Shown piece after piece: positions 1 to 64,000 of a stretch of 64,000 bases of DNA; positions within the stretch are counted from its first letter, which is position 1, and every line of letters begins with the position of its first letter. This DNA comes from Flavobacterium sp. UBA6721 (GTDB taxonomy: Bacteria; Bacteroidota; Bacteroidia; Flavobacteriales; Flavobacteriaceae). The stretch lies in NCBI GenBank assembly GCA_002454195.1, contig DKIJ01000018.1:8296-72295 (forward strand). Reading direction: 5' to 3'. Below the pieces are notes generated by a model. It saw only the letters and a list, made by a program, of their open reading frames with translations, was not told where the DNA came from and searched no databases. A program made the translations under genes and the position numbers.

Positions 1-261
1 ATCACCAATAAAGTAGCGATGTTCCTGACGGGTTCCCCCACCAGTGAAAGCAGTAAATTGCATCAACTCATTATTCCAATACCAGCTATAATTTTGCCAA
101 GCATTAATACCATTGTATAATATAGGTTCAAACATACCGCTTGCCCTAATATCGCCTACATTGGTTCTGTTAGGATTTGTATTTATTTCCTCAAAATCAG
201 AAGTACAGCTAGCAAAAACACTAAGAAATCCGATTATTAAAATTTTTATTATTGTTTTCAT
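1..261 (-). CDS. SusD/RagB-family outer-membrane nutrient-binding lipoprotein (N-terminal part only)
   Basis: Translating the minus strand from the ATG at 261 gives an open frame that runs off the window at base 1 (87 codons). It starts with a lipoprotein signal peptide: a hydrophobic stretch ending in the lipobox FASC, whose Cys would be lipidated. The next part carries the EINTNPN-type start usual for SusD-like proteins, followed by a Trp/Tyr-rich helix region. SusD proteins sit on the cell surface as lids over a SusC channel and bind the imported substrate. The gene begins 11 bases after the stop of the SusC-like gene, the usual susC-susD order. The substrate cannot be told because most of the protein is outside the window. 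Confidence 0.85.
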   Translation of the reverse strand, partial: MKTIIKILIIGFLSVFASCTSDFEEINTNPNRTNVGDIRASGMFEPILYNGINAWQNYSWYWNNELMQFTAFTGGGTRQEHRYFIGD

Positions 262-271
262 TACGTTATTT

Positions 272-3200
272 TTAGAAAGAAAGTTGAACGTTTAATCCGT
301 AAGTTCTAGTCATTGGAAAAGTCATCGCTTCAATACCTTTATAAATATTTGAACCGTTTAACATTCCTGTGTCAGGATCATATTGAGGAAAATTGGAAAT
401 ACTAAATAGATTTGTAGCATAAGCACCAAAACTCACTTTTTGGAATACCCCAATTTTGCTAACTAATTTTGCAGGTAAGTCGTAATCTAATCGTAACTCT
501 CTTAATTTTAAATAAGAAGTATCGAAAGTATTCATTTCTGTATTATTACGGTTCCAGATATAATTATTGTAATAGGTTTGAATATTATTAGTCACCGTAT
601 TATTTTTAGTATACGTAACTGTTCCATCCGTATTTTGAATGGCATTTACTCCTGGATGCACTAAACCATCGTATCTACCTTCAATAGAATTGTTAAGTTT
701 TCCTTGGTAGGATAAAGCAAAGTTGGTTACTGAAAAAGCATTCCCACCCATCTGAGCCGCAAAAGTAGCCGACAATGATAGATTTTTATACTTAATTCGT
801 TGTACCATACCCGCTCTCCAATCTGGATTAACTTTTCCAATTTTTGTATCTGGAGAATTATCCAGTACTGGATAACCTTCAGAATTTACGATGTGCATCC
901 CTGAAGCATCAATTTCATTTCCATTTTCATCAATATAAGTTGCTCCATCGGGTGCTCTTTGAAATCCTCGCCCGTAGATAACGTGCATTTCTTGTCCTAC
1001 ATAGGAATACACATAAGTTCTACTACCTATAGTAGTTCCCATATCGGTTTGTAGTGGCACACTTGGATCCCAACCTTCTTGAAGACTTTTTAATTTATTT
1101 TTGTTTTTTGACCAAGTAATATCAAAATCCCATTTAAAATTTTTAGTTCTGATAGGGGTAAAACTTGCTGATATTTCTAGTCCTTGATTTGAAATTTCTC
1201 CAGCGTTAATTGTCATTCCTGTTGCTCCAGTAATCTGATCGACATCAACTGAAACGATTTGATTAGTAGTTGAAGAATAGTAGGTAGTAACATCAAAACT
1301 TATTCTGTTTCTGAATAATTTGGCTTCAATTCCAGCTTCCCAACTTTCAACATTTTCGGGTTTTATTAATGGATTTGGAATATCCCCTGGTAAAGTATAA
1401 CCTCCAGGAAACGATGTGTTACTGTATACCTGATCTAATGAATAAGCTGATGTATCATTACCCACATTTGCCCATGAAAATCGGGTTTTTAGCATATCAA
1501 TCCAAGCTGCATTTTCCTTAAAATTAAATGTCTTATCTAATAAAACACTCGCTGCAACAGATGGGTAAAAATAAGACCAATTTCCTCTAGATAATGTACT
1601 TGACCAGTCATTACGACCTGTAATATCTAAGAAATAAGCATCATCCCAACTTAATGACACTAAACCATATAAACTATTAACCACTTTTTTACTTCTGTAG
1701 TTGTATGGATCTGGGTTAACGCCTGTTGGTAAATTTGTAGTATGGAAGATTCCTTCCTCACCTAATTGACTCAATGCTATTTTGTTATTAAAATATTCGT
1801 TAACACGATTATTTCCTCCTAACATCGTTGAAAGACCAAAGCGACCATTCTTGGATTCTTTGTTATAACGAAGCATAAAATCGTTATTATTTTCTACAGA
1901 CCTTACAGTTTGTTCTCTGTAAAATCCATTTTCATAACCTTCGGTATAAAAAGGCTTACGTTGTGTTCTAAATTCATCAGACCAATCTAAACCAGAACGC
2001 AAATCAAGTGTCAAACCTTTCAAAATGTCAAAAGTTAAACCAATACTTCCAAATACTCGATTTTTATCTTGGGTATTCAATGCTTCATAAAGCGTACGGT
2101 ATGGATTAAAAGATCCTGAAGCAGGGAAAACAAGCCCCATTCCGTTTTGACCAGCAGCAGACCAGTTTGCATAATTATAACGTCCATTAAAATATTCATT
2201 TTTCCAATCTTGAATACTACTTACATTAAATCCCCAAGCTAGAGCATACATCGGATTTGTTTCATCATAACCACTCACTGGCATATTGTCACTCGTCTTT
2301 TTATAATAATTAACTTTAGTATTTAATTTAATTTTGTCTGAAACCGGAGTATTAATAGCTAGCGAAATGGTATTTCGATTAAAACCTGTATTAGGCATTA
2401 TCCAATCGTTTTTAAAATCAGTTACCGAAAAACGCGTAGATGTTCCTTTCCCGTTATTACCATTTATACTAATCGTTTTATCTACTGTTAAACCAGTTTT
2501 AAAAAGCCCTGTATACCAATCATCTTGATACACCCAAGGTAACTTAGTAAAAGTATTGTCATCCCAATTTTTTGAAGCATATAAATACCTAAGCTTGTTT
2601 GCATCAAACTTTTCTCCGAAAGTATATCTGGAATAATTACGTGATTGAGCAACGCCATCAGAAGCCATTTCTGAAGAAATATCCCAAAGTGAATATTCAC
2701 TGGCTCCCATATCAGCACCATTTCCATACTGGGTTTGAAAATCGGGAAAATATCCTGCTCTTTCAAAAGTTACCGAAGAGTTTACACTAACACCAAGACC
2801 TTTAGTTGTTTTACCAGCTTTAGTTGTTATAAGAATTGCTCCATTAGCTGCTCTTGATCCATACAATGCAGCTGCTGCTGGACCTTTTAACACTGAAACA
2901 GATTCGATGTCATCAGGATTAATATCACTCATACCATCACCATAATCTACAGGAGCATCGGATTGAGCATAGTTACTTACAGCATTTGTAGAAGTCATTC
3001 CTGAATTTACGGGTACTCCATCGATAACGAACAATGCTTCATTATTACCATAATTCAAAGACTGATCTCCACGTAAAGTCACACGAATAGAACTACTTGG
3101 ACCTGAATTAGCCGTAGTAAATGACAATCCTGCAACTTTACCATTCAAACTATTTAACCAGTTTCCAGAAACCGTTTTGGTAATTTCATCACTTTTAACT

Positions 3201-3859
3201 TTAGCAACCGAATAACCCAAGGATTTCTCCTCGCGAGAAATATTCAATGCAGTAACCACTACCTCATCCATTGCAACTACATCTTCTTGCATGGTTACTT
3301 TATAAGCACCACCCGCCTTGATTGACTGCTCAAAATTTTGCATTCCTAAATAGGAAAAAACCAGAGTACTGTTTTCAGGAGCTTCTAAATTAAATTTCCC
3401 ATCAAAATCTGTCAGGACTACTGTATTAGTCCCTTTGACAAGAACATTTACAGCAATTAACGGTAAACCATTTACATCTTTTACTTCACCATACACCTTT
3501 ACTTTTTTTAAAGCTGTGAATGTGATTGTCGAGCCATTAATCATATAACTCAAGTGAGCATCGCGACTAATTTGATTTAAAACGGTTCTTAATTTTTGAT
3601 TATTAAAATTATAAGTAAACAGCTTTTTATTGCTCAGGACTTCATCTGAAAAACTGAACTGACAGTTTGCTTCTTTTTCTAATTGATTAAAAAGATGTGG
3701 TAATGTGGCGTTTTTTACATTAAAACTGATTGTTTTTTCGAGAGTACTTTGAGCCATTACAGATTGTGAAGTCATTCCCCACAACGCAAATAGCATGATA
3801 AAAAGCTTTAAAATTGTAAAGGACTCTAAATTCCTTTTTTTGTATAAATTTAATTTCAT
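272..3859 (-). CDS. SusC/RagA-like TonB-dependent outer-membrane transporter with STN signalling domain
   Basis: This 1195-residue protein imports a nutrient across the outer membrane using TonB energy. In order it shows: a signal peptide (about residues 1-36, ending VMAQ); a secretin/TonB N-terminal (STN) domain (about 40-115); a carboxypeptidase-regulatory-like beta domain (about 118-200) including VNVLVKGTNT; a plug domain (about 205-350) with VFVIDG-like and SVLKGPAAAALYGSRAANG motifs; then a long beta-barrel ending in Phe, as outer-membrane proteins do. The STN domain is the part that contacts a FecR protein in the periplasm, and a FecR gene and an ECF sigma gene lie directly upstream. 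So the transporter probably senses its own substrate and turns on its operon. Substrate unknown. Confidence 0.95.
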   Translation of the reverse strand: MKLNLYKKRNLESFTILKLFIMLFALWGMTSQSVMAQSTLEKTISFNVKNATLPHLFNQLEKEANCQFSFSDEVLSNKKLFTYNFNNQKLRTVLNQISRDAHLSYMINGSTITFTALKKVKVYGEVKDVNGLPLIAVNVLVKGTNTVVLTDFDGKFNLEAPENSTLVFSYLGMQNFEQSIKAGGAYKVTMQEDVVAMDEVVVTALNISREEKSLGYSVAKVKSDEITKTVSGNWLNSLNGKVAGLSFTTANSGPSSSIRVTLRGDQSLNYGNNEALFVIDGVPVNSGMTSTNAVSNYAQSDAPVDYGDGMSDINPDDIESVSVLKGPAAAALYGSRAANGAILITTKAGKTTKGLGVSVNSSVTFERAGYFPDFQTQYGNGADMGASEYSLWDISSEMASDGVAQSRNYSRYTFGEKFDANKLRYLYASKNWDDNTFTKLPWVYQDDWYTGLFKTGLTVDKTISINGNNGKGTSTRFSVTDFKNDWIMPNTGFNRNTISLAINTPVSDKIKLNTKVNYYKKTSDNMPVSGYDETNPMYALAWGFNVSSIQDWKNEYFNGRYNYANWSAAGQNGMGLVFPASGSFNPYRTLYEALNTQDKNRVFGSIGLTFDILKGLTLDLRSGLDWSDEFRTQRKPFYTEGYENGFYREQTVRSVENNNDFMLRYNKESKNGRFGLSTMLGGNNRVNEYFNNKIALSQLGEEGIFHTTNLPTGVNPDPYNYRSKKVVNSLYGLVSLSWDDAYFLDITGRNDWSSTLSRGNWSYFYPSVAASVLLDKTFNFKENAAWIDMLKTRFSWANVGNDTSAYSLDQVYSNTSFPGGYTLPGDIPNPLIKPENVESWEAGIEAKLFRNRISFDVTTYYSSTTNQIVSVDVDQITGATGMTINAGEISNQGLEISASFTPIRTKNFKWDFDITWSKNKNKLKSLQEGWDPSVPLQTDMGTTIGSRTYVYSYVGQEMHVIYGRGFQRAPDGATYIDENGNEIDASGMHIVNSEGYPVLDNSPDTKIGKVNPDWRAGMVQRIKYKNLSLSATFAAQMGGNAFSVTNFALSYQGKLNNSIEGRYDGLVHPGVNAIQNTDGTVTYTKNNTVTNNIQTYYNNYIWNRNNTEMNTFDTSYLKLRELRLDYDLPAKLVSKIGVFQKVSFGAYATNLFSISNFPQYDPDTGMLNGSNIYKGIEAMTFPMTRTYGLNVQLSF

Positions 3860-3907
3860 AATTTAGTGTTTTCTATTAAGCAAATAGGATTTAAAAAATT
3901 TAAGCTG

Positions 3908-3941
3908 ACTGGAATTGTTGACGCAATTCCAGTTTTTTTTT
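3908..3941 (+). terminator. Perfect 10-bp stem-loop plus T tract between fecR-like and susC-like genes
   Basis: ACTGGAATTG (3908-3917) and CAATTCCAGT (3924-3933) form a perfect stem with the loop ttgacg. A run of nine T follows on the plus strand. As an intrinsic terminator it points to the right, opposite to all neighbouring genes, so it would stop transcripts antisense to the SusC gene. On the minus strand it would be a hairpin in the untranslated leader of the SusC gene, without an immediate U tract. Confidence 0.55.
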
Positions 3942-3967
3942 CTAATTCTGGATTTTATTCATAGTGT

Positions 3968-4933
3968 TTATTTAATTAGTATCGAGTCGTTTTTAATTGT
4001 ATATTGAATACCAATCATAAATTCCATACTTTTAAGTACCGATTCAATTGGTTCATTTTTATAAGAAGCACGAATCTTTCGATTTAAAATTCTTTCGGAT
4101 TTACAATCTACTTTTACGTTATACCATTGTTCAATTCTGTTAAAAGCTTCTTTAGCTGTTATTGCATCAAAACGCAGTATGTTTTTATGCCAATCTGTAT
4201 AGACCGCAGCATCTACAGCTTCTTCAACCAAATCGCCTTCCACTGAATTGAAAACAACCTGAGTATTTTTTTCTAAAATGAAATGTTTTTTTGTTAATGT
4301 GTTTTCAACCCTAACCTTTCCGGATTTCACAATTACTTGAAATTGCTGTTTTTTATTGATAACATTAAAAGAGGTTCCTAAAACTGTTGTTTTGAAATTT
4401 CCAGATTGCACAATAAATGGTTTATTAGGATTCCTTTTAACTTGAAAAAAACCCTCTCCTTTTAATTCCACATTCCGTTTATCATCTACAAATTGTTTTG
4501 GATATTTTAGTGTAGCTCCAGAATTTAAAAAAACTAAAGAACTATCAGGAAGTACTATATTGATGCGTTCACCAGTTCTACTAGTAACTGATATATATTG
4601 AATTTCTTGAGGATTAAAAATGGTAGATTTTAAAAGAATTCCTAAACCCAACAAAGTGACTATAGTTGCTGCAACAGCCCAACTTTTACTAAATTTAATT
4701 AGCTTTCTTTTTTCAGATTGTTCAATTTTATAGCGTAGCATTTTTAATCCACGCTCTAAACTAAATTCATCTTCAAAGTTTATTGATTTACCTTGAAAAG
4801 TATCAAGTAATATATTATACTTCTTACTATATTCATCATTCAAAAGATAGTGTTCAAGCAAATACTTTTCTTCTTCTGAAGCGGTATTATTCAAATATCG
4901 TAATGCAATTTCGTAAAAAACTTCGTCTTTCAT
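3968..4933 (-). CDS. FecR-family anti-sigma factor
   Basis: A 321-residue membrane-bound regulator that holds the ECF sigma factor inactive and relays the signal from the STN domain of the transporter. Visible parts: a cytoplasmic N-terminal region (about 1-80) that would bind the sigma factor; one transmembrane helix near residues 86-105 (SWAVAATIVTLLGLGILL); a periplasmic FecR domain with the typical RTGERINIVLPDSS stretch and a GEGFFQV motif; and a C-terminal domain of the DUF4974 type (about 250-321) with FDAITAKEAFNRIEQWYNV. It lies between the sigma gene (82 bases upstream) and the SusC gene (108 bases downstream), all in one direction. Confidence 0.93.
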   Translation of the reverse strand: MKDEVFYEIALRYLNNTASEEEKYLLEHYLLNDEYSKKYNILLDTFQGKSINFEDEFSLERGLKMLRYKIEQSEKRKLIKFSKSWAVAATIVTLLGLGILLKSTIFNPQEIQYISVTSRTGERINIVLPDSSLVFLNSGATLKYPKQFVDDKRNVELKGEGFFQVKRNPNKPFIVQSGNFKTTVLGTSFNVINKKQQFQVIVKSGKVRVENTLTKKHFILEKNTQVVFNSVEGDLVEEAVDAAVYTDWHKNILRFDAITAKEAFNRIEQWYNVKVDCKSERILNRKIRASYKNEPIESVLKSMEFMIGIQYTIKNDSILIK

Positions 4934-5015
4934 TTAATTTTATCTTTTACTGTAAAGACCCTTTTTTGGCAGTAGACCTACCATTGAAAGACGTTACTAA
5001 ATAGTTACCAAAACA

Positions 5016-5582
5016 TCATGAAAATAAAATCAAAAGAATTGAGGAAATAAATTGCGATTCGTATTGCGAAACATGCTTTATCGCTTCAAGCATTTGTTTT
5101 TGAACTGTATTTACTGAAATACCTAATTTATCAGCTATCTCTTTGTATTTTAAGCCATCAATTCGATTTAATTTGAAAATTATCCTTCGTTGAGGTGGCA
5201 ACTCATTTATAATTAATTCAATACGGTTTTTAACCTCGTTATATTCTAAGGAATCACTACTATAATAAGGTGAAAGTTTTAAATGTAAATTACTTAGATC
5301 TTCGTCAAAAGAAGTTGATTGTGTGTTTCTAATCACTTTTAATGATTGATTCTTTGTTGCTACAAATAAATAGGCTTTTAACGAACTGCTAATAGTTAGT
5401 GTTTTGCGATTTTGCCAGATGTTGAAGAACACATCTGAAACGACTTCTTCTGCCAAACTTGAATCGACAACATACTTTTTAGAAAATAAGCACAGACTAA
5501 AGTAATATTTTTGAAACAACTGTTCTAAAGCCAATTGGCTATCTTTTTTAACAGATTCAAACAGGATTTCATCTGGTTTCAT
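5016..5582 (-). CDS. ECF RNA polymerase sigma factor (Bacteroidota sigma-70 family 1, FecI/RpoE-like)
   Basis: This 188-residue protein has the two regions of an ECF sigma factor. Region 2 (about 18-85) shows FQKYYFSLCLFSKKYV and AEEVVSDVFFNIWQNR. Region 4 (about 125-175) shows ELPPQRRIIFKLNRIDGLKY followed by a helix-turn-helix, KEIADKLGISVNTVQKQM. It would direct RNA polymerase to the promoter of the transporter operon when released by the downstream FecR-like protein. The first gene of the locus; no clear TAnnTTTG promoter was found upstream, although TATTTTTTG lies just before its ATG. Confidence 0.93.
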   Translation of the reverse strand: MKPDEILFESVKKDSQLALEQLFQKYYFSLCLFSKKYVVDSSLAEEVVSDVFFNIWQNRKTLTISSSLKAYLFVATKNQSLKVIRNTQSTSFDEDLSNLHLKLSPYYSSDSLEYNEVKNRIELIINELPPQRRIIFKLNRIDGLKYKEIADKLGISVNTVQKQMLEAIKHVSQYESQFISSILLILFS

Positions 5583-5976
5583 TTATTCAAAAAATAGTAT
5601 TATTATTTTCAGTAAAACTATTTCTTCAATTTATAATCCCTGTTATAATAAAATTAAATTAACGTTACTTAATTTCAACTCGAAAATTCCAACACACTAA
5701 AGATTCATAATATTTCAAAACCTAATGTGCTTAAAAACAAAATCTTACCAAATAACTAGCATTCCCTTTTAAAAACTTTACAAAATATCATATCGTATTT
5801 AGCAACTCATTCAGATGAAATTTAAGGAATTAAAAAAGAGTTTTAAAATGACTAATCTAATCATCTTAAAACTCTTCAATGAAATTATTTAAAATTGTAA
5901 ATCTAATTTGTTTCTATAATCTACAGTTATAGAATCTGAAACAAAATTTTTATTTGCTCATTAACTAAAAGCATCA
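5583..5976. other. 394-bp intergenic region
   Basis: No credible coding frame. It holds the terminator at 5831-5876 and a small inverted repeat, TTCTATAA (5912-5919) with TTATAGAA (5927-5934). The stretch next to the sigma gene is very AT-rich and presumably contains its promoter, which I could not place. Confidence 0.6.
5831..5876 (-). terminator. Intrinsic terminator of the DUF2007/DEAD-like operon
   Basis: AAGAGTTTTAAAATGA (5836-5851) pairs with TCATCTTAAAACTCTT (5861-5876), with one mismatch and a 9-nt loop. On the minus strand it is followed by a run of U (complement of the A run at 5832-5837). It lies about 100 bases after the stop codon of the DUF2007 gene. Confidence 0.7.
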
Positions 5977-6195
5977 TTAAATATTCAATCGAAAGGCCTC
6001 AATAACAGGATTTACCTTAGCAAATTCAGTTTCCTGAACAAACAATTCAACAGCAGCGCCCATGCTCCCAAAACCTGCTAATCGCGCCGATTGAATGTTG
6101 TCTTTCATCAATACTTCCACACCTATGGCTTCTATTTTTTCCTTCAAAGCCAAAGCCAAAACTTCACTCCCCGAAAACACTTTCATCAATCCCAT
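5977..6195 (-). CDS. DUF2007-type small protein (putative signal-transducing protein family)
   Basis: A 72-residue cytosolic protein without signal peptide or membrane helix. The pattern KVFSGSEVLALALKEKIEAI followed by a short beta-rich middle and a C-terminal 'VNPVIEAFRLN' helix matches the DUF2007 fold, which resembles PII-like ferredoxin folds; its molecular role is not known. It starts 11 bases after the stop of the DEAD-like gene and is probably co-transcribed with it. An internal Met at residue 4 is an equally possible start. Confidence 0.75.
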   Translation of the reverse strand: MGLMKVFSGSEVLALALKEKIEAIGVEVLMKDNIQSARLAGFGSMGAAVELFVQETEFAKVNPVIEAFRLNI

Positions 6196-6206
6196 CTTAT
6201 TCTTAT

Positions 6207-6875
6207 TTAGTTATTAGCATTTTCTTCGTTACCTTCTTCTTCTTCAAAATCGTCATCCTCTCCCTCCTCGAAGTCAAATTCGTAAGGTTCAATTAACATT
6301 TTATCGGCTAATATTGCCACTCTTTCTGTATATAAATCCGAAAAAATGATGCGTTGCGTTTTAGCAATGCTATCAGAAATACGCATAATTTTAGTCTCAT
6401 GACGCGCTCGTAACAACACATCGGCATCGTCTATAACAAACATTTTCAAACGGTTCACATTATAACCCGCTGTTGAAAACATATCGCTTAACTTGGTAGG
6501 TGTACCAATTAAAACATCAATTCCAGTAGAAACATAATTCTTATCGTAATCCATGTCGCCTTTTTCATGAACACCATAGACTTCCAAGCTGGTATGTTTT
6601 CCGTACTTTTCGAAAAGCTCTTCCATTTCCAGAACTTTAGCCTTGTCTTCCACCATTATCAAAGCTCGTGGCGATTCTTCATTGCTGCCTGCTAATCGCT
6701 GAATCACATTCATCACAATTGCTGTGGTTTTCCCGCTTCCTTTAGGTGCAAAAATCACACAATCTGCCCCACTTTTTAAGGTTGAAAAAGTTTCTTTTTG
6801 GACTTCATTTGCCTCGGTTAATCCGTTTTCAACTAATCCTAGTTGTAACTTTTCGTTTATTTTTTTTAGTTTCAT
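6207..6875 (-). CDS. Single-domain DEAD/DEAH-box-like ATPase without helicase C-terminal domain
   Basis: The 222-residue protein resembles only the first RecA-like domain of a DEAD-box RNA helicase. Visible: a Q-motif-like start (EANEVQKETF, 21-30), Walker A APKGSGKTT (43-51), GTPTKL (125-130), and DDAD (149-152) in place of DEAD. Motif III, normally SAT, reads SDL (179-181). The second RecA domain, which full helicases need for unwinding, is missing, and the last 20 residues are almost all Asp/Glu/Asn. The frame is intact, so it is not an obvious pseudogene. It could be a nucleotide-dependent RNA binder or a regulator of a full-length helicase; this is inference. Confidence 0.8.
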   Translation of the reverse strand: MKLKKINEKLQLGLVENGLTEANEVQKETFSTLKSGADCVIFAPKGSGKTTAIVMNVIQRLAGSNEESPRALIMVEDKAKVLEMEELFEKYGKHTSLEVYGVHEKGDMDYDKNYVSTGIDVLIGTPTKLSDMFSTAGYNVNRLKMFVIDDADVLLRARHETKIMRISDSIAKTQRIIFSDLYTERVAILADKMLIEPYEFDFEEGEDDDFEEEEGNEENANN

Positions 6876-6882
6876 ATTTTTA

Positions 6883-6911
6883 GTTATGAGTTATGAGTTA
6901 TGAGTTATGAG
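6883..6911. repeat. Tandem 7-bp repeat (GTTATGA, four units)
   Basis: Four consecutive copies of GTTATGA lie directly before the start codon of the DEAD-like gene, in what would be its leader. It is one of a series of locus-specific short word repeats in this window. Confidence 0.85.
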
Positions 6912-6948
6912 GTTACATTTCTAACCTATAACACTTAACTTTTAACTT

Positions 6949-8112
6949 TTATTTAGAAGCAAATAGCTTTACATCTGTTTCAGATATTTGGCTTCCGCCA
7001 AGGATAATAAGGCGTTCCACCACATTTCGTAATTCACGGATATTTCCCGTCCAATCGTAAGCCTGTAATAATTTGATCGCTTCATCGGAGAATTTCTTAA
7101 CGGCTGTTCCTTGCTCTGATGCAATTTTTTCAGCAAAATGACTCACCAATAAAGGAATATCATCTCGACGGTCATTCAATGAAGGAACCTTGATTAAGAT
7201 GACTGCCAATCGGTGGTACAAATCTTCTCTGAAACGTCCTTCTTCGATTTCTTTTTTCAAATCCTTGTTCGTTGCTGCTACCACGCGAACATCTACTTTG
7301 ATGTCTTTATCGGCACCTACTCGAGTAATGATATTTTCCTGTAAAGCACGCAACACTTTGGCCTGAGCCGAAAGACTCATATCTCCAATTTCATCCAAAA
7401 AAATAGTTCCTTTATCTGCTGCTTCAAATTTACCAGCTCTATCTTTTACCGCCGAGGTAAAAGCTCCTTTTACGTGACCAAACAATTCGCTCTCTATCAA
7501 TTCAGATGGAATTGCAGCACAGTTTACTTCTATTAAAGGAAAAGAAGCACGCTCACTCTTTTCATGCAATTGGTGCGCTACTAACTCTTTTCCGGTTCCA
7601 TTAGGTCCCGTAATCAATACACGAGCTTCGGTTTGCGCCACCTTATCAATTATCATTTTGATATGATTAATAGCTTCGCTCTCCCCAATCATTTCGTAAT
7701 TTTTGCTCACTTTTTTCTTTAGAATTTTATTTTCAACTACCAGCTGTTTTCTATCTAAAGCATTACGAACGGTATTTAACAGACGATTCAAATCAGGTGG
7801 TTTTGAAATATAATCAAACGCCCCTAAACGCATCGCTTGTATAGCTGTTTCCATGTCGCCATGTCCTGAAATCATGACGATTGGAATTTCGGCTTTTATT
7901 TTTTTGACTTCTTCCAGCAATTCGACCCCATCCATTTTAGGCATCTTGATGTCGCATATTACCAAGTCGTAATCGTTATTTTTAATTTTTTCGTAACCCG
8001 ATACACCATCTTCAGCTTCTTCGACTTCATAAGTATCATTCTCCTCCGTAAGGATTCTTGTTAGTACTCTTCGAATAGCTGATTCGTCTTCGATTATTAA
8101 TATTTTACTCAT
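6949..8112 (-). CDS. Sigma-54-dependent response regulator (receiver + AAA+), no HTH domain
   Basis: The 387-residue protein has an N-terminal receiver domain (about 1-120) with the acidic pocket (D9, E8) and the phospho-acceptor D54 in VICDIKMPKMDG. It is followed by a sigma-54 activator AAA+ domain (about 140-375): Walker A GPNGTGKE (169-176), Walker B GTIFLDEIGD (235-244), and the sigma-54 contact loop reading GAFTSA (216-221) rather than the usual GAFTGA. The protein ends at VKLFASK, straight after the AAA+ lid, so the Fis-type DNA-binding helix-turn-helix of NtrC proteins is absent. It may act from solution or through partners. No histidine kinase gene is adjacent. Confidence 0.93.
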   Translation of the reverse strand: MSKILIIEDESAIRRVLTRILTEENDTYEVEEAEDGVSGYEKIKNNDYDLVICDIKMPKMDGVELLEEVKKIKAEIPIVMISGHGDMETAIQAMRLGAFDYISKPPDLNRLLNTVRNALDRKQLVVENKILKKKVSKNYEMIGESEAINHIKMIIDKVAQTEARVLITGPNGTGKELVAHQLHEKSERASFPLIEVNCAAIPSELIESELFGHVKGAFTSAVKDRAGKFEAADKGTIFLDEIGDMSLSAQAKVLRALQENIITRVGADKDIKVDVRVVAATNKDLKKEIEEGRFREDLYHRLAVILIKVPSLNDRRDDIPLLVSHFAEKIASEQGTAVKKFSDEAIKLLQAYDWTGNIRELRNVVERLIILGGSQISETDVKLFASK

Positions 8113-8122
8113 ACTTTTTAGA

Positions 8123-8145
8123 TTCTAAAGTTCTAAGTTACTAAG
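8123..8145. repeat. Short word repeat (TTCTAA/CTAAG)
   Basis: Near-repeats of TTCTAAAG, TTCTAAG and TTACTAAG follow each other in the gap between the response-regulator and ABC-permease genes. Same style as the other short word repeats of this window. Confidence 0.5.
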
Positions 8146-8208
8146 ATTATATTTTCTTTTCTTACTATTATAGAAAACTTAACAACTTTGACACTTAGTT
8201 ACTTCAAA

Positions 8209-9525
8209 TTAATATTTTAACCATCGTAATAATTCTTTCCAAGTTGGCTTTTTACCATACATCAAAATTCCTACTCGGTAAATTTTAGCAGCAAACCAAA
8301 CCACCAATAAGAAGGTTCCAAACAACAATAAAATTGAAACGGCAATTTGCCAAAAAGGAACTCCAAAAGGGAGTCGCATTAACATTACAATAGGCGAGGT
8401 AAGCGGAATCAAGGAAAAAGCAACTGCAATGTCACTATGCGGATCGTTTACAACACTAAAAAAACCAACATAAACACTCAACACCAAAGGCATTACAATA
8501 GGAAGAAGAAACTGTTGCGAGTCGGTTTGATTGTCTACAGCAGCACCAATTGCCGCATAAAACGAACTGTATAAAAAGTAACCACCAATAAAATAAACTA
8601 CAAAACCAAGTAATATACTAGCAATAGGCAAATTCCATAATTCTTTAATGTACAACTGCGCCGTTCCTGCTAATTCTGTTGGCAACTGCCCTTCCATTGT
8701 TGGCGCTATTGTTGTCGATGCACCTACATTTACTCCAAAAAATACTGAAGCTGTAAACAAGAGACTAAGTCCAATAACTACCCAAATAGTAAATTGTAAA
8801 ATTCCCGCCAAAGAGGTTCCAATAATTTTCCCAATCATTAACTGAAAAGGTTTTACAGAAGAAATAATAATTTCTATAATTCGGTTCGTTTTCTCTTCAA
8901 TTACAGAGCGCATCACCATATTTCCATAAATAATGATAAACATCATGATCAAGTAACCAAAAGCACCACCTATGGCAATTTTAGCCTCATTTAATCCTTT
9001 TAGACCTTGCTCTCCTGAAGTTTTAGCAATAGTAATATTGACATTAGCTTGCGCTTTTTGTATGGCTAAAGTATCTAAATGCGCTTTCTCCAAATTAATT
9101 TTGGTTAATTTTTGAGCAATAATTCCCTGTGTGTTTTCGATAAAAGAAATACTCGGACTCGCATTAGAAACAAATTCAATTTTATTTTCTAAGGTTTTTA
9201 CATCCTCTGTTTTAGGAATAATCAAAATTCCTTCATAACTATGATTTACAATACTATCTTTTAAATATTGACTGTCTATTTGCGACAAATCTAGGTATTG
9301 ATACTCATTCTCTTCTGTATTTTGAGCTAAAAATTCAGAAACAAACAAACCTGTTTCATCATGAATTGCCACCCTTTTTACATCGGCTTTCATGGAACTC
9401 AAATAACCAACAAAAACAGCAATAGCAACAAACAATAAAGGACTTAAAAAAGTCATTACAATAAAAGATTTGTTACGCACTTTGGCAAAAAACTCTCTTT
9501 TTATAATTAGTGATATTATGCTCAT
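8209..9525 (-). CDS. ABC-2 type transporter permease (NatB-like)
   Basis: A 438-residue inner-membrane permease. It has one N-terminal transmembrane helix after a short basic start (KREFFAKVRNKSFIVMTF), a large extracytoplasmic loop of about 150 residues, then five or so membrane helices (about 185-425), with the conserved cytoplasmic EEKTNRIIEIIISSVKPFQLM element typical of ABC-2/NatB proteins. With the ATPase encoded just upstream it would form an exporter; the family includes sodium and drug exporters, and the substrate here is unknown. Genes are separated by 69 bases containing a long hairpin. Confidence 0.9.
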   Translation of the reverse strand: MSIISLIIKREFFAKVRNKSFIVMTFLSPLLFVAIAVFVGYLSSMKADVKRVAIHDETGLFVSEFLAQNTEENEYQYLDLSQIDSQYLKDSIVNHSYEGILIIPKTEDVKTLENKIEFVSNASPSISFIENTQGIIAQKLTKINLEKAHLDTLAIQKAQANVNITIAKTSGEQGLKGLNEAKIAIGGAFGYLIMMFIIIYGNMVMRSVIEEKTNRIIEIIISSVKPFQLMIGKIIGTSLAGILQFTIWVVIGLSLLFTASVFFGVNVGASTTIAPTMEGQLPTELAGTAQLYIKELWNLPIASILLGFVVYFIGGYFLYSSFYAAIGAAVDNQTDSQQFLLPIVMPLVLSVYVGFFSVVNDPHSDIAVAFSLIPLTSPIVMLMRLPFGVPFWQIAVSILLLFGTFLLVVWFAAKIYRVGILMYGKKPTWKELLRWLKY

Positions 9526-9546
9526 AATTTAAAATATTCAAATCTT

Positions 9547-9584
9547 AAATTCCAAATTCCAATGTGTATTGGGATTTGGAATTT
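9547..9584. repeat. 17-bp inverted repeat (hairpin) between the two ABC transporter genes
   Basis: Bases 9547-9563 pair with 9568-9584 over 17 positions with one mismatch, closing a GTGT loop. The arms are built of the word ATTCCAA repeated. No U tract follows on the minus strand, so it is not a plain terminator; it could stabilise the upstream ATPase message and lower expression of the permease. Confidence 0.75.
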
Positions 9585-9594
9585 TAAATATTGG

Positions 9595-10521
9595 TTATTG
9601 CTTTTCTGTTACAGTTTTAATAAAAATATCGTTTACACTCGGAATTTTTTCTACAAAATGAGTGACTTGACCTCGTTGTGTAATAAGATGCAATAATTCA
9701 TTAGGAAGTGCATTTCCTATCTGAATTTCGAGCTTTAACTCATTATTTAAAGATTTAAAATTCGCTGGGCTAACAGTGAATTTTTGAGTGATGTCAAACA
9801 TTGAACCTTCTACATTATCCGTAAGAATACCCACTTCAAAACTATTGGACTTATGTTGCCTTTTTACATCTTCTAATTTTCCTTCGATTAATTTATTCGA
9901 TTTATGTATCAAAGCAATATGATCGCATAATTCCTCTACACTTTCCATTCGATGCGTCGAAAAAATTATCGTAGCTCCTTGTTCTTTCAATGCTAAAATT
10001 TCGTCTTTAATAATAGTAGCATTTACAGGATCAAAACCTGAAAAAGGCTCATCAAAAATCAATAATTTCGGTTGGTGCAATACGCAAACCACAAACTGGA
10101 TTTTTTGCGCCATACCTTTAGAAAGTTCTTGAATTTTTTTGTTCCACCATCCTTGAATGCCCAAACGATCAAACCAATAATCTAACTGCTTTTTGGCTTC
10201 GGCCCTTGTCAATCCTTTCATTTGAGCCAAATACAAACATTGCTCTCCTACCTTCATACTTTGGTACAAACCTCTTTCTTCAGGTAAATAACCAATATGC
10301 TGAACGTGTTTAGGCTGTAATTTTTCGCCATCCAAAATAACTTGACCACTATCTGGCATGGTTATTTGATTAATGATACGAATAAGAGATGTTTTTCCGG
10401 CACCATTTGGACCTAAAAGTCCATATATACTGCCTTTAGGAACAGACAAAGAAACTTCGTTAAGCGCTACATAATCTCCATATTGCTTAACTATTTTATT
10501 GACTTCTAATAAGGTACTCAT
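9595..10521 (-). CDS. ABC transporter ATP-binding protein (NatA/DrrA-like)
   Basis: A 308-residue cytosolic ATPase that drives the NatB-like permease encoded downstream. Seen in order: Walker A GPNGAGKT (about 38-45), Q loop in YLPEERGLY, ABC signature LSKGMAQK, Walker B KLLIFDEPFSGFDP, and the switch His in IIFSTHRM. The C-terminal 80 residues match the DUF4162 extension common in this exporter class. Start ATG at 10521 follows a non-coding gap; the gene begins the two-gene operon. Confidence 0.93.
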   Translation of the reverse strand: MSTLLEVNKIVKQYGDYVALNEVSLSVPKGSIYGLLGPNGAGKTSLIRIINQITMPDSGQVILDGEKLQPKHVQHIGYLPEERGLYQSMKVGEQCLYLAQMKGLTRAEAKKQLDYWFDRLGIQGWWNKKIQELSKGMAQKIQFVVCVLHQPKLLIFDEPFSGFDPVNATIIKDEILALKEQGATIIFSTHRMESVEELCDHIALIHKSNKLIEGKLEDVKRQHKSNSFEVGILTDNVEGSMFDITQKFTVSPANFKSLNNELKLEIQIGNALPNELLHLITQRGQVTHFVEKIPSVNDIFIKTVTEKQ

Positions 10522-10617
10522 GCTGATTTTTTGAATTTAGCTCACCAAATAAGCCATTATGGCCTAGCGGTTGTAAAAGTAAATAATTACAAGCGAAATA
10601 GACGATAATTGTGTTAT

Positions 10618-10648
10618 AAAAAAACCCACTCGCCGCAGCGAATGGGTT
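10618..10648 (-). terminator. Intrinsic terminator of grpE-dnaJ
   Basis: AACCCACTCGC (10623-10633) and GCGAATGGGTT (10638-10648) form an 11-bp stem with one G-T pair on the minus strand. It is followed there by U7. It lies 32 bases after the dnaJ stop codon. Confidence 0.8.
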
Positions 10649-10679
10649 ATAATTATTGATTTTGATTCACTCAAAAAAT

Positions 10680-11789
10680 TTAAGAAAACATGTCTTTTAC
10701 TTTTTCAAAGAATGATTTATCTGATTTTTCAGGATTTGGTGAAAAATTATCATCTTCCAAATATTTCTCAAAGAATTGTCGTTGTTCTTTATTTAATGTT
10801 TTTGGTGTCCAAACATTAATATGAACTAATAAATCTCCATTACCATATCCGTTGATACTAGGAATACCTTTTCCTTTTAATCGAAGGATTTTTCCCGATT
10901 GGATTCCTTCTTCTAATTTGATTCTTACTTTTCCATTGATTGCTTCGATATCTTTAGAAACCCCAAGAACCGCTTCAGGGAAACTCACATACAAATCATA
11001 GTGCAAGTTCTCACCTTCACGCTTTAAGAATTCATGTTCTAATTCTTCAATAGCTACAATCAAATCACCTGGAATACTATTACCTGGAGCATCGTTTCCT
11101 TTGTTTGAAACTTTTAATTGCATTCCATCCACTACACCAGCAGGGATTTTGATAGAAACTGTTTCGTCTTCTACGATCATTCCTTGCGCATCAGCATTAG
11201 ACGGTTTATGATCTAAAATCTGACCAGAACCACCGCAACTAGGACAAGTTGAAGCCGATTGCATTCTTCCTAAAATAGTATTCGTTACACGCATTACCTG
11301 ACCTTGTCCATTACAAGTAGAACACGTTTTGTAAGTAACTCCAGGAGCCTGAACTTTACGCTTTACTTTTACTTTCTTCTCAACACCATTAGCAATTTCT
11401 TCCAAAGTTAATTTCACTTTGATTCGTAAATTACTTCCTTTTGCACGACGAGGACCTCCACCGCGACTTCCTCCGCCAAAGCCACCAAAGCCACCGCCAA
11501 AAATGTCTCCAAATTGGCTAAAGATATCATCCATATTCATATGGTGACCACCAAAACCTCCAGAACCATCAAAAGCTTGGTGCCCAAATTGGTCATACTT
11601 TGCTTTTTTGTCAGGATCTCCTAAAACTTCATAAGCTTCAGCTGCCTCTTTGAATTTTTCTTCTGCCGCTTTGTCGCCCGGATTCTTGTCAGGATGGAAC
11701 TCAATAGCTTTCTTTCTGTAGGCTTTCTTGATCGCCGCAGCATCAGCATTTTTAGAAACACCTAATATCTCGTAAAAATCTTTTTTCAT
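10680..11789 (-). CDS. dnaJ: Chaperone protein DnaJ (Hsp40), reduced zinc region
   Basis: A 369-residue co-chaperone that delivers unfolded proteins to DnaK and stimulates its ATPase. The J domain (1-70) has the essential HPD at 32-34. A Gly/Phe-rich linker follows (about 73-113). The zinc region normally holds four CxxCxGxG repeats, but only two are present, CSTCNGQG (156-163) and CPSCGGSG (182-189), so just one zinc site can form. The C-terminal substrate-binding domains run from about 200 to 350. It lies 54 bases after grpE and ends before a terminator; dnaK is not in the window. Confidence 0.95.
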   Translation of the reverse strand: MKKDFYEILGVSKNADAAAIKKAYRKKAIEFHPDKNPGDKAAEEKFKEAAEAYEVLGDPDKKAKYDQFGHQAFDGSGGFGGHHMNMDDIFSQFGDIFGGGFGGFGGGSRGGGPRRAKGSNLRIKVKLTLEEIANGVEKKVKVKRKVQAPGVTYKTCSTCNGQGQVMRVTNTILGRMQSASTCPSCGGSGQILDHKPSNADAQGMIVEDETVSIKIPAGVVDGMQLKVSNKGNDAPGNSIPGDLIVAIEELEHEFLKREGENLHYDLYVSFPEAVLGVSKDIEAINGKVRIKLEEGIQSGKILRLKGKGIPSINGYGNGDLLVHINVWTPKTLNKEQRQFFEKYLEDDNFSPNPEKSDKSFFEKVKDMFS

Positions 11790-11843
11790 TTGTATCTATT
11801 TTTTAGAAAAGTACTGATTAGCACTAGTACAGAACCCGATTTA

Positions 11844-12422
11844 TTATTGTCCAATGACAACTTTTGGGAAACGAATAATTTTATCGCCTAGTTTATATCC
11901 TTTTTCAAGTACATCCACAATTTTTCCTTTTAATTCGTCAGATGGAGCTGGAATTTGAGTAATTGCTTCGGCAAAATCAGCATTAAAAGCGTCACCTGTT
12001 TTCACATCTACTAACTCTAAACCTTTAGAAGATAGGGTGCTTTTTAATTTTTCATGGATTAACTCTACCCCTTTTGTAAAAGTTTCATCTTCTAATTTAG
12101 CAATTTCAACTATAGCTCTGTCAAAATCGTCTAAAACCGGTAACATTGCTAATAAAACTTCTTGATTAGCTGTTTTAAACAAATCGATACGCTCTTTTGA
12201 AGTTCTTCTTTTGTAGTTTTCAAATTCAGCAAATAATCGTAAATATTTATCCTTTTCATTCGCTAAGTCTTGCGCTAATTGCTCCTCAACACTTAACTCC
12301 TCAGTAACTGCTTGCTCTTCACTAGCCTTGTTCTCCATAGTTACTTCATCCATCTCTTTATCGATTTCTGTATTCTCAGTACTCATACTTCCTTTATTTT
12401 TAAAAATATTCTTAAACTTCAT
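11844..12422 (-). CDS. grpE: Nucleotide exchange factor GrpE
   Basis: GrpE releases ADP from DnaK. The protein has an acidic, Glu-rich N-terminal part, a long coiled-coil helix around the conserved LRLFAEFENYKRRT stretch, and a C-terminal beta domain ending in FPKVVIGQ. The frame is open up to an ATG at 12503, but I place the start at 12422 (192 residues). A well-formed promoter (12445-12477) lies inside the longer version, so that message could not encode it. An AGGAAA sequence also sits 8 bases before the chosen ATG. A second ATG at 12386 is possible. It forms an operon with dnaJ. Confidence 0.9.
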   Translation of the reverse strand: MKFKNIFKNKGSMSTENTEIDKEMDEVTMENKASEEQAVTEELSVEEQLAQDLANEKDKYLRLFAEFENYKRRTSKERIDLFKTANQEVLLAMLPVLDDFDRAIVEIAKLEDETFTKGVELIHEKLKSTLSSKGLELVDVKTGDAFNADFAEAITQIPAPSDELKGKIVDVLEKGYKLGDKIIRFPKVVIGQ

Positions 12423-12444
12423 TTTTACACTTTCCTTTGGATAG

Positions 12445-12477
12445 CAAAAGTACTGCCAAACCGTATCAAATGCCAAA
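12445..12477 (-). promoter_or_regulatory. Promoter of grpE-dnaJ (TTTG-N21-TAnnTTTG)
   Basis: Read on the minus strand: TTTG (12477-12474), 21 bases, then TACTTTTG (12452-12445), matching the Bacteroidota -33/-7 elements. Transcription would begin near 12438, leaving a leader of about 16 bases with AGGAAA before the ATG at 12422. Confidence 0.75.
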
Positions 12478-12750
12478 TTGTCACTCTTTTTCCTAATAAG
12501 CATTTTACAGGGTGGTTTTTTCCTGAATTTATTTTTTTTTAGCCTTAAATTAAAATTTTAATAAAATTTTAATACATATTTCAAATAGATTGTATATGTT
12601 TGTTACTAGGTTCTAATCAGTCTCTAATTTTCGTTCTAAAAAAAGACTGAAAATTAGAATTGATTTCTAAACAATTATTAATTCACGATTATTATACCAA
12701 AAAAAAGCTTTGTCGTTTGACAAAGCTTTTTTTATTGCTACAAGTAAATT
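12478..12750. other. Intergenic region between grpE promoter and hisS
   Basis: AT-rich, with no coding frame. It contains the hisS terminator at 12699-12733. A TATGTTTG sequence on the plus strand near 12593 resembles a -7 element, but no plus-strand gene follows it. Confidence 0.5.
12699..12733 (-). terminator. Intrinsic terminator of hisS
   Basis: A perfect stem, AAAGCTTTGTC against GACAAAGCTTT with a GTTT loop, is flanked by A7 and T7 tracts, so it works on either strand. It is 18 bases after the hisS stop. Confidence 0.9.
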
Positions 12751-14121
12751 TTATAGTAAAGCACTCTTTAAACCTTCAAAATCCAAGGTAATTTGTTCTC
12801 CTGAAACCAAATTTTTTAAAGAATAGGTATTTGAACTCATTTCTTCACCACCTACAACTACCGCAAACGGTATATTTCGCTTATCAGCATATTGAAATTG
12901 CTTCCCTACTTTTGCCTTATCTGGATACAGTTCTACTTTTATACCCTGCGCTCTCAAATTCTTAATCGCTTGTAAAGCATAAAAAGCTTCATCGTCGCCA
13001 TAATTAACAAACAAAGCCTTTGAAGAAGCAGTTACGGTTTCTGGGAACAAATTCAATTCTTCCAAAACCAAATAAATACGATCCAATCCAAATGAGATTC
13101 CTACACCACTCATGTTCTTCAAACCAAAAATCCCTGTCAAATCATCGTATCTACCGCCTCCTCCTATGGAACCCATGGCAACACCTTTTGGTGCACCAAC
13201 TTCAAAAATAGCTCCAGTATAATAATTTAGACCACGTGCTAAAGTTACATCCAAATCCAAAATGGCAGTAGACAAACCTAATTGAGTCACCTTGTCACAA
13301 ATGAAGCGCAATTCTTCCACCCCTTTCATTCCTTCTTCTGAAGTTGCTAATAAACCTGAAAGCTGCTCGATTTTCTCCGAAATACTTCCTGAAAAAGAAA
13401 ACAAAGGCTGCACTTTTACTAAAGCTTCTTCCGAAATTCCTTTTTCAATCATTTCTTTCTTCACTCCGTCTTCACCAATTTTATCCAGTTTATCCAAAGC
13501 CACTGTAAAATCAATCAACTTATCCGAAGCACCAATTACCTCAGCAATTCCAGACAACACTTTACGATTGTTAATCTTAACCGTCGCTCCGTTCAATCCT
13601 AAAGCGGTAAAAACAGTATCGTACAATTGTACCAACTCTACTTCTTGCCACAATGATTTCGAACCTACCACATCGGCATCACATTGAAAAAACTCTCTAA
13701 AACGACCTTTTTGTGGTCTATCGGCACGCCAAACCGGTTGGATTTGATATCTTTTAAATGGAAATTCTATTTCGTTTTGGTGTTGTACAACGTAACGAGC
13801 AAAAGGAACAGTCAAATCATAACGCAGAGCTTTTTCAGAAATACTTGACGTTAATTTAGTACTATCCTTAGCTTCCAAATGGGCAGCATTGGCTTTCGCC
13901 AAATAATCTCCCGAATTCAAAATTTTAAAAATCAAACGATCACCTTCTTCTCCATATTTACCCATTAAGGTTTCTGAATTTTCAAACGAAGGCGTTTCAA
14001 TTGGTTGGAAACCAAATTTTTCAAAATTGCTTTTTATAGTCTGAATAATATATTGCCGTTTTGCCACCTCTGCTGGTGAAAAATCTCTTGTCCCTTTAGG
14101 AATACTTGGTTTTGATGCCAT
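12751..14121 (-). CDS. hisS: Histidine--tRNA ligase
   Basis: A 456-residue class II aminoacyl-tRNA synthetase that charges tRNA-His. Seen: start KGTRDFSP (about 9-16), motif 2 region [20 protein letters not shown], the histidine-A-like loop [14 protein letters not shown], motif 3 [12 protein letters not shown], and a C-terminal anticodon-binding domain (about 360-456) with [21 protein letters not shown]. Length and order are normal for the family. Single gene with its own terminator; a word repeat lies just before the start codon. Confidence 0.97.
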
Positions 14122-14129
14122 TTTTAAAA

Positions 14130-14202
14130 GTTAGAAGTTAGAAGTTGGAAGTTAGAAGTTAAAAATCTCAAGTACTACCACTTCTTATTTCTAACTTCTA
14201 AC
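14130..14202. repeat. Word repeat GTTAGAA with inverted copy
   Basis: GTTAGAA-type 7-bp units are repeated about four times at 14130-14160. The reverse complement (TCTAACTTCTAAC) occurs at 14190-14202, so the region can form a hairpin of at least 13 bp. It lies between the divergent hisS and permease genes. Confidence 0.8.
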
Positions 14203-14300
14203 CTCTTATTTCGCTGTGCAAATATCTAATTTTTAAAATAAATAACTTGCCTTGAAAACAAACTTCTAGCAAAAATTGTATTTTCGTACAAACTATCCAC

Positions 14301-15542
14301 ATGAACAGTCTTTTAAAAGAAAATATAAAAATCGCTTTTGGATCTATCAAAACCCAAATTCTACGCACGACTTTAACCGTGCTAATTATTGCTATAGGGA
14401 TTACAGCATTGGTTGGAATTCTGACTGTCGTTTCGGCATTAGAAAACACAATTTCGTCTGACTTTGCTTCAATGGGCGCCAACACTTTCAACATAAATCG
14501 ATATGAAAACACGATTAAAAGACGAGGTGGAGAAGAACGAACGATTATCAATCCCGTTATTAACTATCCAGAAGCCGTAACTTTTAAAAACAAATACAAT
14601 TTCCCCTTAGCTCAGACTTCACTTTCTTTCAAAGCCACTTCAACTGCCGAAGTAAAATTTGACACAGAAAAAACAGATCCTGAAATTACAATAATGGGAG
14701 TTGATGAGTATTTTGTACCTAATTCGGGATTAGAAACCAGTGTAGGTCGCAACTTTAACAACTTCGATATTAGCAACAACAACTATGTTTGTGTGGTAGG
14801 CTCTGACTTTTTGAAAGGCTTACTAAAAGATGTTAATCCCATCAATAAAATCATTTCGATACGTGGTGCTCGTTTTAAAGTCATCGGTGTACTTAAAGAA
14901 AAAGGCTCCACCTTTGGCAACAGTCAAGACTTGAGAGTTTTAATTCCTATCCAAGTAGCGCGTTCCTTATTTACAGTAGCTAACATTAATTATAGCGTAA
15001 GTGTGATGGTGAATAACAAAGAATTTTTAGATCAAGCTATTGACAATGCTATTAGTTCGATGCGTAGCATTCGCAAATTAAGTCCCATCAAAGAAAATAA
15101 TTTTGCTGTAGTAAGAAGTGACGATTTGATCAACCGAATTCTAAGTATTACTCAATATTTAGGTTGGGCGTCATGGGTAATCGGAATTATAACCATTCTA
15201 GGTTCTTCCATTGCTTTAATGAATATTATGATTGTATCGGTTACAGAACGAACGCGTGAAATTGGCGTCAGAAAGTCATTAGGAGCAAAACGATCTACGG
15301 TAGCCATTCAATTTTTTATTGAAACCTTACTTATAGGACAAATAGGCGGATTAGCTGGAATTATTTTTGGCATCCTAATTGGCTACGGAATTGCATCTGC
15401 ATTAACCTTCGTGTTTGTAATTCCTTGGCAAGCTATTATGGCTGCTTTCTTAACTAGTTTTGCTGTAGCCATTGTTTCTGGTTTATACCCAGCAATTAAA
15501 GCCGCAATGCTCGATCCTATTGAGGCGCTACGTTACGAATAG
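14301..15542 (+). CDS. ABC transporter permease, MacB/FtsX type
   Basis: A 413-residue inner-membrane protein with the MacB topology. One N-terminal helix (about 20-45, LRTTLTVLIIAIGITALVGI) is followed by a periplasmic MacB-PCD-like domain (about 50-275) and then three C-terminal helices of the FtsX fold (about 285-405). The conserved VTERTREIGVRKSLGAKR loop contacts the ATPase. Such permeases export or extract lipoproteins, peptides or drugs. No ATPase or membrane-fusion gene is next to it, so its partner must be encoded elsewhere. Confidence 0.9.
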   Translation: MNSLLKENIKIAFGSIKTQILRTTLTVLIIAIGITALVGILTVVSALENTISSDFASMGANTFNINRYENTIKRRGGEERTIINPVINYPEAVTFKNKYNFPLAQTSLSFKATSTAEVKFDTEKTDPEITIMGVDEYFVPNSGLETSVGRNFNNFDISNNNYVCVVGSDFLKGLLKDVNPINKIISIRGARFKVIGVLKEKGSTFGNSQDLRVLIPIQVARSLFTVANINYSVSVMVNNKEFLDQAIDNAISSMRSIRKLSPIKENNFAVVRSDDLINRILSITQYLGWASWVIGIITILGSSIALMNIMIVSVTERTREIGVRKSLGAKRSTVAIQFFIETLLIGQIGGLAGIIFGILIGYGIASALTFVFVIPWQAIMAAFLTSFAVAIVSGLYPAIKAAMLDPIEALRYE

Positions 15543-15546
15543 TTTT

Positions 15547-15635
15547 CAGAAAGCAGAAATCAGAAGGCAGAAATCAGAAGGCAGAAATCAGAAGGCAAAA
15601 GACCGATGGCAGAAAGCAGAAATCAGAAGGCAGAT
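15547..15635. repeat. Tandem word repeat CAGAAATCAGAAGG
   Basis: A 14-bp unit reading CAGAAATCAGAAGG occurs three times in a row from 15554 and again near 15617, joined by related words (GGCAGAAAGCAGA). It lies between the MacB-type permease and the four-helix-bundle gene; shorter inverted words of the same kind occur on the far side of that gene. Confidence 0.85.
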
Positions 15636-15654
15636 TTAATAAAAAAATGAAAAA

Positions 15655-16014
15655 ATGAAATTTCAAGATTTACTAGCTTACAAAAAATCTTTCGAATTGT
15701 CAATGTTGATTTTCAAGACAACCAAAACATTTCCAATTGAAGAAAAATATTCATTAACTGACCAAATTCGACGTTCGTCAAGAAGTGTATCAGCTAACAT
15801 TGCCGAAGCTTCACGGAAAATAAGATATAAAAAACATTTTATATTAAAACTTACAGACTCTGACGCTGAAAATGCAGAAACCCAAGCTTGGTTAGAGTAT
15901 TCATTTGCTTGTAAATACATCTCTGAAGAATTATTCTCAGAATTAACCACAAAAAGTTTAGAGATTGGTAAGCTTATTAATTACATGATAAATAACCCAG
16001 ATAAATTCTCGTAA
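15655..16014 (+). CDS. Four-helix-bundle protein (23S rRNA intervening-sequence protein family)
   Basis: A 119-residue helical protein. It opens with FQDLLAYKKSFELSMLIFKT and contains LTDQIRRSSRSVSANIAEAS, the hallmark of this family, followed by two further helices. Members form pentameric barrels and were first seen encoded in intervening sequences of 23S rRNA genes; their function is unknown. Here the gene stands alone between two blocks of inverted word repeats, which suggests it arrived as a small mobile unit. The ATG at 15655 was chosen because the earlier ATG in the same A-rich stretch reaches a stop at once. Confidence 0.9.
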   Translation: MKFQDLLAYKKSFELSMLIFKTTKTFPIEEKYSLTDQIRRSSRSVSANIAEASRKIRYKKHFILKLTDSDAENAETQAWLEYSFACKYISEELFSELTTKSLEIGKLINYMINNPDKFS

Positions 16015-16042
16015 AACACACAATTATCTTTACATTCTAAAA

Positions 16043-16079
16043 TCTGCTCTATACTAACAATTTCTGCAATATGCCTTCT
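16043..16079. repeat. Inverted word repeats after the four-helix-bundle gene
   Basis: TCTGCT (16043-16048), ATTTCTGC (16060-16067) and TGCCTTCT (16072-16079) are reverse complements of words in the array at 15547-15635 (AGCAGA, GCAGAAAT, AGAAGGCA), in the order expected for a decayed inverted copy. Confidence 0.55.
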
Positions 16080-16119
16080 ATAGTCTGCTTTATGCATTCT
16101 CAAATCTAATTTCTGAATT

Positions 16120-17004
16120 CTAAATTCTCCCTAAGGTCATCCTATCATTACCATATATATCCTTTCTCAACTCAACATTCTTGAAATTCATATTTTCGAG
16201 TAATACAATCATTTCTTTCCCTAAATATTGATTAATTTCGAAAAATAATTGTCCGTTTGGAGCTAGATTTTTTTGAGCCAATTCAGCTATTTTTCGATAA
16301 AAAATTAAAGCATTATCATCCGCAACAAAAAGTGCCAAATGTGGTTCGTAGTCCAAAACATTTTTCTTGATTTCCTCTTTTTCTAAATTTCGTACATAAG
16401 GAGGATTTGATACAATAATATCAAATTGAGTTGGAAGCTGGAAGTTGGAAGTTGGAAGATTCTCCAAATCGTCCGTTTTTAAAATGTCGGTTTTTATAAA
16501 ATGCACTTCCGTTTGATTCATTTCAGCATTTTTTTGGGCTGTTGCCAAAGCCTTTTCAGAAACATCAATGGCAAAAACCTGAGCATTCGGAATATTTTTA
16601 GCCAATGAAATCGCAATACAACCACTTCCTGTCCCGATATCCAGAATTCTTAAATTCTTACTACTAACCTCTGACTTCTTAGTTTCAATAATCCAATCCA
16701 CTAACTCTTCCGTTTCTGGTCTTGGAATCAAAACATTTTCATTCACTTCAAACTCCAATCCGTAAAAATGGGCTTTACCTAGCAAATATTGAACAGGAAT
16801 CTCTTTTTTTAATTCATTCAAAACGCTATTCCAATAGTCTAAATCGGAATCCGAAAAAACCAAATCTGAATTCAAAGCCAAATCAATTCGCTTCAATTGT
16901 TTTTGATTTTCTAAAAGCAAATAGAAAAAACTTTCTGCTTCCTCCACTCCATATATAGGTGAAAGTTCCTGAATAAATTGGGCTCTGTATTCTTTAATTC
17001 TCAT
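16120..17004 (-). CDS. prmC: Peptide chain release factor N5-glutamine methyltransferase
   Basis: PrmC methylates the Gln of the GGQ motif in release factors, which speeds peptide release. From the chosen start (17004) the protein has 294 residues: an N-terminal helical domain, RPETEELV (95-102), the SAM-binding loop DIGTGSGC (122-129), and the catalytic NPPY (200-203). The frame is open to 17067, but the extra 21 residues are hydrophobic and unlike the family. Residues about 183-192 (LPTSNFQLPT) are encoded by a 7-bp tandem repeat and form an insertion between two strands of the methyltransferase fold. Confidence 0.93.
   Translation of the reverse strand: MRIKEYRAQFIQELSPIYGVEEAESFFYLLLENQKQLKRIDLALNSDLVFSDSDLDYWNSVLNELKKEIPVQYLLGKAHFYGLEFEVNENVLIPRPETEELVDWIIETKKSEVSSKNLRILDIGTGSGCIAISLAKNIPNAQVFAIDVSEKALATAQKNAEMNQTEVHFIKTDILKTDDLENLPTSNFQLPTQFDIIVSNPPYVRNLEKEEIKKNVLDYEPHLALFVADDNALIFYRKIAELAQKNLAPNGQLFFEINQYLGKEMIVLLENMNFKNVELRKDIYGNDRMTLGRI
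16430..16458. repeat. 7-bp tandem repeat (GTTGGAA x4) inside prmC
   Basis: Four units, GTTGGAA GCTGGAA GTTGGAA GTTGGAA, lie inside the prmC coding sequence. Since 7 is not a multiple of 3, gain or loss of one unit would shift the frame. The same word style is otherwise confined to intergenic gaps here. Confidence 0.9.
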
Positions 17005-17148
17005 AGTCAGATTCAGTTTAGAAATAAAACTGTTAACGTGCAAAATAACTAAAATTATTTTTAGCAAATGAATTCAAAACCAGATAACATCAAAACTTAT
17101 ACTCCCTTTCGTAAGTAAATCCCTTTTTAAAAAAAAATAAGAATGTAA

Positions 17149-17166
17149 ACTTATATGACTTATATG
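17149..17166. repeat. 18-bp word shared with 22959-22976
   Basis: ACTTATATGACTTATATG occurs here, upstream of ribD, and again identically at 22959-22976, upstream of the aminotransferase gene. Each copy is itself an imperfect tandem of ACTTATATG. Confidence 0.8.
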
Positions 17167-17192
17167 GTTTTAAAAAACAACTCAAAAATACC

Positions 17193-17200
17193 TATTTTTG
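17193..17200 (+). promoter_or_regulatory. -7 element (TATTTTTG) immediately before ribD
   Basis: TATTTTTG fits TAnnTTTG and ends 4 bases before the GTG start of ribD. Transcription would begin at or within a few bases of the start codon, giving a leaderless or nearly leaderless message. No clear TTG was found at the -33 position. Confidence 0.55.
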
Positions 17201-17204
17201 CCCC

Positions 17205-18248
17205 GTGAAGAAACATGAAAAATACCTAGCACGTTGCATTGAATTAGCTCAAAATGGGCTTGGAACCACCTATCCTAATCCGATGGTAGGCAGTTTAATT
17301 GTTTATAAAGACCAAATTATAGGTGAAGGTTGGCACAAAAAAGCGGGAGAACCGCATGCCGAAGTCAATGCCGTAAATTCTGTTAAAGACAAATCTTTAC
17401 TTAAAGAAGCCACAATTTATGTAAGCTTAGAACCTTGCAGTCATTTTGGAAAAACACCACCTTGCAGCGATTTAATTATTCAGCATCAAATTCCGAATGT
17501 AGTTATTGGAACTGTTGACCCGAATAAAAAAGTAGCTGGAAAAGGCATCAAAAAATTAATTGAAGCAGGAAGCAATGTGAAAGTTGGTGTGCTTGAAAAC
17601 GAATGCAACGAACTCAACAAACGTTTTTTTACTTTTCATCAAAAACAACGTCCTTATATCATACTAAAATGGGCCGAAAGCGCAGATGGATTTATTGCTC
17701 CAAATGAAAGAGACGAACAAAAACCAGTCTGGATTAGTAATCCGTATTCCAGACAATTGGTACACAAATGGCGTACTGAAGAACAAGCAATTCTTGTTGG
17801 TACTCAAACCGCAATAGACGACAATCCTAAATTAGATGTTCGTGATTGGACAGGGAAATCACCCGTGAGGATTGTTTTAGACCAAAATAATCGCATTCCA
17901 AAAACAAATCACCTATTGGATAACCAACAAAAAACCATTGTTTTTTGCCAATCAAACCAAAATACAAACCAAGAAAACCTTATCTTTGAGGTAATTGATT
18001 TTAATCAAAATATTGCCTCTCAAATTGCGCGAACATTATTTAATCACCAAATCCAATCTGTGATTATAGAAGGAGGAGGTCAAACCTTGCAAACTTTCAT
18101 TGATACAAATCTTTGGGACGAAGCACGAATTTTTAAAGGACAAAATACTTTTAAAAATGGAACAAAAGCACCTATTATAAAACCAACTACAAACCAAACC
18201 CAGCTAATCCTTAAGGATGAACTTTTAATTTTTAGAAACCATGATTAA
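17205..18248 (+). CDS. ribD: Bifunctional riboflavin biosynthesis protein RibD (deaminase/reductase)
   Basis: RibD carries out two steps of riboflavin synthesis: deamination of the pyrimidine intermediate and NADPH-dependent reduction of its ribosyl side chain. The deaminase domain (about 1-145) has the zinc ligands H51 with E53 (HAEV) and C78/C87 in EPCSHFGKTPPC. The reductase domain (about 150-347) contains KWAESADGFIA and the VIIEGGGQTLQ loop. The start is GTG at 17205; the ATG at 17214 is out of frame. The stop overlaps the next gene by 8 bases, which suggests coupled translation. Confidence 0.95.
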   Translation: MKKHEKYLARCIELAQNGLGTTYPNPMVGSLIVYKDQIIGEGWHKKAGEPHAEVNAVNSVKDKSLLKEATIYVSLEPCSHFGKTPPCSDLIIQHQIPNVVIGTVDPNKKVAGKGIKKLIEAGSNVKVGVLENECNELNKRFFTFHQKQRPYIILKWAESADGFIAPNERDEQKPVWISNPYSRQLVHKWRTEEQAILVGTQTAIDDNPKLDVRDWTGKSPVRIVLDQNNRIPKTNHLLDNQQKTIVFCQSNQNTNQENLIFEVIDFNQNIASQIARTLFNHQIQSVIIEGGGQTLQTFIDTNLWDEARIFKGQNTFKNGTKAPIIKPTTNQTQLILKDELLIFRNHD

Positions 18249-18843
18249 TACTATCATTTTTGATTTTGGAGATATCTTTATAAACCTAGATAAAAAAACC
18301 ACTATGGATGGTTTTAAAAATTTAGGACTAAAAGAATGGAATGAAGAGCTCGACCAATTGAATATTCAATTTGAAAAAGGAAATATTTCAAGGAACGAAT
18401 TCTTAGCTGGTTTTCAAAAACACATACCTAACGCCTCCATCGAAGAAATTCAAGATGTTTGGAATACGATTCTAGCCGATTTCCCTTTGTACCGATTGGA
18501 ATTTTTGCAAATGCTGTCTAAAAAATACCGCTTGTTTTTATTGAGCAATACCGATTCGATTCACATCGAAACTTTCGAACAAAGAGTTGGTTCGTCCTTC
18601 TATGGCGATTTTTACCAATGTTTTGAAAAAGTATATTTTTCATTTGAAATGGGAATGCGCAAGCCTGATGCCGAAATTTACCAAGCGCTTTTAAACCAAC
18701 ACGAATTACAACCAAAGCGCACTTTATTTGTTGATGACAAAAAAGAAAATACCGATGCAGCAGCTGCATTAGGCATACAAGTTTGGAATCTACAAGTAGG
18801 CAAAGAAGACGTTGTCGATCTATTTGAAAAAAACATACTCTAA
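18241..18843 (+). CDS. HAD-superfamily hydrolase (HAD-IA, YihX-like)
   Basis: A 200-residue cytosolic phosphatase-like protein. Motif I reads FDFGDIF: the nucleophile D8 is present, but the position two residues on is Gly, not the usual Asp, as also seen in YihX-type sugar-phosphate phosphatases. Motif II is LLSNTD, the motif III Lys is in GMRKPD, and motif IV is VDDKKEN. The gene overlaps ribD by 8 bases. Riboflavin synthesis needs a separate HAD-type phosphatase after the RibD step, so this enzyme could fill that role; that is inference from the neighbourhood. Confidence 0.85.
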   Translation: MINTIIFDFGDIFINLDKKTTMDGFKNLGLKEWNEELDQLNIQFEKGNISRNEFLAGFQKHIPNASIEEIQDVWNTILADFPLYRLEFLQMLSKKYRLFLLSNTDSIHIETFEQRVGSSFYGDFYQCFEKVYFSFEMGMRKPDAEIYQALLNQHELQPKRTLFVDDKKENTDAAAALGIQVWNLQVGKEDVVDLFEKNIL

Positions 18844-18862
18844 CAATGATAATTTCAAAAGT

Positions 18863-18930
18863 CAAAGGCAATGGCAATGTTTTTTTAAATTGACTTTTAT
18901 AATTGAAATTGATTTTTGCCATTGCCATTG
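18863..18930. repeat. 15-bp inverted repeat with word GGCAAT
   Basis: CAAAGGCAATGGCAA (18863-18877) and TTGCCATTGCCATTG (18916-18930) are inverted copies with one mismatch. The inner parts TCAAAAGTCAA and TTGACTTTTATAATTGA also pair partly. The right arm ends 3 bases before the start codon of the YigZ gene, so the hairpin could sequester its start. Confidence 0.75.
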
Positions 18931-18933
18931 ATT

Positions 18934-19539
18934 ATGAAAGACACCTATAACACGATTGCTTTTCCCTCAGAAGAAATTCTTTTTAAAGAGAAAGGAAGTA
19001 AATTCTTTGGCTATGCCTATCCTATAACTTCAGAAGAAGAAGTCAAACCTATTATTGATTCGCTTCGAAAAAAACACCCAACCGCTTGTCATTATTGCTA
19101 CGCGTACCAAATTGGCGCTGAAAAAATCAGTTACCGAGCCAATGACGACGGAGAACCAAGTAATTCGGCTGGAATGCCAATCTATGGGCAAATCCAATCT
19201 TTTTCTGTTACCAATATCCTTATCGTTATTGTTCGCATTTTCGGCGGAACCAAATTAGGTGTTGGCGGACTAATTACAGCTTACAAAACCGCCGCTCAAC
19301 TTACATTAGAAAATGCTACAATTATCGAAAAAACAATCGACACGCATTTTTTAATTTCATTTGACTACAAGAACATGAACAAAATAATGCGCATTATCAA
19401 AGAAAAAAACTTAGATATTGTACATCAAAAAATGGAAATGAGCTGCGAAATTGAGGTAAAAACGCGTAAAAAAAATGCCTCCCAACTATTCGAAATTTTA
19501 AATTCTCTATACGAAATAGAGGCAAAAATTAAAGAATAA
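18934..19539 (+). CDS. YigZ/IMPACT family protein
   Basis: The protein has the N-terminal UPF0029/IMPACT domain (about 15-125), recognised by FKEKGSKFFGYAYPI, HPTACHYCYAY, NDDGEPSNSAGMPI and VRIFGGTKLGVGGLI, and a C-terminal DUF1949-like domain (about 135-201). Bacterial members are conserved but not firmly assigned a reaction; eukaryotic IMPACT regulates the kinase GCN2. The start was set at ATG 18934 (201 residues); an upstream in-frame ATG at 18916 falls within the right arm of the inverted repeat. Confidence 0.9.
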   Translation: MKDTYNTIAFPSEEILFKEKGSKFFGYAYPITSEEEVKPIIDSLRKKHPTACHYCYAYQIGAEKISYRANDDGEPSNSAGMPIYGQIQSFSVTNILIVIVRIFGGTKLGVGGLITAYKTAAQLTLENATIIEKTIDTHFLISFDYKNMNKIMRIIKEKNLDIVHQKMEMSCEIEVKTRKKNASQLFEILNSLYEIEAKIKE

Positions 19540-19561
19540 TCAATATCAGATTCTTAGATTT

Positions 19562-19963
19562 TTACATTCGCAAAAGTTGCGTTTTAACATAGTCTGGGGC
19601 AGCTATTGGACGACCCGTTTTCATATCAACAAACACCAAAACCGAGTGTCCAATTGTTAATAACTCATCCTCTTCATTATAGATTTCATAATCGAATTCA
19701 ATCTTAACTGATTTCTGACTTTTGAAAATCGTTTTTACTCTCAATATATCGTCATAACGAGCTGGTTTTTTATAATTCATTGTCAAGGACACCACTGGAA
19801 GCATCACACCATTTTCTTCCATCCATTTATAAGAAATCCCAATGTTTCTAAGCCATTCCACACGTCCCATCTCAAAATACTGCGCGTAATTTCCATGATA
19901 AACTACCCCCATTTGATCGGTTTCTGCATACCTTACTCTTACCTTAAACTCGTATTCTCTCAT
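19562..19963 (-). CDS. Acyl-CoA thioesterase, hotdog fold (YbgC/4-HBT type)
   Basis: A 133-residue hotdog-fold protein. The N-terminal motif YAETDQMGVVYHGNYAQYFE contains the catalytic Asp and the DxxGxxxHxxY pattern of 4-hydroxybenzoyl-CoA/YbgC thioesterases. The rest alternates strands as expected (VVSLTMNYKKPARYDD, KIEFDYEIYNEEDELLTIG). It would hydrolyse short acyl-CoA thioesters in the cytosol. The gene converges on yigZ with only 22 bases between the stops. No clear promoter was seen. Confidence 0.9.
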   Translation of the reverse strand: MREYEFKVRVRYAETDQMGVVYHGNYAQYFEMGRVEWLRNIGISYKWMEENGVMLPVVSLTMNYKKPARYDDILRVKTIFKSQKSVKIEFDYEIYNEEDELLTIGHSVLVFVDMKTGRPIAAPDYVKTQLLRM

Positions 19964-20151
19964 AATCTAATTTTATATTTTTTAAAATAATATTACTAAT
20001 ACTTACAACAATATTTTTACAAAATCAATGCCCTTAAATTTTTTTTTAAAGAAATTTGTTCACATATTTGTTACCCCAAGAAATAACATCTTTTTTTGCT
20101 GTTATTTACTTCAAACAACCAAATACAAAATATAATAATTTAACAGAATTT

Positions 20152-21579
20152 ATGAACAAAACTGCTCAATCAGTATGGGATAACTGTTTGTCTTTCATAA
20201 AAGACAATATTCAAGACCAAGCTTACAAAACTTGGTTTGAACCAATCAAGTCAGTTGAACTTACCGATAATGCTTTATACATTCAGGTTCCTAGTAAATT
20301 TTTCTACGAATGGTTAGAAGAACACTATGTTAAATTATTGAAGGTTGCCCTTACTAAAGAACTTGGCAAAAATGCAAAGTTACTTTATAAAATTAAAATG
20401 GAGAACACCTATGGCAACAAACAACCGTTTACAGAACAGTTACCAAGTGCCAGTCGTCCTCCTGTAAAACCACAAAACGTAGATGCTCCGTTAAAAAACC
20501 TTGATCCTGAATTAAAAAATCCGTTTGTAATTCCTGGAATTAGAAATTTAAAAATTGAATCGCAATTAAATGCCAATTACAGTTTTGACAATTTCCTAGA
20601 AGGAGATTCAAATAGATTAGCACGTTCGGCTGGTATGGCTGTGGCCAATAAACCTGGTGGAACATCTTTCAATCCATTATTAATCTTTGGAGGAGTAGGA
20701 TTAGGAAAAACACACCTTGCACACGCTATTGGGGTTGAAATTAAAGACAAATATCCTGAAAAAACAGTACTGTATATTTCTGCTGAAATATTCACACAAC
20801 AATATATAGATTCTGTTAAGAAAAATAATCGAAATGATTTTATTCATTTCTATCAACTAATCGATGTATTAATCATTGATGACGTGCAATTCTTATCTGG
20901 AAAATCCGGTACACAAGACGTATTTTTCCATATTTTTAATTATTTGCATCAAAACGGAAAACAAGTAATCCTGACTTCTGACAAGGCTCCTGTTGATATG
21001 CAAGATATTGAGCAACGCTTATTATCTCGTTTCAAATGGGGATTATCTGCCGAATTACACCAACCGGATTATGAAACTAGAATTTCAATTCTAAAAAATA
21101 TCTTATTCCGTGATGGGGTAGAAATGCCAGACGAAATTATCGAATATGTAGCTCGTAACATCAAGACCAATGTTCGTGAATTAGAAGGAGCGATTATTTC
21201 ATTAATTGCACAATCTTCTTTTAACAAAAAAGAAGTAACTATCGAACTAGCCAAAAGCGTCGTAGAGAAATTCGTTAAAAATGTAAAACGCGAAATCTCT
21301 ATCGATTATATTCAAAAAATTGTTTCCGATTATTTCCAATTGGACGTTGAAACCTTACAGTCAAAAACAAGAAAAAGACACGTTGTTCAGGCGAGACAGT
21401 TAGCGATGTTTTTTGCCAAAAAATTCACGAAATCGTCTTTGGCTAACATCGGTTCTCAAATAGGAGATCGTGACCACGCAACAGTGCTACACGCTTGTAA
21501 AACAGTTGATAATCTCGTTGCTACTGATAAACAGTTCAAAAAATTTGTAGAGGATATCCACAAAAAACTAACGCTCTAA
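20152..21579 (+). CDS. dnaA: Chromosomal replication initiator protein DnaA
   Basis: DnaA opens the replication origin. From the ATG at 20152 (475 residues) domain I spans about 1-85 (SVWDNCLSFIKDNI), a short linker follows, and the AAA+ domain has Walker A GGVGLGKT (180-187) and Walker B LIIDD (240-244). The C-terminal DNA-binding domain carries RDHATVLHACKTV. The open frame extends back to 20056, but that extra part does not resemble DnaA. dnaN and gyrase genes are not adjacent, and I saw no DnaA-box cluster around the gene, so the origin is probably elsewhere. Confidence 0.97.
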   Translation: MNKTAQSVWDNCLSFIKDNIQDQAYKTWFEPIKSVELTDNALYIQVPSKFFYEWLEEHYVKLLKVALTKELGKNAKLLYKIKMENTYGNKQPFTEQLPSASRPPVKPQNVDAPLKNLDPELKNPFVIPGIRNLKIESQLNANYSFDNFLEGDSNRLARSAGMAVANKPGGTSFNPLLIFGGVGLGKTHLAHAIGVEIKDKYPEKTVLYISAEIFTQQYIDSVKKNNRNDFIHFYQLIDVLIIDDVQFLSGKSGTQDVFFHIFNYLHQNGKQVILTSDKAPVDMQDIEQRLLSRFKWGLSAELHQPDYETRISILKNILFRDGVEMPDEIIEYVARNIKTNVRELEGAIISLIAQSSFNKKEVTIELAKSVVEKFVKNVKREISIDYIQKIVSDYFQLDVETLQSKTRKRHVVQARQLAMFFAKKFTKSSLANIGSQIGDRDHATVLHACKTVDNLVATDKQFKKFVEDIHKKLTL

Positions 21580-21583
21580 AGAA

Positions 21584-22051
21584 ATGTCTGTTAAAATTTT
21601 AATGGTATGTTTGGGTAACATTTGTAGATCACCTTTGGCCGAAGGAATTTTAGCCTCGAAACTACCAAAAGATAAATTCTTCGTTGATTCTGCTGGCACA
21701 GGAGCTTGGCATTCAGGAAGCCAACCAGATTCTCGTTCTATTGCTGTTGCTAAACAACATCATTTAGACATTTCTTCACAAAGAGCCCGACTATTCAAAG
21801 TAGAGGATTTCGAAACTTTTGATTACATCTATGTGATGGATAAATCCAACTATAGAGACGTAATCCGTTTAGCTGAAAATGATACACAAAAAGAAAAAGT
21901 TGAAATCATTATGAACGAGTTGTATCCAGATGAAAACGTAGATGTTCCGGATCCTTATTATGGCATATCCAATGGATTCGAGATGGTTTACCAAATGCTG
22001 GACGAAGCCTGCGAAATCATAGCCTCAAAATTAAAAGCTAATCACAACTAA
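21584..22051 (+). CDS. Low-molecular-weight protein tyrosine phosphatase
   Basis: A 155-residue cytosolic phosphatase with the P-loop CLGNICRS: nucleophile C9 and R15 in the C-x5-R pattern. The general acid lies in the late DPYYG motif. It would remove phosphate from phosphotyrosine or arginine residues; the target is unknown. It starts 4 bases after the dnaA stop codon, so the two are almost surely co-transcribed, with the methyltransferase gene next. Confidence 0.95.
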   Translation: MSVKILMVCLGNICRSPLAEGILASKLPKDKFFVDSAGTGAWHSGSQPDSRSIAVAKQHHLDISSQRARLFKVEDFETFDYIYVMDKSNYRDVIRLAENDTQKEKVEIIMNELYPDENVDVPDPYYGISNGFEMVYQMLDEACEIIASKLKANHN

Positions 22052-22082
22052 TTTTTAGCTGAATACTCCAAACACAAACAAA

Positions 22083-22805
22083 ATGAAATCAAGCACGCTC
22101 TTTGGTAAACTCTATTTAATCCCAACAACAATGGGAGAATGCGACCCAATGGATGTTTTACCTCAAACCGTAAAAAGAACAATTGATTTCATAGACCATT
22201 ATATTGTAGAAAACGAAAAAACAGCTAGAAAATCCATCAAAGCCGTTCATCCAGAAAAAAAACAATCGGATTTAGTGCTTTTTGCATTGAACAAACACAC
22301 CGATGCTAAAGAACATCTAGACTTCATCAAACCTTTATTAGAAGGAAAAAATGTAGGCTTAATGAGCGAAGCAGGTTGTCCAGGCGTAGCCGATCCTGGT
22401 GCGGTGATTGTAAAACTGGCACACGAAAAAGGAATTCAAGTTGTTCCTTTAGTAGGACCTTCTTCCATTTTATTAGCCATGATGGCTTCGGGAATGAACG
22501 GACAAAGTTTTACTTTCCACGGTTATTTACCTATTGAAAAAGACGATAAAAGAGCCGCACTAAAAAGTTTAGAGCGTATTTCATTCGAAAAAAATCAATC
22601 TCAGATTTTTATCGAAACCCCCTATCGCAACAACAAATTAGTAGAAGATTTAATTCAGATACTACATCCTGAAACTCATTTATGTATCGCGACTGATATC
22701 ACGCTACCAACGGAATACATCAAAACCAAGAAAATTTCGGCCTGGAAAAAAGAAAATGTAGATTTACACAAACGTCCTACTATTTTTATTATTCATAAAA
22801 TGTAG
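22083..22805 (+). CDS. SAM-dependent methyltransferase of the RsmI/tetrapyrrole-methylase family
   Basis: A 240-residue protein with the tetrapyrrole (corrin/porphyrin) methylase fold. Seen are the N-terminal LYLIPTTMGE strand, MSEAGCPGVADPGA, and LVGPSSILLAMMASG, which match RsmI-type enzymes acting on 16S rRNA C1402. The middle part (FIDHYIVENEKTARKSIK) is more divergent than in standard RsmI, so this may be the second, Bacteroidota-specific paralogue with an unknown substrate. It is the third gene of the dnaA operon. Confidence 0.85.
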   Translation: MKSSTLFGKLYLIPTTMGECDPMDVLPQTVKRTIDFIDHYIVENEKTARKSIKAVHPEKKQSDLVLFALNKHTDAKEHLDFIKPLLEGKNVGLMSEAGCPGVADPGAVIVKLAHEKGIQVVPLVGPSSILLAMMASGMNGQSFTFHGYLPIEKDDKRAALKSLERISFEKNQSQIFIETPYRNNKLVEDLIQILHPETHLCIATDITLPTEYIKTKKISAWKKENVDLHKRPTIFIIHKM

Positions 22806-22958
22806 TTTTCTTTTTTTTAAACATATAAGTTTTTTTAGTTCTGAGTTATCATTTTTCAGAACACATTAGTTGAAATAAAATATTTTTATTTCAATCTCTT
22901 TATCTTATATGAACTTAAACAATTAACTATTAGACAATAAGCTTCATTAATATCAAAA

Positions 22959-22976
22959 ACTTATATGACTTATATG
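22959..22976. repeat. 18-bp word shared with 17149-17166
   Basis: Identical to the ACTTATATG tandem word upstream of ribD. The gap 22806-23043 is otherwise AT-rich without any coding frame, and holds related words (CTTATATGAAC near 22905, CATATAAG near 22824). Confidence 0.8.
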
Positions 22977-23043
22977 TTTATAATAAACTCTTGTTAATTT
23001 TCTCAAGAGCTTTACTTATTTTTAGACTTTCAAAAAATAAGTC

Positions 23044-24171
23044 ATGTCCAAACTTCCCAATATCACCACCAGCATTTTCACAGTAATGTCAAAAATGGCA
23101 GCTGAATACAATGCCATAAATTTATCACAAGGATTCCCAAATTTTCCACTTGATCAAAAACTTACTGATATCGTGGCTCAACTGACCAAAGAAGATGTAC
23201 ATCAATACACTCCGATGGCAGGTTCTCCGCCATTACTAAATAAAATTGCTAAGCTGGTTAAGCATTCGTACCAAAGAACAATTCAACCTGAAACCGAAAT
23301 ATTGGTAACAGCTGGAGCCACACAGGGCATTTTCAGTAGTATTCAGGCTTTGGTAGGTAGCGGAGACGAAGTCATCATTTTAGATCCCAGTTACGACTCT
23401 TACGAACCCAATGTTTTATTATCCGGCGGAATTCCTATCCGAATCCCATTAAATGACGATTACACCCCAAATTGGGATTTAATCGAAAAAGGCTGTAATG
23501 ACAACACCAAAATAATTGTTATTACCAATCCGCACAATCCTACGGGAAAGATTCTGTCATTGAACGATATCGAAAGACTGGAAAGCATCTTAGCAAAATT
23601 CCCCAATATCATTTTGTTATCAGACGAAGTTTACGAATACATTACTTTCGAACAAAAACACATCTCCATCCATACCCGTCCAGCTCTTCGTAATCGAGCA
23701 ATAATTACCGCTTCTTTTGGAAAAAGTTTTCACGTTACCGGTTGGAAAATTGGCTATGTCGTAGCGCCTGAATATTTAATGTATGAAATCAAAAAAGTAC
23801 ATCAATTTCTGGTTTTCAGCGTCAACAGTATTTCGCAGGCAGCTATTAGTGAATATTTAGATTCGGTTTCCGTGGAAGAAATCAGTCCGTTTTATCAGGA
23901 AAAAAGAGATTATTTCCGAAAACTACTCACCAACAGTCGTTTCGAATTAATGCCTTGCGAAGGCACTTATTTTCAGGTAGTGTCTTATAAGGCCATTTCA
24001 GATGAAAATGATGTGGATTTTTGCAAACGCCTCATTATCGAACACGGAGTTGCCGCCATTCCTATTTCTACTTTCTATGAAAATGGGAAAGATTTACGAT
24101 TGATTCGTTTTTGTTTTGCCAAGGATAATGCGACTTTGGAAGAAGCTGCGAGACGACTTTGTGCTATTTAA
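23044..24171 (+). CDS. PLP-dependent aminotransferase, methionine aminotransferase (YbdL/KAT) type
   Basis: A 375-residue class I/II aminotransferase. Seen: NLSQGFPNFP near the N-terminus, QYTPMAGSPPL, the substrate-site NPHNPTGKIL, LLSDEVYEYI with the conserved Asp and Tyr, and the PLP lysine in SFGKSFHVTGWKIGY. The SQGFPNF and YTPMAGSP signatures resemble methionine/kynurenine aminotransferase-like enzymes such as YbdL, which use methionine, phenylalanine or glutamine. It would act in the last step of methionine salvage or in aromatic amino acid turnover. Single gene, with no close partner. Confidence 0.88.
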   Translation: MSKLPNITTSIFTVMSKMAAEYNAINLSQGFPNFPLDQKLTDIVAQLTKEDVHQYTPMAGSPPLLNKIAKLVKHSYQRTIQPETEILVTAGATQGIFSSIQALVGSGDEVIILDPSYDSYEPNVLLSGGIPIRIPLNDDYTPNWDLIEKGCNDNTKIIVITNPHNPTGKILSLNDIERLESILAKFPNIILLSDEVYEYITFEQKHISIHTRPALRNRAIITASFGKSFHVTGWKIGYVVAPEYLMYEIKKVHQFLVFSVNSISQAAISEYLDSVSVEEISPFYQEKRDYFRKLLTNSRFELMPCEGTYFQVVSYKAISDENDVDFCKRLIIEHGVAAIPISTFYENGKDLRLIRFCFAKDNATLEEAARRLCAI

Positions 24172-24205
24172 ACAAAATATTCAGAACAAACGCAGCTAAA
24201 AAACA

Positions 24206-24315
24206 GCCACAAATCACACGAAATAACACCAATTTAAATGTTATTTTATTATACGAATCTGCTAAAGGCAGATATAAATTCGTATAATTCATTTTAGAAT
24301 CATACTATTTGTGGC
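24206..24315. repeat. Word repeats CACAAAT/ATTTGTGGC with an internal hairpin
   Basis: GCCACAAAT (24206-24214) has an inverted copy ATTTGTGGC (24307-24315), followed by the near-repeats AATTTGTGC and AATTCGTGG. Between them ATACGAAT..CTGC pairs with GCAG..ATTCGTAT (about 24262-24295) as a bulged hairpin. Located between the aminotransferase and SDR genes. Confidence 0.65.
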
Positions 24316-24418
24316 AATTTGTGCAATTCGTGGCAAACTAATTAAATCAAATTAAAAACGAAAAAACCAATTAGAACAAATCTCTGATTTCGTATATTTA
24401 CCATAAAACCTCATCAAA

Positions 24419-25300
24419 ATGAACTTTAGCCAAAAAATGTTACGAGACGATGCCTTGCAGGGCAAAGTAATTGTTGTTACCGGTGGTGGTAGCGGACTAG
24501 GGAAAGCCATGACGAAATATTTCTTAGAACTAGGCGCTAAAGTAGCCATCACTTCCCGCGATTTAAGCAAACTTACCAGTACAGCCACCGAACTGGAAAC
24601 GCTAACTGGCGGTACCTGCCTGCCACTGCAATGCGACGTCCGTCATTATGAGGAAGTCGAAAACATGCTGCAACAAGTTTTAAAAAGCTTTGGAAAAGTT
24701 GATGTGCTATTGAACAATGCTGCGGGTAACTTTATCTCGCCTACCGAGCGCCTTTCGGCTAATGCTTTTGACACCATTATTGATATCGTTTTAAAAGGCA
24801 CCAAAAACTGTACGCTGGCTTTTGGAAAACACTGGATTGACTCTAAGCAAACTTCGGCGACGGTTTTAAATATTGTCACTACTTATGCTTGGACGGGCTC
24901 GGCTTATGTGGTTCCCAGCGCCACGGCAAAGGCGGGCGTGCTTGCTATGACCCGAAGTCTGGCCGTAGAATGGGCTAAATACGGTATTCGCACCAATGCC
25001 ATTGCTCCCGGACCTTTCCCTACCAAGGGCGCTTGGGACCGATTATTGCCGGGCGATTTGGCGCAAAAATTCGATTTGGCACAAAAAGTACCACTCAAAC
25101 GTGTGGGTGATCATCAGGAATTAGCTAATTTGGCTGCCTATCTGGTTTCCGATTTTTCCGCTTATATCAATGGCGAAGTCATCGTGATTGACGGTGGCGA
25201 ATGGCTCAAAGGCGCTGGCCAATTCAACCTACTGGAAGCCATTCCTGAGGAACTTTGGGACCAACTCGAAATGATGATTAAAGCCAAAAAGAACCAATAA
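24419..25300 (+). CDS. SDR-family oxidoreductase, 2,4-dienoyl-CoA reductase-like
   Basis: A 293-residue short-chain dehydrogenase. NADP(H)-binding TGGGSGLG (21-28), NNAAGNF (99-105), catalytic-type Y156 and K171 with the 15-residue spacing of dienoyl-CoA reductases rather than the common YxxxK, and the matching SAYVVPSATAKAGV segment. It would reduce 2,4-dienoyl-CoA during breakdown of unsaturated fatty acids. The gene is clearly richer in G+C (about half) than most neighbours, and no other beta-oxidation gene is next to it. Confidence in the SDR family is high, in the substrate moderate. Confidence 0.88.
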   Translation: MNFSQKMLRDDALQGKVIVVTGGGSGLGKAMTKYFLELGAKVAITSRDLSKLTSTATELETLTGGTCLPLQCDVRHYEEVENMLQQVLKSFGKVDVLLNNAAGNFISPTERLSANAFDTIIDIVLKGTKNCTLAFGKHWIDSKQTSATVLNIVTTYAWTGSAYVVPSATAKAGVLAMTRSLAVEWAKYGIRTNAIAPGPFPTKGAWDRLLPGDLAQKFDLAQKVPLKRVGDHQELANLAAYLVSDFSAYINGEVIVIDGGEWLKGAGQFNLLEAIPEELWDQLEMMIKAKKNQ

Positions 25301-25314
25301 TTCCTTATTCTTTT

Positions 25315-25530
25315 TTTGGGCGTTCCCTTCCCCACTCCGCAAAGCTCCGTGGCTCAGGTCAGGCTGTACGCTATATTCCCGATAAAAACTTCGGCAAAAA
25401 GCCTCGTTTTTGTATCGGGAGATACCGCTTCCATCCTTAACGCAAACCCCAATCCTCATCAAGTTTGTCATTGCGAAAAGCGACTTGTCCTCCCTGGCGG
25501 AAGCACACGAACGCAGCAAATTAAGCTTTA
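25315..25530. repeat. Dispersed intergenic repeat with inverted arms
   Basis: This GC-rich stretch, unlike its surroundings, begins GGGCGTTCCC and contains AAGCTCCGTGG, GGCTGTACGC and, near the end, GTCATTGCGAAAAGCGA. To my memory these phrases recur in intergenic gaps of many Bacteroidota genomes. Inside, TCCCGATAAAAAC (about 25378-25390) pairs with GTTTTTGTATCGGGA (about 25408-25422). It has no long coding frame and no transposase. The gap 25301-25727 holds nothing else except CGCAA-ctata-TTGCG and GTTAGTGG near 25670-25698. Confidence 0.65.
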
Positions 25531-25727
25531 GCTAATCGCATCCAGCATTTCAAAATCAATTAAACATTAAAACACACACTTACATTTGTAAATATTTATT
25601 GATATATTTGAAAAACAGAAATCGCAAAAAAATTGCGCCAATTCAGCCAAATTAGGCAGATTGCCGCAACTATATTGCGAACATTTATGAGTTAGTGGTA
25701 ATTTAAGAGACAACCTCTACAAATAAA

Positions 25728-26398
25728 ATGAACGCAAGCGAATTCAAAAAGCTATCAACAAAATTTTTAGCTCCACGACTTAGGGAAATAAGTTAGAAAG
25801 GAAGTGGTTTTAATTTTTATAGAACTACCGAGAATAACATTATACAAATTTTAGGTATTCAAAGTTCGTGGCATGGAGGCTCCGTTTACTGTGAGACTGC
25901 CATTCACTTTGACTTTATTCCTGATTTAGCAGGTAAAACTGACCCAAGTAAAGTTTCTTATGCAAGTTCTTGGTTAGACAAAGACTTAGCCCAAAGGGAG
26001 AAGGCGATTATCACTGGACATTCCGAGACAATGAAGATGACAATATCAAGTCTTTAAATCAAATATTTGAAGCATTAGAAAAATTTGGAGAAAAATTCTA
26101 TCAAGACTTCAATAATTTCCCCAGCCCATTTGACAGAATAAAACCTAATGATTTTTTGACTAAAGAGAGAGTTGTTCTTCTAGACAAATACTATGTTTAT
26201 AATGAGTTCAATTTTATTTGGCTACTAAAAGAGATAAACTTAAAAATTAATAAACCAGAAATTGCGAGACAGTTTTCTGAAATAGGAATTGACAAGGCTT
26301 CAAAATACTATAATAAACTAATTGACGAAACGAAAAGTAAAAAGCAAAAAGATTTGACGAAGGTATATTTGGACAATTTAATTAAACAATTAAAATAG
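25728..26398 (+). pseudogene. DUF4304-like protein, broken by a stop codon and a frameshift
   Basis: From the ATG at 25728 the frame reads MNASEFKKLSTKFLAPRL and meets TAG at 25794-25796; a single G-to-A change from TGG would explain it. It continues KGSGFNFYRTTENN, then GIQSSWHGGSVYCETAIHFD up to SYASSWL. Near 25976 the reading continues one frame off as RQRLSPKGEGDYHWTFRDNE and runs to the stop at 26396-26398. Joined, this gives a protein of about 220 residues resembling DUF4304, a family often found among accessory genes; function unknown. Family assignment is from memory of the pattern. The gene is followed closely by repeat copy A. Confidence 0.7.
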
Positions 26399-26412
26399 AA
26401 TAAACTGCCACT

Positions 26413-26547
26413 AACAGCTAAGGGATTCGTTGCGTGCGTAGTACGAACAATGAAGCCCGTGTTGAACGGAACCTCTCAACATCCATCCCTATGGAGTTTT
26501 CGACAAGCGAGTTAGATGAATTTCAAGAGGCTATTATGCCTCTTTTT
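26413..26547 (+). repeat. Structured repeat, copy A (attC-like fold plus terminator)
   Basis: Direct repeat of 27199-27335. The first 51 bases fold as nested stems: AAC (26413-26415) with GTT (26461-26463); GGGATTC (26422-26428) with GAAGCCC (26452-26458); GTT (26429-26431) with AAC (26446-26448); and CGTGC with GTACG around a GTA loop. AAT (26449-26451) is an unpaired bulge. About 60 conserved bases follow, then a terminator (AGAGGC/GCCTCT plus T5, 26526-26547). Confidence 0.8.
26526..26547 (+). terminator. Intrinsic terminator ending repeat copy A
   Basis: AGAGGC (26526-26531) and GCCTCT (26538-26543) with loop TATTAT, followed by T4-5 on the plus strand. Confidence 0.75.
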
Positions 26548-26724
26548 AGGATAAATTTTAAGCCGATTTATGACCTTATTTTTAATCCTAGAATTAAAAT
26601 TATTTTTGACTAATAAATAAATTCTGTAAGCTAAATCAGCTATATTTACAGTATAATCAACAAAAAAAACGTGGTCCGGTGGTTTTTAGACTAACTGACG
26701 TTGCCGATAATACTGAAAAACACT

Positions 26725-27185
26725 ATGAGAAAATATTGTTTTTAATTCCATTATTTTTAGCAGGTTGCTCAAAAAGTGATTTACAAAGTGACTTTCGAAA
26801 TGTCATGATTGATTATCAAAAAACTTATCCTGTCAAAAATCCAAGTAAAGGAAATATTTACATATATAGTGTTTATTTCTTTAAAGAGAAAGCCGATACC
26901 ATTTTCACAATCACTCGAAGTGGAGCTGGAATACCTGAATATGTAGCTAAATATAATTATAGATTCGGTGTGTATTCGGATAAAGAAATAAAAAACTTTT
27001 TTATAACTGATAGTTTTAAATTGAGTTCTAAACTTGTATTAAACTATAAGAGAAATTTTCCTGACAGTTTAATTTGGAAAAGAGAATCATTTCCCGAAAG
27101 TATAACACCGTTGTCAACATACAAATTGAAAAATGGTGTTCCAGTCCACATTAAAACTGATACGATATGGAATCATTGGGATTAA
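26725..27185 (+). pseudogene. Small lipoprotein gene, frameshifted in the signal peptide
   Basis: Codons from about 26734 to the stop at 27183-27185 encode KILFLIPLFLAGC and then about 140 polar residues with a likely beta-rich fold; no known family was recognised. LFLAGC is a clear lipobox. No ATG precedes it in this frame. The ATG at 26725 reads MRKYCF and then a stop; one extra A in the A4 run at 26730-26733 would give MRKILFLIPLFLAGC, a normal lipoprotein signal. So the gene is either a recent pseudogene, a phase-variable gene or a sequence error. The alternative, a GTG start at 26679, gives an N-terminus unlike a signal peptide. Confidence 0.65.
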
Positions 27186-27198
27186 GAGTACTACCGCC

Positions 27199-27335
27199 AA
27201 CAGCTAGAGTTTCGTTGGGCTCGCAGAGCCAACAATGAAACTCGTGTTGAACGGAACCGCTCTACATCCATCCCTATGGGGTTTTCGATAAATGAGTTAG
27301 AAGAATTTCAAGAGGCTATTCTGCCTCTTTTTTTT
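27199..27335 (+). repeat. Structured repeat, copy B (attC-like fold plus terminator)
   Basis: Second copy of the element at 26413-26547. Nested stems: AAC (27199-27201) with GTT (27246-27248); GAGTTTC (27207-27213) with GAAACTC (27237-27243), perfectly paired; GTTGG/CAAC and GCTC/GAGC around a GCA loop. AAT (27234-27236) is again an unpaired bulge. The stem bases differ from copy A, but pairing is kept (for example G-C in A becomes A-T in B at the second position of the long stem). It ends in AGAGGC-tattct-GCCTCT plus T7 (27311-27335). Confidence 0.8.
27311..27335 (+). terminator. Intrinsic terminator ending repeat copy B
   Basis: AGAGGC (27311-27316) and GCCTCT (27323-27328) with a TATTCT loop, followed by seven T on the plus strand. 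It would end the lipoprotein message. Confidence 0.85.
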
Positions 27336-27469
27336 GTAGGCTTTTAAATGTGGTTTTTGGGTTTTCCTTCCCACGCTGCCGTACGAATCCTTTTATATGG
27401 CACAAAAAAACAATTAAGAACACTTCAACTTTTCCCCACAAAACCCAAAATTCCTATATATAAAATCCC

Positions 27470-27477
27470 TACTTTTG
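27470..27477 (+). promoter_or_regulatory. -7 element (TACTTTTG) upstream of udk
   Basis: TACTTTTG fits TAnnTTTG and lies 25 bases before the udk ATG, leaving a leader of about 20 bases. No clear TTG is seen at -33. Confidence 0.55.
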
Positions 27478-27502
27478 TTAACAAATCAAACAAAACCTTT
27501 TT

Positions 27503-28111
27503 ATGCTTATTATAGGAATTGCAGGCGGAACAGGAAGTGGAAAAACCACGGTGGTGCAGCAAATTATGAATCAGTTGCCGGATGCCGAAGTAGGCGTACT
27601 TTCTCAGGATTCCTACTATAAACCTACAGGTCATTTGAGTTATGACGAACGTGCTTTGATTAACTTTGACCATCCCAGAGCCATTGATTTTGATTTATTG
27701 GTGGAACATCTTAACCAACTCAAAGCTGGCAAAACGATTCAGCAGCCCGTCTATTCCTTTGTGACACACAACCGTACGGAAGATACCATTAGCACCCATC
27801 CCAGAAAAGTAATGCTAGTAGAAGGTATTTTGATTTTGGCACATCCTGAATTAAGAGATTTATTTGATATCAAAATCTTTGTTCACGCCGATGCCGATGA
27901 ACGCTTAATCCGTCGTTTAAAAAGAGACATCGCCGAACGTGGTCGTGATATGGACGAGGTGTTAAACCGCTATCAAAAAACGCTAAAACCCATGCATGAG
28001 CAATTCATTGAACCCACCAAAGCCTTTGCCGATATCATCATCCCAAACAACCATTACAACAAAGTAGCCATCGACATGCTTCGCACTGTAATTAATCAAA
28101 AAATTCTATAA
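27503..28111 (+). CDS. udk: Uridine kinase
   Basis: A 202-residue enzyme that phosphorylates uridine and cytidine in the pyrimidine salvage pathway. It opens directly with the P-loop GIAGGTGSGKTTV. It also shows SQDSYYKP, INFDHPRAIDFDLL (substrate binding) and VEGILILAHPELRDLFDIKIFV, followed by the lid region RLIRRLKRDIAERGRDMDEV. Length and order are normal for the family. It is followed by a hairpin repeat and the FtsB-like gene. Confidence 0.97.
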   Translation: MLIIGIAGGTGSGKTTVVQQIMNQLPDAEVGVLSQDSYYKPTGHLSYDERALINFDHPRAIDFDLLVEHLNQLKAGKTIQQPVYSFVTHNRTEDTISTHPRKVMLVEGILILAHPELRDLFDIKIFVHADADERLIRRLKRDIAERGRDMDEVLNRYQKTLKPMHEQFIEPTKAFADIIIPNNHYNKVAIDMLRTVINQKIL

Positions 28112-28167
28112 TTTTATTGTAATTTTATGACGCCGTAACGCGAATATTAAAAACGTCAATTCGAGTG

Positions 28168-28207
28168 TTTCTTATAGAATCCTGACTCTTCAGGATTCTA
28201 TAAGAAA
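28168..28207. repeat. Perfect 18-bp hairpin flanked by TTCGAG/ATCGAG
   Basis: TTTCTTATAGAATCCTGA (28168-28185) and its exact reverse complement (28190-28207) close a CTCT loop. It is bracketed by CAATTCGAGTG and TGTATCGAGAATCG, which to my memory belong to a dispersed repeat of flavobacterial gaps. No T tract follows, so it is not a simple terminator. It lies between udk and the FtsB-like gene. Confidence 0.85.
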
Positions 28208-28254
28208 TGTATCGAGAATCGTTTTTAATCATAATAATACACAAAGAACAACTC

Positions 28255-28578
28255 ATGACAAACCCCTATAAAGAAAAAGCCTGGTTCAAATTTTTAAGTA
28301 ACAAATACATTTGGTCCTTATTATTTTTCGTCGTTTGGATGTTATTTCTAGACAATTATTCTTATTTTGATCATCGTGTTTTAGACAATCAAATTGAAGA
28401 ATTAGAAGACAACAAAAACTATTATCAGGAGGAAATTAAAAAAGATGAGTCACAAATAAAACAACTCAAAAATCCTGACCAAGTTGAAAAATACGCCCGC
28501 GAAAAATACTATATGAAAAAAGACAGCGAGGATATCTATATCATTGAATTTGAAGGCGACACGATTGAGAAAAAATAA
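28255..28578 (+). CDS. FtsB/DivIC-like septum formation initiator protein
   Basis: A 107-residue bitopic membrane protein. A short cytoplasmic start is followed by one transmembrane helix (about 18-35, YIWSLLFFVVWMLFLDN) and a coiled coil (about 45-75, NQIEELEDNKNYYQEEIKKD). The conserved end of the domain reads LKNPDQVEKYAREKYYMKKD, as in FtsB/DivIC. It would belong to the divisome complex with FtsL and FtsQ. The start was set at ATG 28255; the longer frame from 28207 begins within the hairpin repeat. Confidence 0.88.
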   Translation: MTNPYKEKAWFKFLSNKYIWSLLFFVVWMLFLDNYSYFDHRVLDNQIEELEDNKNYYQEEIKKDESQIKQLKNPDQVEKYAREKYYMKKDSEDIYIIEFEGDTIEKK

Positions 28579-28605
28579 ACAATCAGGTTTACAATAAATT
28601 AAAAA

Positions 28606-28689
28606 ACACACCCCTAACCCCTCTCAAGAGGGGAATAATGCCAAAACATCGATAAAATTCCCTCCTTGAGGAGGGCTAGGGAGGTGTTA
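28606..28689. repeat. Inverted repeat of the CCCCTAACCCCTC type
   Basis: ACACACCCCTAACCCCTC... at the left end is mirrored by ...GAGGGCTAGGGAGGTGT at the right end, with CAAGAGGGGAA and TTCCCTCCTTG inside. The whole segment can fold as a long imperfect hairpin. To my memory such C-rich inverted elements are dispersed in Bacteroidota genomes. Confidence 0.75.
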
Positions 28690-28746
28690 AAGCATTTTTA
28701 TAGAAATAATAAATCTTTCAAAAGGAAAAATTAAACCCAAACTAAA

Positions 28747-30117
28747 ATGGCTACTCCACTATTCGAAGAATTCGATGCTGTTTCATCCAAACAATGGAAA
28801 CAAAAAATCCAATTCGAATTGGATGGAGCCGACTATAATGAAAGTTTAGTTTGGAATTCACCCGAAGACATTAAAGTCAGACCTTTTTATCATGGGGACG
28901 ACTATAGCCAAATTGCTACTGCTCCTACCCATGCCACCGAATTTAAAATATGCCAAAACATCTTTGTTTTTGATATCCAAAAATCGATAGACCGAGCTTT
29001 AGATTCACTCAATAGAGGTGCTGAAAGTTTGCGTTTTACCATAACCGATGAATCGCTGGATATTGCACAACTGCTTGCAAGTTTGCCATTAGAAAACACT
29101 CCGATCTATTTTGATTTCAAATTTCTATCGGTAGAATCTATTTCGAAAATAAATTCTATTGTTGCACAAAAAAAAGCGAAGGTTTTTTACAATCTGGATC
29201 CTATCGGACAATTAGCCCATGAAGGAAATTGGTTCCAGACCAAAGAAAAAAACAATTTCGAAAGCCTGCAAATCCTTTCCAAAAACACTCAAGAAAGTTC
29301 GTTGATAAGCATCGATATGGGCTTGTACCAAAATGCGGGTGCCAACATGGTGCAACAACTGGCTTATGGTTTGGCGCATGCCAATGAATATTTCAACCGT
29401 GTTCCTACGATTCATCAATCGATTGTTTTTGAAGTGGCCGTAGGCAGCAATTATTTTTTCGAAATTGCCAAGCTTCGTGCTTTGCGCTTACTATTTCATT
29501 TAATCGCCAAGGAATACTACCATGACAAAGATTGCCATCTTTTGGTAACCCCAACTAAACGCAACAAAACCTTGTACGATTACAATATGAATATGTTGCG
29601 CACCACTACCGAATGCATGTCGGCCATAATAGGTGGTGCGGATGCTGTTGCCAATTTGCCTTACGATGCGATTTATCATAAAAGCAATGAATTTGGCGAC
29701 CGAATGGCACGTAACCAATTGTTGATCCTGAAAGACGAAAGTTATTTTGACAAAGTCAACAATCCCGCTAACGGCAGTTATTATATCGAAACTTTGACAC
29801 AACAACTGGCCGAAAAAGGGTTGCAATTGTTTAAAGAAATTGAAGCCAACGGAGGTTTTTTAAAACAACTGAATGAAGGTATTATCAAAAGAAAAATTCA
29901 AGAAAGCGCCGACAAAGAACAACAGCTTTTTGATTCGGATAAGGAAATCTTAATTGGAACTAACAAATACCAGAATCCAAAAGACAAAATGAAAGACAAA
30001 ATCGAGTTGTATCCTTTTGTAAAAATAAAACCCCGAAAAACCCTGATAACACCTATAATTGAAAAACGTTTGGCTGAGAAAATTGAACAGGAACGACTCG
30101 CAGCCGAAGAAAAATAA
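28747..30117 (+). CDS. mutA: Methylmalonyl-CoA mutase small subunit
   Basis: A 456-residue homologue of the mutase barrel domain. It forms a heterodimer with the large subunit but usually does not bind cobalamin itself. Seen: FEEFDAVSSKQWKQKIQFEL, the WNSPEDIKVRPFY stretch, YNMNMLRTTTECMSAIIGGA and NPANGSYYIETLTQQLAEKG, all parallel to the large subunit. It lacks a B12-binding domain, as expected. With MutB it interconverts methylmalonyl-CoA and succinyl-CoA. The large-subunit gene starts 41 bases downstream. Confidence 0.93.
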   Translation: MATPLFEEFDAVSSKQWKQKIQFELDGADYNESLVWNSPEDIKVRPFYHGDDYSQIATAPTHATEFKICQNIFVFDIQKSIDRALDSLNRGAESLRFTITDESLDIAQLLASLPLENTPIYFDFKFLSVESISKINSIVAQKKAKVFYNLDPIGQLAHEGNWFQTKEKNNFESLQILSKNTQESSLISIDMGLYQNAGANMVQQLAYGLAHANEYFNRVPTIHQSIVFEVAVGSNYFFEIAKLRALRLLFHLIAKEYYHDKDCHLLVTPTKRNKTLYDYNMNMLRTTTECMSAIIGGADAVANLPYDAIYHKSNEFGDRMARNQLLILKDESYFDKVNNPANGSYYIETLTQQLAEKGLQLFKEIEANGGFLKQLNEGIIKRKIQESADKEQQLFDSDKEILIGTNKYQNPKDKMKDKIELYPFVKIKPRKTLITPIIEKRLAEKIEQERLAAEEK

Positions 30118-30157
30118 AATTCAATTAGTAATTATACATTGGTAAAAAAGCACCCAA

Positions 30158-32323
30158 ATGATTCGAAAAGACCTCCGACATATTCAACTCAAAACTCAGC
30201 CATCCGAAGCGAATTCTAGTTTCGAATATTCTTTTGCAAAAGAAAATTCGGCAACTGAAAATTTTGTTACAGCCGAAGGAATTGAGTTGAAACAAAACTA
30301 TAAAGAAGAGGATATTGAAGATTTAGAACATTTGGATTTTGGGGCGGGTTTTCCTCCCTATCTTCGTGGCCCACACACGACCATGTACGTTCAAAAGCCC
30401 TGGACAATCCGACAGTATTCAGGTTTTTCAACCGCAGAAGAAAGCAATGCTTTTTACAAACGAAATCTCAAAGCAGGTCAGGAAGCACTTTCCATTGCTT
30501 TTGATTTAGCCACACATCGGGGCTATGATTCCGACCATGAACGTGTGGTAGGCGATGTTGGTAAAGCAGGCGTGGCAATTGATACCGTAGAAGATTTCAA
30601 AATTTTATTTGACCAAATTCCTTTGGATAAAATGTCGGTTTCCATGACGATGAACGGAGCCGTTTTACCTATAATGGCTTTTTATATTGTTGCTGCAGAA
30701 GAACAAGGTGTTCCTCCAGAACAACTTTCGGGAACGATTCAAAATGACATCCTAAAAGAATTCATGGTGCGCAACACTTACATTTATCCACCAGAAGCAT
30801 CGATGAAAATTATTGCATCCATTTTTGAATATTGCAGCAAAAAAATGCCCAAATTTCATTCGATTTCCATTTCGGGTTATCACATTCAGGAAGCAGGAGG
30901 AACGGCCGATATTGAATTAGCCTACACCCTCGCCGATGGTATAGAATACGTGAGAACTGGATTGTCCACTGGAATAAAAATTGACGAATTTGCACCCAGA
31001 TTATCTTTCTTTTGGGGTATTGGAATGAATCATTTTATGGAAATTGCCAAAATGAGAGCTGCCAGAATGATTTGGACCAAACTCATGAAAAGTTTTCATC
31101 CTAAAAATCCAAAATCACTGATTTTAAGAACCCATTGCCAAACTAGCGGATGGAGCTTGACTGCCCAAGATCCTTTTAATAATGTGGCTCGAACCTGTAT
31201 TGAAGCTGCAGCCGCTGTTTTAGGTGGCACTCAGTCTTTACACACTAATGCCTTAGACGAGGCTATGGCTTTGCCAAGTGATTTTTCGGCACGAATAGCC
31301 CGAAACACGCAATTGTATTTATTAGAAGAAACAAAGATTACTAAAACGGTTGACCCTTGGGCTGGAAGCTATTATGTGGAAAGTTTGACACATAAAATAG
31401 CCCAAAAAGCCTGGAAACATATTGAAGAAATCGAATCCCTTGGCGGAATGACCAAAGCCTTAACAACTGGAATTCCAAAAATGCGAATTGAAGAAGCCGC
31501 TGCCCGAAAACAAGCCCGCATTGATAGCGAACAGGATATAATTGTGGGGGTTAATAAATTTCAAGCCAAAAAAGAAGTATCTTTAAATATCTTAAATATT
31601 GATATTGAAAAAGTTCGCAACCAACAATTGGAACGATTACGTCAGGTTAAAGCCAAACGCGATGCTTCGAAAGTAAAGGAAGCTATAGAAAAAATAAGAC
31701 TTTGCGCCGAAACTGGAATTGGTAATTTACTAGAATTTGCCGTTGAAGCTGCACGAGAAAGAGCCACATTGGGCGAAATTAGTCAGGCATTAGAAACGGT
31801 TTACGGAAGACATAAAGCACAAATTAAATCGTTTAGTGGTGTGTATAGTAAGGAAATAAAAAAGAACAAACATTTTGAAAAAGCAAAACACCTAGCCGAT
31901 GTTTTTGCTAAACAAGAAGGTCGTCGCCCTAGGATTATGGTTGCCAAAATGGGGCAAGATGGTCATGACCGTGGCGCTAAAGTAGTAGCTACTGCCTTTG
32001 CCGATATTGGTTTTGATGTAGATATTGCTCCACTTTTTCAAACACCATTTGAAGTAGCGAAACAAGCCGTGGAAAATGACGTTCATATCTTAGGTGTTTC
32101 TTCACTTGCGGCTGGACACAAAACACTGGTTCCACAAGTAATCGAAGAATTAAAAAAATTAGGCCGTGAAGACATTATGGTCGTTGTAGGCGGAGTAATC
32201 CCTAATCAGGATTATCAATACTTATTTGATGCTGGAACAGCTGCTATTTTTGGACCTGGCACGAATATCAGTAAAATAGCTTGTAGCATTTTAAGCCTTT
32301 TTATTGACGAAATTAACTCCTAA
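30158..32323 (+). CDS. mutB: Methylmalonyl-CoA mutase large (catalytic, B12-binding) subunit
   Basis: A 721-residue adenosylcobalamin enzyme. The catalytic barrel (about 30-560) shows [53 protein letters not shown] and [10 protein letters not shown]. The C-terminal flavodoxin-like B12 domain (about 580-715) has the cobalt-ligand motif DGHDRG in [15 protein letters not shown], plus GGVIPNQDY. It works with the small subunit in propionate metabolism or in making propionyl/methylmalonyl-CoA from succinate. A terminator follows directly. Confidence 0.96.
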
Positions 32324-32328
32324 AAAAA

Positions 32329-32354
32329 AGAGCCATTTATAAACAAATGACTCT
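32329..32354. terminator. Bidirectional terminator after mutB
   Basis: AGAGCCATTT (32329-32338) pairs with AAATGACTCT (32345-32354) with one G-T pair. It has an A run before it and T-rich sequence after it, so it can serve both mutB and the converging lysozyme-fold gene. Confidence 0.75.
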
Positions 32355-32374
32355 TATCTTTTTTTGGTTTACTA

Positions 32375-33013
32375 TTAAAGGGAAACAACCGCATTTACAT
32401 TGGGTTGAATGAACGAAGTATCATAACCTCCAAAAGCGATTAAATAACTACGTATCGAAGTTCCGTACGCATCTCGAATTTGTCGTTTACCCTTATTTTT
32501 AAAATAACGTTTTACAGATCCTGCACCTCCTAAATGAGCAGCAGCCAAGATACCTGATTCTGTGATCAAAACACCGCCTACAACTTTTCCGTCGTATTTC
32601 TCAATAATGTCTTTTAAAATGGATTTGTTTTTAGATAATAAAGCAACAAAGGCTCTTTCTTGTAGTTTAGGACTTCTTAAGAATTTTTGAGTGTCATGAA
32701 TTCCAATAGACCTTAAAGTTTCGTTACCAAATTGATATTTCCCCAAATATCCTAACGAATTTACTTTTTTGTACTTGTTTTCGGATTCTCTTAATCCGAT
32801 AGCTTCTTTAAAACCGATAAATAAATTCCCAGTAAAAGGAATATTTGAACTGGTATAAGCTTCTTCTTTAAGTGAAGGAAATTGGTATTGCATTCCTTCA
32901 ACATTTTTCTTCAAAAACCACTCGTTTTCTTCTGTTTTTTGTGGTTTAAAACTGTAACTAATAAAGACTATTATTACAGTCAGACTGGTGTAAAAATACC
33001 ATTTTTTTATCAT
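32375..33013 (-). CDS. Secreted lysozyme-fold (lytic transglycosylase-like) protein
   Basis: A 212-residue exported protein: an N-terminal membrane-type signal (about 4-22, WYFYTSLTVIIVFISYS), a low-complexity linker, then a domain (about 65-200) with IGLRESENKYKKVNSLGYLG followed by KYQFGNETLRSIGI and AAHLGGAGSVKRYF. The Glu in RESENKY sits where the catalytic Glu of lytic transglycosylases is expected, and the GYLGKYQF motif supports that fold. It probably cleaves peptidoglycan in the periplasm. No other domain (LysM etc.) is present. It stands alone between two convergent/tandem units. Confidence 0.7.
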   Translation of the reverse strand: MIKKWYFYTSLTVIIVFISYSFKPQKTEENEWFLKKNVEGMQYQFPSLKEEAYTSSNIPFTGNLFIGFKEAIGLRESENKYKKVNSLGYLGKYQFGNETLRSIGIHDTQKFLRSPKLQERAFVALLSKNKSILKDIIEKYDGKVVGGVLITESGILAAAHLGGAGSVKRYFKNKGKRQIRDAYGTSIRSYLIAFGGYDTSFIQPNVNAVVSL

Positions 33014-33109
33014 AAATTAAATTTCTTCTAAACCTGTCACATTCAGAAATTTCTACACGCAAAGATACATCTTTTTTCATAAATCTGAAAATCAAGCAAT
33101 TAATCCAGC

Positions 33110-34024
33110 TTAGAAATACAAGAGATGTCCCTTAATCCCTTTACCAACAATGTATTCGAGCGTAGGGGCTGGAATTTTCAAAACAGAAAAAACAGAAAAA
33201 AAAGTCTTTAAAAAATGCGATTGCGTTTCGATTTTTGTCAAATCAACATCAAAACTCAGATACAATTGACGTGTTCTAGAAGGATTTTCAGTTGCTAAAA
33301 AAATAGGATTTTCGCTTCTTCCAGTAATCATCCCATCAGCTCCATAACCTATGGCAATATTCAAAACTTTTGGGATTTTTGAAGCTTTAAAAAAAGATCT
33401 CAAATTAGCCGACAACCAATAGGTTTGTCCGTTGTAATCTTTTAATATTTGTTCAGCAAAATTTGCCCCCAAAACTTCAGGTCTTAAAGCGGAAAATCGT
33501 GTAGTGTGAAAAGAAAATTTTGGTGTAATGCGTTGTTCATTCCAAAGCAATGCCTGAGAAACATACAAAGCCGTTCCTGTAGCATTGGCAATAACATCAC
33601 CTGAAGAAGCTCCCCATTGCGAAGAGAAACCATCTAAAACTTCAACAGCGGTCAAAAAAGCAAAGCCTAATCCTGCACCATAAACCAATTGTTTATTAGG
33701 TGAGGAACCACTCCATTGCAACATTTCGCTTCCTAATCGGCCCAGATGATAAGAGGAATAGAGATGCCCTAACTTATCCATTTGCAACCATTCCTGATTA
33801 TCATTGATAAAATGAAATTTAGATCTAGGATAATCAGCGTACCATAATTGGTTTAAACCCACTAAACTTATAGCCGAAAAGGCTGCTTCCGAAACGAAAA
33901 CAGCCTTTTGCCTTTTATTGTTTAAAGTATCTGAAGGTTTTAAAAAAGAAGTTATTCCACTTTGCGCTTTGCAATTTGAAATTGCCAGCAACAAACAAAA
34001 GAATATAATACTTTTAAATTTCAA
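33110..34024 (-). CDS. DUF2279 family protein, exported
   Basis: Predicted exported protein of about 304 residues with a DUF2279/YfiM-like core: YADYPRSKFHFINDNQEWLQ followed by MDKLGHLYSSYHLG, and later DGFSSQWGASSGDVIANATG. Function unknown, probably in the envelope. Start: an ATG at 34075 would give a 17-residue extension overlapping mltG by 50 bases. The TTG at 34024 lies one base after the mltG stop, and the protein then begins with a proper signal peptide (LKFKSIIFFCLLLAISNCKA). I prefer the TTG. The pair looks translationally coupled. Confidence 0.75.
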   Translation of the reverse strand: MKFKSIIFFCLLLAISNCKAQSGITSFLKPSDTLNNKRQKAVFVSEAAFSAISLVGLNQLWYADYPRSKFHFINDNQEWLQMDKLGHLYSSYHLGRLGSEMLQWSGSSPNKQLVYGAGLGFAFLTAVEVLDGFSSQWGASSGDVIANATGTALYVSQALLWNEQRITPKFSFHTTRFSALRPEVLGANFAEQILKDYNGQTYWLSANLRSFFKASKIPKVLNIAIGYGADGMITGRSENPIFLATENPSRTRQLYLSFDVDLTKIETQSHFLKTFFSVFSVLKIPAPTLEYIVGKGIKGHLLYF

Positions 34025-34025
34025 A

Positions 34026-35066
34026 CTATCTTGTAACACCTTGTGAACTAATCCAATCCGAATATTTCTTTGCATTTACGTTATGCTCTGCTAAAGTTGC
34101 TGCAAATTCGTGGTATCCAAAACGTTCTACAGAAGCACAGAAATAAATATAATCGTGTTTTTCAGGATTCAAAACTGCTTCTAATGCCGTAATATCAGGC
34201 ATAGCTATAGGTCCTGGAGGTAGTCCAACCACTTTATAAGTATTATAAGGTGAATTTAAAAATAGGTCGTTGTACAAAACACGTTTAATCGTTTGATTAA
34301 AATCATTGTCCTTTTTCTTTTTAGCAAAAATCACTGTTGGATCTGCCTGAAGAGGCATTCCTGCTTTCAATCGGTTCAAATAAACCCCTGCAATTCGAGG
34401 TCTTTCATCCTTTTTAACCGATTCTTTGTGCACAATAGAAGCTAAAATCGTAGCTTCAGTAGGTGTTAAACCTTGTTTTTGAGCACTAGCCGCACGTTCT
34501 TTGTTCCAAAAGTTACGGTATTCCTTAATCATCTTATCTCTAAACTTATCTGCCGATGTATTCCAATACACCTCATACGTATTGGGGATAAACATGGTTA
34601 AAATATTCTCTTCGGTAAAACCATTTTCTTTTAAAAAGATAGAATCTTTAAAAGAATTCATCAAAGAAGTACTATCGGCTTCGATTTGAGAACCTACACG
34701 AGCTGCTAAATTCTCAATTCTTTCTTGATTATTGAAAGCTAATTTTACTGGAATATTGTTTCTCATTGCTTTTACTAACTCGTAACTATTCATTCCTTTA
34801 GTCAATAAAAAGCGTCCCGATTTCACATTAGCAGGATAACTCATTTTATTAGCAACCATTTCAAAACGATCTAAATGAGTAATATAAGGTTTTACAGAAT
34901 CCAAGGCCTGAGCATAGGTAGCGTCTGTTGGGATATGTACATAAACTTCCTCTTCCGAAAACTTGGTATTATTAGAAAATATTTGTCCTATTAGAACAAA
35001 TCCATAAATCATCAATCCCGAAATAACAACAATCGCGGCGATTGAAAACATTTTTTTTGTGCTCAA
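34026..35066 (-). CDS. mltG: Endolytic transglycosylase MltG
   Basis: A 346-residue inner-membrane enzyme that cuts new glycan strands and may set their length. It has an N-terminal transmembrane helix (about 7-28), a LysM-like middle part, and the YceG catalytic domain (about 110-340). The catalytic Glu is E215 in SIVHKESVKKDERPRIAGVY, followed by MPLQADPTVIFA and the NSPYNTYKVVGLPPGPI signature. The gene lies between the GNAT and DUF2279 genes in a minus-strand run with dapF. Confidence 0.95.
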   Translation of the reverse strand: MSTKKMFSIAAIVVISGLMIYGFVLIGQIFSNNTKFSEEEVYVHIPTDATYAQALDSVKPYITHLDRFEMVANKMSYPANVKSGRFLLTKGMNSYELVKAMRNNIPVKLAFNNQERIENLAARVGSQIEADSTSLMNSFKDSIFLKENGFTEENILTMFIPNTYEVYWNTSADKFRDKMIKEYRNFWNKERAASAQKQGLTPTEATILASIVHKESVKKDERPRIAGVYLNRLKAGMPLQADPTVIFAKKKKDNDFNQTIKRVLYNDLFLNSPYNTYKVVGLPPGPIAMPDITALEAVLNPEKHDYIYFCASVERFGYHEFAATLAEHNVNAKKYSDWISSQGVTR

Positions 35067-35077
35067 AGCTAAAAAAT

Positions 35078-35611
35078 TTAAAATTGTTGATTGATTAACT
35101 GATATATAGCTTCGTCCTGATATTCTCCATTAATTAGAATCCAATCTTTTTTAAGTCCTATATATTGGAAGCCAAATTTAGTAAAAAGTGCTACACTTGC
35201 GTCGTTTTTTAAACTAATATTAGCATATAATTGATGTAAATTTAAATGCACGAAAGAATAGCGAATTAACAAGTCCAACGCTTCTGATCCTATCTTGGCA
35301 TTTCGATTGGCTTTGTTATGAATTAAAATCCCAACACCCGCTCGATTGTTTCTAGGATCAAAATCAAATAAATCAATTAATCCAATAGCTGGAAAGTCCT
35401 GATCTTTGCAAATGGCCAATCGTAATTGCTTGGCTTCATAGATATCTTGATGCGCATTTTCAAGATATTGCCTAATTAAAAAACGACTATAAGGAGTTTG
35501 CGTATTGCTCACTTCCCAAATAGTTTCATCATTTTCTATAGTGTAGATAAATTCCAAATCTTCGGGCTCCAGCGCTCTTAAGTAAATAGAATCTCCTTTT
35601 AGTGTTACCAT
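35078..35611 (-). CDS. GNAT-family N-acetyltransferase (RimJ/RimL-like)
   Basis: A 177-residue acetyltransferase. The acetyl-CoA-binding part reads AGVGILIHNKANRNAKIGSE, and the C-terminal NDASVALFTKFGFQYIGLKK is typical of RimL/SpeG-type members. The substrate may be a ribosomal protein N-terminus, a polyamine or an amino acid; the sequence does not settle it. It lies 25 bases after dapF and 11 before mltG, so it is part of the same operon. Confidence 0.9.
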   Translation of the reverse strand: MVTLKGDSIYLRALEPEDLEFIYTIENDETIWEVSNTQTPYSRFLIRQYLENAHQDIYEAKQLRLAICKDQDFPAIGLIDLFDFDPRNNRAGVGILIHNKANRNAKIGSEALDLLIRYSFVHLNLHQLYANISLKNDASVALFTKFGFQYIGLKKDWILINGEYQDEAIYQLINQQF

Positions 35612-35636
35612 GAGAAGTGAGTCGTATTTTCAGTAA

Positions 35637-36419
35637 TTATATTTCGATGGTTCCCTCAAAAACAAATTTTGCAGGACCATTCAGGAAGACATCTACATAT
35701 TTATCCCCTTCTTTTTTGAAAGAAACTGATAATTTACCTCCTTCGACATCCATATTAATGGCTGTTAAATTGGTTTGTCCCGTTGCATACATTGCAATAG
35801 CTGCTGCTGTAGCACCCGTTCCACAAGCTAAAGTTTCATCTTCAACTCCACGTTCATAGGTACGAAGTGCAAAAGTGGCATCATCTATTTTTTTTACAAA
35901 ATTGATATTACTTCCTGCTTGACCATACAATTCACCATATCGAATGGCGGCTCCATTGTCTTTTACATTAAAATTTCTCAAATCATCCACTAATTGAACA
36001 TGATGAGGCGAACCTGTATTTAAAAAACTATAATCGGGAGTAATTTTTACCGCATCCACATCAATCATTTGTAAAGAAACAATTCCATCTTCATTGACTG
36101 AGGCGTGATGTAAACCATCAACAGCATTAAAAGAAGTGGTATTACCAATTACATTAATTTGTTTAGCAAAAGCCACCAAACATCTGCCCCCATTACCACA
36201 CATAGTACTTTGATTTCCATCAGAATTATAATAAACCATTTTAAAATCCGTTTCAGGATCATTTTCAAGCAGCATCAATCCATCAGCTCCAATTCCAAAT
36301 CGCCTATCACACAAGCGTTCAATTAATTTTGTATCTTCTTTTGGAAAAAATCCAGAACGATTATCAATGATTACGAAATCATTTCCTGTACCTTGGTATT
36401 TGTAAAAATGTAATTGCAT
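35637..36419 (-). CDS. dapF: Diaminopimelate epimerase
   Basis: DapF converts LL- to meso-diaminopimelate for lysine and peptidoglycan synthesis. The 260-residue protein has the two-fold pseudo-symmetric fold with both catalytic cysteines: C74 in STMCGNGGRC and C199 in ETLACGTGATA. It also has FYKYQGTGNDF at the start. It heads the dapF-GNAT-mltG-DUF2279 run, all of which (except perhaps the GNAT) concern the cell wall. A -7 element lies 20 bases upstream. Confidence 0.96.
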   Translation of the reverse strand: MQLHFYKYQGTGNDFVIIDNRSGFFPKEDTKLIERLCDRRFGIGADGLMLLENDPETDFKMVYYNSDGNQSTMCGNGGRCLVAFAKQINVIGNTTSFNAVDGLHHASVNEDGIVSLQMIDVDAVKITPDYSFLNTGSPHHVQLVDDLRNFNVKDNGAAIRYGELYGQAGSNINFVKKIDDATFALRTYERGVEDETLACGTGATAAAIAMYATGQTNLTAINMDVEGGKLSVSFKKEGDKYVDVFLNGPAKFVFEGTIEI

Positions 36420-36438
36420 TATATTAAGTTAAGATTCA

Positions 36439-36446
36439 CAAAAGTA
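36439..36446 (-). promoter_or_regulatory. -7 element (TACTTTTG) upstream of dapF
   Basis: On the minus strand TACTTTTG matches TAnnTTTG and sits 20 bases before the dapF ATG. The -33 TTG is not clear. Confidence 0.55.
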
Positions 36447-36554
36447 CGAACTATTAATGAAATGTTAATCATTGTTAAACAGCGTTAAAGTGTTTTTTAA
36501 CATTCGTTTTTCGTTTTAAATTTACTTTACAAAAACAAAAAAACAATCTGTATT

Positions 36555-37955
36555 ATGAAACAAATATCTAATTTATTTTTAGTGTCTTTGCTAAGTGGAG
36601 CAACTACTTTAGGCGCTTACAAATTATTTTTTGACGATAATGGTTATTTTTCAAATAACAGAAAAACATTAACAACACTTGCTTCGGACAATTATACAAA
36701 AAGAGTTGGTTTAAACTCAGAAGTACTTGATTTTACTGAAGCCGCTGATAAAACCATTCACACAGTCGTACACGTTAAAAATGTTTCTCGTCAAAAAATC
36801 AACGACCCTATGTTGGAATTTTTCTTTGGTTACAGAGGAGGACAATCTCAAGAACAAGTGGGTACAGGTTCAGGAGTTATCATTTCTGAAGATGGTTACA
36901 TTGTGACCAACAATCACGTAATTAAAGACGCTTCAGAAATCGAAATTACGCTGAACAATAAAAAATCATATAAAGCGAAACTTGTTGGTACCGATTCTAA
37001 AATGGACATAGCTCTTTTAAAAATTGATGCCGATGAAAAATTACCTTATACGCCTTTTGCCAATTCAGACGATGTAAAAGTAGGTGAATGGGTATTAGCG
37101 GTAGGAAATCCATACAACCTTACATCTACGGTAACCGCTGGTATTGTTTCGGCTAAAGCCAGAAATTTAAGTAATGACGGTATTCAATCGTTCATACAAA
37201 CCGATGCTGCTGTAAACCCAGGAAATAGTGGTGGTGCCCTAGTGAACACACGTGGCGATTTAATTGGAATCAACACTATGATTAGTTCGATGACGGGTTC
37301 TTATGTAGGTTATTCTTTTGCGGTTCCTTCAAATATTGCACGCAAAATAATTGAGGACATCATGGAATATGGAAATGTACAACGTGGAATTTTAGGAGTA
37401 GAAGGAGGCGAATTAAATTCTAAAGTTTCTAAAGAATTTGGTGTAAAACAAACAGAAGGTTTCTATATCAATAATGTTAGAAAAAATACTGGTGCTGATA
37501 AGGCTGGCTTGAAAAAAGGCGATGTTATCGTAAAAATTGACAATCAAAACATCACTTCATTTGCCGATCTTTCAGGTTACATTAATACCAAACGTCCAAA
37601 TGACAAAGTAAATGTGGTCATTATAAGAGATAATGCAACAAAAACAGTTCCTGTGACATTAAGCAAAAACGAATTTTTCAGTGCTGAATTCAAAGGAATC
37701 GAATTAGAAAATATGTCTTCTGAAGACAAAAAGAAATTCCGCGTTGATTATGGTGTAAAAATTAAATCCATAAACAATGAAAACTTAAATCAATATGCAG
37801 ATGAATTTTTAGGAAATATCATCTTAAGTATTGACAATGTAAAAATTAAAGATATTGAAAGTGCTTCAAAACTTTTAAACAACAAAAATGAAAATCAAAG
37901 CGTTAGAATTGAAATGCTTAGCAAAAATGGAGAAATTATTCGATTTATTATTTAA
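36555..37955 (+). CDS. HtrA/DegP-type periplasmic serine protease
   Basis: A 466-residue protease and chaperone of envelope quality control. Its N-terminal hydrophobic segment (about 4-22) works as a signal or anchor. The trypsin-like domain (about 60-265) has the triad H121 (TNNHVI), D151 (KMDIALL) and S225 (NPGNSGGAL). Two PDZ domains follow (about 275-370 and 380-466), the first with GADKAGLKKGDVI. Single gene with its own terminator; divergent from dapF. Confidence 0.94.
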   Translation: MKQISNLFLVSLLSGATTLGAYKLFFDDNGYFSNNRKTLTTLASDNYTKRVGLNSEVLDFTEAADKTIHTVVHVKNVSRQKINDPMLEFFFGYRGGQSQEQVGTGSGVIISEDGYIVTNNHVIKDASEIEITLNNKKSYKAKLVGTDSKMDIALLKIDADEKLPYTPFANSDDVKVGEWVLAVGNPYNLTSTVTAGIVSAKARNLSNDGIQSFIQTDAAVNPGNSGGALVNTRGDLIGINTMISSMTGSYVGYSFAVPSNIARKIIEDIMEYGNVQRGILGVEGGELNSKVSKEFGVKQTEGFYINNVRKNTGADKAGLKKGDVIVKIDNQNITSFADLSGYINTKRPNDKVNVVIIRDNATKTVPVTLSKNEFFSAEFKGIELENMSSEDKKKFRVDYGVKIKSINNENLNQYADEFLGNIILSIDNVKIKDIESASKLLNNKNENQSVRIEMLSKNGEIIRFII

Positions 37956-37999
37956 ATAAATCAACCAAATTAAAAATTAAAACAACATTTAATTATTTA

Positions 38000-38029
38000 A
38001 ACCAGTGGATTTATTCACTGGTTTTTTTT
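38000..38029 (+). terminator. Intrinsic terminator of the HtrA-type gene
   Basis: AACCAGTG (38000-38007) pairs with CACTGGTT (38016-38023), loop of 8, then a T8 tract. Confidence 0.9.
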
Positions 38030-38214
38030 ATATATTCAATATCAAACAACCTAATGATTAGAAACCTTTTAACAATAAAAAATCAACTACTACAAAAGAT
38101 TTTTTAAAAAAAAGACTGTTTCTATTAACTTCGGATAAGAATAAAATCGTTTCGCTAAACAGCAAGATATCCCTTTTAATTCCAATATATTTTTTATCAG
38201 CCGAAATTTGGAAC

Positions 38215-38239
38215 AAAAAAAAACGCTTAATGAAAAGCG
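38215..38239 (-). terminator. Intrinsic terminator of the LysM-NlpC gene
   Basis: CGCTT (38224-38228) and AAGCG (38235-38239) with the loop AATGAA, followed on the minus strand by U9 (A run 38215-38223). 36 bases after the stop codon. Confidence 0.65.
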
Positions 38240-38274
38240 CCAATTATACTATTTTTTTCAAAATCGAATACTAC

Positions 38275-39798
38275 TTATAGTACTCGATTAATTTGAGTAA
38301 CTCTCTTACTGTAATATTCCTCTTTTAGAGAAGAAATAATAACCCCACTACTAGTAGAAGCATGAATAAATTTAATTTCCCCATCATCTGCAACCTCAAC
38401 CACCATTCCTACATGGTTAATTTGTCTCCTGCCATTCGTCCTAAAGAAAATTAAATCTCCTTTTTTTACATCTTCTGTATTTATTTTTGTACCATACTGT
38501 GCTTGTTCAAAAGAAGATCTTGGCAATTGAATATCAAACAAACCAAAGGTTGAATACATCAAACCAGAACAATCAAAACCGTCTTTTGAAGTTCCACCAG
38601 GTCTATAACGAACACCAATATTCTCAGAGGCTGTACAGATCAATTGATCAATTAAATCACCCCCATTATAAGATTTCATATTAAAACTCAAACCTTCGTC
38701 TCCTTCGAATGTATCGTCTTTAAAATCAAATTTAGCAGGTGTTTTAACATTCGATTTGGCGGTACGAATCGTTAACTTCTCTCCGACCAATAACCTATTA
38801 ACAATCTTAGGGTTTTGTTTTTCTAATTCTTTCACCGTCAAACCAAAGGCTTTGGCAATACCATATTTAGTTTCTTTAGCTAGAACCTCATGAACAACTT
38901 CTACTTCAGAATCTGTTTCGGTAGTGTTATCTGGAACATTAATTTTTGACTCAACTACAGTAGCACCCTTTACATTTGATTGTGGCAATTCGTCTTTTTT
39001 GATGTGTGTATTAGCCTCAATTTGTGATTCTTGAGTAAGAGCTGCTTTGGCTGTAGGTATAACGATACTCTGTCCAACACGTAAAGCTTGAACGGCTAGT
39101 ATAGGATTGGCTTTTTCAATATCAGCAACAGTAACACCATATTGCTTTGCTATTCCATACAATGTTTCTTTGGCTAAAACTTCTCTAACTATATTTCCAT
39201 TGGAACTTATTTGTTCTAATTTCTGAATATCTTTTCTATCAGCGGTAACTTCAGACGTAATATTCTTAGAATCCAAATTAGCTTCTAACTTAACTTCTGG
39301 TTTATCTGCGACATCTACGGCTGACTTTACGATTTCATTTTTAGGCTTTTCCAAAACTTCTGTTTTGGTTTCTAGTATTGGAACATTAATAACATCGCCT
39401 ACCTTTAAAGCTTTATTTTCTAAAGATGGATTTATAGTATACAAATCGGCAACTTTTACTCCATATTGTTTTGCTATTCCATAAACGGTTTCTTTGGCTA
39501 GCACTTGATGCTGTCCTTGTTTAGCCTCTGCAACAACAGACTCATTGGTTTTTGAAATGTTTTTTTGATTTTTTTGAGAAGTAGTCGAAACTGGTATCAA
39601 CAGTACATCTTTGAATTTAATTCCCTTTTTTGCATCTGGATTTAGTTCATAAATGGCTGTTGCTTTTATTTTATAATGTTCTGCTATTTTGGATATATTC
39701 TCTCCTTTAGCAACTATATGTTGAATGAATTTTTCCTGAGAAAAAACATTAAACGTACTAAATAGAACCAATAACACAATCCAAAACTTAAACCTCAT
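38275..39798 (-). CDS. LysM-repeat NlpC/P60 peptidoglycan endopeptidase
   Basis: A 507-residue exported cell-wall hydrolase. Signal peptide about 1-20 (ends NVFS). Four LysM modules follow, near residues 25-70, 96-140, 205-250 and 300-345, the last three sharing the phrase VLAKETxYGIAKxxG. LysM binds glycan. The C-terminal NlpC/P60 domain (about 385-507) has Cys410 in DGFDCSGL, His462 in NHVGM and a third polar residue His479 in FIHAS. It would cut peptide stems or crosslinks. It has its own promoter and terminator. Confidence 0.95.
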   Translation of the reverse strand: MRFKFWIVLLVLFSTFNVFSQEKFIQHIVAKGENISKIAEHYKIKATAIYELNPDAKKGIKFKDVLLIPVSTTSQKNQKNISKTNESVVAEAKQGQHQVLAKETVYGIAKQYGVKVADLYTINPSLENKALKVGDVINVPILETKTEVLEKPKNEIVKSAVDVADKPEVKLEANLDSKNITSEVTADRKDIQKLEQISSNGNIVREVLAKETLYGIAKQYGVTVADIEKANPILAVQALRVGQSIVIPTAKAALTQESQIEANTHIKKDELPQSNVKGATVVESKINVPDNTTETDSEVEVVHEVLAKETKYGIAKAFGLTVKELEKQNPKIVNRLLVGEKLTIRTAKSNVKTPAKFDFKDDTFEGDEGLSFNMKSYNGGDLIDQLICTASENIGVRYRPGGTSKDGFDCSGLMYSTFGLFDIQLPRSSFEQAQYGTKINTEDVKKGDLIFFRTNGRRQINHVGMVVEVADDGEIKFIHASTSSGVIISSLKEEYYSKRVTQINRVL

Positions 39799-39894
39799 AA
39801 AACTTTTTTAAATTAACACAGTACTCTATTAATCAAGACCTTGAAGAATAAAAACAAAACAGTCCTATTTTCTAGCACGAAAAGTAGACGAAAG

Positions 39895-39925
39895 CAAATT
39901 TAACATTTTAATACAATAAAACCAA
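39895..39925 (-). promoter_or_regulatory. Promoter of the LysM-NlpC gene (TTG-N20-TAAATTTG)
   Basis: On the minus strand TTG (39925-39923), 20 bases, then TAAATTTG (39902-39895). This fits both the -33 and -7 elements and predicts a leader of about 90 bases. Confidence 0.65.
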
Positions 39926-39962
39926 CTTTCTCAACACTTTAAGTTCATTTTTTGCAGAAATA

Positions 39963-39994
39963 CAAAAAAAAAGCGCTCTGTTTAAACAGAACGC
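39963..39994 (-). terminator. Intrinsic terminator of the aconitase operon
   Basis: GCGCTCTG (39973-39980) pairs with CAGAACGC (39987-39994) with one mismatch, loop TTTAAA. A U8 run follows on the minus strand. It lies 24 bases after the aconitase stop. Confidence 0.8.
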
Positions 39995-40017
39995 AATTTT
40001 TTAAGCTAAAAGATAAA

Positions 40018-42279
40018 CTATGCTTCGGCGGCAATTAAATTTAATGCAGAACCCGCAACAAACCAACCAATCTGACTTTCATTATATGTATGATTTGCTA
40101 AAATTATATCTTTTGATCCATCTGCATGTACAAACTCTAATGTAATTGGTTTCCCTGGAGCAAAATCCACTAAATCAAGGAAGTTAATTGTGTCATCTTC
40201 CTGAATTTTATCATAATCGGCTTCATTAGCAAATGTAAGCGCCAGCATTCCTTGTTTCTTGAGATTCGTTTCATGAATACGAGCAAATGATTTCACCAAT
40301 ACTGCTTTCACACCTAAGAAACGAGGTTCCATAGCCGCATGTTCACGCGAAGAACCTTCGCCATAGTTTTGATCACCAACAACAATCGAAGGAACTGCCG
40401 CTGCTTTGTATGCTCTAGCTACTGCAGGAACTGCATCATATTCTCCTGTCAATTGATTTTTCACTGAATTGGTCTTTTGATTAAAAGCATTTACAGCTCC
40501 AATCAACATATTATTGGAAATATTATCCAAGTGACCACGAAAACGCAACCAAGGTCCCGCCATCGAAATATGATCGGTAGTACATTTTCCATAAGCCTTA
40601 ATCAATAATTTAGCTCCTGTAATATTCTTTTTATCCCAAGGTTCAAAAGGAGCTAATAATTGCAATCGATCAGATGATGGATCTACTACAATTTGAACAG
40701 ATGAACCATCTTCAGCAGGAGGTTGAAAACCAGCATCTTCAACGTCAAAACCTCGATTAGGCAATTCATCCCCTGTTGGTGCTATCAATCTGACTTCTTC
40801 TCCATTGTCATTCAACAACGTATCTGTTATTGGATTAAAATCCAATCTACCTGAAATTGCTAGTGCAGCCACCATTTCAGGTGAAGTTACAAAGGCATGT
40901 GTATTAGGATTACCGTCGGCTCTTTTAGAAAAATTACGATTAAAAGAGTGCACTATTGTATTCTTCTCACCTTTATCGGCTCCTGCTCTATCCCATTGCC
41001 CTATACAAGGCCCGCAAGCATTTGTAAATACTTTAGTTCCCATTTTCTCAAAATCGGCAATAATACCATCTCTTTCAATTGTATATCGAATTTGTTCCGA
41101 ACCTGGATTAATACCAAACTCCGCTTTGGGAGTAATTCCATGTTCCACAGCCTGCCTAACAATCGAGGCTGCACGAGACATATCCTCATAAGAGGAATTG
41201 GTACAGGAACCAATTAATCCCCATTCCACTTTTATTGGCCAACCATTTGCTTTTGCCTCTTCTTTCATTTTTGAAACTGGAGTACCTCTATCTGGCGTAA
41301 AAGGACCATTTATGTGAGGTTCTAACTCTGATAAATTAATTTCGATTAACTGATCAAAATAGTCAGAAGGGTTTTCATACACCTCTGGATCTCCTGTTAA
41401 ATAAGATGCTACCGTATCTGCTGCATCCACCACATCTTGACGACCTGTAGCCGATAAATACCTTCTCATTGAATCATCATACCCAAAAGTTGATGTTGTC
41501 GCGCCAATTTCAGCACCCATATTACATATAGTTCCCTTACCTGTACAAGACATATTAGTTGCTCCTTCTCCAAAATATTCCACTACCGCTCCAGTTCCTC
41601 CTTTAACAGTAAGAATATCTGCTACTTTTAAAATCACATCTTTAGGCGCTGTCCAACCAGACAATTTCCCAGTTAATTTTACTCCGATTAATTTAGGAAA
41701 TTTCAATTCCCATGACATTCCTGACATTACGTCCACTGCATCAGCTCCACCAACACCAATAGCAAGCATCCCTAATCCACCAGCATTTACTGTATGAGAA
41801 TCAGTTCCAATCATCATCCCTCCTGGAAAAGCATAATTTTCCAAAACAATCTGATGAATAATCCCTGAACCCGGTTTCCAGAAACCTATCCCATATTTAT
41901 TAGAAACCGATGACAAGAAATCAAATACTTCCTTCGATTGTTTATTGGCCATCTCTAAATCAGATTTAGCACCATTTTTAGCTAAGATTAAGTGATCACA
42001 ATGCACTGTGGTTGGCACAGCCACGGTTTTCTTTCCTGCGTGCATAAATTGCAACAAGGCCATTTGCGCTGTTGCATCTTGACATGCCACTCTATCAGGA
42101 GCAAAATCAACATAATCAACTCCACGTTTATAAGCTTCTTTAGGAACTCCGTCACAAAGGTGACTATACAAAATTTTCTCTGTTAAGGTAAGTGGACGAC
42201 CAACAATGTCTCGTGCTGCATCAACACGAGAAGCCATGTTTGCGTACACTTTTTTAATCATTTCAATATCAAAAGCCAT
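40018..42279 (-). CDS. Aconitate hydratase, mitochondrial-type
   Basis: A 753-residue iron-sulfur enzyme of the citric acid cycle that interconverts citrate and isocitrate. It opens [15 protein letters not shown]. The core shows [20 protein letters not shown] and [16 protein letters not shown]; the Cys residues in IGSCTN and ACGPCIGQ are cluster ligands. The C-terminal swivel domain has [12 protein letters not shown] and [19 protein letters not shown]. The open frame goes back to 42312, but the family start is at 42279. It follows the AcnB-type gene on the same strand with a terminator-like hairpin in between. Confidence 0.94.
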
Positions 42280-42336
42280 ACGTTCTATATTTAAAATTGT
42301 ATTACACCACAAGTTACAAAAAAATAGTGAAGCAAT

Positions 42337-42368
42337 AAAAAAAGCCTAAGTCAATTAACTTAGGCTTT
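42337..42368 (-). terminator. Terminator hairpin between the two aconitase genes
   Basis: AAAGCCTAAGT (42341-42351) and ACTTAGGCTTT (42358-42368) form a perfect 11-bp stem, followed by a U tract on the minus strand. It sits 24 bases after the AcnB-type stop codon, so the next gene needs its own promoter or read-through. Confidence 0.85.
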
Positions 42369-42392
42369 TAATTTATTTAACTAATCTTATGA

Positions 42393-45164
42393 TTATTTCA
42401 CTAGTAATTTGTGAGAAGGAGCAAACTTAGTTAAGTTAATACCTTCAACAGCGGCTGTATATTCTTCAATATTTGGCGTTCTACCTAAAATGGTTGATAA
42501 CACTACAACTGGAGTTGAAGAAAGTAATGATTCTCCTTTTTTCTCCGCTGAATCCTCAACTACCCTTCCTTGGAATAAACGAGTTGATGTTGCCATAACA
42601 GTATCTCCCTTAGAAGCTTTCTCTTGGTTACCCATACAAAGGTTACAACCTGGACGCTCTAAGTATAACATTTTTTCATATTCAGTACGAGCAGCTCCTT
42701 TTGGTGCATTATCATCAAATTCAAAACCTGAATATTTTTGCAATACTTCCCAGTCACCTTCGGCTTTCAATTCATCAACAATGTTATAAGTAGGAGGAGC
42801 CACTACAAGAGGTGCTTGGAATTCTACTTTACCATTTTGAGCTTCGATATTTTTTAGCATTTGAGCTAGGATTTTCATATCACCTTTGTGAACCATACAA
42901 GAACCAATAAATCCAAGATCTACTTTTTTCTCACCACCATAGTAAGAAAGAGGTCTGATTGTATCGTGCGTATAACGTTTAGAAACGTCAGCATTATTTA
43001 CATCTGGATCAGCAATCATTGGCTCAGCGATAACATCAAGATCAACTACCACTTCTGCATAATATTTAGCATTTGCATCTGGAGTTAAAGCTGGTTTTTC
43101 ACCAGATCTAATCTCTGCAATTCTCTTATCAGCTTTAGCAATTAAACCTTTCAATACTTGCTTAGCATTATCCATACCTTTATCAATCATGATTTGGATT
43201 CTACCTTTAGCAATTTCTAACGATTCGATTAATGTCTCATCTTCAGAAATACAGATAGAAGCTTTAGCTTTCATTTCAGCAGTCCAATCTGTGAATGTAA
43301 ACGCTTGGTCAGCAGTAAGTGTTCCTATGTGAACCTCGATAATTCTACCTTGGAATACATTCTCTCCACCAAATTGCTTCAACATTTGCGCTTGTGTAGC
43401 GTGAACCACATCACGGAAATCCATGTATGATTTCATTTCTCCTTTGAAAGTTACTTTTACAGACTCTGGAATTGGCATAGAAGCCTCACCAGTAGCTAAA
43501 GCTAAAGCAACAGTTCCTGAGTCAGCACCAAAAGCAACCCCTTTTGACATACGAGTGTGAGAGTCTCCACCAATGATTATCGCCCACTCATCAATAGTAA
43601 TATCATTAAGTACTTTGTGAATAACGTCAGTCATTGCATGATACACTCCTTTAGGGTCACGAGCAGTAATCAAACCGAAATCATTCATAAATTTCATCAA
43701 TTTAGGAATGTTAGCTTGTGCTTTTTTATCCCAAACTGAAGCAGTGTGACATCCTGATTGGTAAGCACCATCAACGATTGGAGAAATTACTGTAGCAGCC
43801 ATAGATTCTAGCTCTTGAGCAGTCATCAAACCTGTTGTATCTTGAGAACCAACTATGTTTACTTCTACACGAACGTCAGAACCAGCATGCAATACTTTTC
43901 CCGGAGTTGTTCCTACCGCATTTCTGTTGAAGATTTTCTCAACAGCAGTAAGACCTTGTCCTTCATGTGAAATTTCTTTTGATGGAGCAAATACAGCAAG
44001 AGCTTCAACTCCTAATGTTTTAGCAGCGAATGTTTGTAATTTTTTACCAAATACAATCGCGTAAGATCCACCCGCTTTAATGAATTCCATTTTTTGAGGA
44101 GTGAATGATCTTGAAATATCAATCAACTCTTGGTCTCCATTATATAATTTTTTAGTTTTTGTATTGATTGTTAAAACAGTACCTGTAGCAACAGAATATT
44201 TTTGCTCTAATACTGGCTCTCCATTAGCATCACGTACAATTTCACCGTTAGCATCTGTTTTTTTAACCCAGTTTTTAAGGTCAATTCCAATACCTCCAGT
44301 TACATCAACCGTAGTTAAGAAAATTGGAGAAATACCATTAGTACCTCCTACAATTGGAGCAAAGTTAACGAATGGAATATAAGGACTAGCTTGTTTACCT
44401 GTCCAAAGAGCAACGTTATTTACACCTGACATACGAGAAGAACCAACTCCCATTGTTCCTTTTTCAGCAATTAACATTACTGATTTATCAGGATGCTGGG
44501 CTTGTAAAGCTTTGATTTCTTCTTGAGCTTTAGCACTAATCATACATTTTCCGTGTAATTCACGGTCAGAACGAGAGTGTGCTTGGTTTCCTGGAGAAAG
44601 TAAATCCGTTGAGATATCTCCTTCACCTGCGATAAAAGTAACCACTTTAATTTCTTCTGCAACATCTGGAAGTTTAGTAAAGAACTCAGCTTTAGCATAA
44701 CTTTCGATAATTTCTTTTGCGATAGCATTACCATTTTCAAAAGCTTCTTTTAAACGGCTAGTATCTGCATCATAAAGATACACTTGCGTTTTAAGAACAT
44801 CTGCGGCTTGTTGAGCGATAGCGGCATCATTACCCAAGGCTAAATCAAGTAAAACTTTGATTGAAGCCCCACCCTTCATGTGAGATAACAACTCAAATGC
44901 AAATGTTGGAGTGATTTCTTTCACTACAGATTCACCTAAAATAATCTCTTTTAAAAACTTAGCCTTTTCACCAGCTGCACTTGTTGTACCCGGCAAAGTG
45001 TTGTAAATAAAAAATTGAAGAGAATCTTCTCTGTTTTCGTTATCTAAATCTTTAATTTGCGCAATGATTTCGCTTAACAATTGAGCATCATCAATTGGCT
45101 TTGGGTGAAGTCCCTGAATTTTTCTTTCTTCGATCTCCTTGATGTAATCGCTATAAATGTTCAT
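42393..45164 (-). CDS. acnB: Bifunctional aconitate hydratase 2 / 2-methylisocitrate dehydratase (AcnB)
   Basis: A 923-residue aconitase of the AcnB type, with the extra N-terminal HEAT-like helical and swivel domains (about 1-380) before the catalytic part. Seen: GTMGVGSSRMSGVNN in the swivel, the QDTTGLMTAQELE stretch, GGDSHTRMSKGVAFGADSGT, GFIGSCMVHKGDM, and the cluster cysteines in RPGCNLCMGNQ. AcnB enzymes also work on 2-methylaconitate in the methylcitrate cycle for propionate. The gene lies just upstream of the other aconitase. A leader hairpin and a -7 element were seen upstream. Confidence 0.95.
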   Translation of the reverse strand: MNIYSDYIKEIEERKIQGLHPKPIDDAQLLSEIIAQIKDLDNENREDSLQFFIYNTLPGTTSAAGEKAKFLKEIILGESVVKEITPTFAFELLSHMKGGASIKVLLDLALGNDAAIAQQAADVLKTQVYLYDADTSRLKEAFENGNAIAKEIIESYAKAEFFTKLPDVAEEIKVVTFIAGEGDISTDLLSPGNQAHSRSDRELHGKCMISAKAQEEIKALQAQHPDKSVMLIAEKGTMGVGSSRMSGVNNVALWTGKQASPYIPFVNFAPIVGGTNGISPIFLTTVDVTGGIGIDLKNWVKKTDANGEIVRDANGEPVLEQKYSVATGTVLTINTKTKKLYNGDQELIDISRSFTPQKMEFIKAGGSYAIVFGKKLQTFAAKTLGVEALAVFAPSKEISHEGQGLTAVEKIFNRNAVGTTPGKVLHAGSDVRVEVNIVGSQDTTGLMTAQELESMAATVISPIVDGAYQSGCHTASVWDKKAQANIPKLMKFMNDFGLITARDPKGVYHAMTDVIHKVLNDITIDEWAIIIGGDSHTRMSKGVAFGADSGTVALALATGEASMPIPESVKVTFKGEMKSYMDFRDVVHATQAQMLKQFGGENVFQGRIIEVHIGTLTADQAFTFTDWTAEMKAKASICISEDETLIESLEIAKGRIQIMIDKGMDNAKQVLKGLIAKADKRIAEIRSGEKPALTPDANAKYYAEVVVDLDVIAEPMIADPDVNNADVSKRYTHDTIRPLSYYGGEKKVDLGFIGSCMVHKGDMKILAQMLKNIEAQNGKVEFQAPLVVAPPTYNIVDELKAEGDWEVLQKYSGFEFDDNAPKGAARTEYEKMLYLERPGCNLCMGNQEKASKGDTVMATSTRLFQGRVVEDSAEKKGESLLSSTPVVVLSTILGRTPNIEEYTAAVEGINLTKFAPSHKLLVK

Positions 45165-45483
45165 AATTGAATTATTTTCAATGTTAATGGCAAATTTCTT
45201 AAATTATAAAACCTAAATGCCATAATTTTAGGTGTTTTTTTTATAAACGGAATGCAAATTTAGTTATTTAAGACGATATTAAAAAAAAATTTAATAGCCT
45301 CAACTAGACGAAAAACACATTATTAAATAATCTGCCTTCAAAGGCCGTTAAATAAAGAAAAAAAGCATTTTTTGACTTATTTTATAAACAATCAATAAAT
45401 AGGCTAAATAATTTCTAACAAACTTAAAACTTGTTGTTACATAGAAAGGCCTTAATCTCCCTTATTCGACCAATTTTAAAGCA
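45165..45483. other. 319-bp gap with the acnB leader
   Basis: AT-rich. TAAATTTG on the minus strand (45262-45255) fits the -7 element and predicts an acnB leader of about 85 bases. In that leader, ACCTAAA (45211-45217) pairs with TTTAGGT (45227-45233). The other half of the gap, next to the MoxR gene, shows nothing I can name. Confidence 0.5.
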
Positions 45484-46437
45484 CTAAAGAAGCTTTTGTA
45501 TAATCATTTCTTCTGTAATTCCTTCGGCATCAGCTTTGTAATTTTTAATAATTCGATGTCTTAAAATCGAAGTAGCAACCGCTGCAACATCTTCAATATC
45601 CGGTGAAAATTTTCCATTAAATGCTGCATGCGCTTTAGCTGCCAAAATCAAGTTTTGAGAAGCACGAGGACCAGCTCCCCAATCCAAGTAATTTTTCACA
45701 TAATCCGTTGCCAAATAACTATCTGGTCGTGTTTTACCTACTAATCGCACTGCATATTCTACAACATTATCTGCAACAGGAATTCTTCGAATCAAATGTT
45801 GAAAATCGATAATTTCTTGTGCTGTAAACAATGGGTTAATAGTTTGACTCACATCCGAAGTTGTTCTTTTAACCACCTGAACTTCTTCTTCAAAAGTTGG
45901 ATAAGCCAATTTAACCGCAAACATAAAACGGTCTAATTGTGCCTCAGGTAAAGGATAAGTCCCCTCCTGCTCGATTGGATTTTGCGTAGCTAAAACAAAA
46001 TAAGGCAAGTCCAATTTATGATTCACACCTGCAATAGTTACTGAACGTTCCTGCATGGCTTCTAACAAAGCTGCCTGTGTTTTCGGCGGGGTTCTGTTAA
46101 TTTCATCAGCTAAAATAATATTAGAAAAAACAGGCCCTTTTACAAACTTAAACTGACGATTTTCATCTAAAATTTCACTTCCTAAAATATCCGAAGGCAT
46201 CAAATCAGGTGTAAACTGAATTCTTTTAAACTGTAGCCCTAATGCTTCTGAAATAGCATTTACCATTAATGTTTTGGCTAATCCTGGAACCCCAACTAAC
46301 AAAGCGTGCCCCCCTGAAAAAATGCATAACAATAACTGATTGATAACATCTTCCTGACCAACTATCTTTTTTGCAATTTCATTTTTTAATTCTATGCGTT
46401 TTTGTACTAAATTTTGTATTGCTGCAACATCCGACAT
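45484..46437 (-). CDS. MoxR-family AAA+ ATPase
   Basis: A 317-residue AAA+ ATPase. Walker A is GVPGLAKT (about 58-65), Walker B is IILADEINR, sensor and arginine-finger segments are in VLATQNPIEQEGTYPLPEAQ and LDRFMF, and the lid domain contains GAGPRASQNLILAAKA. MoxR ATPases act as chaperone-like remodelers, usually together with DUF58 and von Willebrand factor A proteins encoded next to them. Those genes are not downstream here: the next minus-strand gene is acnB. Either the partner genes are elsewhere or this one works alone. Confidence 0.93.
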   Translation of the reverse strand: MSDVAAIQNLVQKRIELKNEIAKKIVGQEDVINQLLLCIFSGGHALLVGVPGLAKTLMVNAISEALGLQFKRIQFTPDLMPSDILGSEILDENRQFKFVKGPVFSNIILADEINRTPPKTQAALLEAMQERSVTIAGVNHKLDLPYFVLATQNPIEQEGTYPLPEAQLDRFMFAVKLAYPTFEEEVQVVKRTTSDVSQTINPLFTAQEIIDFQHLIRRIPVADNVVEYAVRLVGKTRPDSYLATDYVKNYLDWGAGPRASQNLILAAKAHAAFNGKFSPDIEDVAAVATSILRHRIIKNYKADAEGITEEMIIQKLL

Positions 46438-46456
46438 TTTAAAACTATTTTAAATT

Positions 46457-46498
46457 AAAAAAGAGTCAACTTTATGAATTCATAAAGCTAACTCTTTT
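46457..46498 (-). terminator. Intrinsic terminator of the SurA-like gene
   Basis: AAAAGAGT (46459-46466) pairs with ACTCTTTT (46491-46498) outside, and CTTTATGAA with TTCATAAAG inside, separated by a CAA/CTA internal loop. A U-rich stretch follows on the minus strand. Confidence 0.75.
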
Positions 46499-46515
46499 TA
46501 TTTATTTTGAACAAA

Positions 46516-47925
46516 TTATTTTTTTAACCAATTATTAGTAAAGCTACAATCTCTGTATTCGCCAATAATTTTAATATAGGTTTCTTTAATTTTCTCATCA
46601 AACCATTTCCCGATAGCTTTAATTTGTTTTTCTTTCAAAGCCAACTCTTTAATTTTCACATAATCCTGTGCATAATCAGCAGTATGTTCATTAATTCTAT
46701 TCGTAACGGTTATTATCTTATAAAACTTTTTACCTGATTGGGTTTCATCGACAATAGGCATCGAAATTTCATTGTCTTTTAAATTTGAAACTTGTGAATA
46801 CAATGAAGCGTCCATTTTAGTTAATTCAAAACGGGTATCTTGAGTATTTGGATTTATTAAAATTCCACCATTAGCACGAGTTTCTTTTTGATCAGACATT
46901 GTTCTAGCTGCATCTGCAAAAGAAATCTCTTTATCCATAATACGCTTTCTTATCAATTCTATTTTCTCTTTGGCTTCGTCCATGGATTCCTTACTAATTG
47001 CAGGAGTCAATAAAATATGACGCAGCTCTAGTTCCTGACCTTTAATCTTCTCCAAATAAATGATATGGTATCCATATTCGGTTTCGAATGGCTCAGAAAT
47101 CTCACCTTCTTGCAAACTAAAAGCCACATCTTTAAACTCTTTGACAAATGGCGTTTTTCTGGTCATTTTATAAAAACCACCACTTGATCTCGATCCTGGA
47201 TCTTGGGAATACAAAACTGCTTTTGTAGCAAAACTAGAACCTTCCTGAATGTCTTTTTTAAAACCATTCAATCGATCAATAACCTTTTGTTTTTCTGCTT
47301 GGGTAATTTTAGGTTCTACCACAATTTGCGCAACTTCCATTTCGGCTCCAAAAACTGGCAATTCATCTTTTCCTAGTTTTTTAAAGAAATGACGAACCTC
47401 TTCCGGAGTAATTTGAACCTCGTCAACAATCTTTTTTTGCATTTCAGAACTTAACTTGTTCTCCTTCAAAATATCAAAAAAATAGGTTCTAAATTCTTCT
47501 TCAGTATCTTTTTTATAATATTTGACTACTTTTTCCATCGAACCAAGTTGCTGTAGCATAAAACCAAGTCTCTCGTCCATCAACGATTTAATTTCTGCGT
47601 CTGTTACTTTAACACTATCCTGAACAGCCTGATGTGCATATAATTTATCTTCCAAAAGTTTCCCTAACATTTGGCATCTGGTAATATCTTTAACAGAACC
47701 TCCCTGACTTGTAATTTCTAAAAAGGCCTTATCAATATCTGAATCCAAAACAATATAATCCCCAACAGTTGCAATAATTCCATCGATTTTTTGTCTTTGA
47801 CCTGATGGTTTTTGTTGCTTATCAACAACTACACTGTCTTTTATTATTTCTTGCGCATTCATTGCAGTATTTAAAAGTAACGCAATAAAAAACAGTAATG
47901 TATTCTTCATAGTTATGGATTTCAT
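46516..47925 (-). CDS. SurA-like periplasmic peptidylprolyl isomerase (parvulin type)
   Basis: A 469-residue exported chaperone for outer-membrane proteins. The signal peptide covers about 1-24 (FFIALLLNTAMNAQ). The SurA N-domain begins IDGIIATVGDYIVLDSDIDK. Two parvulin rotamase domains follow: about 190-290 (AEMEVAQIVVEP, SQDPGSRSSGGFYKMTRKTP, GYHIIYLEKI) and about 295-400 (LELRHILLTPA). A C-terminal helix ends the protein. Either ATG at 47925 or 47910 may be the start; the second removes five residues before the signal peptide. Confidence 0.92.
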   Translation of the reverse strand: MKSITMKNTLLFFIALLLNTAMNAQEIIKDSVVVDKQQKPSGQRQKIDGIIATVGDYIVLDSDIDKAFLEITSQGGSVKDITRCQMLGKLLEDKLYAHQAVQDSVKVTDAEIKSLMDERLGFMLQQLGSMEKVVKYYKKDTEEEFRTYFFDILKENKLSSEMQKKIVDEVQITPEEVRHFFKKLGKDELPVFGAEMEVAQIVVEPKITQAEKQKVIDRLNGFKKDIQEGSSFATKAVLYSQDPGSRSSGGFYKMTRKTPFVKEFKDVAFSLQEGEISEPFETEYGYHIIYLEKIKGQELELRHILLTPAISKESMDEAKEKIELIRKRIMDKEISFADAARTMSDQKETRANGGILINPNTQDTRFELTKMDASLYSQVSNLKDNEISMPIVDETQSGKKFYKIITVTNRINEHTADYAQDYVKIKELALKEKQIKAIGKWFDEKIKETYIKIIGEYRDCSFTNNWLKK

Positions 47926-47970
47926 TCTTATTTTCTTTATAAATGTATTGTTTTATGTTTCAACAAAAGG

Positions 47971-48003
47971 CAAATGTATTTTGCCTAAACTTTAGATTGG
48001 CAA
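47971..48003 (-). promoter_or_regulatory. Putative promoter of the SurA-like gene (TTG-N22-TACATTTG)
   Basis: On the minus strand TACATTTG (47978-47971) fits TAnnTTTG, with TTG 22 bases upstream (48003-48001), a slightly long spacer. Leader about 40 bases. Confidence 0.5.
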
Positions 48004-48246
48004 GATAATAACTTAAAACCAAAATCTTTGTGTTTTGTCATAGTAAAAGCGAACAAAAATAACAATTCAATTACATTATACAAGTTTAGCTTTGAGTATT
48101 AACAAAAAATTATCTTCGAAAAGAAAACCTATTTAATAAAAAACTAATTGTCTTTCAAATCATGCTAAATATCAAAAGAAACTAGACTACCGATTGAAAG
48201 TAAAAACTTGAAAACGTATTTATTTTCAAATCGCATTTATAAATAG

Positions 48247-48254
48247 TACTTTTG
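48247..48254 (+). promoter_or_regulatory. -7 element (TACTTTTG) upstream of prfC
   Basis: TACTTTTG fits TAnnTTTG and ends 20 bases before the prfC ATG, predicting a leader of about 15 bases. The -33 region is T-rich but has no clean TTG. Confidence 0.55.
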
Positions 48255-48274
48255 CAAACCATTTAGAATTAGCT

Positions 48275-49864
48275 ATGAGTTTTTTAGAAGAAATACAAAA
48301 AAGAAGAACATTCGGAATCATCTCGCATCCTGATGCTGGAAAAACAACCTTAACAGAAAAATTACTGCTTTTTGGAGGTGCTATCCAAGAAGCTGGCGCT
48401 GTAAAAAGCAACAAAATAAAAAAAGGGGCAACAAGTGACTTTATGGAAATTGAACGCCAAAGAGGGATTTCGGTTTCTACTTCTGTTTTGGCATTTAACT
48501 ATAAGGACAAAAAAATTAATATTCTGGATACACCAGGGCACAAAGATTTTGCCGAAGACACTTTTAGAACGCTTACTGCAGTTGACAGTGTTATTGTGGT
48601 AATTGACGTTGCTAAAGGGGTTGAGGAACAAACTGAAAAGTTGGTTGCCGTATGTAGAATGCGTAAAATTCCAATCATTGTTTTCATTAACAAATTGGAC
48701 CGTGAAGGAAATGATGCATTCGACCTCATGGACGAAGTGGAACAAAAATTAGGATTAAAAGTGACACCTTTAAGTTTCCCTATTGGTATGGGGTATGATT
48801 TTCAAGGAATCTACAACCTTTGGGAACAAAACATCAACCTTTTTAGTGGTGATAGCCGTAAAAACATTGAAGAAACGATTGCTTTTGAAGATGTTCAAAA
48901 CCCTGAATTAGAAAAAATAATTGGCCAAAAACCGGCTGAAAGACTTCGCGAAGAATTAGAATTAATTGATGAAGTATATCCAAAATTCAACCGTGAAGAT
49001 TATTTAGAAGGAAAATTACAGCCTGTATTCTTCGGTTCAGCATTAAATAATTTTGGAGTTAGGGAATTATTAGATTGTTTCATTACTATCGCTCCTTCTC
49101 CAAGAGTAAAAGATTCTGATACGCGCCCCGTGAAACCAGAAGAAGAAAAATTATCTGGTTTTGTATTTAAAATCCATGCCAATATGGATCCTAAACACCG
49201 TGACCGTTTGGCCTTCATCAAGATTGTTTCTGGAACTTTTGAAAGAAACAAACCTTACTACCATGTTCGCCAAAAGAAAAACCTAAAATTCTCTAGTCCG
49301 AATGCCTTTTTTGCAGAGAAAAAAGAGATTGTAGATATTTCATATCCAGGCGATATTGTAGGACTTCACGACACAGGAAATTTCAAAATTGGCGATACTT
49401 TAACCGAAGGAGAAATTATGAATTTTAAAGGAATTCCAAGTTTCTCTCCTGAACACTTTAGATACATTAATAATGCTGACCCAATGAAAGCAAAACAATT
49501 GGACAAAGGGGTTGACCAGTTAATGGACGAGGGTGTAGCGCAGTTATTTACTTTAGAAATGAACAATCGTAAAGTAATAGGTACCGTTGGAGCACTTCAA
49601 TATGAGGTTATCCAATACCGTTTAGAGCATGAATATGGAGCAAAATGCACTTATGAAAACTTCCCGGTACACAAGGCTTGCTGGGTAAAACCTGATGATC
49701 CTAAAAACGATGAATTCAAAGAATTTAAACGTATCAAACAAAAATTCTTAGCAAAAGACAAATACGATCAATTGGTTTTCCTTGCTGATTCAGATTTTAC
49801 CATTCAAATGACACAAAATAAATACCCTAGTGTCAAGTTGTACTTTACTTCTGAATTAGATTAG
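48275..49864 (+). CDS. prfC: Peptide chain release factor 3
   Basis: A 529-residue GTPase that removes RF1/RF2 from the ribosome after termination. GTP-binding motifs: G1 SHPDAGKTTLTE (about 17-28), switch II LDTPGHKDF, and NKLD. The DFMEIERQRGISVSTSVLAF stretch is specific to RF3, as distinct from EF-G. Domains II and III follow (FVFKIHANMDPKHRDRLAFI, VGALQYEVIQYRLEHEYGA). Full length. The gene stands alone, with a -7 element upstream and a terminator downstream. Confidence 0.97.
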   Translation: MSFLEEIQKRRTFGIISHPDAGKTTLTEKLLLFGGAIQEAGAVKSNKIKKGATSDFMEIERQRGISVSTSVLAFNYKDKKINILDTPGHKDFAEDTFRTLTAVDSVIVVIDVAKGVEEQTEKLVAVCRMRKIPIIVFINKLDREGNDAFDLMDEVEQKLGLKVTPLSFPIGMGYDFQGIYNLWEQNINLFSGDSRKNIEETIAFEDVQNPELEKIIGQKPAERLREELELIDEVYPKFNREDYLEGKLQPVFFGSALNNFGVRELLDCFITIAPSPRVKDSDTRPVKPEEEKLSGFVFKIHANMDPKHRDRLAFIKIVSGTFERNKPYYHVRQKKNLKFSSPNAFFAEKKEIVDISYPGDIVGLHDTGNFKIGDTLTEGEIMNFKGIPSFSPEHFRYINNADPMKAKQLDKGVDQLMDEGVAQLFTLEMNNRKVIGTVGALQYEVIQYRLEHEYGAKCTYENFPVHKACWVKPDDPKNDEFKEFKRIKQKFLAKDKYDQLVFLADSDFTIQMTQNKYPSVKLYFTSELD

Positions 49865-49885
49865 CAATAAAATTTATCATAACAC

Positions 49886-49919
49886 AAAAAAACGTCCCGA
49901 TTTCTCGAGACGTTTTTTT
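49886..49919. terminator. Bidirectional intrinsic terminator after prfC
   Basis: Stem CGTC/GACG extended by CGA/TCG across a mismatch, flanked by A7 (49886-49892) and T8 (49913-49920). It serves prfC and the converging small gene. Confidence 0.85.
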
Positions 49920-49939
49920 TATATTTTTAATTTTTAAAA

Positions 49940-50293
49940 TTATGATAATGCGTTTTCGTAGCTAACTACTTTTTTCAAAAAGGCTTTAATTAAAACACGA
50001 TTTGGAGCGATTCCTGAAGTAATAATTACTTTTTTCGCATTAGCACCTTCTGAAGATATATTTGAATTTGGATCTTGTTTAGTACCCATAAACCAAAGAG
50101 CAAATTCCATATTAGAGGTAGCTCTAGTACTTTCTAATTTAACATTAGTAGCCGTTTCATTTCCTTTAATTTCGATAGCCTTAGCAGGTTGTGATTGGCT
50201 ATAGCCCGAAAATGAAAACACGAAAAAGAACATAAAAAACAAAATTGACATCATCAATTTAGATTTTGTACTATTTGTGTTTAAGTGATTCAT
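49940..50293 (-). CDS. Small secreted protein of unknown function
   Basis: A 117-residue protein with an N-terminal signal peptide (about residues 12-33: KLMMSILFFMFFFVFSFSGYSQ). The mature part of about 84 residues is polar and includes ALWFMGTKQDPNSNISSEGA and IAPNRVLIKAFLKKVVSYEN. No cysteine follows the signal, so it is periplasmic or exported rather than a lipoprotein. I do not recognise a family. The Met at residue 14 or 15 may be the true start. It converges on prfC and has a non-coding gap of about 170 bases upstream. Confidence 0.7.
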   Translation of the reverse strand: MNHLNTNSTKSKLMMSILFFMFFFVFSFSGYSQSQPAKAIEIKGNETATNVKLESTRATSNMEFALWFMGTKQDPNSNISSEGANAKKVIITSGIAPNRVLIKAFLKKVVSYENALS

Positions 50294-50431
50294 GACCTTT
50301 GTTTCTACTGTTTGTATTTAATTATGAAACAAATCTATAGCAATACAAAAGCAGTAAAAAAAATTTCCGACAAACAACTCTAAAACTCGTTTAGCTACTA
50401 AAAATTCAAAATTAAACATAGGAAAAAGCAT

Positions 50432-50461
50432 AAAAAAAGGCTTTCAAATAGAAAACCTTTT
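50432..50461 (-). terminator. Probable terminator of the DUF3467 gene
   Basis: AAAAGGCTTTC pairs with GAAAACCTTTT (one mismatch, loop AAATA); on the minus strand a U7 run follows (A run 50432-50438). Directly after the DUF3467 stop codon. Confidence 0.65.
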
Positions 50462-50466
50462 AAAAA

Positions 50467-50778
50467 TTATGCTTGACCGGCAGGCCCAAAATTTAATGGT
50501 ATTGGAGTATGCTCGGTATCTTTAATTTCTCCATGAGCCAACTCATAACGGTGGATATTATCGCCAATTGCTTTCAATAATCTTTTTGCATGTTGTGGAG
50601 TCAAGACTATCCTCGATTTTACTTTAGCCTTTGGAACACCGGGCATTATACTTATAAAGTCTAATACAAACTCAGAAGCTGAGTGGTTAATAATCGCTAA
50701 ATTAGAATAAATTCCTTCCGCAGTTTGTTCGTCTAATTCAATATTGATTTGTTCTTGTTGATCTTTCATCTTTTTCAA
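50467..50778 (-). CDS. DUF3467 family protein
   Basis: A 103-residue cytosolic protein. The pattern INIELDEQTAEGIYSNLAII, then SEFVLDFISIMPG, and finally SRIVLTPQHAKRLLKAIGDN matches DUF3467, a small conserved family of Bacteroidota without a known function. It lies just after rpoC on the same strand, a position I believe is common in flavobacteria, but a terminator hairpin separates the two. The start may be the first Met or the one three residues later. Confidence 0.9.
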   Translation of the reverse strand: MKKMKDQQEQINIELDEQTAEGIYSNLAIINHSASEFVLDFISIMPGVPKAKVKSRIVLTPQHAKRLLKAIGDNIHRYELAHGEIKDTEHTPIPLNFGPAGQA

Positions 50779-50796
50779 TTTTTAAAGTGACAATAT

Positions 50797-50838
50797 AAAA
50801 AAAATAGAAAGACTACACGAGGTAATCTTCCTATTTTT
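50797..50838 (-). terminator. Intrinsic terminator of the rpoBC operon
   Basis: On the minus strand AAAATAGGAAGA pairs with TCTTTCTATTTT (one mismatch, 13-nt loop) followed by U-rich sequence. 22 bases after the rpoC stop. Confidence 0.75.
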
Positions 50839-50859
50839 AATATTAAAGTATATTATTTA

Positions 50860-53800
50860 CTAGTAAATATATTCTTCTTTGTTTGCCATCATATCGTTGT
50901 AATCTTCTTTAGAACCTACGATAGCGTTATCATACTCTCTCATACCTGTACCTGCAGGGATTCTGTGTCCTACGATAACATTTTCTTTCAATCCTTCCAA
51001 TAGATCCACTTTACCAGCAACAGCAGCCTCGTTTAATACTTTTGTTGTTTCTTGGAAAGAAGCAGCAGAAATAAACGATTTTGTTTGAAGTGAAGCTCTT
51101 GTAATACCTTGTAATACCGGAGTTGCAGTTGCAGTAACTACATCACGAGCAATAACTAGGTTTTTATCAGAACGTTTCAATAAAGAATTCTCATCTCTCA
51201 ATTGACGTGGCGTAACGATTTGACCTTCTTTTAAATTAGTAGAGTCACCTGCGTTTTCAACCACTTTCATTCCGTACAACTTATCGTTTTCTACGATAAA
51301 GTCTTTAGTATGAATCAATTGATCTTCTAAGAACAATGTATCTCCTGGATCTTGAACTTGAACTTTACGCATCATTTGACGAATTACAACCTCAAAGTGC
51401 TTATCGTTAATTTTTACCCCTTGTAAACGGTAAACCTCTTGAATTTCATTTACCAAATACTGTTGTACAGCAGATGGCCCTTGAATTCTTAAGATATCAT
51501 CTGGTGTAATAGCACCATCAGATAATGGAGATCCAGCTCTTACGAAGTCATTTTCTTGAACAAGAATTTGGCTAGATAATTTCACCAAGTATTTCTTAAT
51601 TTCTCCAAACTTAGATTCGATAATGATCTCACGGTTACCTCTTTTAATTTTACCAAAAGAAACAACTCCATCAATTTCAGAAACTACAGCTGGGTTAGAA
51701 GGATTACGAGCCTCTAAAAGCTCCGTAATTCTTGGTAATCCTCCCGTGATATCTCCAGATTTAGAAGAACGACGAGGGATTTTTACTAATACTTTACCTG
51801 CTTTAATTTTCTCACCATCTTCTACCATAAGGTGTGCACCTACTGGTAAGTTGTAAGAACGGATTAATTCACCATCTTTACCATATACTAATAAAGTTGG
51901 TATTAATTTTTTATTTCTAGCCTCAGAAATTACTTTTTCTTGGAATCCTGTTTGCTCATCGATTTCAACCATGAACGTTTGTCCTTGCTCTAAATCTTCG
52001 TAAGCAATTTTTCCTGTAAATTCAGAAACAATTACCCCGTTATATGGATCCCATTTACAGATAACCTCTCCTTTTCCAATAGAATCTCCGTCTTTCACGT
52101 AGATACTAGATCCATAAGGAATGTTATGTGTATTTAATACGATTCCAGTTTTCTCATCAACTAATTTCAATTCAGTAGAACGTGAAATAACGATATCCAC
52201 TTCGTTTCCTTCGTTATCTTCTCCTTTAACTGTTTTCAAGTCTTCTACTTCAAGCCTTCCTGGGAATTTAGCAATGATGCTAGACTCTTCAGAGATACCT
52301 CCTGCAACCCCTCCAACGTGGAACGTACGAAGTGTTAACTGTGTACCTGGCTCTCCAATTGACTGTGCAGCAATAACACCTACAGCCTCACCTCTTTGAG
52401 TCATTTTTCCAGTAGCTAAGTTACGTCCGTAACATTTAGCACAAATACCTTTTAATGCCTCACAAGTTAATGGAGAACGAACTTCTACACTTTCTAAAGG
52501 AGAAGCTTCAATAGCTTTAACGATCGATTCTGTGATTTGTTCACCAGAAGCAACTAATACTTCATTAGTTAACGGATTAATTACGTCTTGTAACGCAACA
52601 CGTCCTAAAATTCTTTCTCCTAATGACTCAACAATTTCTTCATTCTTTTTCAATGCCGAAACTTCAACACCTCTAAGGGTTCCACAATCCTCAAGATTAA
52701 CAATAACGTCTTGAGAAACGTCATGTAATCTTCTTGTTAAGTAACCAGCATCGGCTGTTTTAAGAGCGGTATCGGCAAGACCTTTACGAGCACCGTGAGT
52801 AGAGATAAAGTACTCAAGGATCGAAAGACCTTCCTTAAAGTTAGAAAGAATCGGGTTTTCAATAATTTCTCCACCACCAGCAGTCGATTTTTTAGGCTTA
52901 GCCATCAAACCACGCATACCAGTTAACTGACGAATTTGCTCTTTAGATCCACGAGCTCCAGAATCAAGCATCATATACACAGAGTTGAATCCTTGCTGGT
53001 CTTCTCTAATGTTTTTCATAGCTAACTCTGTTAATTGAGCATTTGCAGAAGTCCATACGTCAATTACTTGATTATAACGTTCGTTATTCGTAATAAGACC
53101 CATGTTATAGTTCATAGAAATTCCTTCTACTTGCTCTCTTGCGTCAGCGATCAATTGTGTTTTTTGCTCTGGAATTCTAATATCACCTAATGAGAATGAT
53201 AATCCTCCGCGGAATGCGAATTTATATCCCATATCTTTCATGTTATCCAAGAAGGCAGCCGTTTCAGGTACACTTGTTGAATTTAATACGTGACCGATAA
53301 TATCTCTTAAGTTTTTCTTAGTTAATACATCATTGATATATCCTGCAGCTTCTGGTACTACTTCATTAAACAATACACGTCCAGCAGTTGTTTGGATAAT
53401 TTTATATACTAACTCTCCATTTTCATTTAAATCTTTTGCTCTAATTTTCACACGAGCATTCAATTCTAATCTTCCTTCGTTTAACGCGATGTTAACCTCT
53501 TCAGCAGAATAGAAAGTTAATCCTTCTCCTAAAATTTTCTTTTCCGGAGTTGATAAACGCTCTTTGGTCATATAATAAAGACCCAAAACCATGTCCTGAG
53601 AAGGTACTGTAATAGGAGCACCATTAGCAGGGTTCAAGATATTGTGAGAAGCAAGCATCAATAATTGCGCTTCAAGGATTGCTTCAGGTCCTAATGGCAA
53701 GTGAACTGCCATCTGGTCACCATCGAAATCCGCGTTGAAAGCCGTACACGTTAATGGGTGTAACTGAATCGCTTTTCCTTCAATTAATTTTGGTTGGAAA

Positions 53801-55167
53801 GCTTGGATACCCAAACGGTGCAACGTAGGAGCACGGTTCAGTAATACTGGGTGTCCTTTGATTACATTTTCAAGAATATCCCAAACTACCGGCTCTTTTT
53901 TATCGATGATTTTCTTAGCTGATTTAACTGTTTTTACAATACCTCTTTCGATCAATTTACGAATCACAAAAGGTTTGTACAATTCAGCAGCCATATCTTT
54001 TGGAAGACCACATTCGAACATTTTTAACTCCGGTCCAACAACAATTACCGAACGAGCAGAATAATCCACACGTTTACCTAATAAGTTTTGACGGAAACGT
54101 CCTTGCTTACCTTTTAATGAGTCAGATAATGATTTTAATGGTCTGTTAGATTCTGTTTTAACAGCAGAAGCTTTACGTGTGTTGTCAAATAATGAATCTA
54201 CAGATTCTTGTAACATACGTTTTTCGTTTCTCAAGATTACTTCAGGAGCTTTAATCTCCATTAATCTTTTCAAACGGTTGTTACGTATAATTACACGACG
54301 GTATAAGTCATTTAAATCTGAAGTTGCAAAACGACCTCCATCAAGTGGAACTAACGGACGCAATTCTGGTGGAATAACTGGAACCACTTTCATGATCATC
54401 CATTCAGGACGGTTTTCGCGGTTTTCGTTAGACTCACGGAAAGATTCAACAACTTGTAATCTTTTTAACGCTTCTGTTTTACGTTGTTTAGATGTTTCGT
54501 TGTTAGCACTGTGTCTTAATTCATATGACAATGCATCTAAGTCAATACGAGCTAACAAGTCCATAATACACTCTGCCCCCATTTTGGCAACAAATTTATT
54601 AGGATCAAAATCATCTAAATATTGATTATCCTGAGGAAGTGTATCTAAAATATTTAAGTACTCTTCTTCAGTTAAGAAATCTAATCTTTGTAATGATTCA
54701 CCATCAGCATTTTTAGCGATACCTGGTTGAATTACTACGTATCTTTCATAATAGATAATCATATCTAATTTCTTAGACGGAAGACCTAAAATGTATCCAA
54801 TTTTATTTGGAAGAGAACGGAAATACCAAATGTGAGCAATTGGCACTACCAAGTTGATGTGTCCAACTCTATCTCTACGCACTTTTTTCTCTGTAACTTC
54901 AACTCCACAACGGTCACAAATGATTCCTTTATAACGGATTCTTTTGTATTTACCACAAGCACATTCAAAATCTTTTACTGGACCGAAAATTCTTTCGCAG
55001 AAAAGACCGTCACGTTCCGGTTTGTGCGTTCTATAATTGATAGTTTCTGGCTTCAAAACCTCACCTCTTGATTCTTTCAAGATAGATTCAGGAGAAGCTA
55101 ATCCTATCGAAATTTTGTCAAACCTTTTTACTTGGTTTTTCTCTTTATTGTTTCTATTGTTCATCAT
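50860..55167 (-). CDS. rpoC: DNA-directed RNA polymerase subunit beta'
   Basis: The 1435-residue largest subunit of RNA polymerase. The N-terminal zinc ribbon has C69, C71, C84 and C87. The catalytic magnesium motif is NADFDGDQM (near residue 470). Also visible: [20 protein letters not shown] (switch 2 / clamp), and the second zinc site with [16 protein letters not shown]. The C-terminal part has HRIPAGTGM. Length is normal for Bacteroidota. It lies downstream of rpoB after a 281-base gap with a word repeat, which is longer than in most bacteria. Confidence 0.98.
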
Positions 55168-55375
55168 AGTTTTTACTATTGATTTATTTGCAATTAAAAA
55201 TTAATTCTTGTTGCAACTGAAAGCTTGTTGTTTTTAACTAACAATTACAACACTACCACGAATTACTTCTCTAAACTTTAATTCTTTATTAAAGTGCTAG
55301 TTATTAAAACTTCTTAGTTTCAATAAAAAATCGGAACGGTTTACGGGTATAAATCTTGAAAACTAATTTAAAAAA

Positions 55376-55442
55376 AGTGTTCAGTATTCAGTTTTTAGTT
55401 TGCAGTTTATCACTGATTACTAAAATACTGAACACTGAATAC
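55376..55442. repeat. Word repeat TTCAGT/ACTGAA between rpoB and rpoC
   Basis: The left half carries GTTCAGTATTCAGTTTTTAG, and the right half the inverted words ACTGAACACTGAATAC, so the region can fold back on itself. It sits directly after the rpoB stop codon within the 55168-55448 gap, which otherwise shows no gene and no clear promoter. Confidence 0.75.
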
Positions 55443-55448
55443 TATATA

Positions 55449-58400
55449 CTATTCTTCTAAACGAATATCAAGTCCAAGACCTTTCAATTCATGCATCAAT
55501 ACATTGAATGATTCTGGTAATCCAGGTTCTGGCATTGTTTCACCTTTTACGATAGCTTCGTAAGTTTTAGCTCTACCAATTACGTCATCCGACTTAACTG
55601 TTAAGATTTCTCTAAGTGTACTAGAAGCACCATAAGCCTCAAGTGCCCAAACCTCCATCTCTCCAAAACGTTGACCTCCAAATTGAGCCTTACCTCCAAG
55701 TGGTTGTTGTGTAATCAACGAGTATGGACCGATAGAACGTGCGTGCATCTTATCATCAACCATGTGTCCTAATTTCAACATATAGATAACCCCTACTGTT
55801 GCTGGTTGGTGGAAACGCTCTCCAGTACCTCCGTCATATAAATACGTATGACCGAATCTTGGAATTCCTGCCTCATCTGTTAAAGCATTAATTTGATCTA
55901 AAGTAGCACCGTCAAAAATTGGAGTAGCATATTTTCTACTTAATTTTTGTCCAGCCCATCCAAGAACCGTTTCGTAAATCTGACCAATGTTCATACGTGA
56001 TGGTACCCCAAGTGGGTTCAACACGATATCAACTGGTGTTCCATCTTCTAAGAAAGGCATATCTTCGTGACGAACGATACGAGCAACGATACCTTTGTTA
56101 CCGTGACGTCCCGCCATCTTATCCCCTACTTTCAACTTACGTTTCTTAGCAATGTAAACTTTAGCTAATTTCAAGATTCCTGATGGTAATTCATCTCCAA
56201 CAGTAATCGTGAATTTCTCTCTTCTTAATGCTCCTTGTAAATCGTTCAACTTAATTTTATAGTTATGAATCAAATCATTAACTAATTTATTAGTTGCATC
56301 ATCAGCTACCCATTGACCTTTGCTTAAGTGAGCAAAATCTTCAACAGCATAAAGCATTTTTTGAGTATATTTTTTACCTTTTGGTAAAACCTCTTCACCC
56401 AAATCGTTCATTACACCTTGCGATGTTTTTCCGTTTACGATTAAGAAAAGTTTCTCAATTAATCTATCTTTTAACTCTGTAAATTTAACTTCGAACTCCA
56501 TTTCAAGTGCTCCTAGAGCATCTTTATCTTGAGTACGTTTACGTTTATCTTTTACAGCTCTTGCAAATAATTTTTTGTCTAAAACTACACCATGTAAAGA
56601 TGGAGAAGCTTTCAATGAAGCATCCTTAACATCACCCGCTTTATCCCCGAAGATCGCTCTTAACAATTTCTCTTCCGGAGTTGGATCAGATTCTCCTTTA
56701 GGTGTAATTTTTCCGATAAGAATATCACCAGGTTTTACCTCGGCACCAATTCTAATCATACCGTTTTCATCTAAGTCTTTAGTAGCCTCTTCAGAAACGT
56801 TAGGAATATCGTTCGTTAGCTCTTCATTACCTAATTTAGTATCTCTTACCTCTAATGAGTAATCGTCTACGTGAATAGAAGTAAAAATGTCATCACGAAC
56901 TACTTTCTCAGAAATTACGATCGCATCCTCGAAGTTATACCCTTTCCATGGCATGAACGCTACTTTTAAGTTTCTACCTAAAGCTAGTTCTCCATTTTCA
57001 GTAGCATAACCTTCTGACAATACTTGTCCAGGAACTACTCTATCCCCTTTTCTTACGATAGGTTTCAAGTTGATACTTGTTCCTTGGTTCGTTTTTCTGA
57101 ATTTAATTAAGTTATATGTTTTTTCATCTGGATCAAAACTTACCATTCTTTCTTCTTCAGAACGATCGTATTTGATTGTAATGATATTAGCATCAACATA
57201 TTCTACAGTACCATGCCCTTCAGCATTGATTAATACTCTAGAGTCAGAAGCAACTTGACGCTCTAAACCAGTACCTACAATTGGAGCTTCAGGACGAATC
57301 AATGGAACGGCCTGACGCATCATGTTAGATCCCATCAACGCACGGTTCGCATCATCATGCTCCAAGAAAGGAATCAAAGATGCCGAAATCGAAGCAATTT
57401 GATTAGGAGCAACGTCTGTATAGTGAACGCTAGATGGATCAACAACTGGGAAATCTCCTTCTTCACGAGCAATTACGTTTTCAGCAGTAATTTTTCCAGA
57501 ATCTTCCATCTCGATGTTTGCTTGCGCAATTAACATCCCTTCTTCTTCTTCAGCACTTAAGTAAGTTGGTTCAGAAACTAAATCAACTACTCCATTAGTT
57601 ACTTTACGGTAAGGAGTTTCAATGAATCCCATTCCGTTTACTTTAGCATAAACTCCAAGAGAAGAAATCAAACCAATGTTTGGTCCCTCTGGTGTTTCAA
57701 TAGGACATAAACGTCCGTAGTGCGTATAGTGAACGTCACGAACCTCAAATCCAGCTCTCTCTCTCGAAAGTCCACCTGGTCCAAGTGCAGATAATCTTCT
57801 TTTGTGTGTAATCTCAGCTAATGGATTCGTTTGATCCATAAATTGAGATAACTGGTTAGTACCAAAGAAAGAGTTGATAACTGATGATAATGTTTTAGCA
57901 TTAATCAAATCAATTGGTGTAAACACCTCGTTATCTCTAACGTTCATTCTCTCACGAATAGTTCTAGCCATACGTGCTAAACCAACACCGAATTGTTGAG
58001 ACAATTGTTCACCAACTGTTCTTACACGACGGTTTGATAAGTGGTCAATATCATCGATATCTGCTTTCGCATTAATCAACTCAATTAAATACTTCACGAT
58101 AGTAATGATATCTTCTTTGGTCAAAACTTGTTTGTCCATTGGGATATCAAGACTTAATTTTTTGTTCATTCTGTAACGACCTACTTCACCTAAGTTGTAA
58201 CGTTGGTCAGAGAAGAATAATTTATCTATAATACCACGAGCAGTTTCTTCATCAGGCGGTTCTGCGTTACGCAATTGTCTGTAGATATGCTCAACAGCTT
58301 CTTTTTCAGAGTTTGTTGGATCTTTTTGTAACGTATTGTGGATGATAGCGTAATCCGCTTGATTAGCATCCTCTTTGTGTAACAAAATAGATTTTACGTT

Positions 58401-59264
58401 AGACTCGATAATCTCTTCAACATTATCTTTGTCGATAATAGTATCACGATCAAGGATGATCTCGTTACGTTCGATAGAAACTACCTCACCAGTATCCTCA
58501 TCTACGAAATCCTCATGCCATGTATTCAAAACACGTGCAGCAAGTTTTCTACCGATGTATTTTTTAAGTCCTGTTTTAGACACTTTAATTTCTTCAGCAA
58601 GATCGAAGATTTCAAGGATATCCTTATCTCTTTCAAAACCAATAGCACGGAATAAAGTAGTTACAGGTAATTTTTTCTTTCTATCGATATACGCGTACAT
58701 TACGCTGTTGATATCAGTAGAGAATTCTATCCAAGATCCTTTAAAAGGAATTACTCTGGCAGAATATAATTTTGTTCCATTAGCGTGGAATGATTGTCCG
58801 AAGAAAACACCTGGAGAACGGTGAAGTTGTGATACAACTACACGCTCAGCACCGTTAATAACAAAAGTTCCACTTGGAGTCATGTAAGGAATTGTACCAA
58901 GATATACGTCTTGAACAATTGTTTCAAAATCCTCGTGTTCTGGGTCAGTACAGTATAGTTTTAACCTTGCTTTTAAAGGTACACTATGCGTTAAACCTCT
59001 TTCTATACATTCTTGAATTGTATAACGTGGCGGATCAACAAAATAATCCAGGAATTCCAATACAAAGTTATTTCTTGTATCTGTAATTGGGAAGTTTTCC
59101 ATGAAGGTGTTGTATAACCCTTCATTGCCTCTTTCGTCTGATTTCGTTTCTAATTGAAAAAAATCTTGGAAAGACTTAACCTGAACATCCAAGAAATCTG
59201 GATACTGAGGTATGTTCTTTGTAGAGGCAAAATTCAATCTTTCAGTCTGATTTGTTATCATCAA
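55449..59264 (-). CDS. rpoB: DNA-directed RNA polymerase subunit beta
   Basis: The 1271-residue second subunit of RNA polymerase. The rifampicin-binding segment reads [20 protein letters not shown] then [16 protein letters not shown], with Asp, His and Ser at the positions usually mutated in resistant strains, so it looks wild-type. Later motifs include [34 protein letters not shown] and the C-terminal [21 protein letters not shown]. It is full length. It follows rplL after a 261-base gap that contains a strong hairpin. Confidence 0.98.
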
Positions 59265-59458
59265 TGGACAAAATTTTGATTAAAAAAAAGTAATTTTTTG
59301 TGTAAAACACATTGTTTAATGGATACTTTCTTTTTTTAAAACCAACACATCTTTAAAAATAAACAAAGTATCAGTCTATTTTCTTTCTTCGTATTGATCA
59401 AAAACTTTTTCGTATTTTAAACTAATATCTATAATAAAATTTGAACTATTTCATTATA

Positions 59459-59503
59459 CGAAAAATGGTTTAGGCATTGAGTGATTAACTCAAGACCTAA
59501 ACC
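59459..59503 (-). terminator. Attenuator-like hairpin between rplL and rpoB
   Basis: GGTTTAGG (59467-59474) pairs with CCTAAACC (59496-59503), and TTGAGT (59477-59482) with ACTCAA (59488-59493), with a two-base internal loop and a 5-nt loop. On the minus strand it is followed by AUUUUUCG. It starts 23 bases after the rplL stop. Further on, TTTTTCGTA and TACGAAAAA (59406-59414, 59457-59465) form a second inverted pair. It probably lowers rpoBC transcription relative to the ribosomal genes, as is known for rplL-rpoB in Escherichia coli. Confidence 0.7.
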
Positions 59504-59525
59504 TAGTTTTTAAAACTGTTTAAAC

Positions 59526-59897
59526 TTATTTAAGCTCAACTACAGCTCCAGCTTCTTCTAAAGATTTTTTAAGACCTTCAGCCTCTTCTTTAGAAACACC
59601 TTCTTTAACGTTAGAAGGAGCACCGTCAACTACATCTTTAGCTTCTTTAAGACCTAAACCAGTTAATTCTTTTACTAATTTAACTACAGCTAATTTAGAA
59701 GCTCCAGCCTCTTTTAATACTACAGTGAATTCAGTTTGCTCTTCAACAGCTGCACCACCATCAGCACCACCAGCTACAACTACAGCAGCAGCTGCAGGCT
59801 CGATACCATACTCATCTTTTAATATTGTTGCTAATTCGTTAACTTCTTTAACTGTTAAGTTAACTAATTGTTCTGCGAATTGTTTCAAATCTGCCAT
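59526..59897 (-). CDS. rplL: 50S ribosomal protein L7/L12
   Basis: The 123-residue stalk protein that recruits translation factors. It has an N-terminal dimerisation part ([20 protein letters not shown]), an Ala/Gly-rich hinge (about 35-50), and a C-terminal domain with [20 protein letters not shown] and the [16 protein letters not shown] end. It follows rplJ with an 87-base gap, the usual order. Confidence 0.98.
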
Positions 59898-59984
59898 TTT
59901 TTCTATCTTTTAAAATGATTTGTGAAATTATAATTTATTTATTGTGCGCAATTTTATATAAAACGGAGCGTTAACTCCATTTTA

Positions 59985-60482
59985 TTATGCTTCTGTTTCT
60001 TCTCCAGCGAACTGGTTTTGAAGAGCAGAAATAATTCTTTGTGCAGGAGATTGAAGTAATCCGATGATTTCTCCAATAAGTTCTTCTTTAGATTTAATTG
60101 TAGCTAAAGCATCTAATTGCTCATCACCAATATAAATTTCAGAATTAATATAAGCTCCTTTTAAAATAGGTTTTGCTGCTTTTTTTCTGAAATCCTTAAT
60201 AATTTTTCCAGGTGCATTAGCAACATCTGCAATAAGAATAGCACTGTTACCAGTCAATACTGATGGTAAATCACCATAATCATTTTCAGAAGCTTCCATA
60301 GCTTTAGCAAGCAACGTATTCTTTACAACCTCTAATTTAACACCTGCTTTAAAACAAGCTCTTCTTAAGTTTGAAGTTGTTTCTGCATCAAGTCCAGAAA
60401 TATCAGATACATAAATAATATTTGTACCAGCTAACTGTGCAGTTAAATTTTCAATCGCGATTGATTTTTCTTCTCTAGTCAT
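59985..60482 (-). CDS. rplJ: 50S ribosomal protein L10
   Basis: The 165-residue base of the ribosomal stalk. Seen: N-terminal rRNA-binding domain with EKSIAIENLTAQL, CFKAGVKLEVVKNTLLAKAM and NSAILIADVANAPGKIIKDF, and a C-terminal helix that binds L7/L12 dimers. Located 22 bases after rplA. L10 with L7/L12 represses this operon in other bacteria; no leader structure was recognised in the short gap. Confidence 0.97.
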   Translation of the reverse strand: MTREEKSIAIENLTAQLAGTNIIYVSDISGLDAETTSNLRRACFKAGVKLEVVKNTLLAKAMEASENDYGDLPSVLTGNSAILIADVANAPGKIIKDFRKKAAKPILKGAYINSEIYIGDEQLDALATIKSKEELIGEIIGLLQSPAQRIISALQNQFAGEETEA

Positions 60483-60504
60483 ACTAAAAATTTTTAACTA
60501 CCAA

Positions 60505-61194
60505 TTATACTGCTTTTGGGTCTAATGCAATAGCAGGACTCATTGTGCTTGTAAGGTGAATACCTTTAATATAGGTACCTTTAGCAGCAGTTGGCTTAAG
60601 TTTGATTAATGTTTGAATAATTTCGTGTGCGTTTTCAACGATTTGTTCAGCCCCGAAAGAAACTTTACCAATTCCTGCATGCACGATACCAGTTTTATCA
60701 ACTTTAAAGTCAATTTTACCAGCTTTTACCTCTGCAACAGCTTTAGCAACATCCATAGTTACTGTACCTGTTTTAGGGTTAGGCATTAAACCTCTAGGTC
60801 CTAAAATACGACCTAATGGACCTAATTTACCCATAACAGCTGGCATAGTGATGATAACATCAACATCAGTCCAACCATCTTTAATTTTTTGTAAGTAATC
60901 ATCAAGACCAACATAATCTGCACCAGCTTCTTTAGCTTCCGCTTCTTTATCTGGAGTAACTAATGCCAATACTTTTACATCTTTACCTGTTCCATGAGGC
61001 AATGTTACCACACCTCTAACCATTTGATTCGCTTTTCTTGGATCTACACCCAAACGTACTGCGATATCAACAGACTCATCAAATTTTGCAGAAGCAACCA
61101 CTTTAATTAATGCAGCAGCATCTTTTAAAGAGTATAATTTGTTCTTTTCAATTTTTGAAGCAGCCTCTTTTTGCTTTTTTGTCAATTTTGCCAT
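60505..61194 (-). CDS. rplA: 50S ribosomal protein L1
   Basis: A 229-residue protein of the L1 stalk that helps release deacylated tRNA. Typical phrases: [56 protein letters not shown] and the C-terminal [20 protein letters not shown]. It starts 13 bases after the rplK stop. In many bacteria L1 represses rplKA translation; no obvious L1-binding leader was seen upstream of rplK. Confidence 0.98.
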
Positions 61195-61207
61195 GTCTTT
61201 CTCTTAA

Positions 61208-61645
61208 TTAAAAAGGAGCGTCTCCTGATACAGTTATACCCATAGATCTAGCTGTTCCAGCAACCATACTCATAGCTTTCTCAATTGTGAATGCATTTAA
61301 GTCTGGCATTTTGTCTTCAGCAATAGCTCTAATTTGTTCCCAAGTAACACTTGCTACTTTTTTACGATTAGGCTCACCTGAACCAGATTTTAGCTTTGCA
61401 GCTTCCAATAACTGAACTGCTGCAGGAGGAGTCTTAACAACAAAATCGAATGATTTGTCTTTATACACAGTGATTTGCACTGGGCATATTTTGCCAGGTT
61501 TATCTTGTGTTCTAGCATTAAATTGCTTACAGAACTCCATGATATTAACCCCAGCAGCTCCTAAAGCAGGTCCAACCGGTGGCGACGGATTCGCAGCACC
61601 TCCCTTAACTTGTAGTTTAACTACCTTACTAATTTCTTTAGCCAT
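61208..61645 (-). CDS. rplK: 50S ribosomal protein L11
   Basis: A 145-residue protein of the GTPase-associated centre. The N-terminal domain has [20 protein letters not shown], including the Pro-rich turn that thiostrepton-type antibiotics contact. The C-terminal RNA-binding domain has [20 protein letters not shown] and the GTARSMGI end. It is the first of four ribosomal protein genes, 66 bases after nusG. Confidence 0.98.
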
Positions 61646-61711
61646 TTTTTAAAAAATTTAACACAACAACTTACGGAAGCAATTGAAGTGATTATTATAG
61701 TGTAACGAAAA

Positions 61712-62263
61712 TTATACTTTTTCAACTTGCATAAAACTCAACTCTAATGGTGTTTTTCTTCCGAAAATCTTAACCATAACTTCAAGTTTACGCTTTTCTT
61801 CATTAATTTTTTCAACTGAACCATTGAAACCGTTGAAAGGCCCATCAATAACCTTAACTGTTTCGCCCAAGCTGAATGGGATTGCTTTTGTATCTGTATT
61901 CACAGCCAACTCATCAACCTTACCAAGCATTCTGTTAACTTCAGAAAGTCTTAAAGGAACAGGTTCTCCTCCTTTAGTCTCTCCCAAGAATCCAATAACA
62001 CTTGTTACTGATTTAATAATATGAGGTATCTCCCCTATTAAATTAGCCTCTATCATAACATAGCCAGGAAAATACACTTTCTCCTTAACTAATTTCTTTC
62101 CGTCTTTTACTGATACTACTTTCTCTGTAGGAACAAGTACTTGTGACACATAATCAGACATCCCTAATCTAGCGATCTCAGTTTCTATATATGCCTTAAC
62201 CTTATTTTCTTGCCCACTAACTGCACGAACAACATACCATTTTTTAACATTATTATCTGCCAT
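61712..62263 (-). CDS. nusG: Transcription termination/antitermination protein NusG
   Basis: A 183-residue elongation factor. The NGN domain (about 7-115) has KWYVVRAVSGQENKVKAYIE and KVYFPGYVMIEA, and the C-terminal KOW domain (about 130-183) has ETVKVIDGPFNGFNGSVEKI. It binds RNA polymerase and links it to Rho or the ribosome. It starts 9 bases after the secE stop, the usual arrangement. Confidence 0.98.
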   Translation of the reverse strand: MADNNVKKWYVVRAVSGQENKVKAYIETEIARLGMSDYVSQVLVPTEKVVSVKDGKKLVKEKVYFPGYVMIEANLIGEIPHIIKSVTSVIGFLGETKGGEPVPLRLSEVNRMLGKVDELAVNTDTKAIPFSLGETVKVIDGPFNGFNGSVEKINEEKRKLEVMVKIFGRKTPLELSFMQVEKV

Positions 62264-62272
62264 AATATAAAA

Positions 62273-62470
62273 CTACGCTTTTAACCAGTTAAAAAATCCT
62301 TCCAATGCATTTGCAAAAAACTCATCCACTCCCCAAGTTGCTAAAGCAAATAGTACCGAAAAAACAGCCACAATAATTGTTAGACTTTGCACCTCAGCCC
62401 ATTCTGGCCAAGTTACATTTGACTTCAATTCTTCAAATGCTTCTGATATGTAATTAACAATTTTTGCCAT
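62273..62470 (-). CDS. secE: Preprotein translocase subunit SecE
   Basis: A 65-residue small SecE of the single-helix type. The amphipathic helix YISEAFEELKSNVTWPEWAE (the conserved N-V-TWP element) precedes one transmembrane helix (about 33-55, LTIIVAVFSVLFALATWGV). It completes the SecY channel. Start: ATG at 62470. The open frame runs to 62518, but the extra residues come from the tRNA-Trp gene and are not protein. Confidence 0.95.
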   Translation of the reverse strand: MAKIVNYISEAFEELKSNVTWPEWAEVQSLTIIVAVFSVLFALATWGVDEFFANALEGFFNWLKA

Positions 62471-62488
62471 TATGATATTTTTTTTTTG

Positions 62489-62559
62489 CACGGGCGGAGG
62501 GATTCGAACCCCCATCAACGGTTTTGGAGACCGCTATTCTACCCTTGAACTACGCCCGT
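62489..62559 (-). tRNA. tRNA-Trp (anticodon CCA)
   Basis: A 71-nt cloverleaf on the minus strand: acceptor ACGGGCG/CGCCCGT with discriminator G, an anticodon stem GCGGT/ACCGT-like around the loop CTCCAAA (anticodon CCA), and T arm GGGGGTTCGAATCCCTC. CCA is not encoded. Lies between tuf and secE, in the same direction. Confidence 0.95.
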
Positions 62560-62613
62560 AAAAATTCAGTGTCATTACTAAAAACGACACTGAATACATT
62601 TATTAATTATAGA

Positions 62614-63801
62614 TTACTCTACGATTTCAGTTACTTGACCAGCACCTACTGTTCTACCTCCTTCACGGATAGCAAAACGTAAACCTACGTTCATAGCGAT
62701 TGGGCTTAATAACTCAACATTGATAGTTAAGTTGTCCCCTGGCATAACCATCTCTACTCCTTCTGGTAAAGTGATAACTCCTGTTACGTCAGTTGTACGT
62801 ACGTAGAACTGTGGACGGTAGTTATTGTGGAATGGAGTGTGACGTCCACCTTCTTCTTTTTTCAAGATATAAACCTCAGCTTTGAATTTTTTGTGTGGCT
62901 TAACAGATCCTGGCTTAATAATAACCATACCACGTTTGATATCAGCTTTATCAATACCTCTTAATAATAAACCTACGTTATCTCCAGCTTCACCTCTATC
63001 AAGGATTTTACGGAACATCTCAACTCCAGTAATTGTAGAAGTTAATTTTTCAGCCCCCATACCAATGATTTCAACAGGATCTCCAGTGTTAGCAACTCCA
63101 GTTTCGATACGACCTGTAGCAACAGTTCCACGACCTGTAATTGTAAATACGTCCTCAACTGGCATCAAGAATGGTTTAGCAACATCACGCTCTGGCTCTT
63201 CGATCCAAGCATCAACAGCTTCCATTAATTCGATAATTTTAGGTACCCAGTTTGGATCATTGTTTAATCCTCCTAAAGCTGAACCTTGAATTACTGGACA
63301 GTTGTCACCATCATACTCATAGAAAGATAATAAATCTCTGATTTCCATCTCTACAAGCTCTAATAACTCAGCATCATCAACCATATCCACTTTGTTCATG
63401 AAAACAACGATACGTGGAATACCTACTTGACGACCTAAAAGGATGTGCTCACGAGTTTGTGGCATTGGACCATCTGTAGCAGCAACTACTAAGATAGCAC
63501 CGTCCATTTGAGCAGCTCCAGTAACCATGTTCTTAACGTAATCCGCGTGACCTGGACAGTCTACGTGAGCGTAGTGACGGTTAGCTGTTTCATACTCTAC
63601 GTGAGATGTATTGATAGTAATACCTCTTTCTTTCTCTTCTGGAGCGTTGTCAATTTGATCAAAAGACTTAGCTTGACAGTATCCTGCATCAGATAATACT
63701 TTAGTGATCGCAGCAGTCAAAGTAGTCTTTCCGTGATCTACGTGTCCGATAGTACCAATATTCAAGTGCGGTTTCGAACGATTAAAACTTTCTTTTGCCA
63801 T
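62614..63801 (-). CDS. tuf: Translation elongation factor Tu
   Basis: A 395-residue GTPase that brings aminoacyl-tRNA to the ribosome. G1 is GHVDHGKT (19-26), G2 region [16 protein letters not shown]3 DCPGH and G4 NKVD. Domains II and III show [19 protein letters not shown], then [20 protein letters not shown] and [15 protein letters not shown]. Full length. Flanked by tRNA-Thr upstream and tRNA-Trp downstream, the arrangement expected for the tRNA-tufB-secE cluster. Confidence 0.99.
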
Positions 63802-63855
63802 TTTACTTAATTTTTAATCTTAGTTATATATTAATTTCAATTTCCTACTTAATTG

Positions 63856-63927
63856 AGCCAATGACGGGATTTGAACCCGTGACCTCTTCCTTACCAAGGA
63901 AGCACTCTACCCCTGAGCTACACCGGC
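63856..63927 (-). tRNA. tRNA-Thr (anticodon GGT)
   Basis: A 72-nt cloverleaf on the minus strand: acceptor GCCGGTG pairs with CATTGGC (two G-U pairs), D arm GCTCAGGGGTAGAGT, anticodon arm CTTCC-TTGGTAA-GGAAG (anticodon GGT), T arm ACGGGTTCAAATCCCGT, discriminator T. CCA not encoded. Lies 54 bases upstream of tuf. Confidence 0.95.
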
Positions 63928-63979
63928 AGAGAGATCGACTTAAAACCTAAACGCAAGGTTTTAAATATCTTTATTTGTG

Positions 63980-64000
63980 GGAAGAGCAGGATTCGAACCT
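63980..64000 (-). tRNA. 3' end of a tRNA gene cut by the window edge (possibly Tyr)
   Basis: On the minus strand the last bases read as the 3' half of a T arm (GGTTCGAATCC) followed by a TCTTCCC acceptor strand and discriminator A. A GGGAAGA acceptor and the position before tRNA-Thr and tuf would fit tRNA-Tyr, but the anticodon lies outside the window. Confidence 0.6.

Follow-up and report, generated by a model that had tools for sequence, protein, structure and literature searches.

A probable integron-like cassette platform in Flavobacterium sp. UBA6721 and relatives, apparently parasitised by an IS91-family transposon that targets its recombination sites

The window, a stretch of 64,000 nucleotides from a contig of Flavobacterium sp. 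UBA6721, contains two small genes, each followed by one copy (A or B) of a folded element of about 135 bp. The two copies are as initially annotated, being 85% identical over 127 nt (26421-26547 and 27206-27332). The initial annotation read the region as an array of gene cassettes in which the folded element serves as the attC site; the idea of a cassette system in Bacteroidota holds up in large part, but it is probably not the folded repeats that serve as attC. The features of the locus are as follows:

25592..25690, plus strand: attI-like site that contains a palindromic part and promoter-like TATATTTG (25603-25610) and abuts GTTAGTGG
25691..26416, plus strand: cassette 1, with start arm GTTAGTGG..., a disrupted gene, and end arm ...CCACTAAC plus the A of YAACA (arms complementary, 13/16)
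26417..26547, plus strand: element A, most likely the left end of an IS91-like, attC-targeting transposon (H1 hairpin, TGTTGAAC, terminator), the remaining transposon being absent
26548..26699, plus strand: remnant and "type B" junction, with promoter-like TATATTTAC at 26641-26649, then ...AACTGAC ahead of GTT; similar junctions occur elsewhere
26700..27202, plus strand: cassette 2, with start arm GTTGCCG..., a small gene with a lipobox-like LAGC, and end arm ...CCGCCAACA (arms 12/16)
27203..27333, plus strand: element B, most likely a second H1 left end with terminator; its likeness to IS91-end flanks extends slightly past the element

As had been noticed, CCACTAAC (26408-26415) and GTTAGTGG (25691-25698) are exact reverse complements of each other, and the proposal that cassette 1 opens at GTTAGTGG with its own R'-like arm was borne out. 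The DUF4304-like gene assigned to this cassette did not hold up as an intact frame: an in-frame stop and a frame change lie within 25691-26415, resulting from either decay or an assembly error, and its intact part (ORF 25970-26398, 142 aa) has no Pfam match; neither do the ORF of cassette 2 and three cassette genes of locus L108. The ORF of cassette 2 is listed as 26679-27185, its true start being uncertain. No Rfam family for attC, H1, or attI reached the gathering score in the window, L108, or L114. Junctions resembling type B were also found in L036, L038, L040, L048, and other loci; in these four and in the window (26641-26699) a promoter-like TATATTTAC/G precedes ...GACTGAC before GTTR, in place of the expected attC body.

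A profile made from 12 attI-like sites, none of them from the window, matched the window at 25592-25692 (E 3.5e-10); the reverse strand of this match gave E 9.4e-4, all other matches having E 5.3 or worse. This match marks GTTAGTGG as the junction of the attI-like site with cassette 1. The sites share a common form: promoter-like TATATTTG is accompanied by a palindrome whose end lies near TATATACAA/GTTR. They follow the integrase gene in L108, L098, L116, L097, and L045 (in the last the integrase is in two ORFs), and are also present where the fetched stretch contained no flagged integrase of this type, for example in L033, L046, and L050. Four successive attI-like sites, each followed by a cassette start, occur in genome G017 (L046:4391, 5485, 6423, 7461). 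Segments between CTGTGAAAAAAC and GTTTTTTCACAG were found just 5' of cassette starts (L040:11412, L045:9658 and 10575, L051:7558) and in the opposite orientation in L054:1488; their TATTTG-like box points toward the cassette in one orientation and away from it in the other, and the segment is possibly an invertible promoter.

The hairpin H1 at the left of elements A and B had been described as covarying, and over 72 distinct copies from related genomes this is the case: 96.3% of stem cells are paired, with both-side changes in 7/17 pairs, against 32-51% pairing in slid controls. In single-strand folding the first ~73 nt of A alone do no better than shuffles (z -0.75); the corresponding z values are -4.1 for the first ~73 nt of B, and -3.5 and -4.1 for the full elements A and B. 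A third H1 copy of the same genome is located on contig C33. In a DNA search with element A copies were detected in at least 36/150 genomes of the genus, a number that includes the genome of the window and is a lower bound because five candidates per genome were scored. A loose H1 pattern gave mostly false matches and was replaced by a profile. Used without the left flank, the profile found 75 distinct places, with a YAACA-type flank in 70 and variants in five; the flank of the plasmid copy is TAATA. In many of the stretches examined, H1 copies come after genes in arrays.

In L108, a 347-aa tyrosine recombinase is followed by cassettes whose separating sequences lack H1. These native sites are stem-loops of ~118-130 bp, unlike the 135-bp element, with the consensus YAACAGC, long stem, CnnAACGTTR in 18 aligned sites from six loci (L101, L105, L108, L110/L111, L114, and L116; seven stretches). 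Given the structure, 92.2% of stem cells in the 18 sites are paired and both sides change in 16/22 pairs, compared with 27-44% pairing in slid versions; taken alone, the number of further pair types was unremarkable (60/500 shuffles). The covariance model built from native attC-like sites, R1, gave 91 matches in 43 sources, a total that takes in the 18 sites used for training, stretches that overlap, and at least three shadows on the opposite strand; R1 had no match in the window. The bottom strand of the native sites folds with modest preference (mean -18.9 versus -18.1 kcal/mol for the top strand, p 0.002). The sites have the palindrome of attC, and only YAAC and GTTR in common with the integron cores: GTTRRRY fits 4/83 and RYYYAAC 14/83 sites, which does not agree with integron attC in the strict sense.

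The array integrase is a tyrosine recombinase of ~347 aa without the IntI-specific insert. No IntI match over the TIGR02249 cut-off was found in the 150 genomes of the genus, and the L108 integrase scores 203.8 bits against the IntI cut-off of 265, thus falling outside IntI in the strict sense. Its best NCBIfam match is the XerA-like NF040815, just under the cut-off (218.3 vs. 220), and it is 100% identical to a protein under the name Flavobacterium caseinilyticum. Between the catalytic Arg and HxxR, 30 of the 31 attC-linked proteins have 89-94 residues (in the remaining one no motif was found), ten XerC/XerD proteins have 92-99, and two IntI have 131; of two further IntI, one matched at a wrong motif and one at none, but all four have the ~40-residue insert in the alignment. 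XerC and XerD of Bacteroidota genomes are set apart in the tree with support 100/100, and IntI falls within the remaining wider group with weak local support; a single clade of attC-linked integrases was not obtained (9 label changes). The best PDB profile match is XerA (5hxy), next an XerC-like protein, and then IntI4 (2a3v) and XerD. The predicted model contains an extra N-terminal beta-rich domain of ~57 residues (pTM 0.54). The integrase of this system appears to differ from those of known integrons.

R1 sites are linked to this gene. Around 80 named loci, the best among the matches listed, 70/73 R1 matches are 3' of the gene and on its strand, although about twice as much sequence was covered upstream (618 kb) as downstream (315 kb). 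A downstream site is present in 29/80 loci and absent from 51/80; among loci with at least 2 kb downstream the numbers are 22/39 and 17/39. The linked loci include Flavobacterium, Algoriphagus, Cyclobacterium, Arundinibacter, and Natronoflexus, and a plasmid of Chryseobacterium sp. SNU WT5 contains six R1 sites downstream of the integrase. Integrase-linked arrays in L107, L108, L098, L099, and L105 have common upstream neighbours across species, which suggests a fixed chromosomal seat of the arrays. A plasmid cassette array (L287) includes genes for an IS110-family transposase and a group II intron (20299-21300 and 22765-24081), two kinds of element known elsewhere to target attC.

The complete form of the element that carries H1 was found in L035, where near-identical elements of ~2.4 kb alternate with different small genes, each complete element encoding an IS91-family transposase and a tyrosine recombinase. 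The transposase belongs to IS91 (NF033538, 440.7 bits vs. cut-off 125) and has the Y2 and zinc-binding domains (PF04986 and PF14319). Eight of nine loci searched yielded 13 copies with a recognisable recombinase ORF: five in L035, two in L037, and one each in L045, L047, L050, L053, L098, and L034, a Chryseobacterium oryzae plasmid. All 13 are bounded by H1 and GTTCAACA, with H1 at the left and GTTTAGTTCAACA or a near variant at the opposite, right end, and all are seated in ~120-bp attC-like sites. At 12 of the right ends an attC body begins that R1 recognises; at the thirteenth (L035) the body is shorter, ends in AACGTTAGTGG, and is not among the R1 matches. Homology between genomes stops at the right end GTTCAACA. 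The right end itself also reads CAACA, because of which a target duplication and a terminal sequence look the same beside a YAACA-type flank (70/75). Members of the IS91 family insert beside a fixed target sequence without target duplication. A and B are most likely left ends of this transposon, which inserts into cassette recombination sites. The arrays of L036 and L038 have H1 without the transposon body, for which one-ended transposition from the H1 end is our guess.

The limits of the cassettes were examined with 86 unselected cassette ends, the best GTT-start in the upstream interval being compared with its own end and with all others. Own start and own end agreed at a mean of 8.26/12 positions, the maximum in 10,000 permutations being 6.79; the own end was best or tied best in 41/86 cassettes and sole best in 21. 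At least 9/12 matches were found in 42/86 cassettes. In this set the 15 bases that open a cassette are complementary to its own end, with agreement at positions 1-10 in 35-42 and at positions 12-15 in 39-42 cassettes. At position 11, 40/42 have A in the start where the reversed end has G, which gives an A·C mismatch in the stem. Selection of well-matched cassettes inflates the matches, but not the fixed A·C mismatch.

Moreover, two cassettes are common to different species, with 91% identity. In the one shared by G029 and G147 identity stops at TAACA, beyond which one genome has H1 and the other a native attC; in the one shared by G056 and G142 it starts at GAC/GTT, upstream of which there is a native attC (R1 E 2.1e-14) in one genome and an H1/type B junction in the other. 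Judged from these sequence boundaries, the cassettes appear to be mobile with exact ends, one cut lying at YAACA and one at GTT. In a look for empty sites at the window locus, 7/30 udk loci (one of the 30 being that of the window's genome) had an SDR gene upstream of udk, without cassettes; the udk flanks are too diverged for the insertion point to be placed.

The genome of the window (2.4 Mb, 39 contigs, 74% complete) contains a candidate tyrosine recombinase, which the initial annotation had suggested looking for elsewhere in it. Contig C26 encodes an array-type integrase (2977-4020, minus strand), has an attI-like site, cassettes, and a native attC (E 1.9e-21), and ends in a cut H1; the IntI-profile matches listed for this genome are all on contigs other than the window's. 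In the whole genome R1 has six matches with E no higher than 0.001. Among sampled genomes of the class R1 sites were present in 172/247, in 157/215 of the good ones, and in 101/135 genera; in the phylum sample, which overlaps the class sample and like it includes the window's genome, they were present in 92/198. Among 40 R1-positive genomes hand-picked from the two lists, true IntI was found in seven, all outside the class; in one genome (G492) the listed R1 site is on the contig and strand of a non-IntI recombinase, and IntI is on a separate contig.

We consider it likely (probability about 0.8) that these loci represent an integron-type platform with a dedicated recombinase, parasitised by an attC-targeting IS91 element, and that the window is an integrase-less outpost of it. 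A recombinase gene, an attI-like site, and an array of same-direction cassettes with structured sites, the components of such a platform in the wide sense, were all found. At the sequence level it is supported by the limits and arms of the cassettes, by covariation in attC, by the linkage between integrase and attC, by the similarity of the attI-like sites, by the position of the transposon in attC sites, and by shared cassettes cut at those limits. Points that weigh against it are the integrase loci without a downstream R1 site, the fact that the own end is best in no more than 41/86 cassettes, the H1 arrays without transposon body, the modest strand preference of the native sites, and the unremarkable number of further pair types. 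The window would then consist of an attI-like site with a promoter-like box, which may drive cassette 1, and of two cassettes, with no integrase alongside. The candidate recombinase of the C26 type would recombine cassettes at GTTR, with the folded attC-like structure of ~120 bp as its site. Once a cassette is excised as a circle, its own 15-base start and end arms would form the outer stem, and the bottom strand would presumably be the substrate. The IS91-family (HUH) transposon would insert into attC right after YAACA, and in the window the attC bodies and the rest of the transposon would have been lost.

A and B as attC stems were dropped because native sites were found in L108 and H1 was linked to the transposon. 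The rival reading that H1 is a second, compact class of attC (~60 bp, YAACAGC ... GTGTTG), A and B being working attC sites as in the initial annotation and the transposon a neighbour or a cassette GTTGAAC...GTTCAACA, seems unlikely to us, though this transposon end may conceivably have acquired an attC function. H1 does end in YAAC and GTTG and has a covarying stem, the transposon ends GTTGAACGGAACC and GGTTTAGTTCAACA are roughly complementary, as cassette arms are, and the H1 arrays of L036 and L038 are devoid of the transposon body. In addition, H1 copies are alike within one genome, a genome-specific sameness also characteristic of attC sites of sedentary integrons. However, H1 folds better as the top strand in 66/72 copies, opposite to the native sites (bottom strand better in 56/83), which speaks against a normal attC; it is nearly always followed by the transposon sequence GTTGAACGG and not by varied cassette starts; the cassette arm pairs with the distant GTTR and not with the GTTG of H1; and one cassette gives way at the same base to H1 or to a native attC, depending on the species.

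We give considerably less weight to the view that the genes are passengers of one-ended rolling-circle transposition of the IS91/ISCR type alone, without an integron reaction. The alternation of IS91 copies with cargo in L035 would agree with it, as would their position next to cargo on the C. oryzae plasmid, where the order is integrase, VOC gene, IS91 copy, helix-turn-helix, AAA ATPase, DNA methyltransferase, helicase, and second IS91 copy (genes as named). Yet the L108 array comes directly after the integrase without H1 or IS91, and attC covariation, own-end arms, and integrase linkage also argue against passengers only. As to ordinary terminators or a REP-like intergenic repeat without any cassette meaning, the terminator-like hairpin and intergenic position of the repeats fit such an origin, but boundary-exact transposon ends, arms, and shared cassettes contradict it, and we regard it as highly improbable. 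The integron-type platform with an IS91 parasite could also be extended to a phylum-wide, IntI-independent class of integrons. IntI would have arisen inside or next to the wider group to which the integrases of this class belong, the 15-base arms of its cassettes would be read with a fixed A·C mismatch, and the IS91-type transposon ends (H1...GTTG, ...CAACA) would rebuild working attC-like sites on both sides; we propose this extension tentatively, at slightly less than even odds.

With integrons the system shares an integrase gene with an attI-like site, a promoter-like box, tandem small cassettes in one direction, folded sites of 118-130 bp with a G-TT-R core, complementarity of start and end, and somewhat better folding of the bottom strand. 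Integron attC sites are 57-141 bp long, with cores RYYYAAC and GTTRRRY around a palindrome (PMC3053210), and IntI is defined by an IntI-specific additional domain (PMC9668308). Unlike integrons, the present system has an integrase that is below the IntI cut-off, lacks the ~40-residue insert, and is encoded in the same direction as the cassettes; few of its sites have GTTRRRY or RYYYAAC, and its 15-base arms have the fixed A·C mismatch. The transposon resembles IS91/ISCR in its transposase (NF033538) and in the hairpin at the end downstream of the transposase; it differs in targeting attC sites and in carrying a tyrosine recombinase gene, which some IS91 members also carry. IS1111-attC elements, which have a transposase of the IS110/IS1111 type, insert into integron attC sites; specificity for such sites is common to both, whereas the transposase here is an IS91 Y2 enzyme. 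The recombinase is similar to XerA/XerC by the ranking of PDB profiles and differs in being a dedicated gene at the head of cassette arrays, in its split from XerC/XerD in the tree, and in the predicted extra N-terminal domain.

No published description of such a system was found in the literature searched, which comprised few subscription papers and no preprints and was available in part. Bacteroidetes are described as poor in integrons, a complete one in Salinibacter being reported besides those of Chlorobi and Ignavibacteriae (IntegronFinder 2.0, PMC9024848); eleven published attC models for individual taxa include none for Bacteroidota (PMC8352920), and Bacteroidota are listed among phyla with integrons (PMC8618304). 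If the proposed reading is true, most of the genomes sampled in the class have a parallel system, which is found on plasmids as well as chromosomes, holds a large pool of cassettes yet to be read, and would be missed by a search for the IntI-specific domain. The need of this domain for folded single-stranded sites, as well as the origin of IntI, would become directly testable. Among minor observations, a Flavo-1 RNA (RF01705; L114:1259-1337, minus strand) is located near the integrase-like ORF of that stretch, and two tRNA genes of the window (62489-62559 and 63856-63927, minus strand) are distant from the cassettes.
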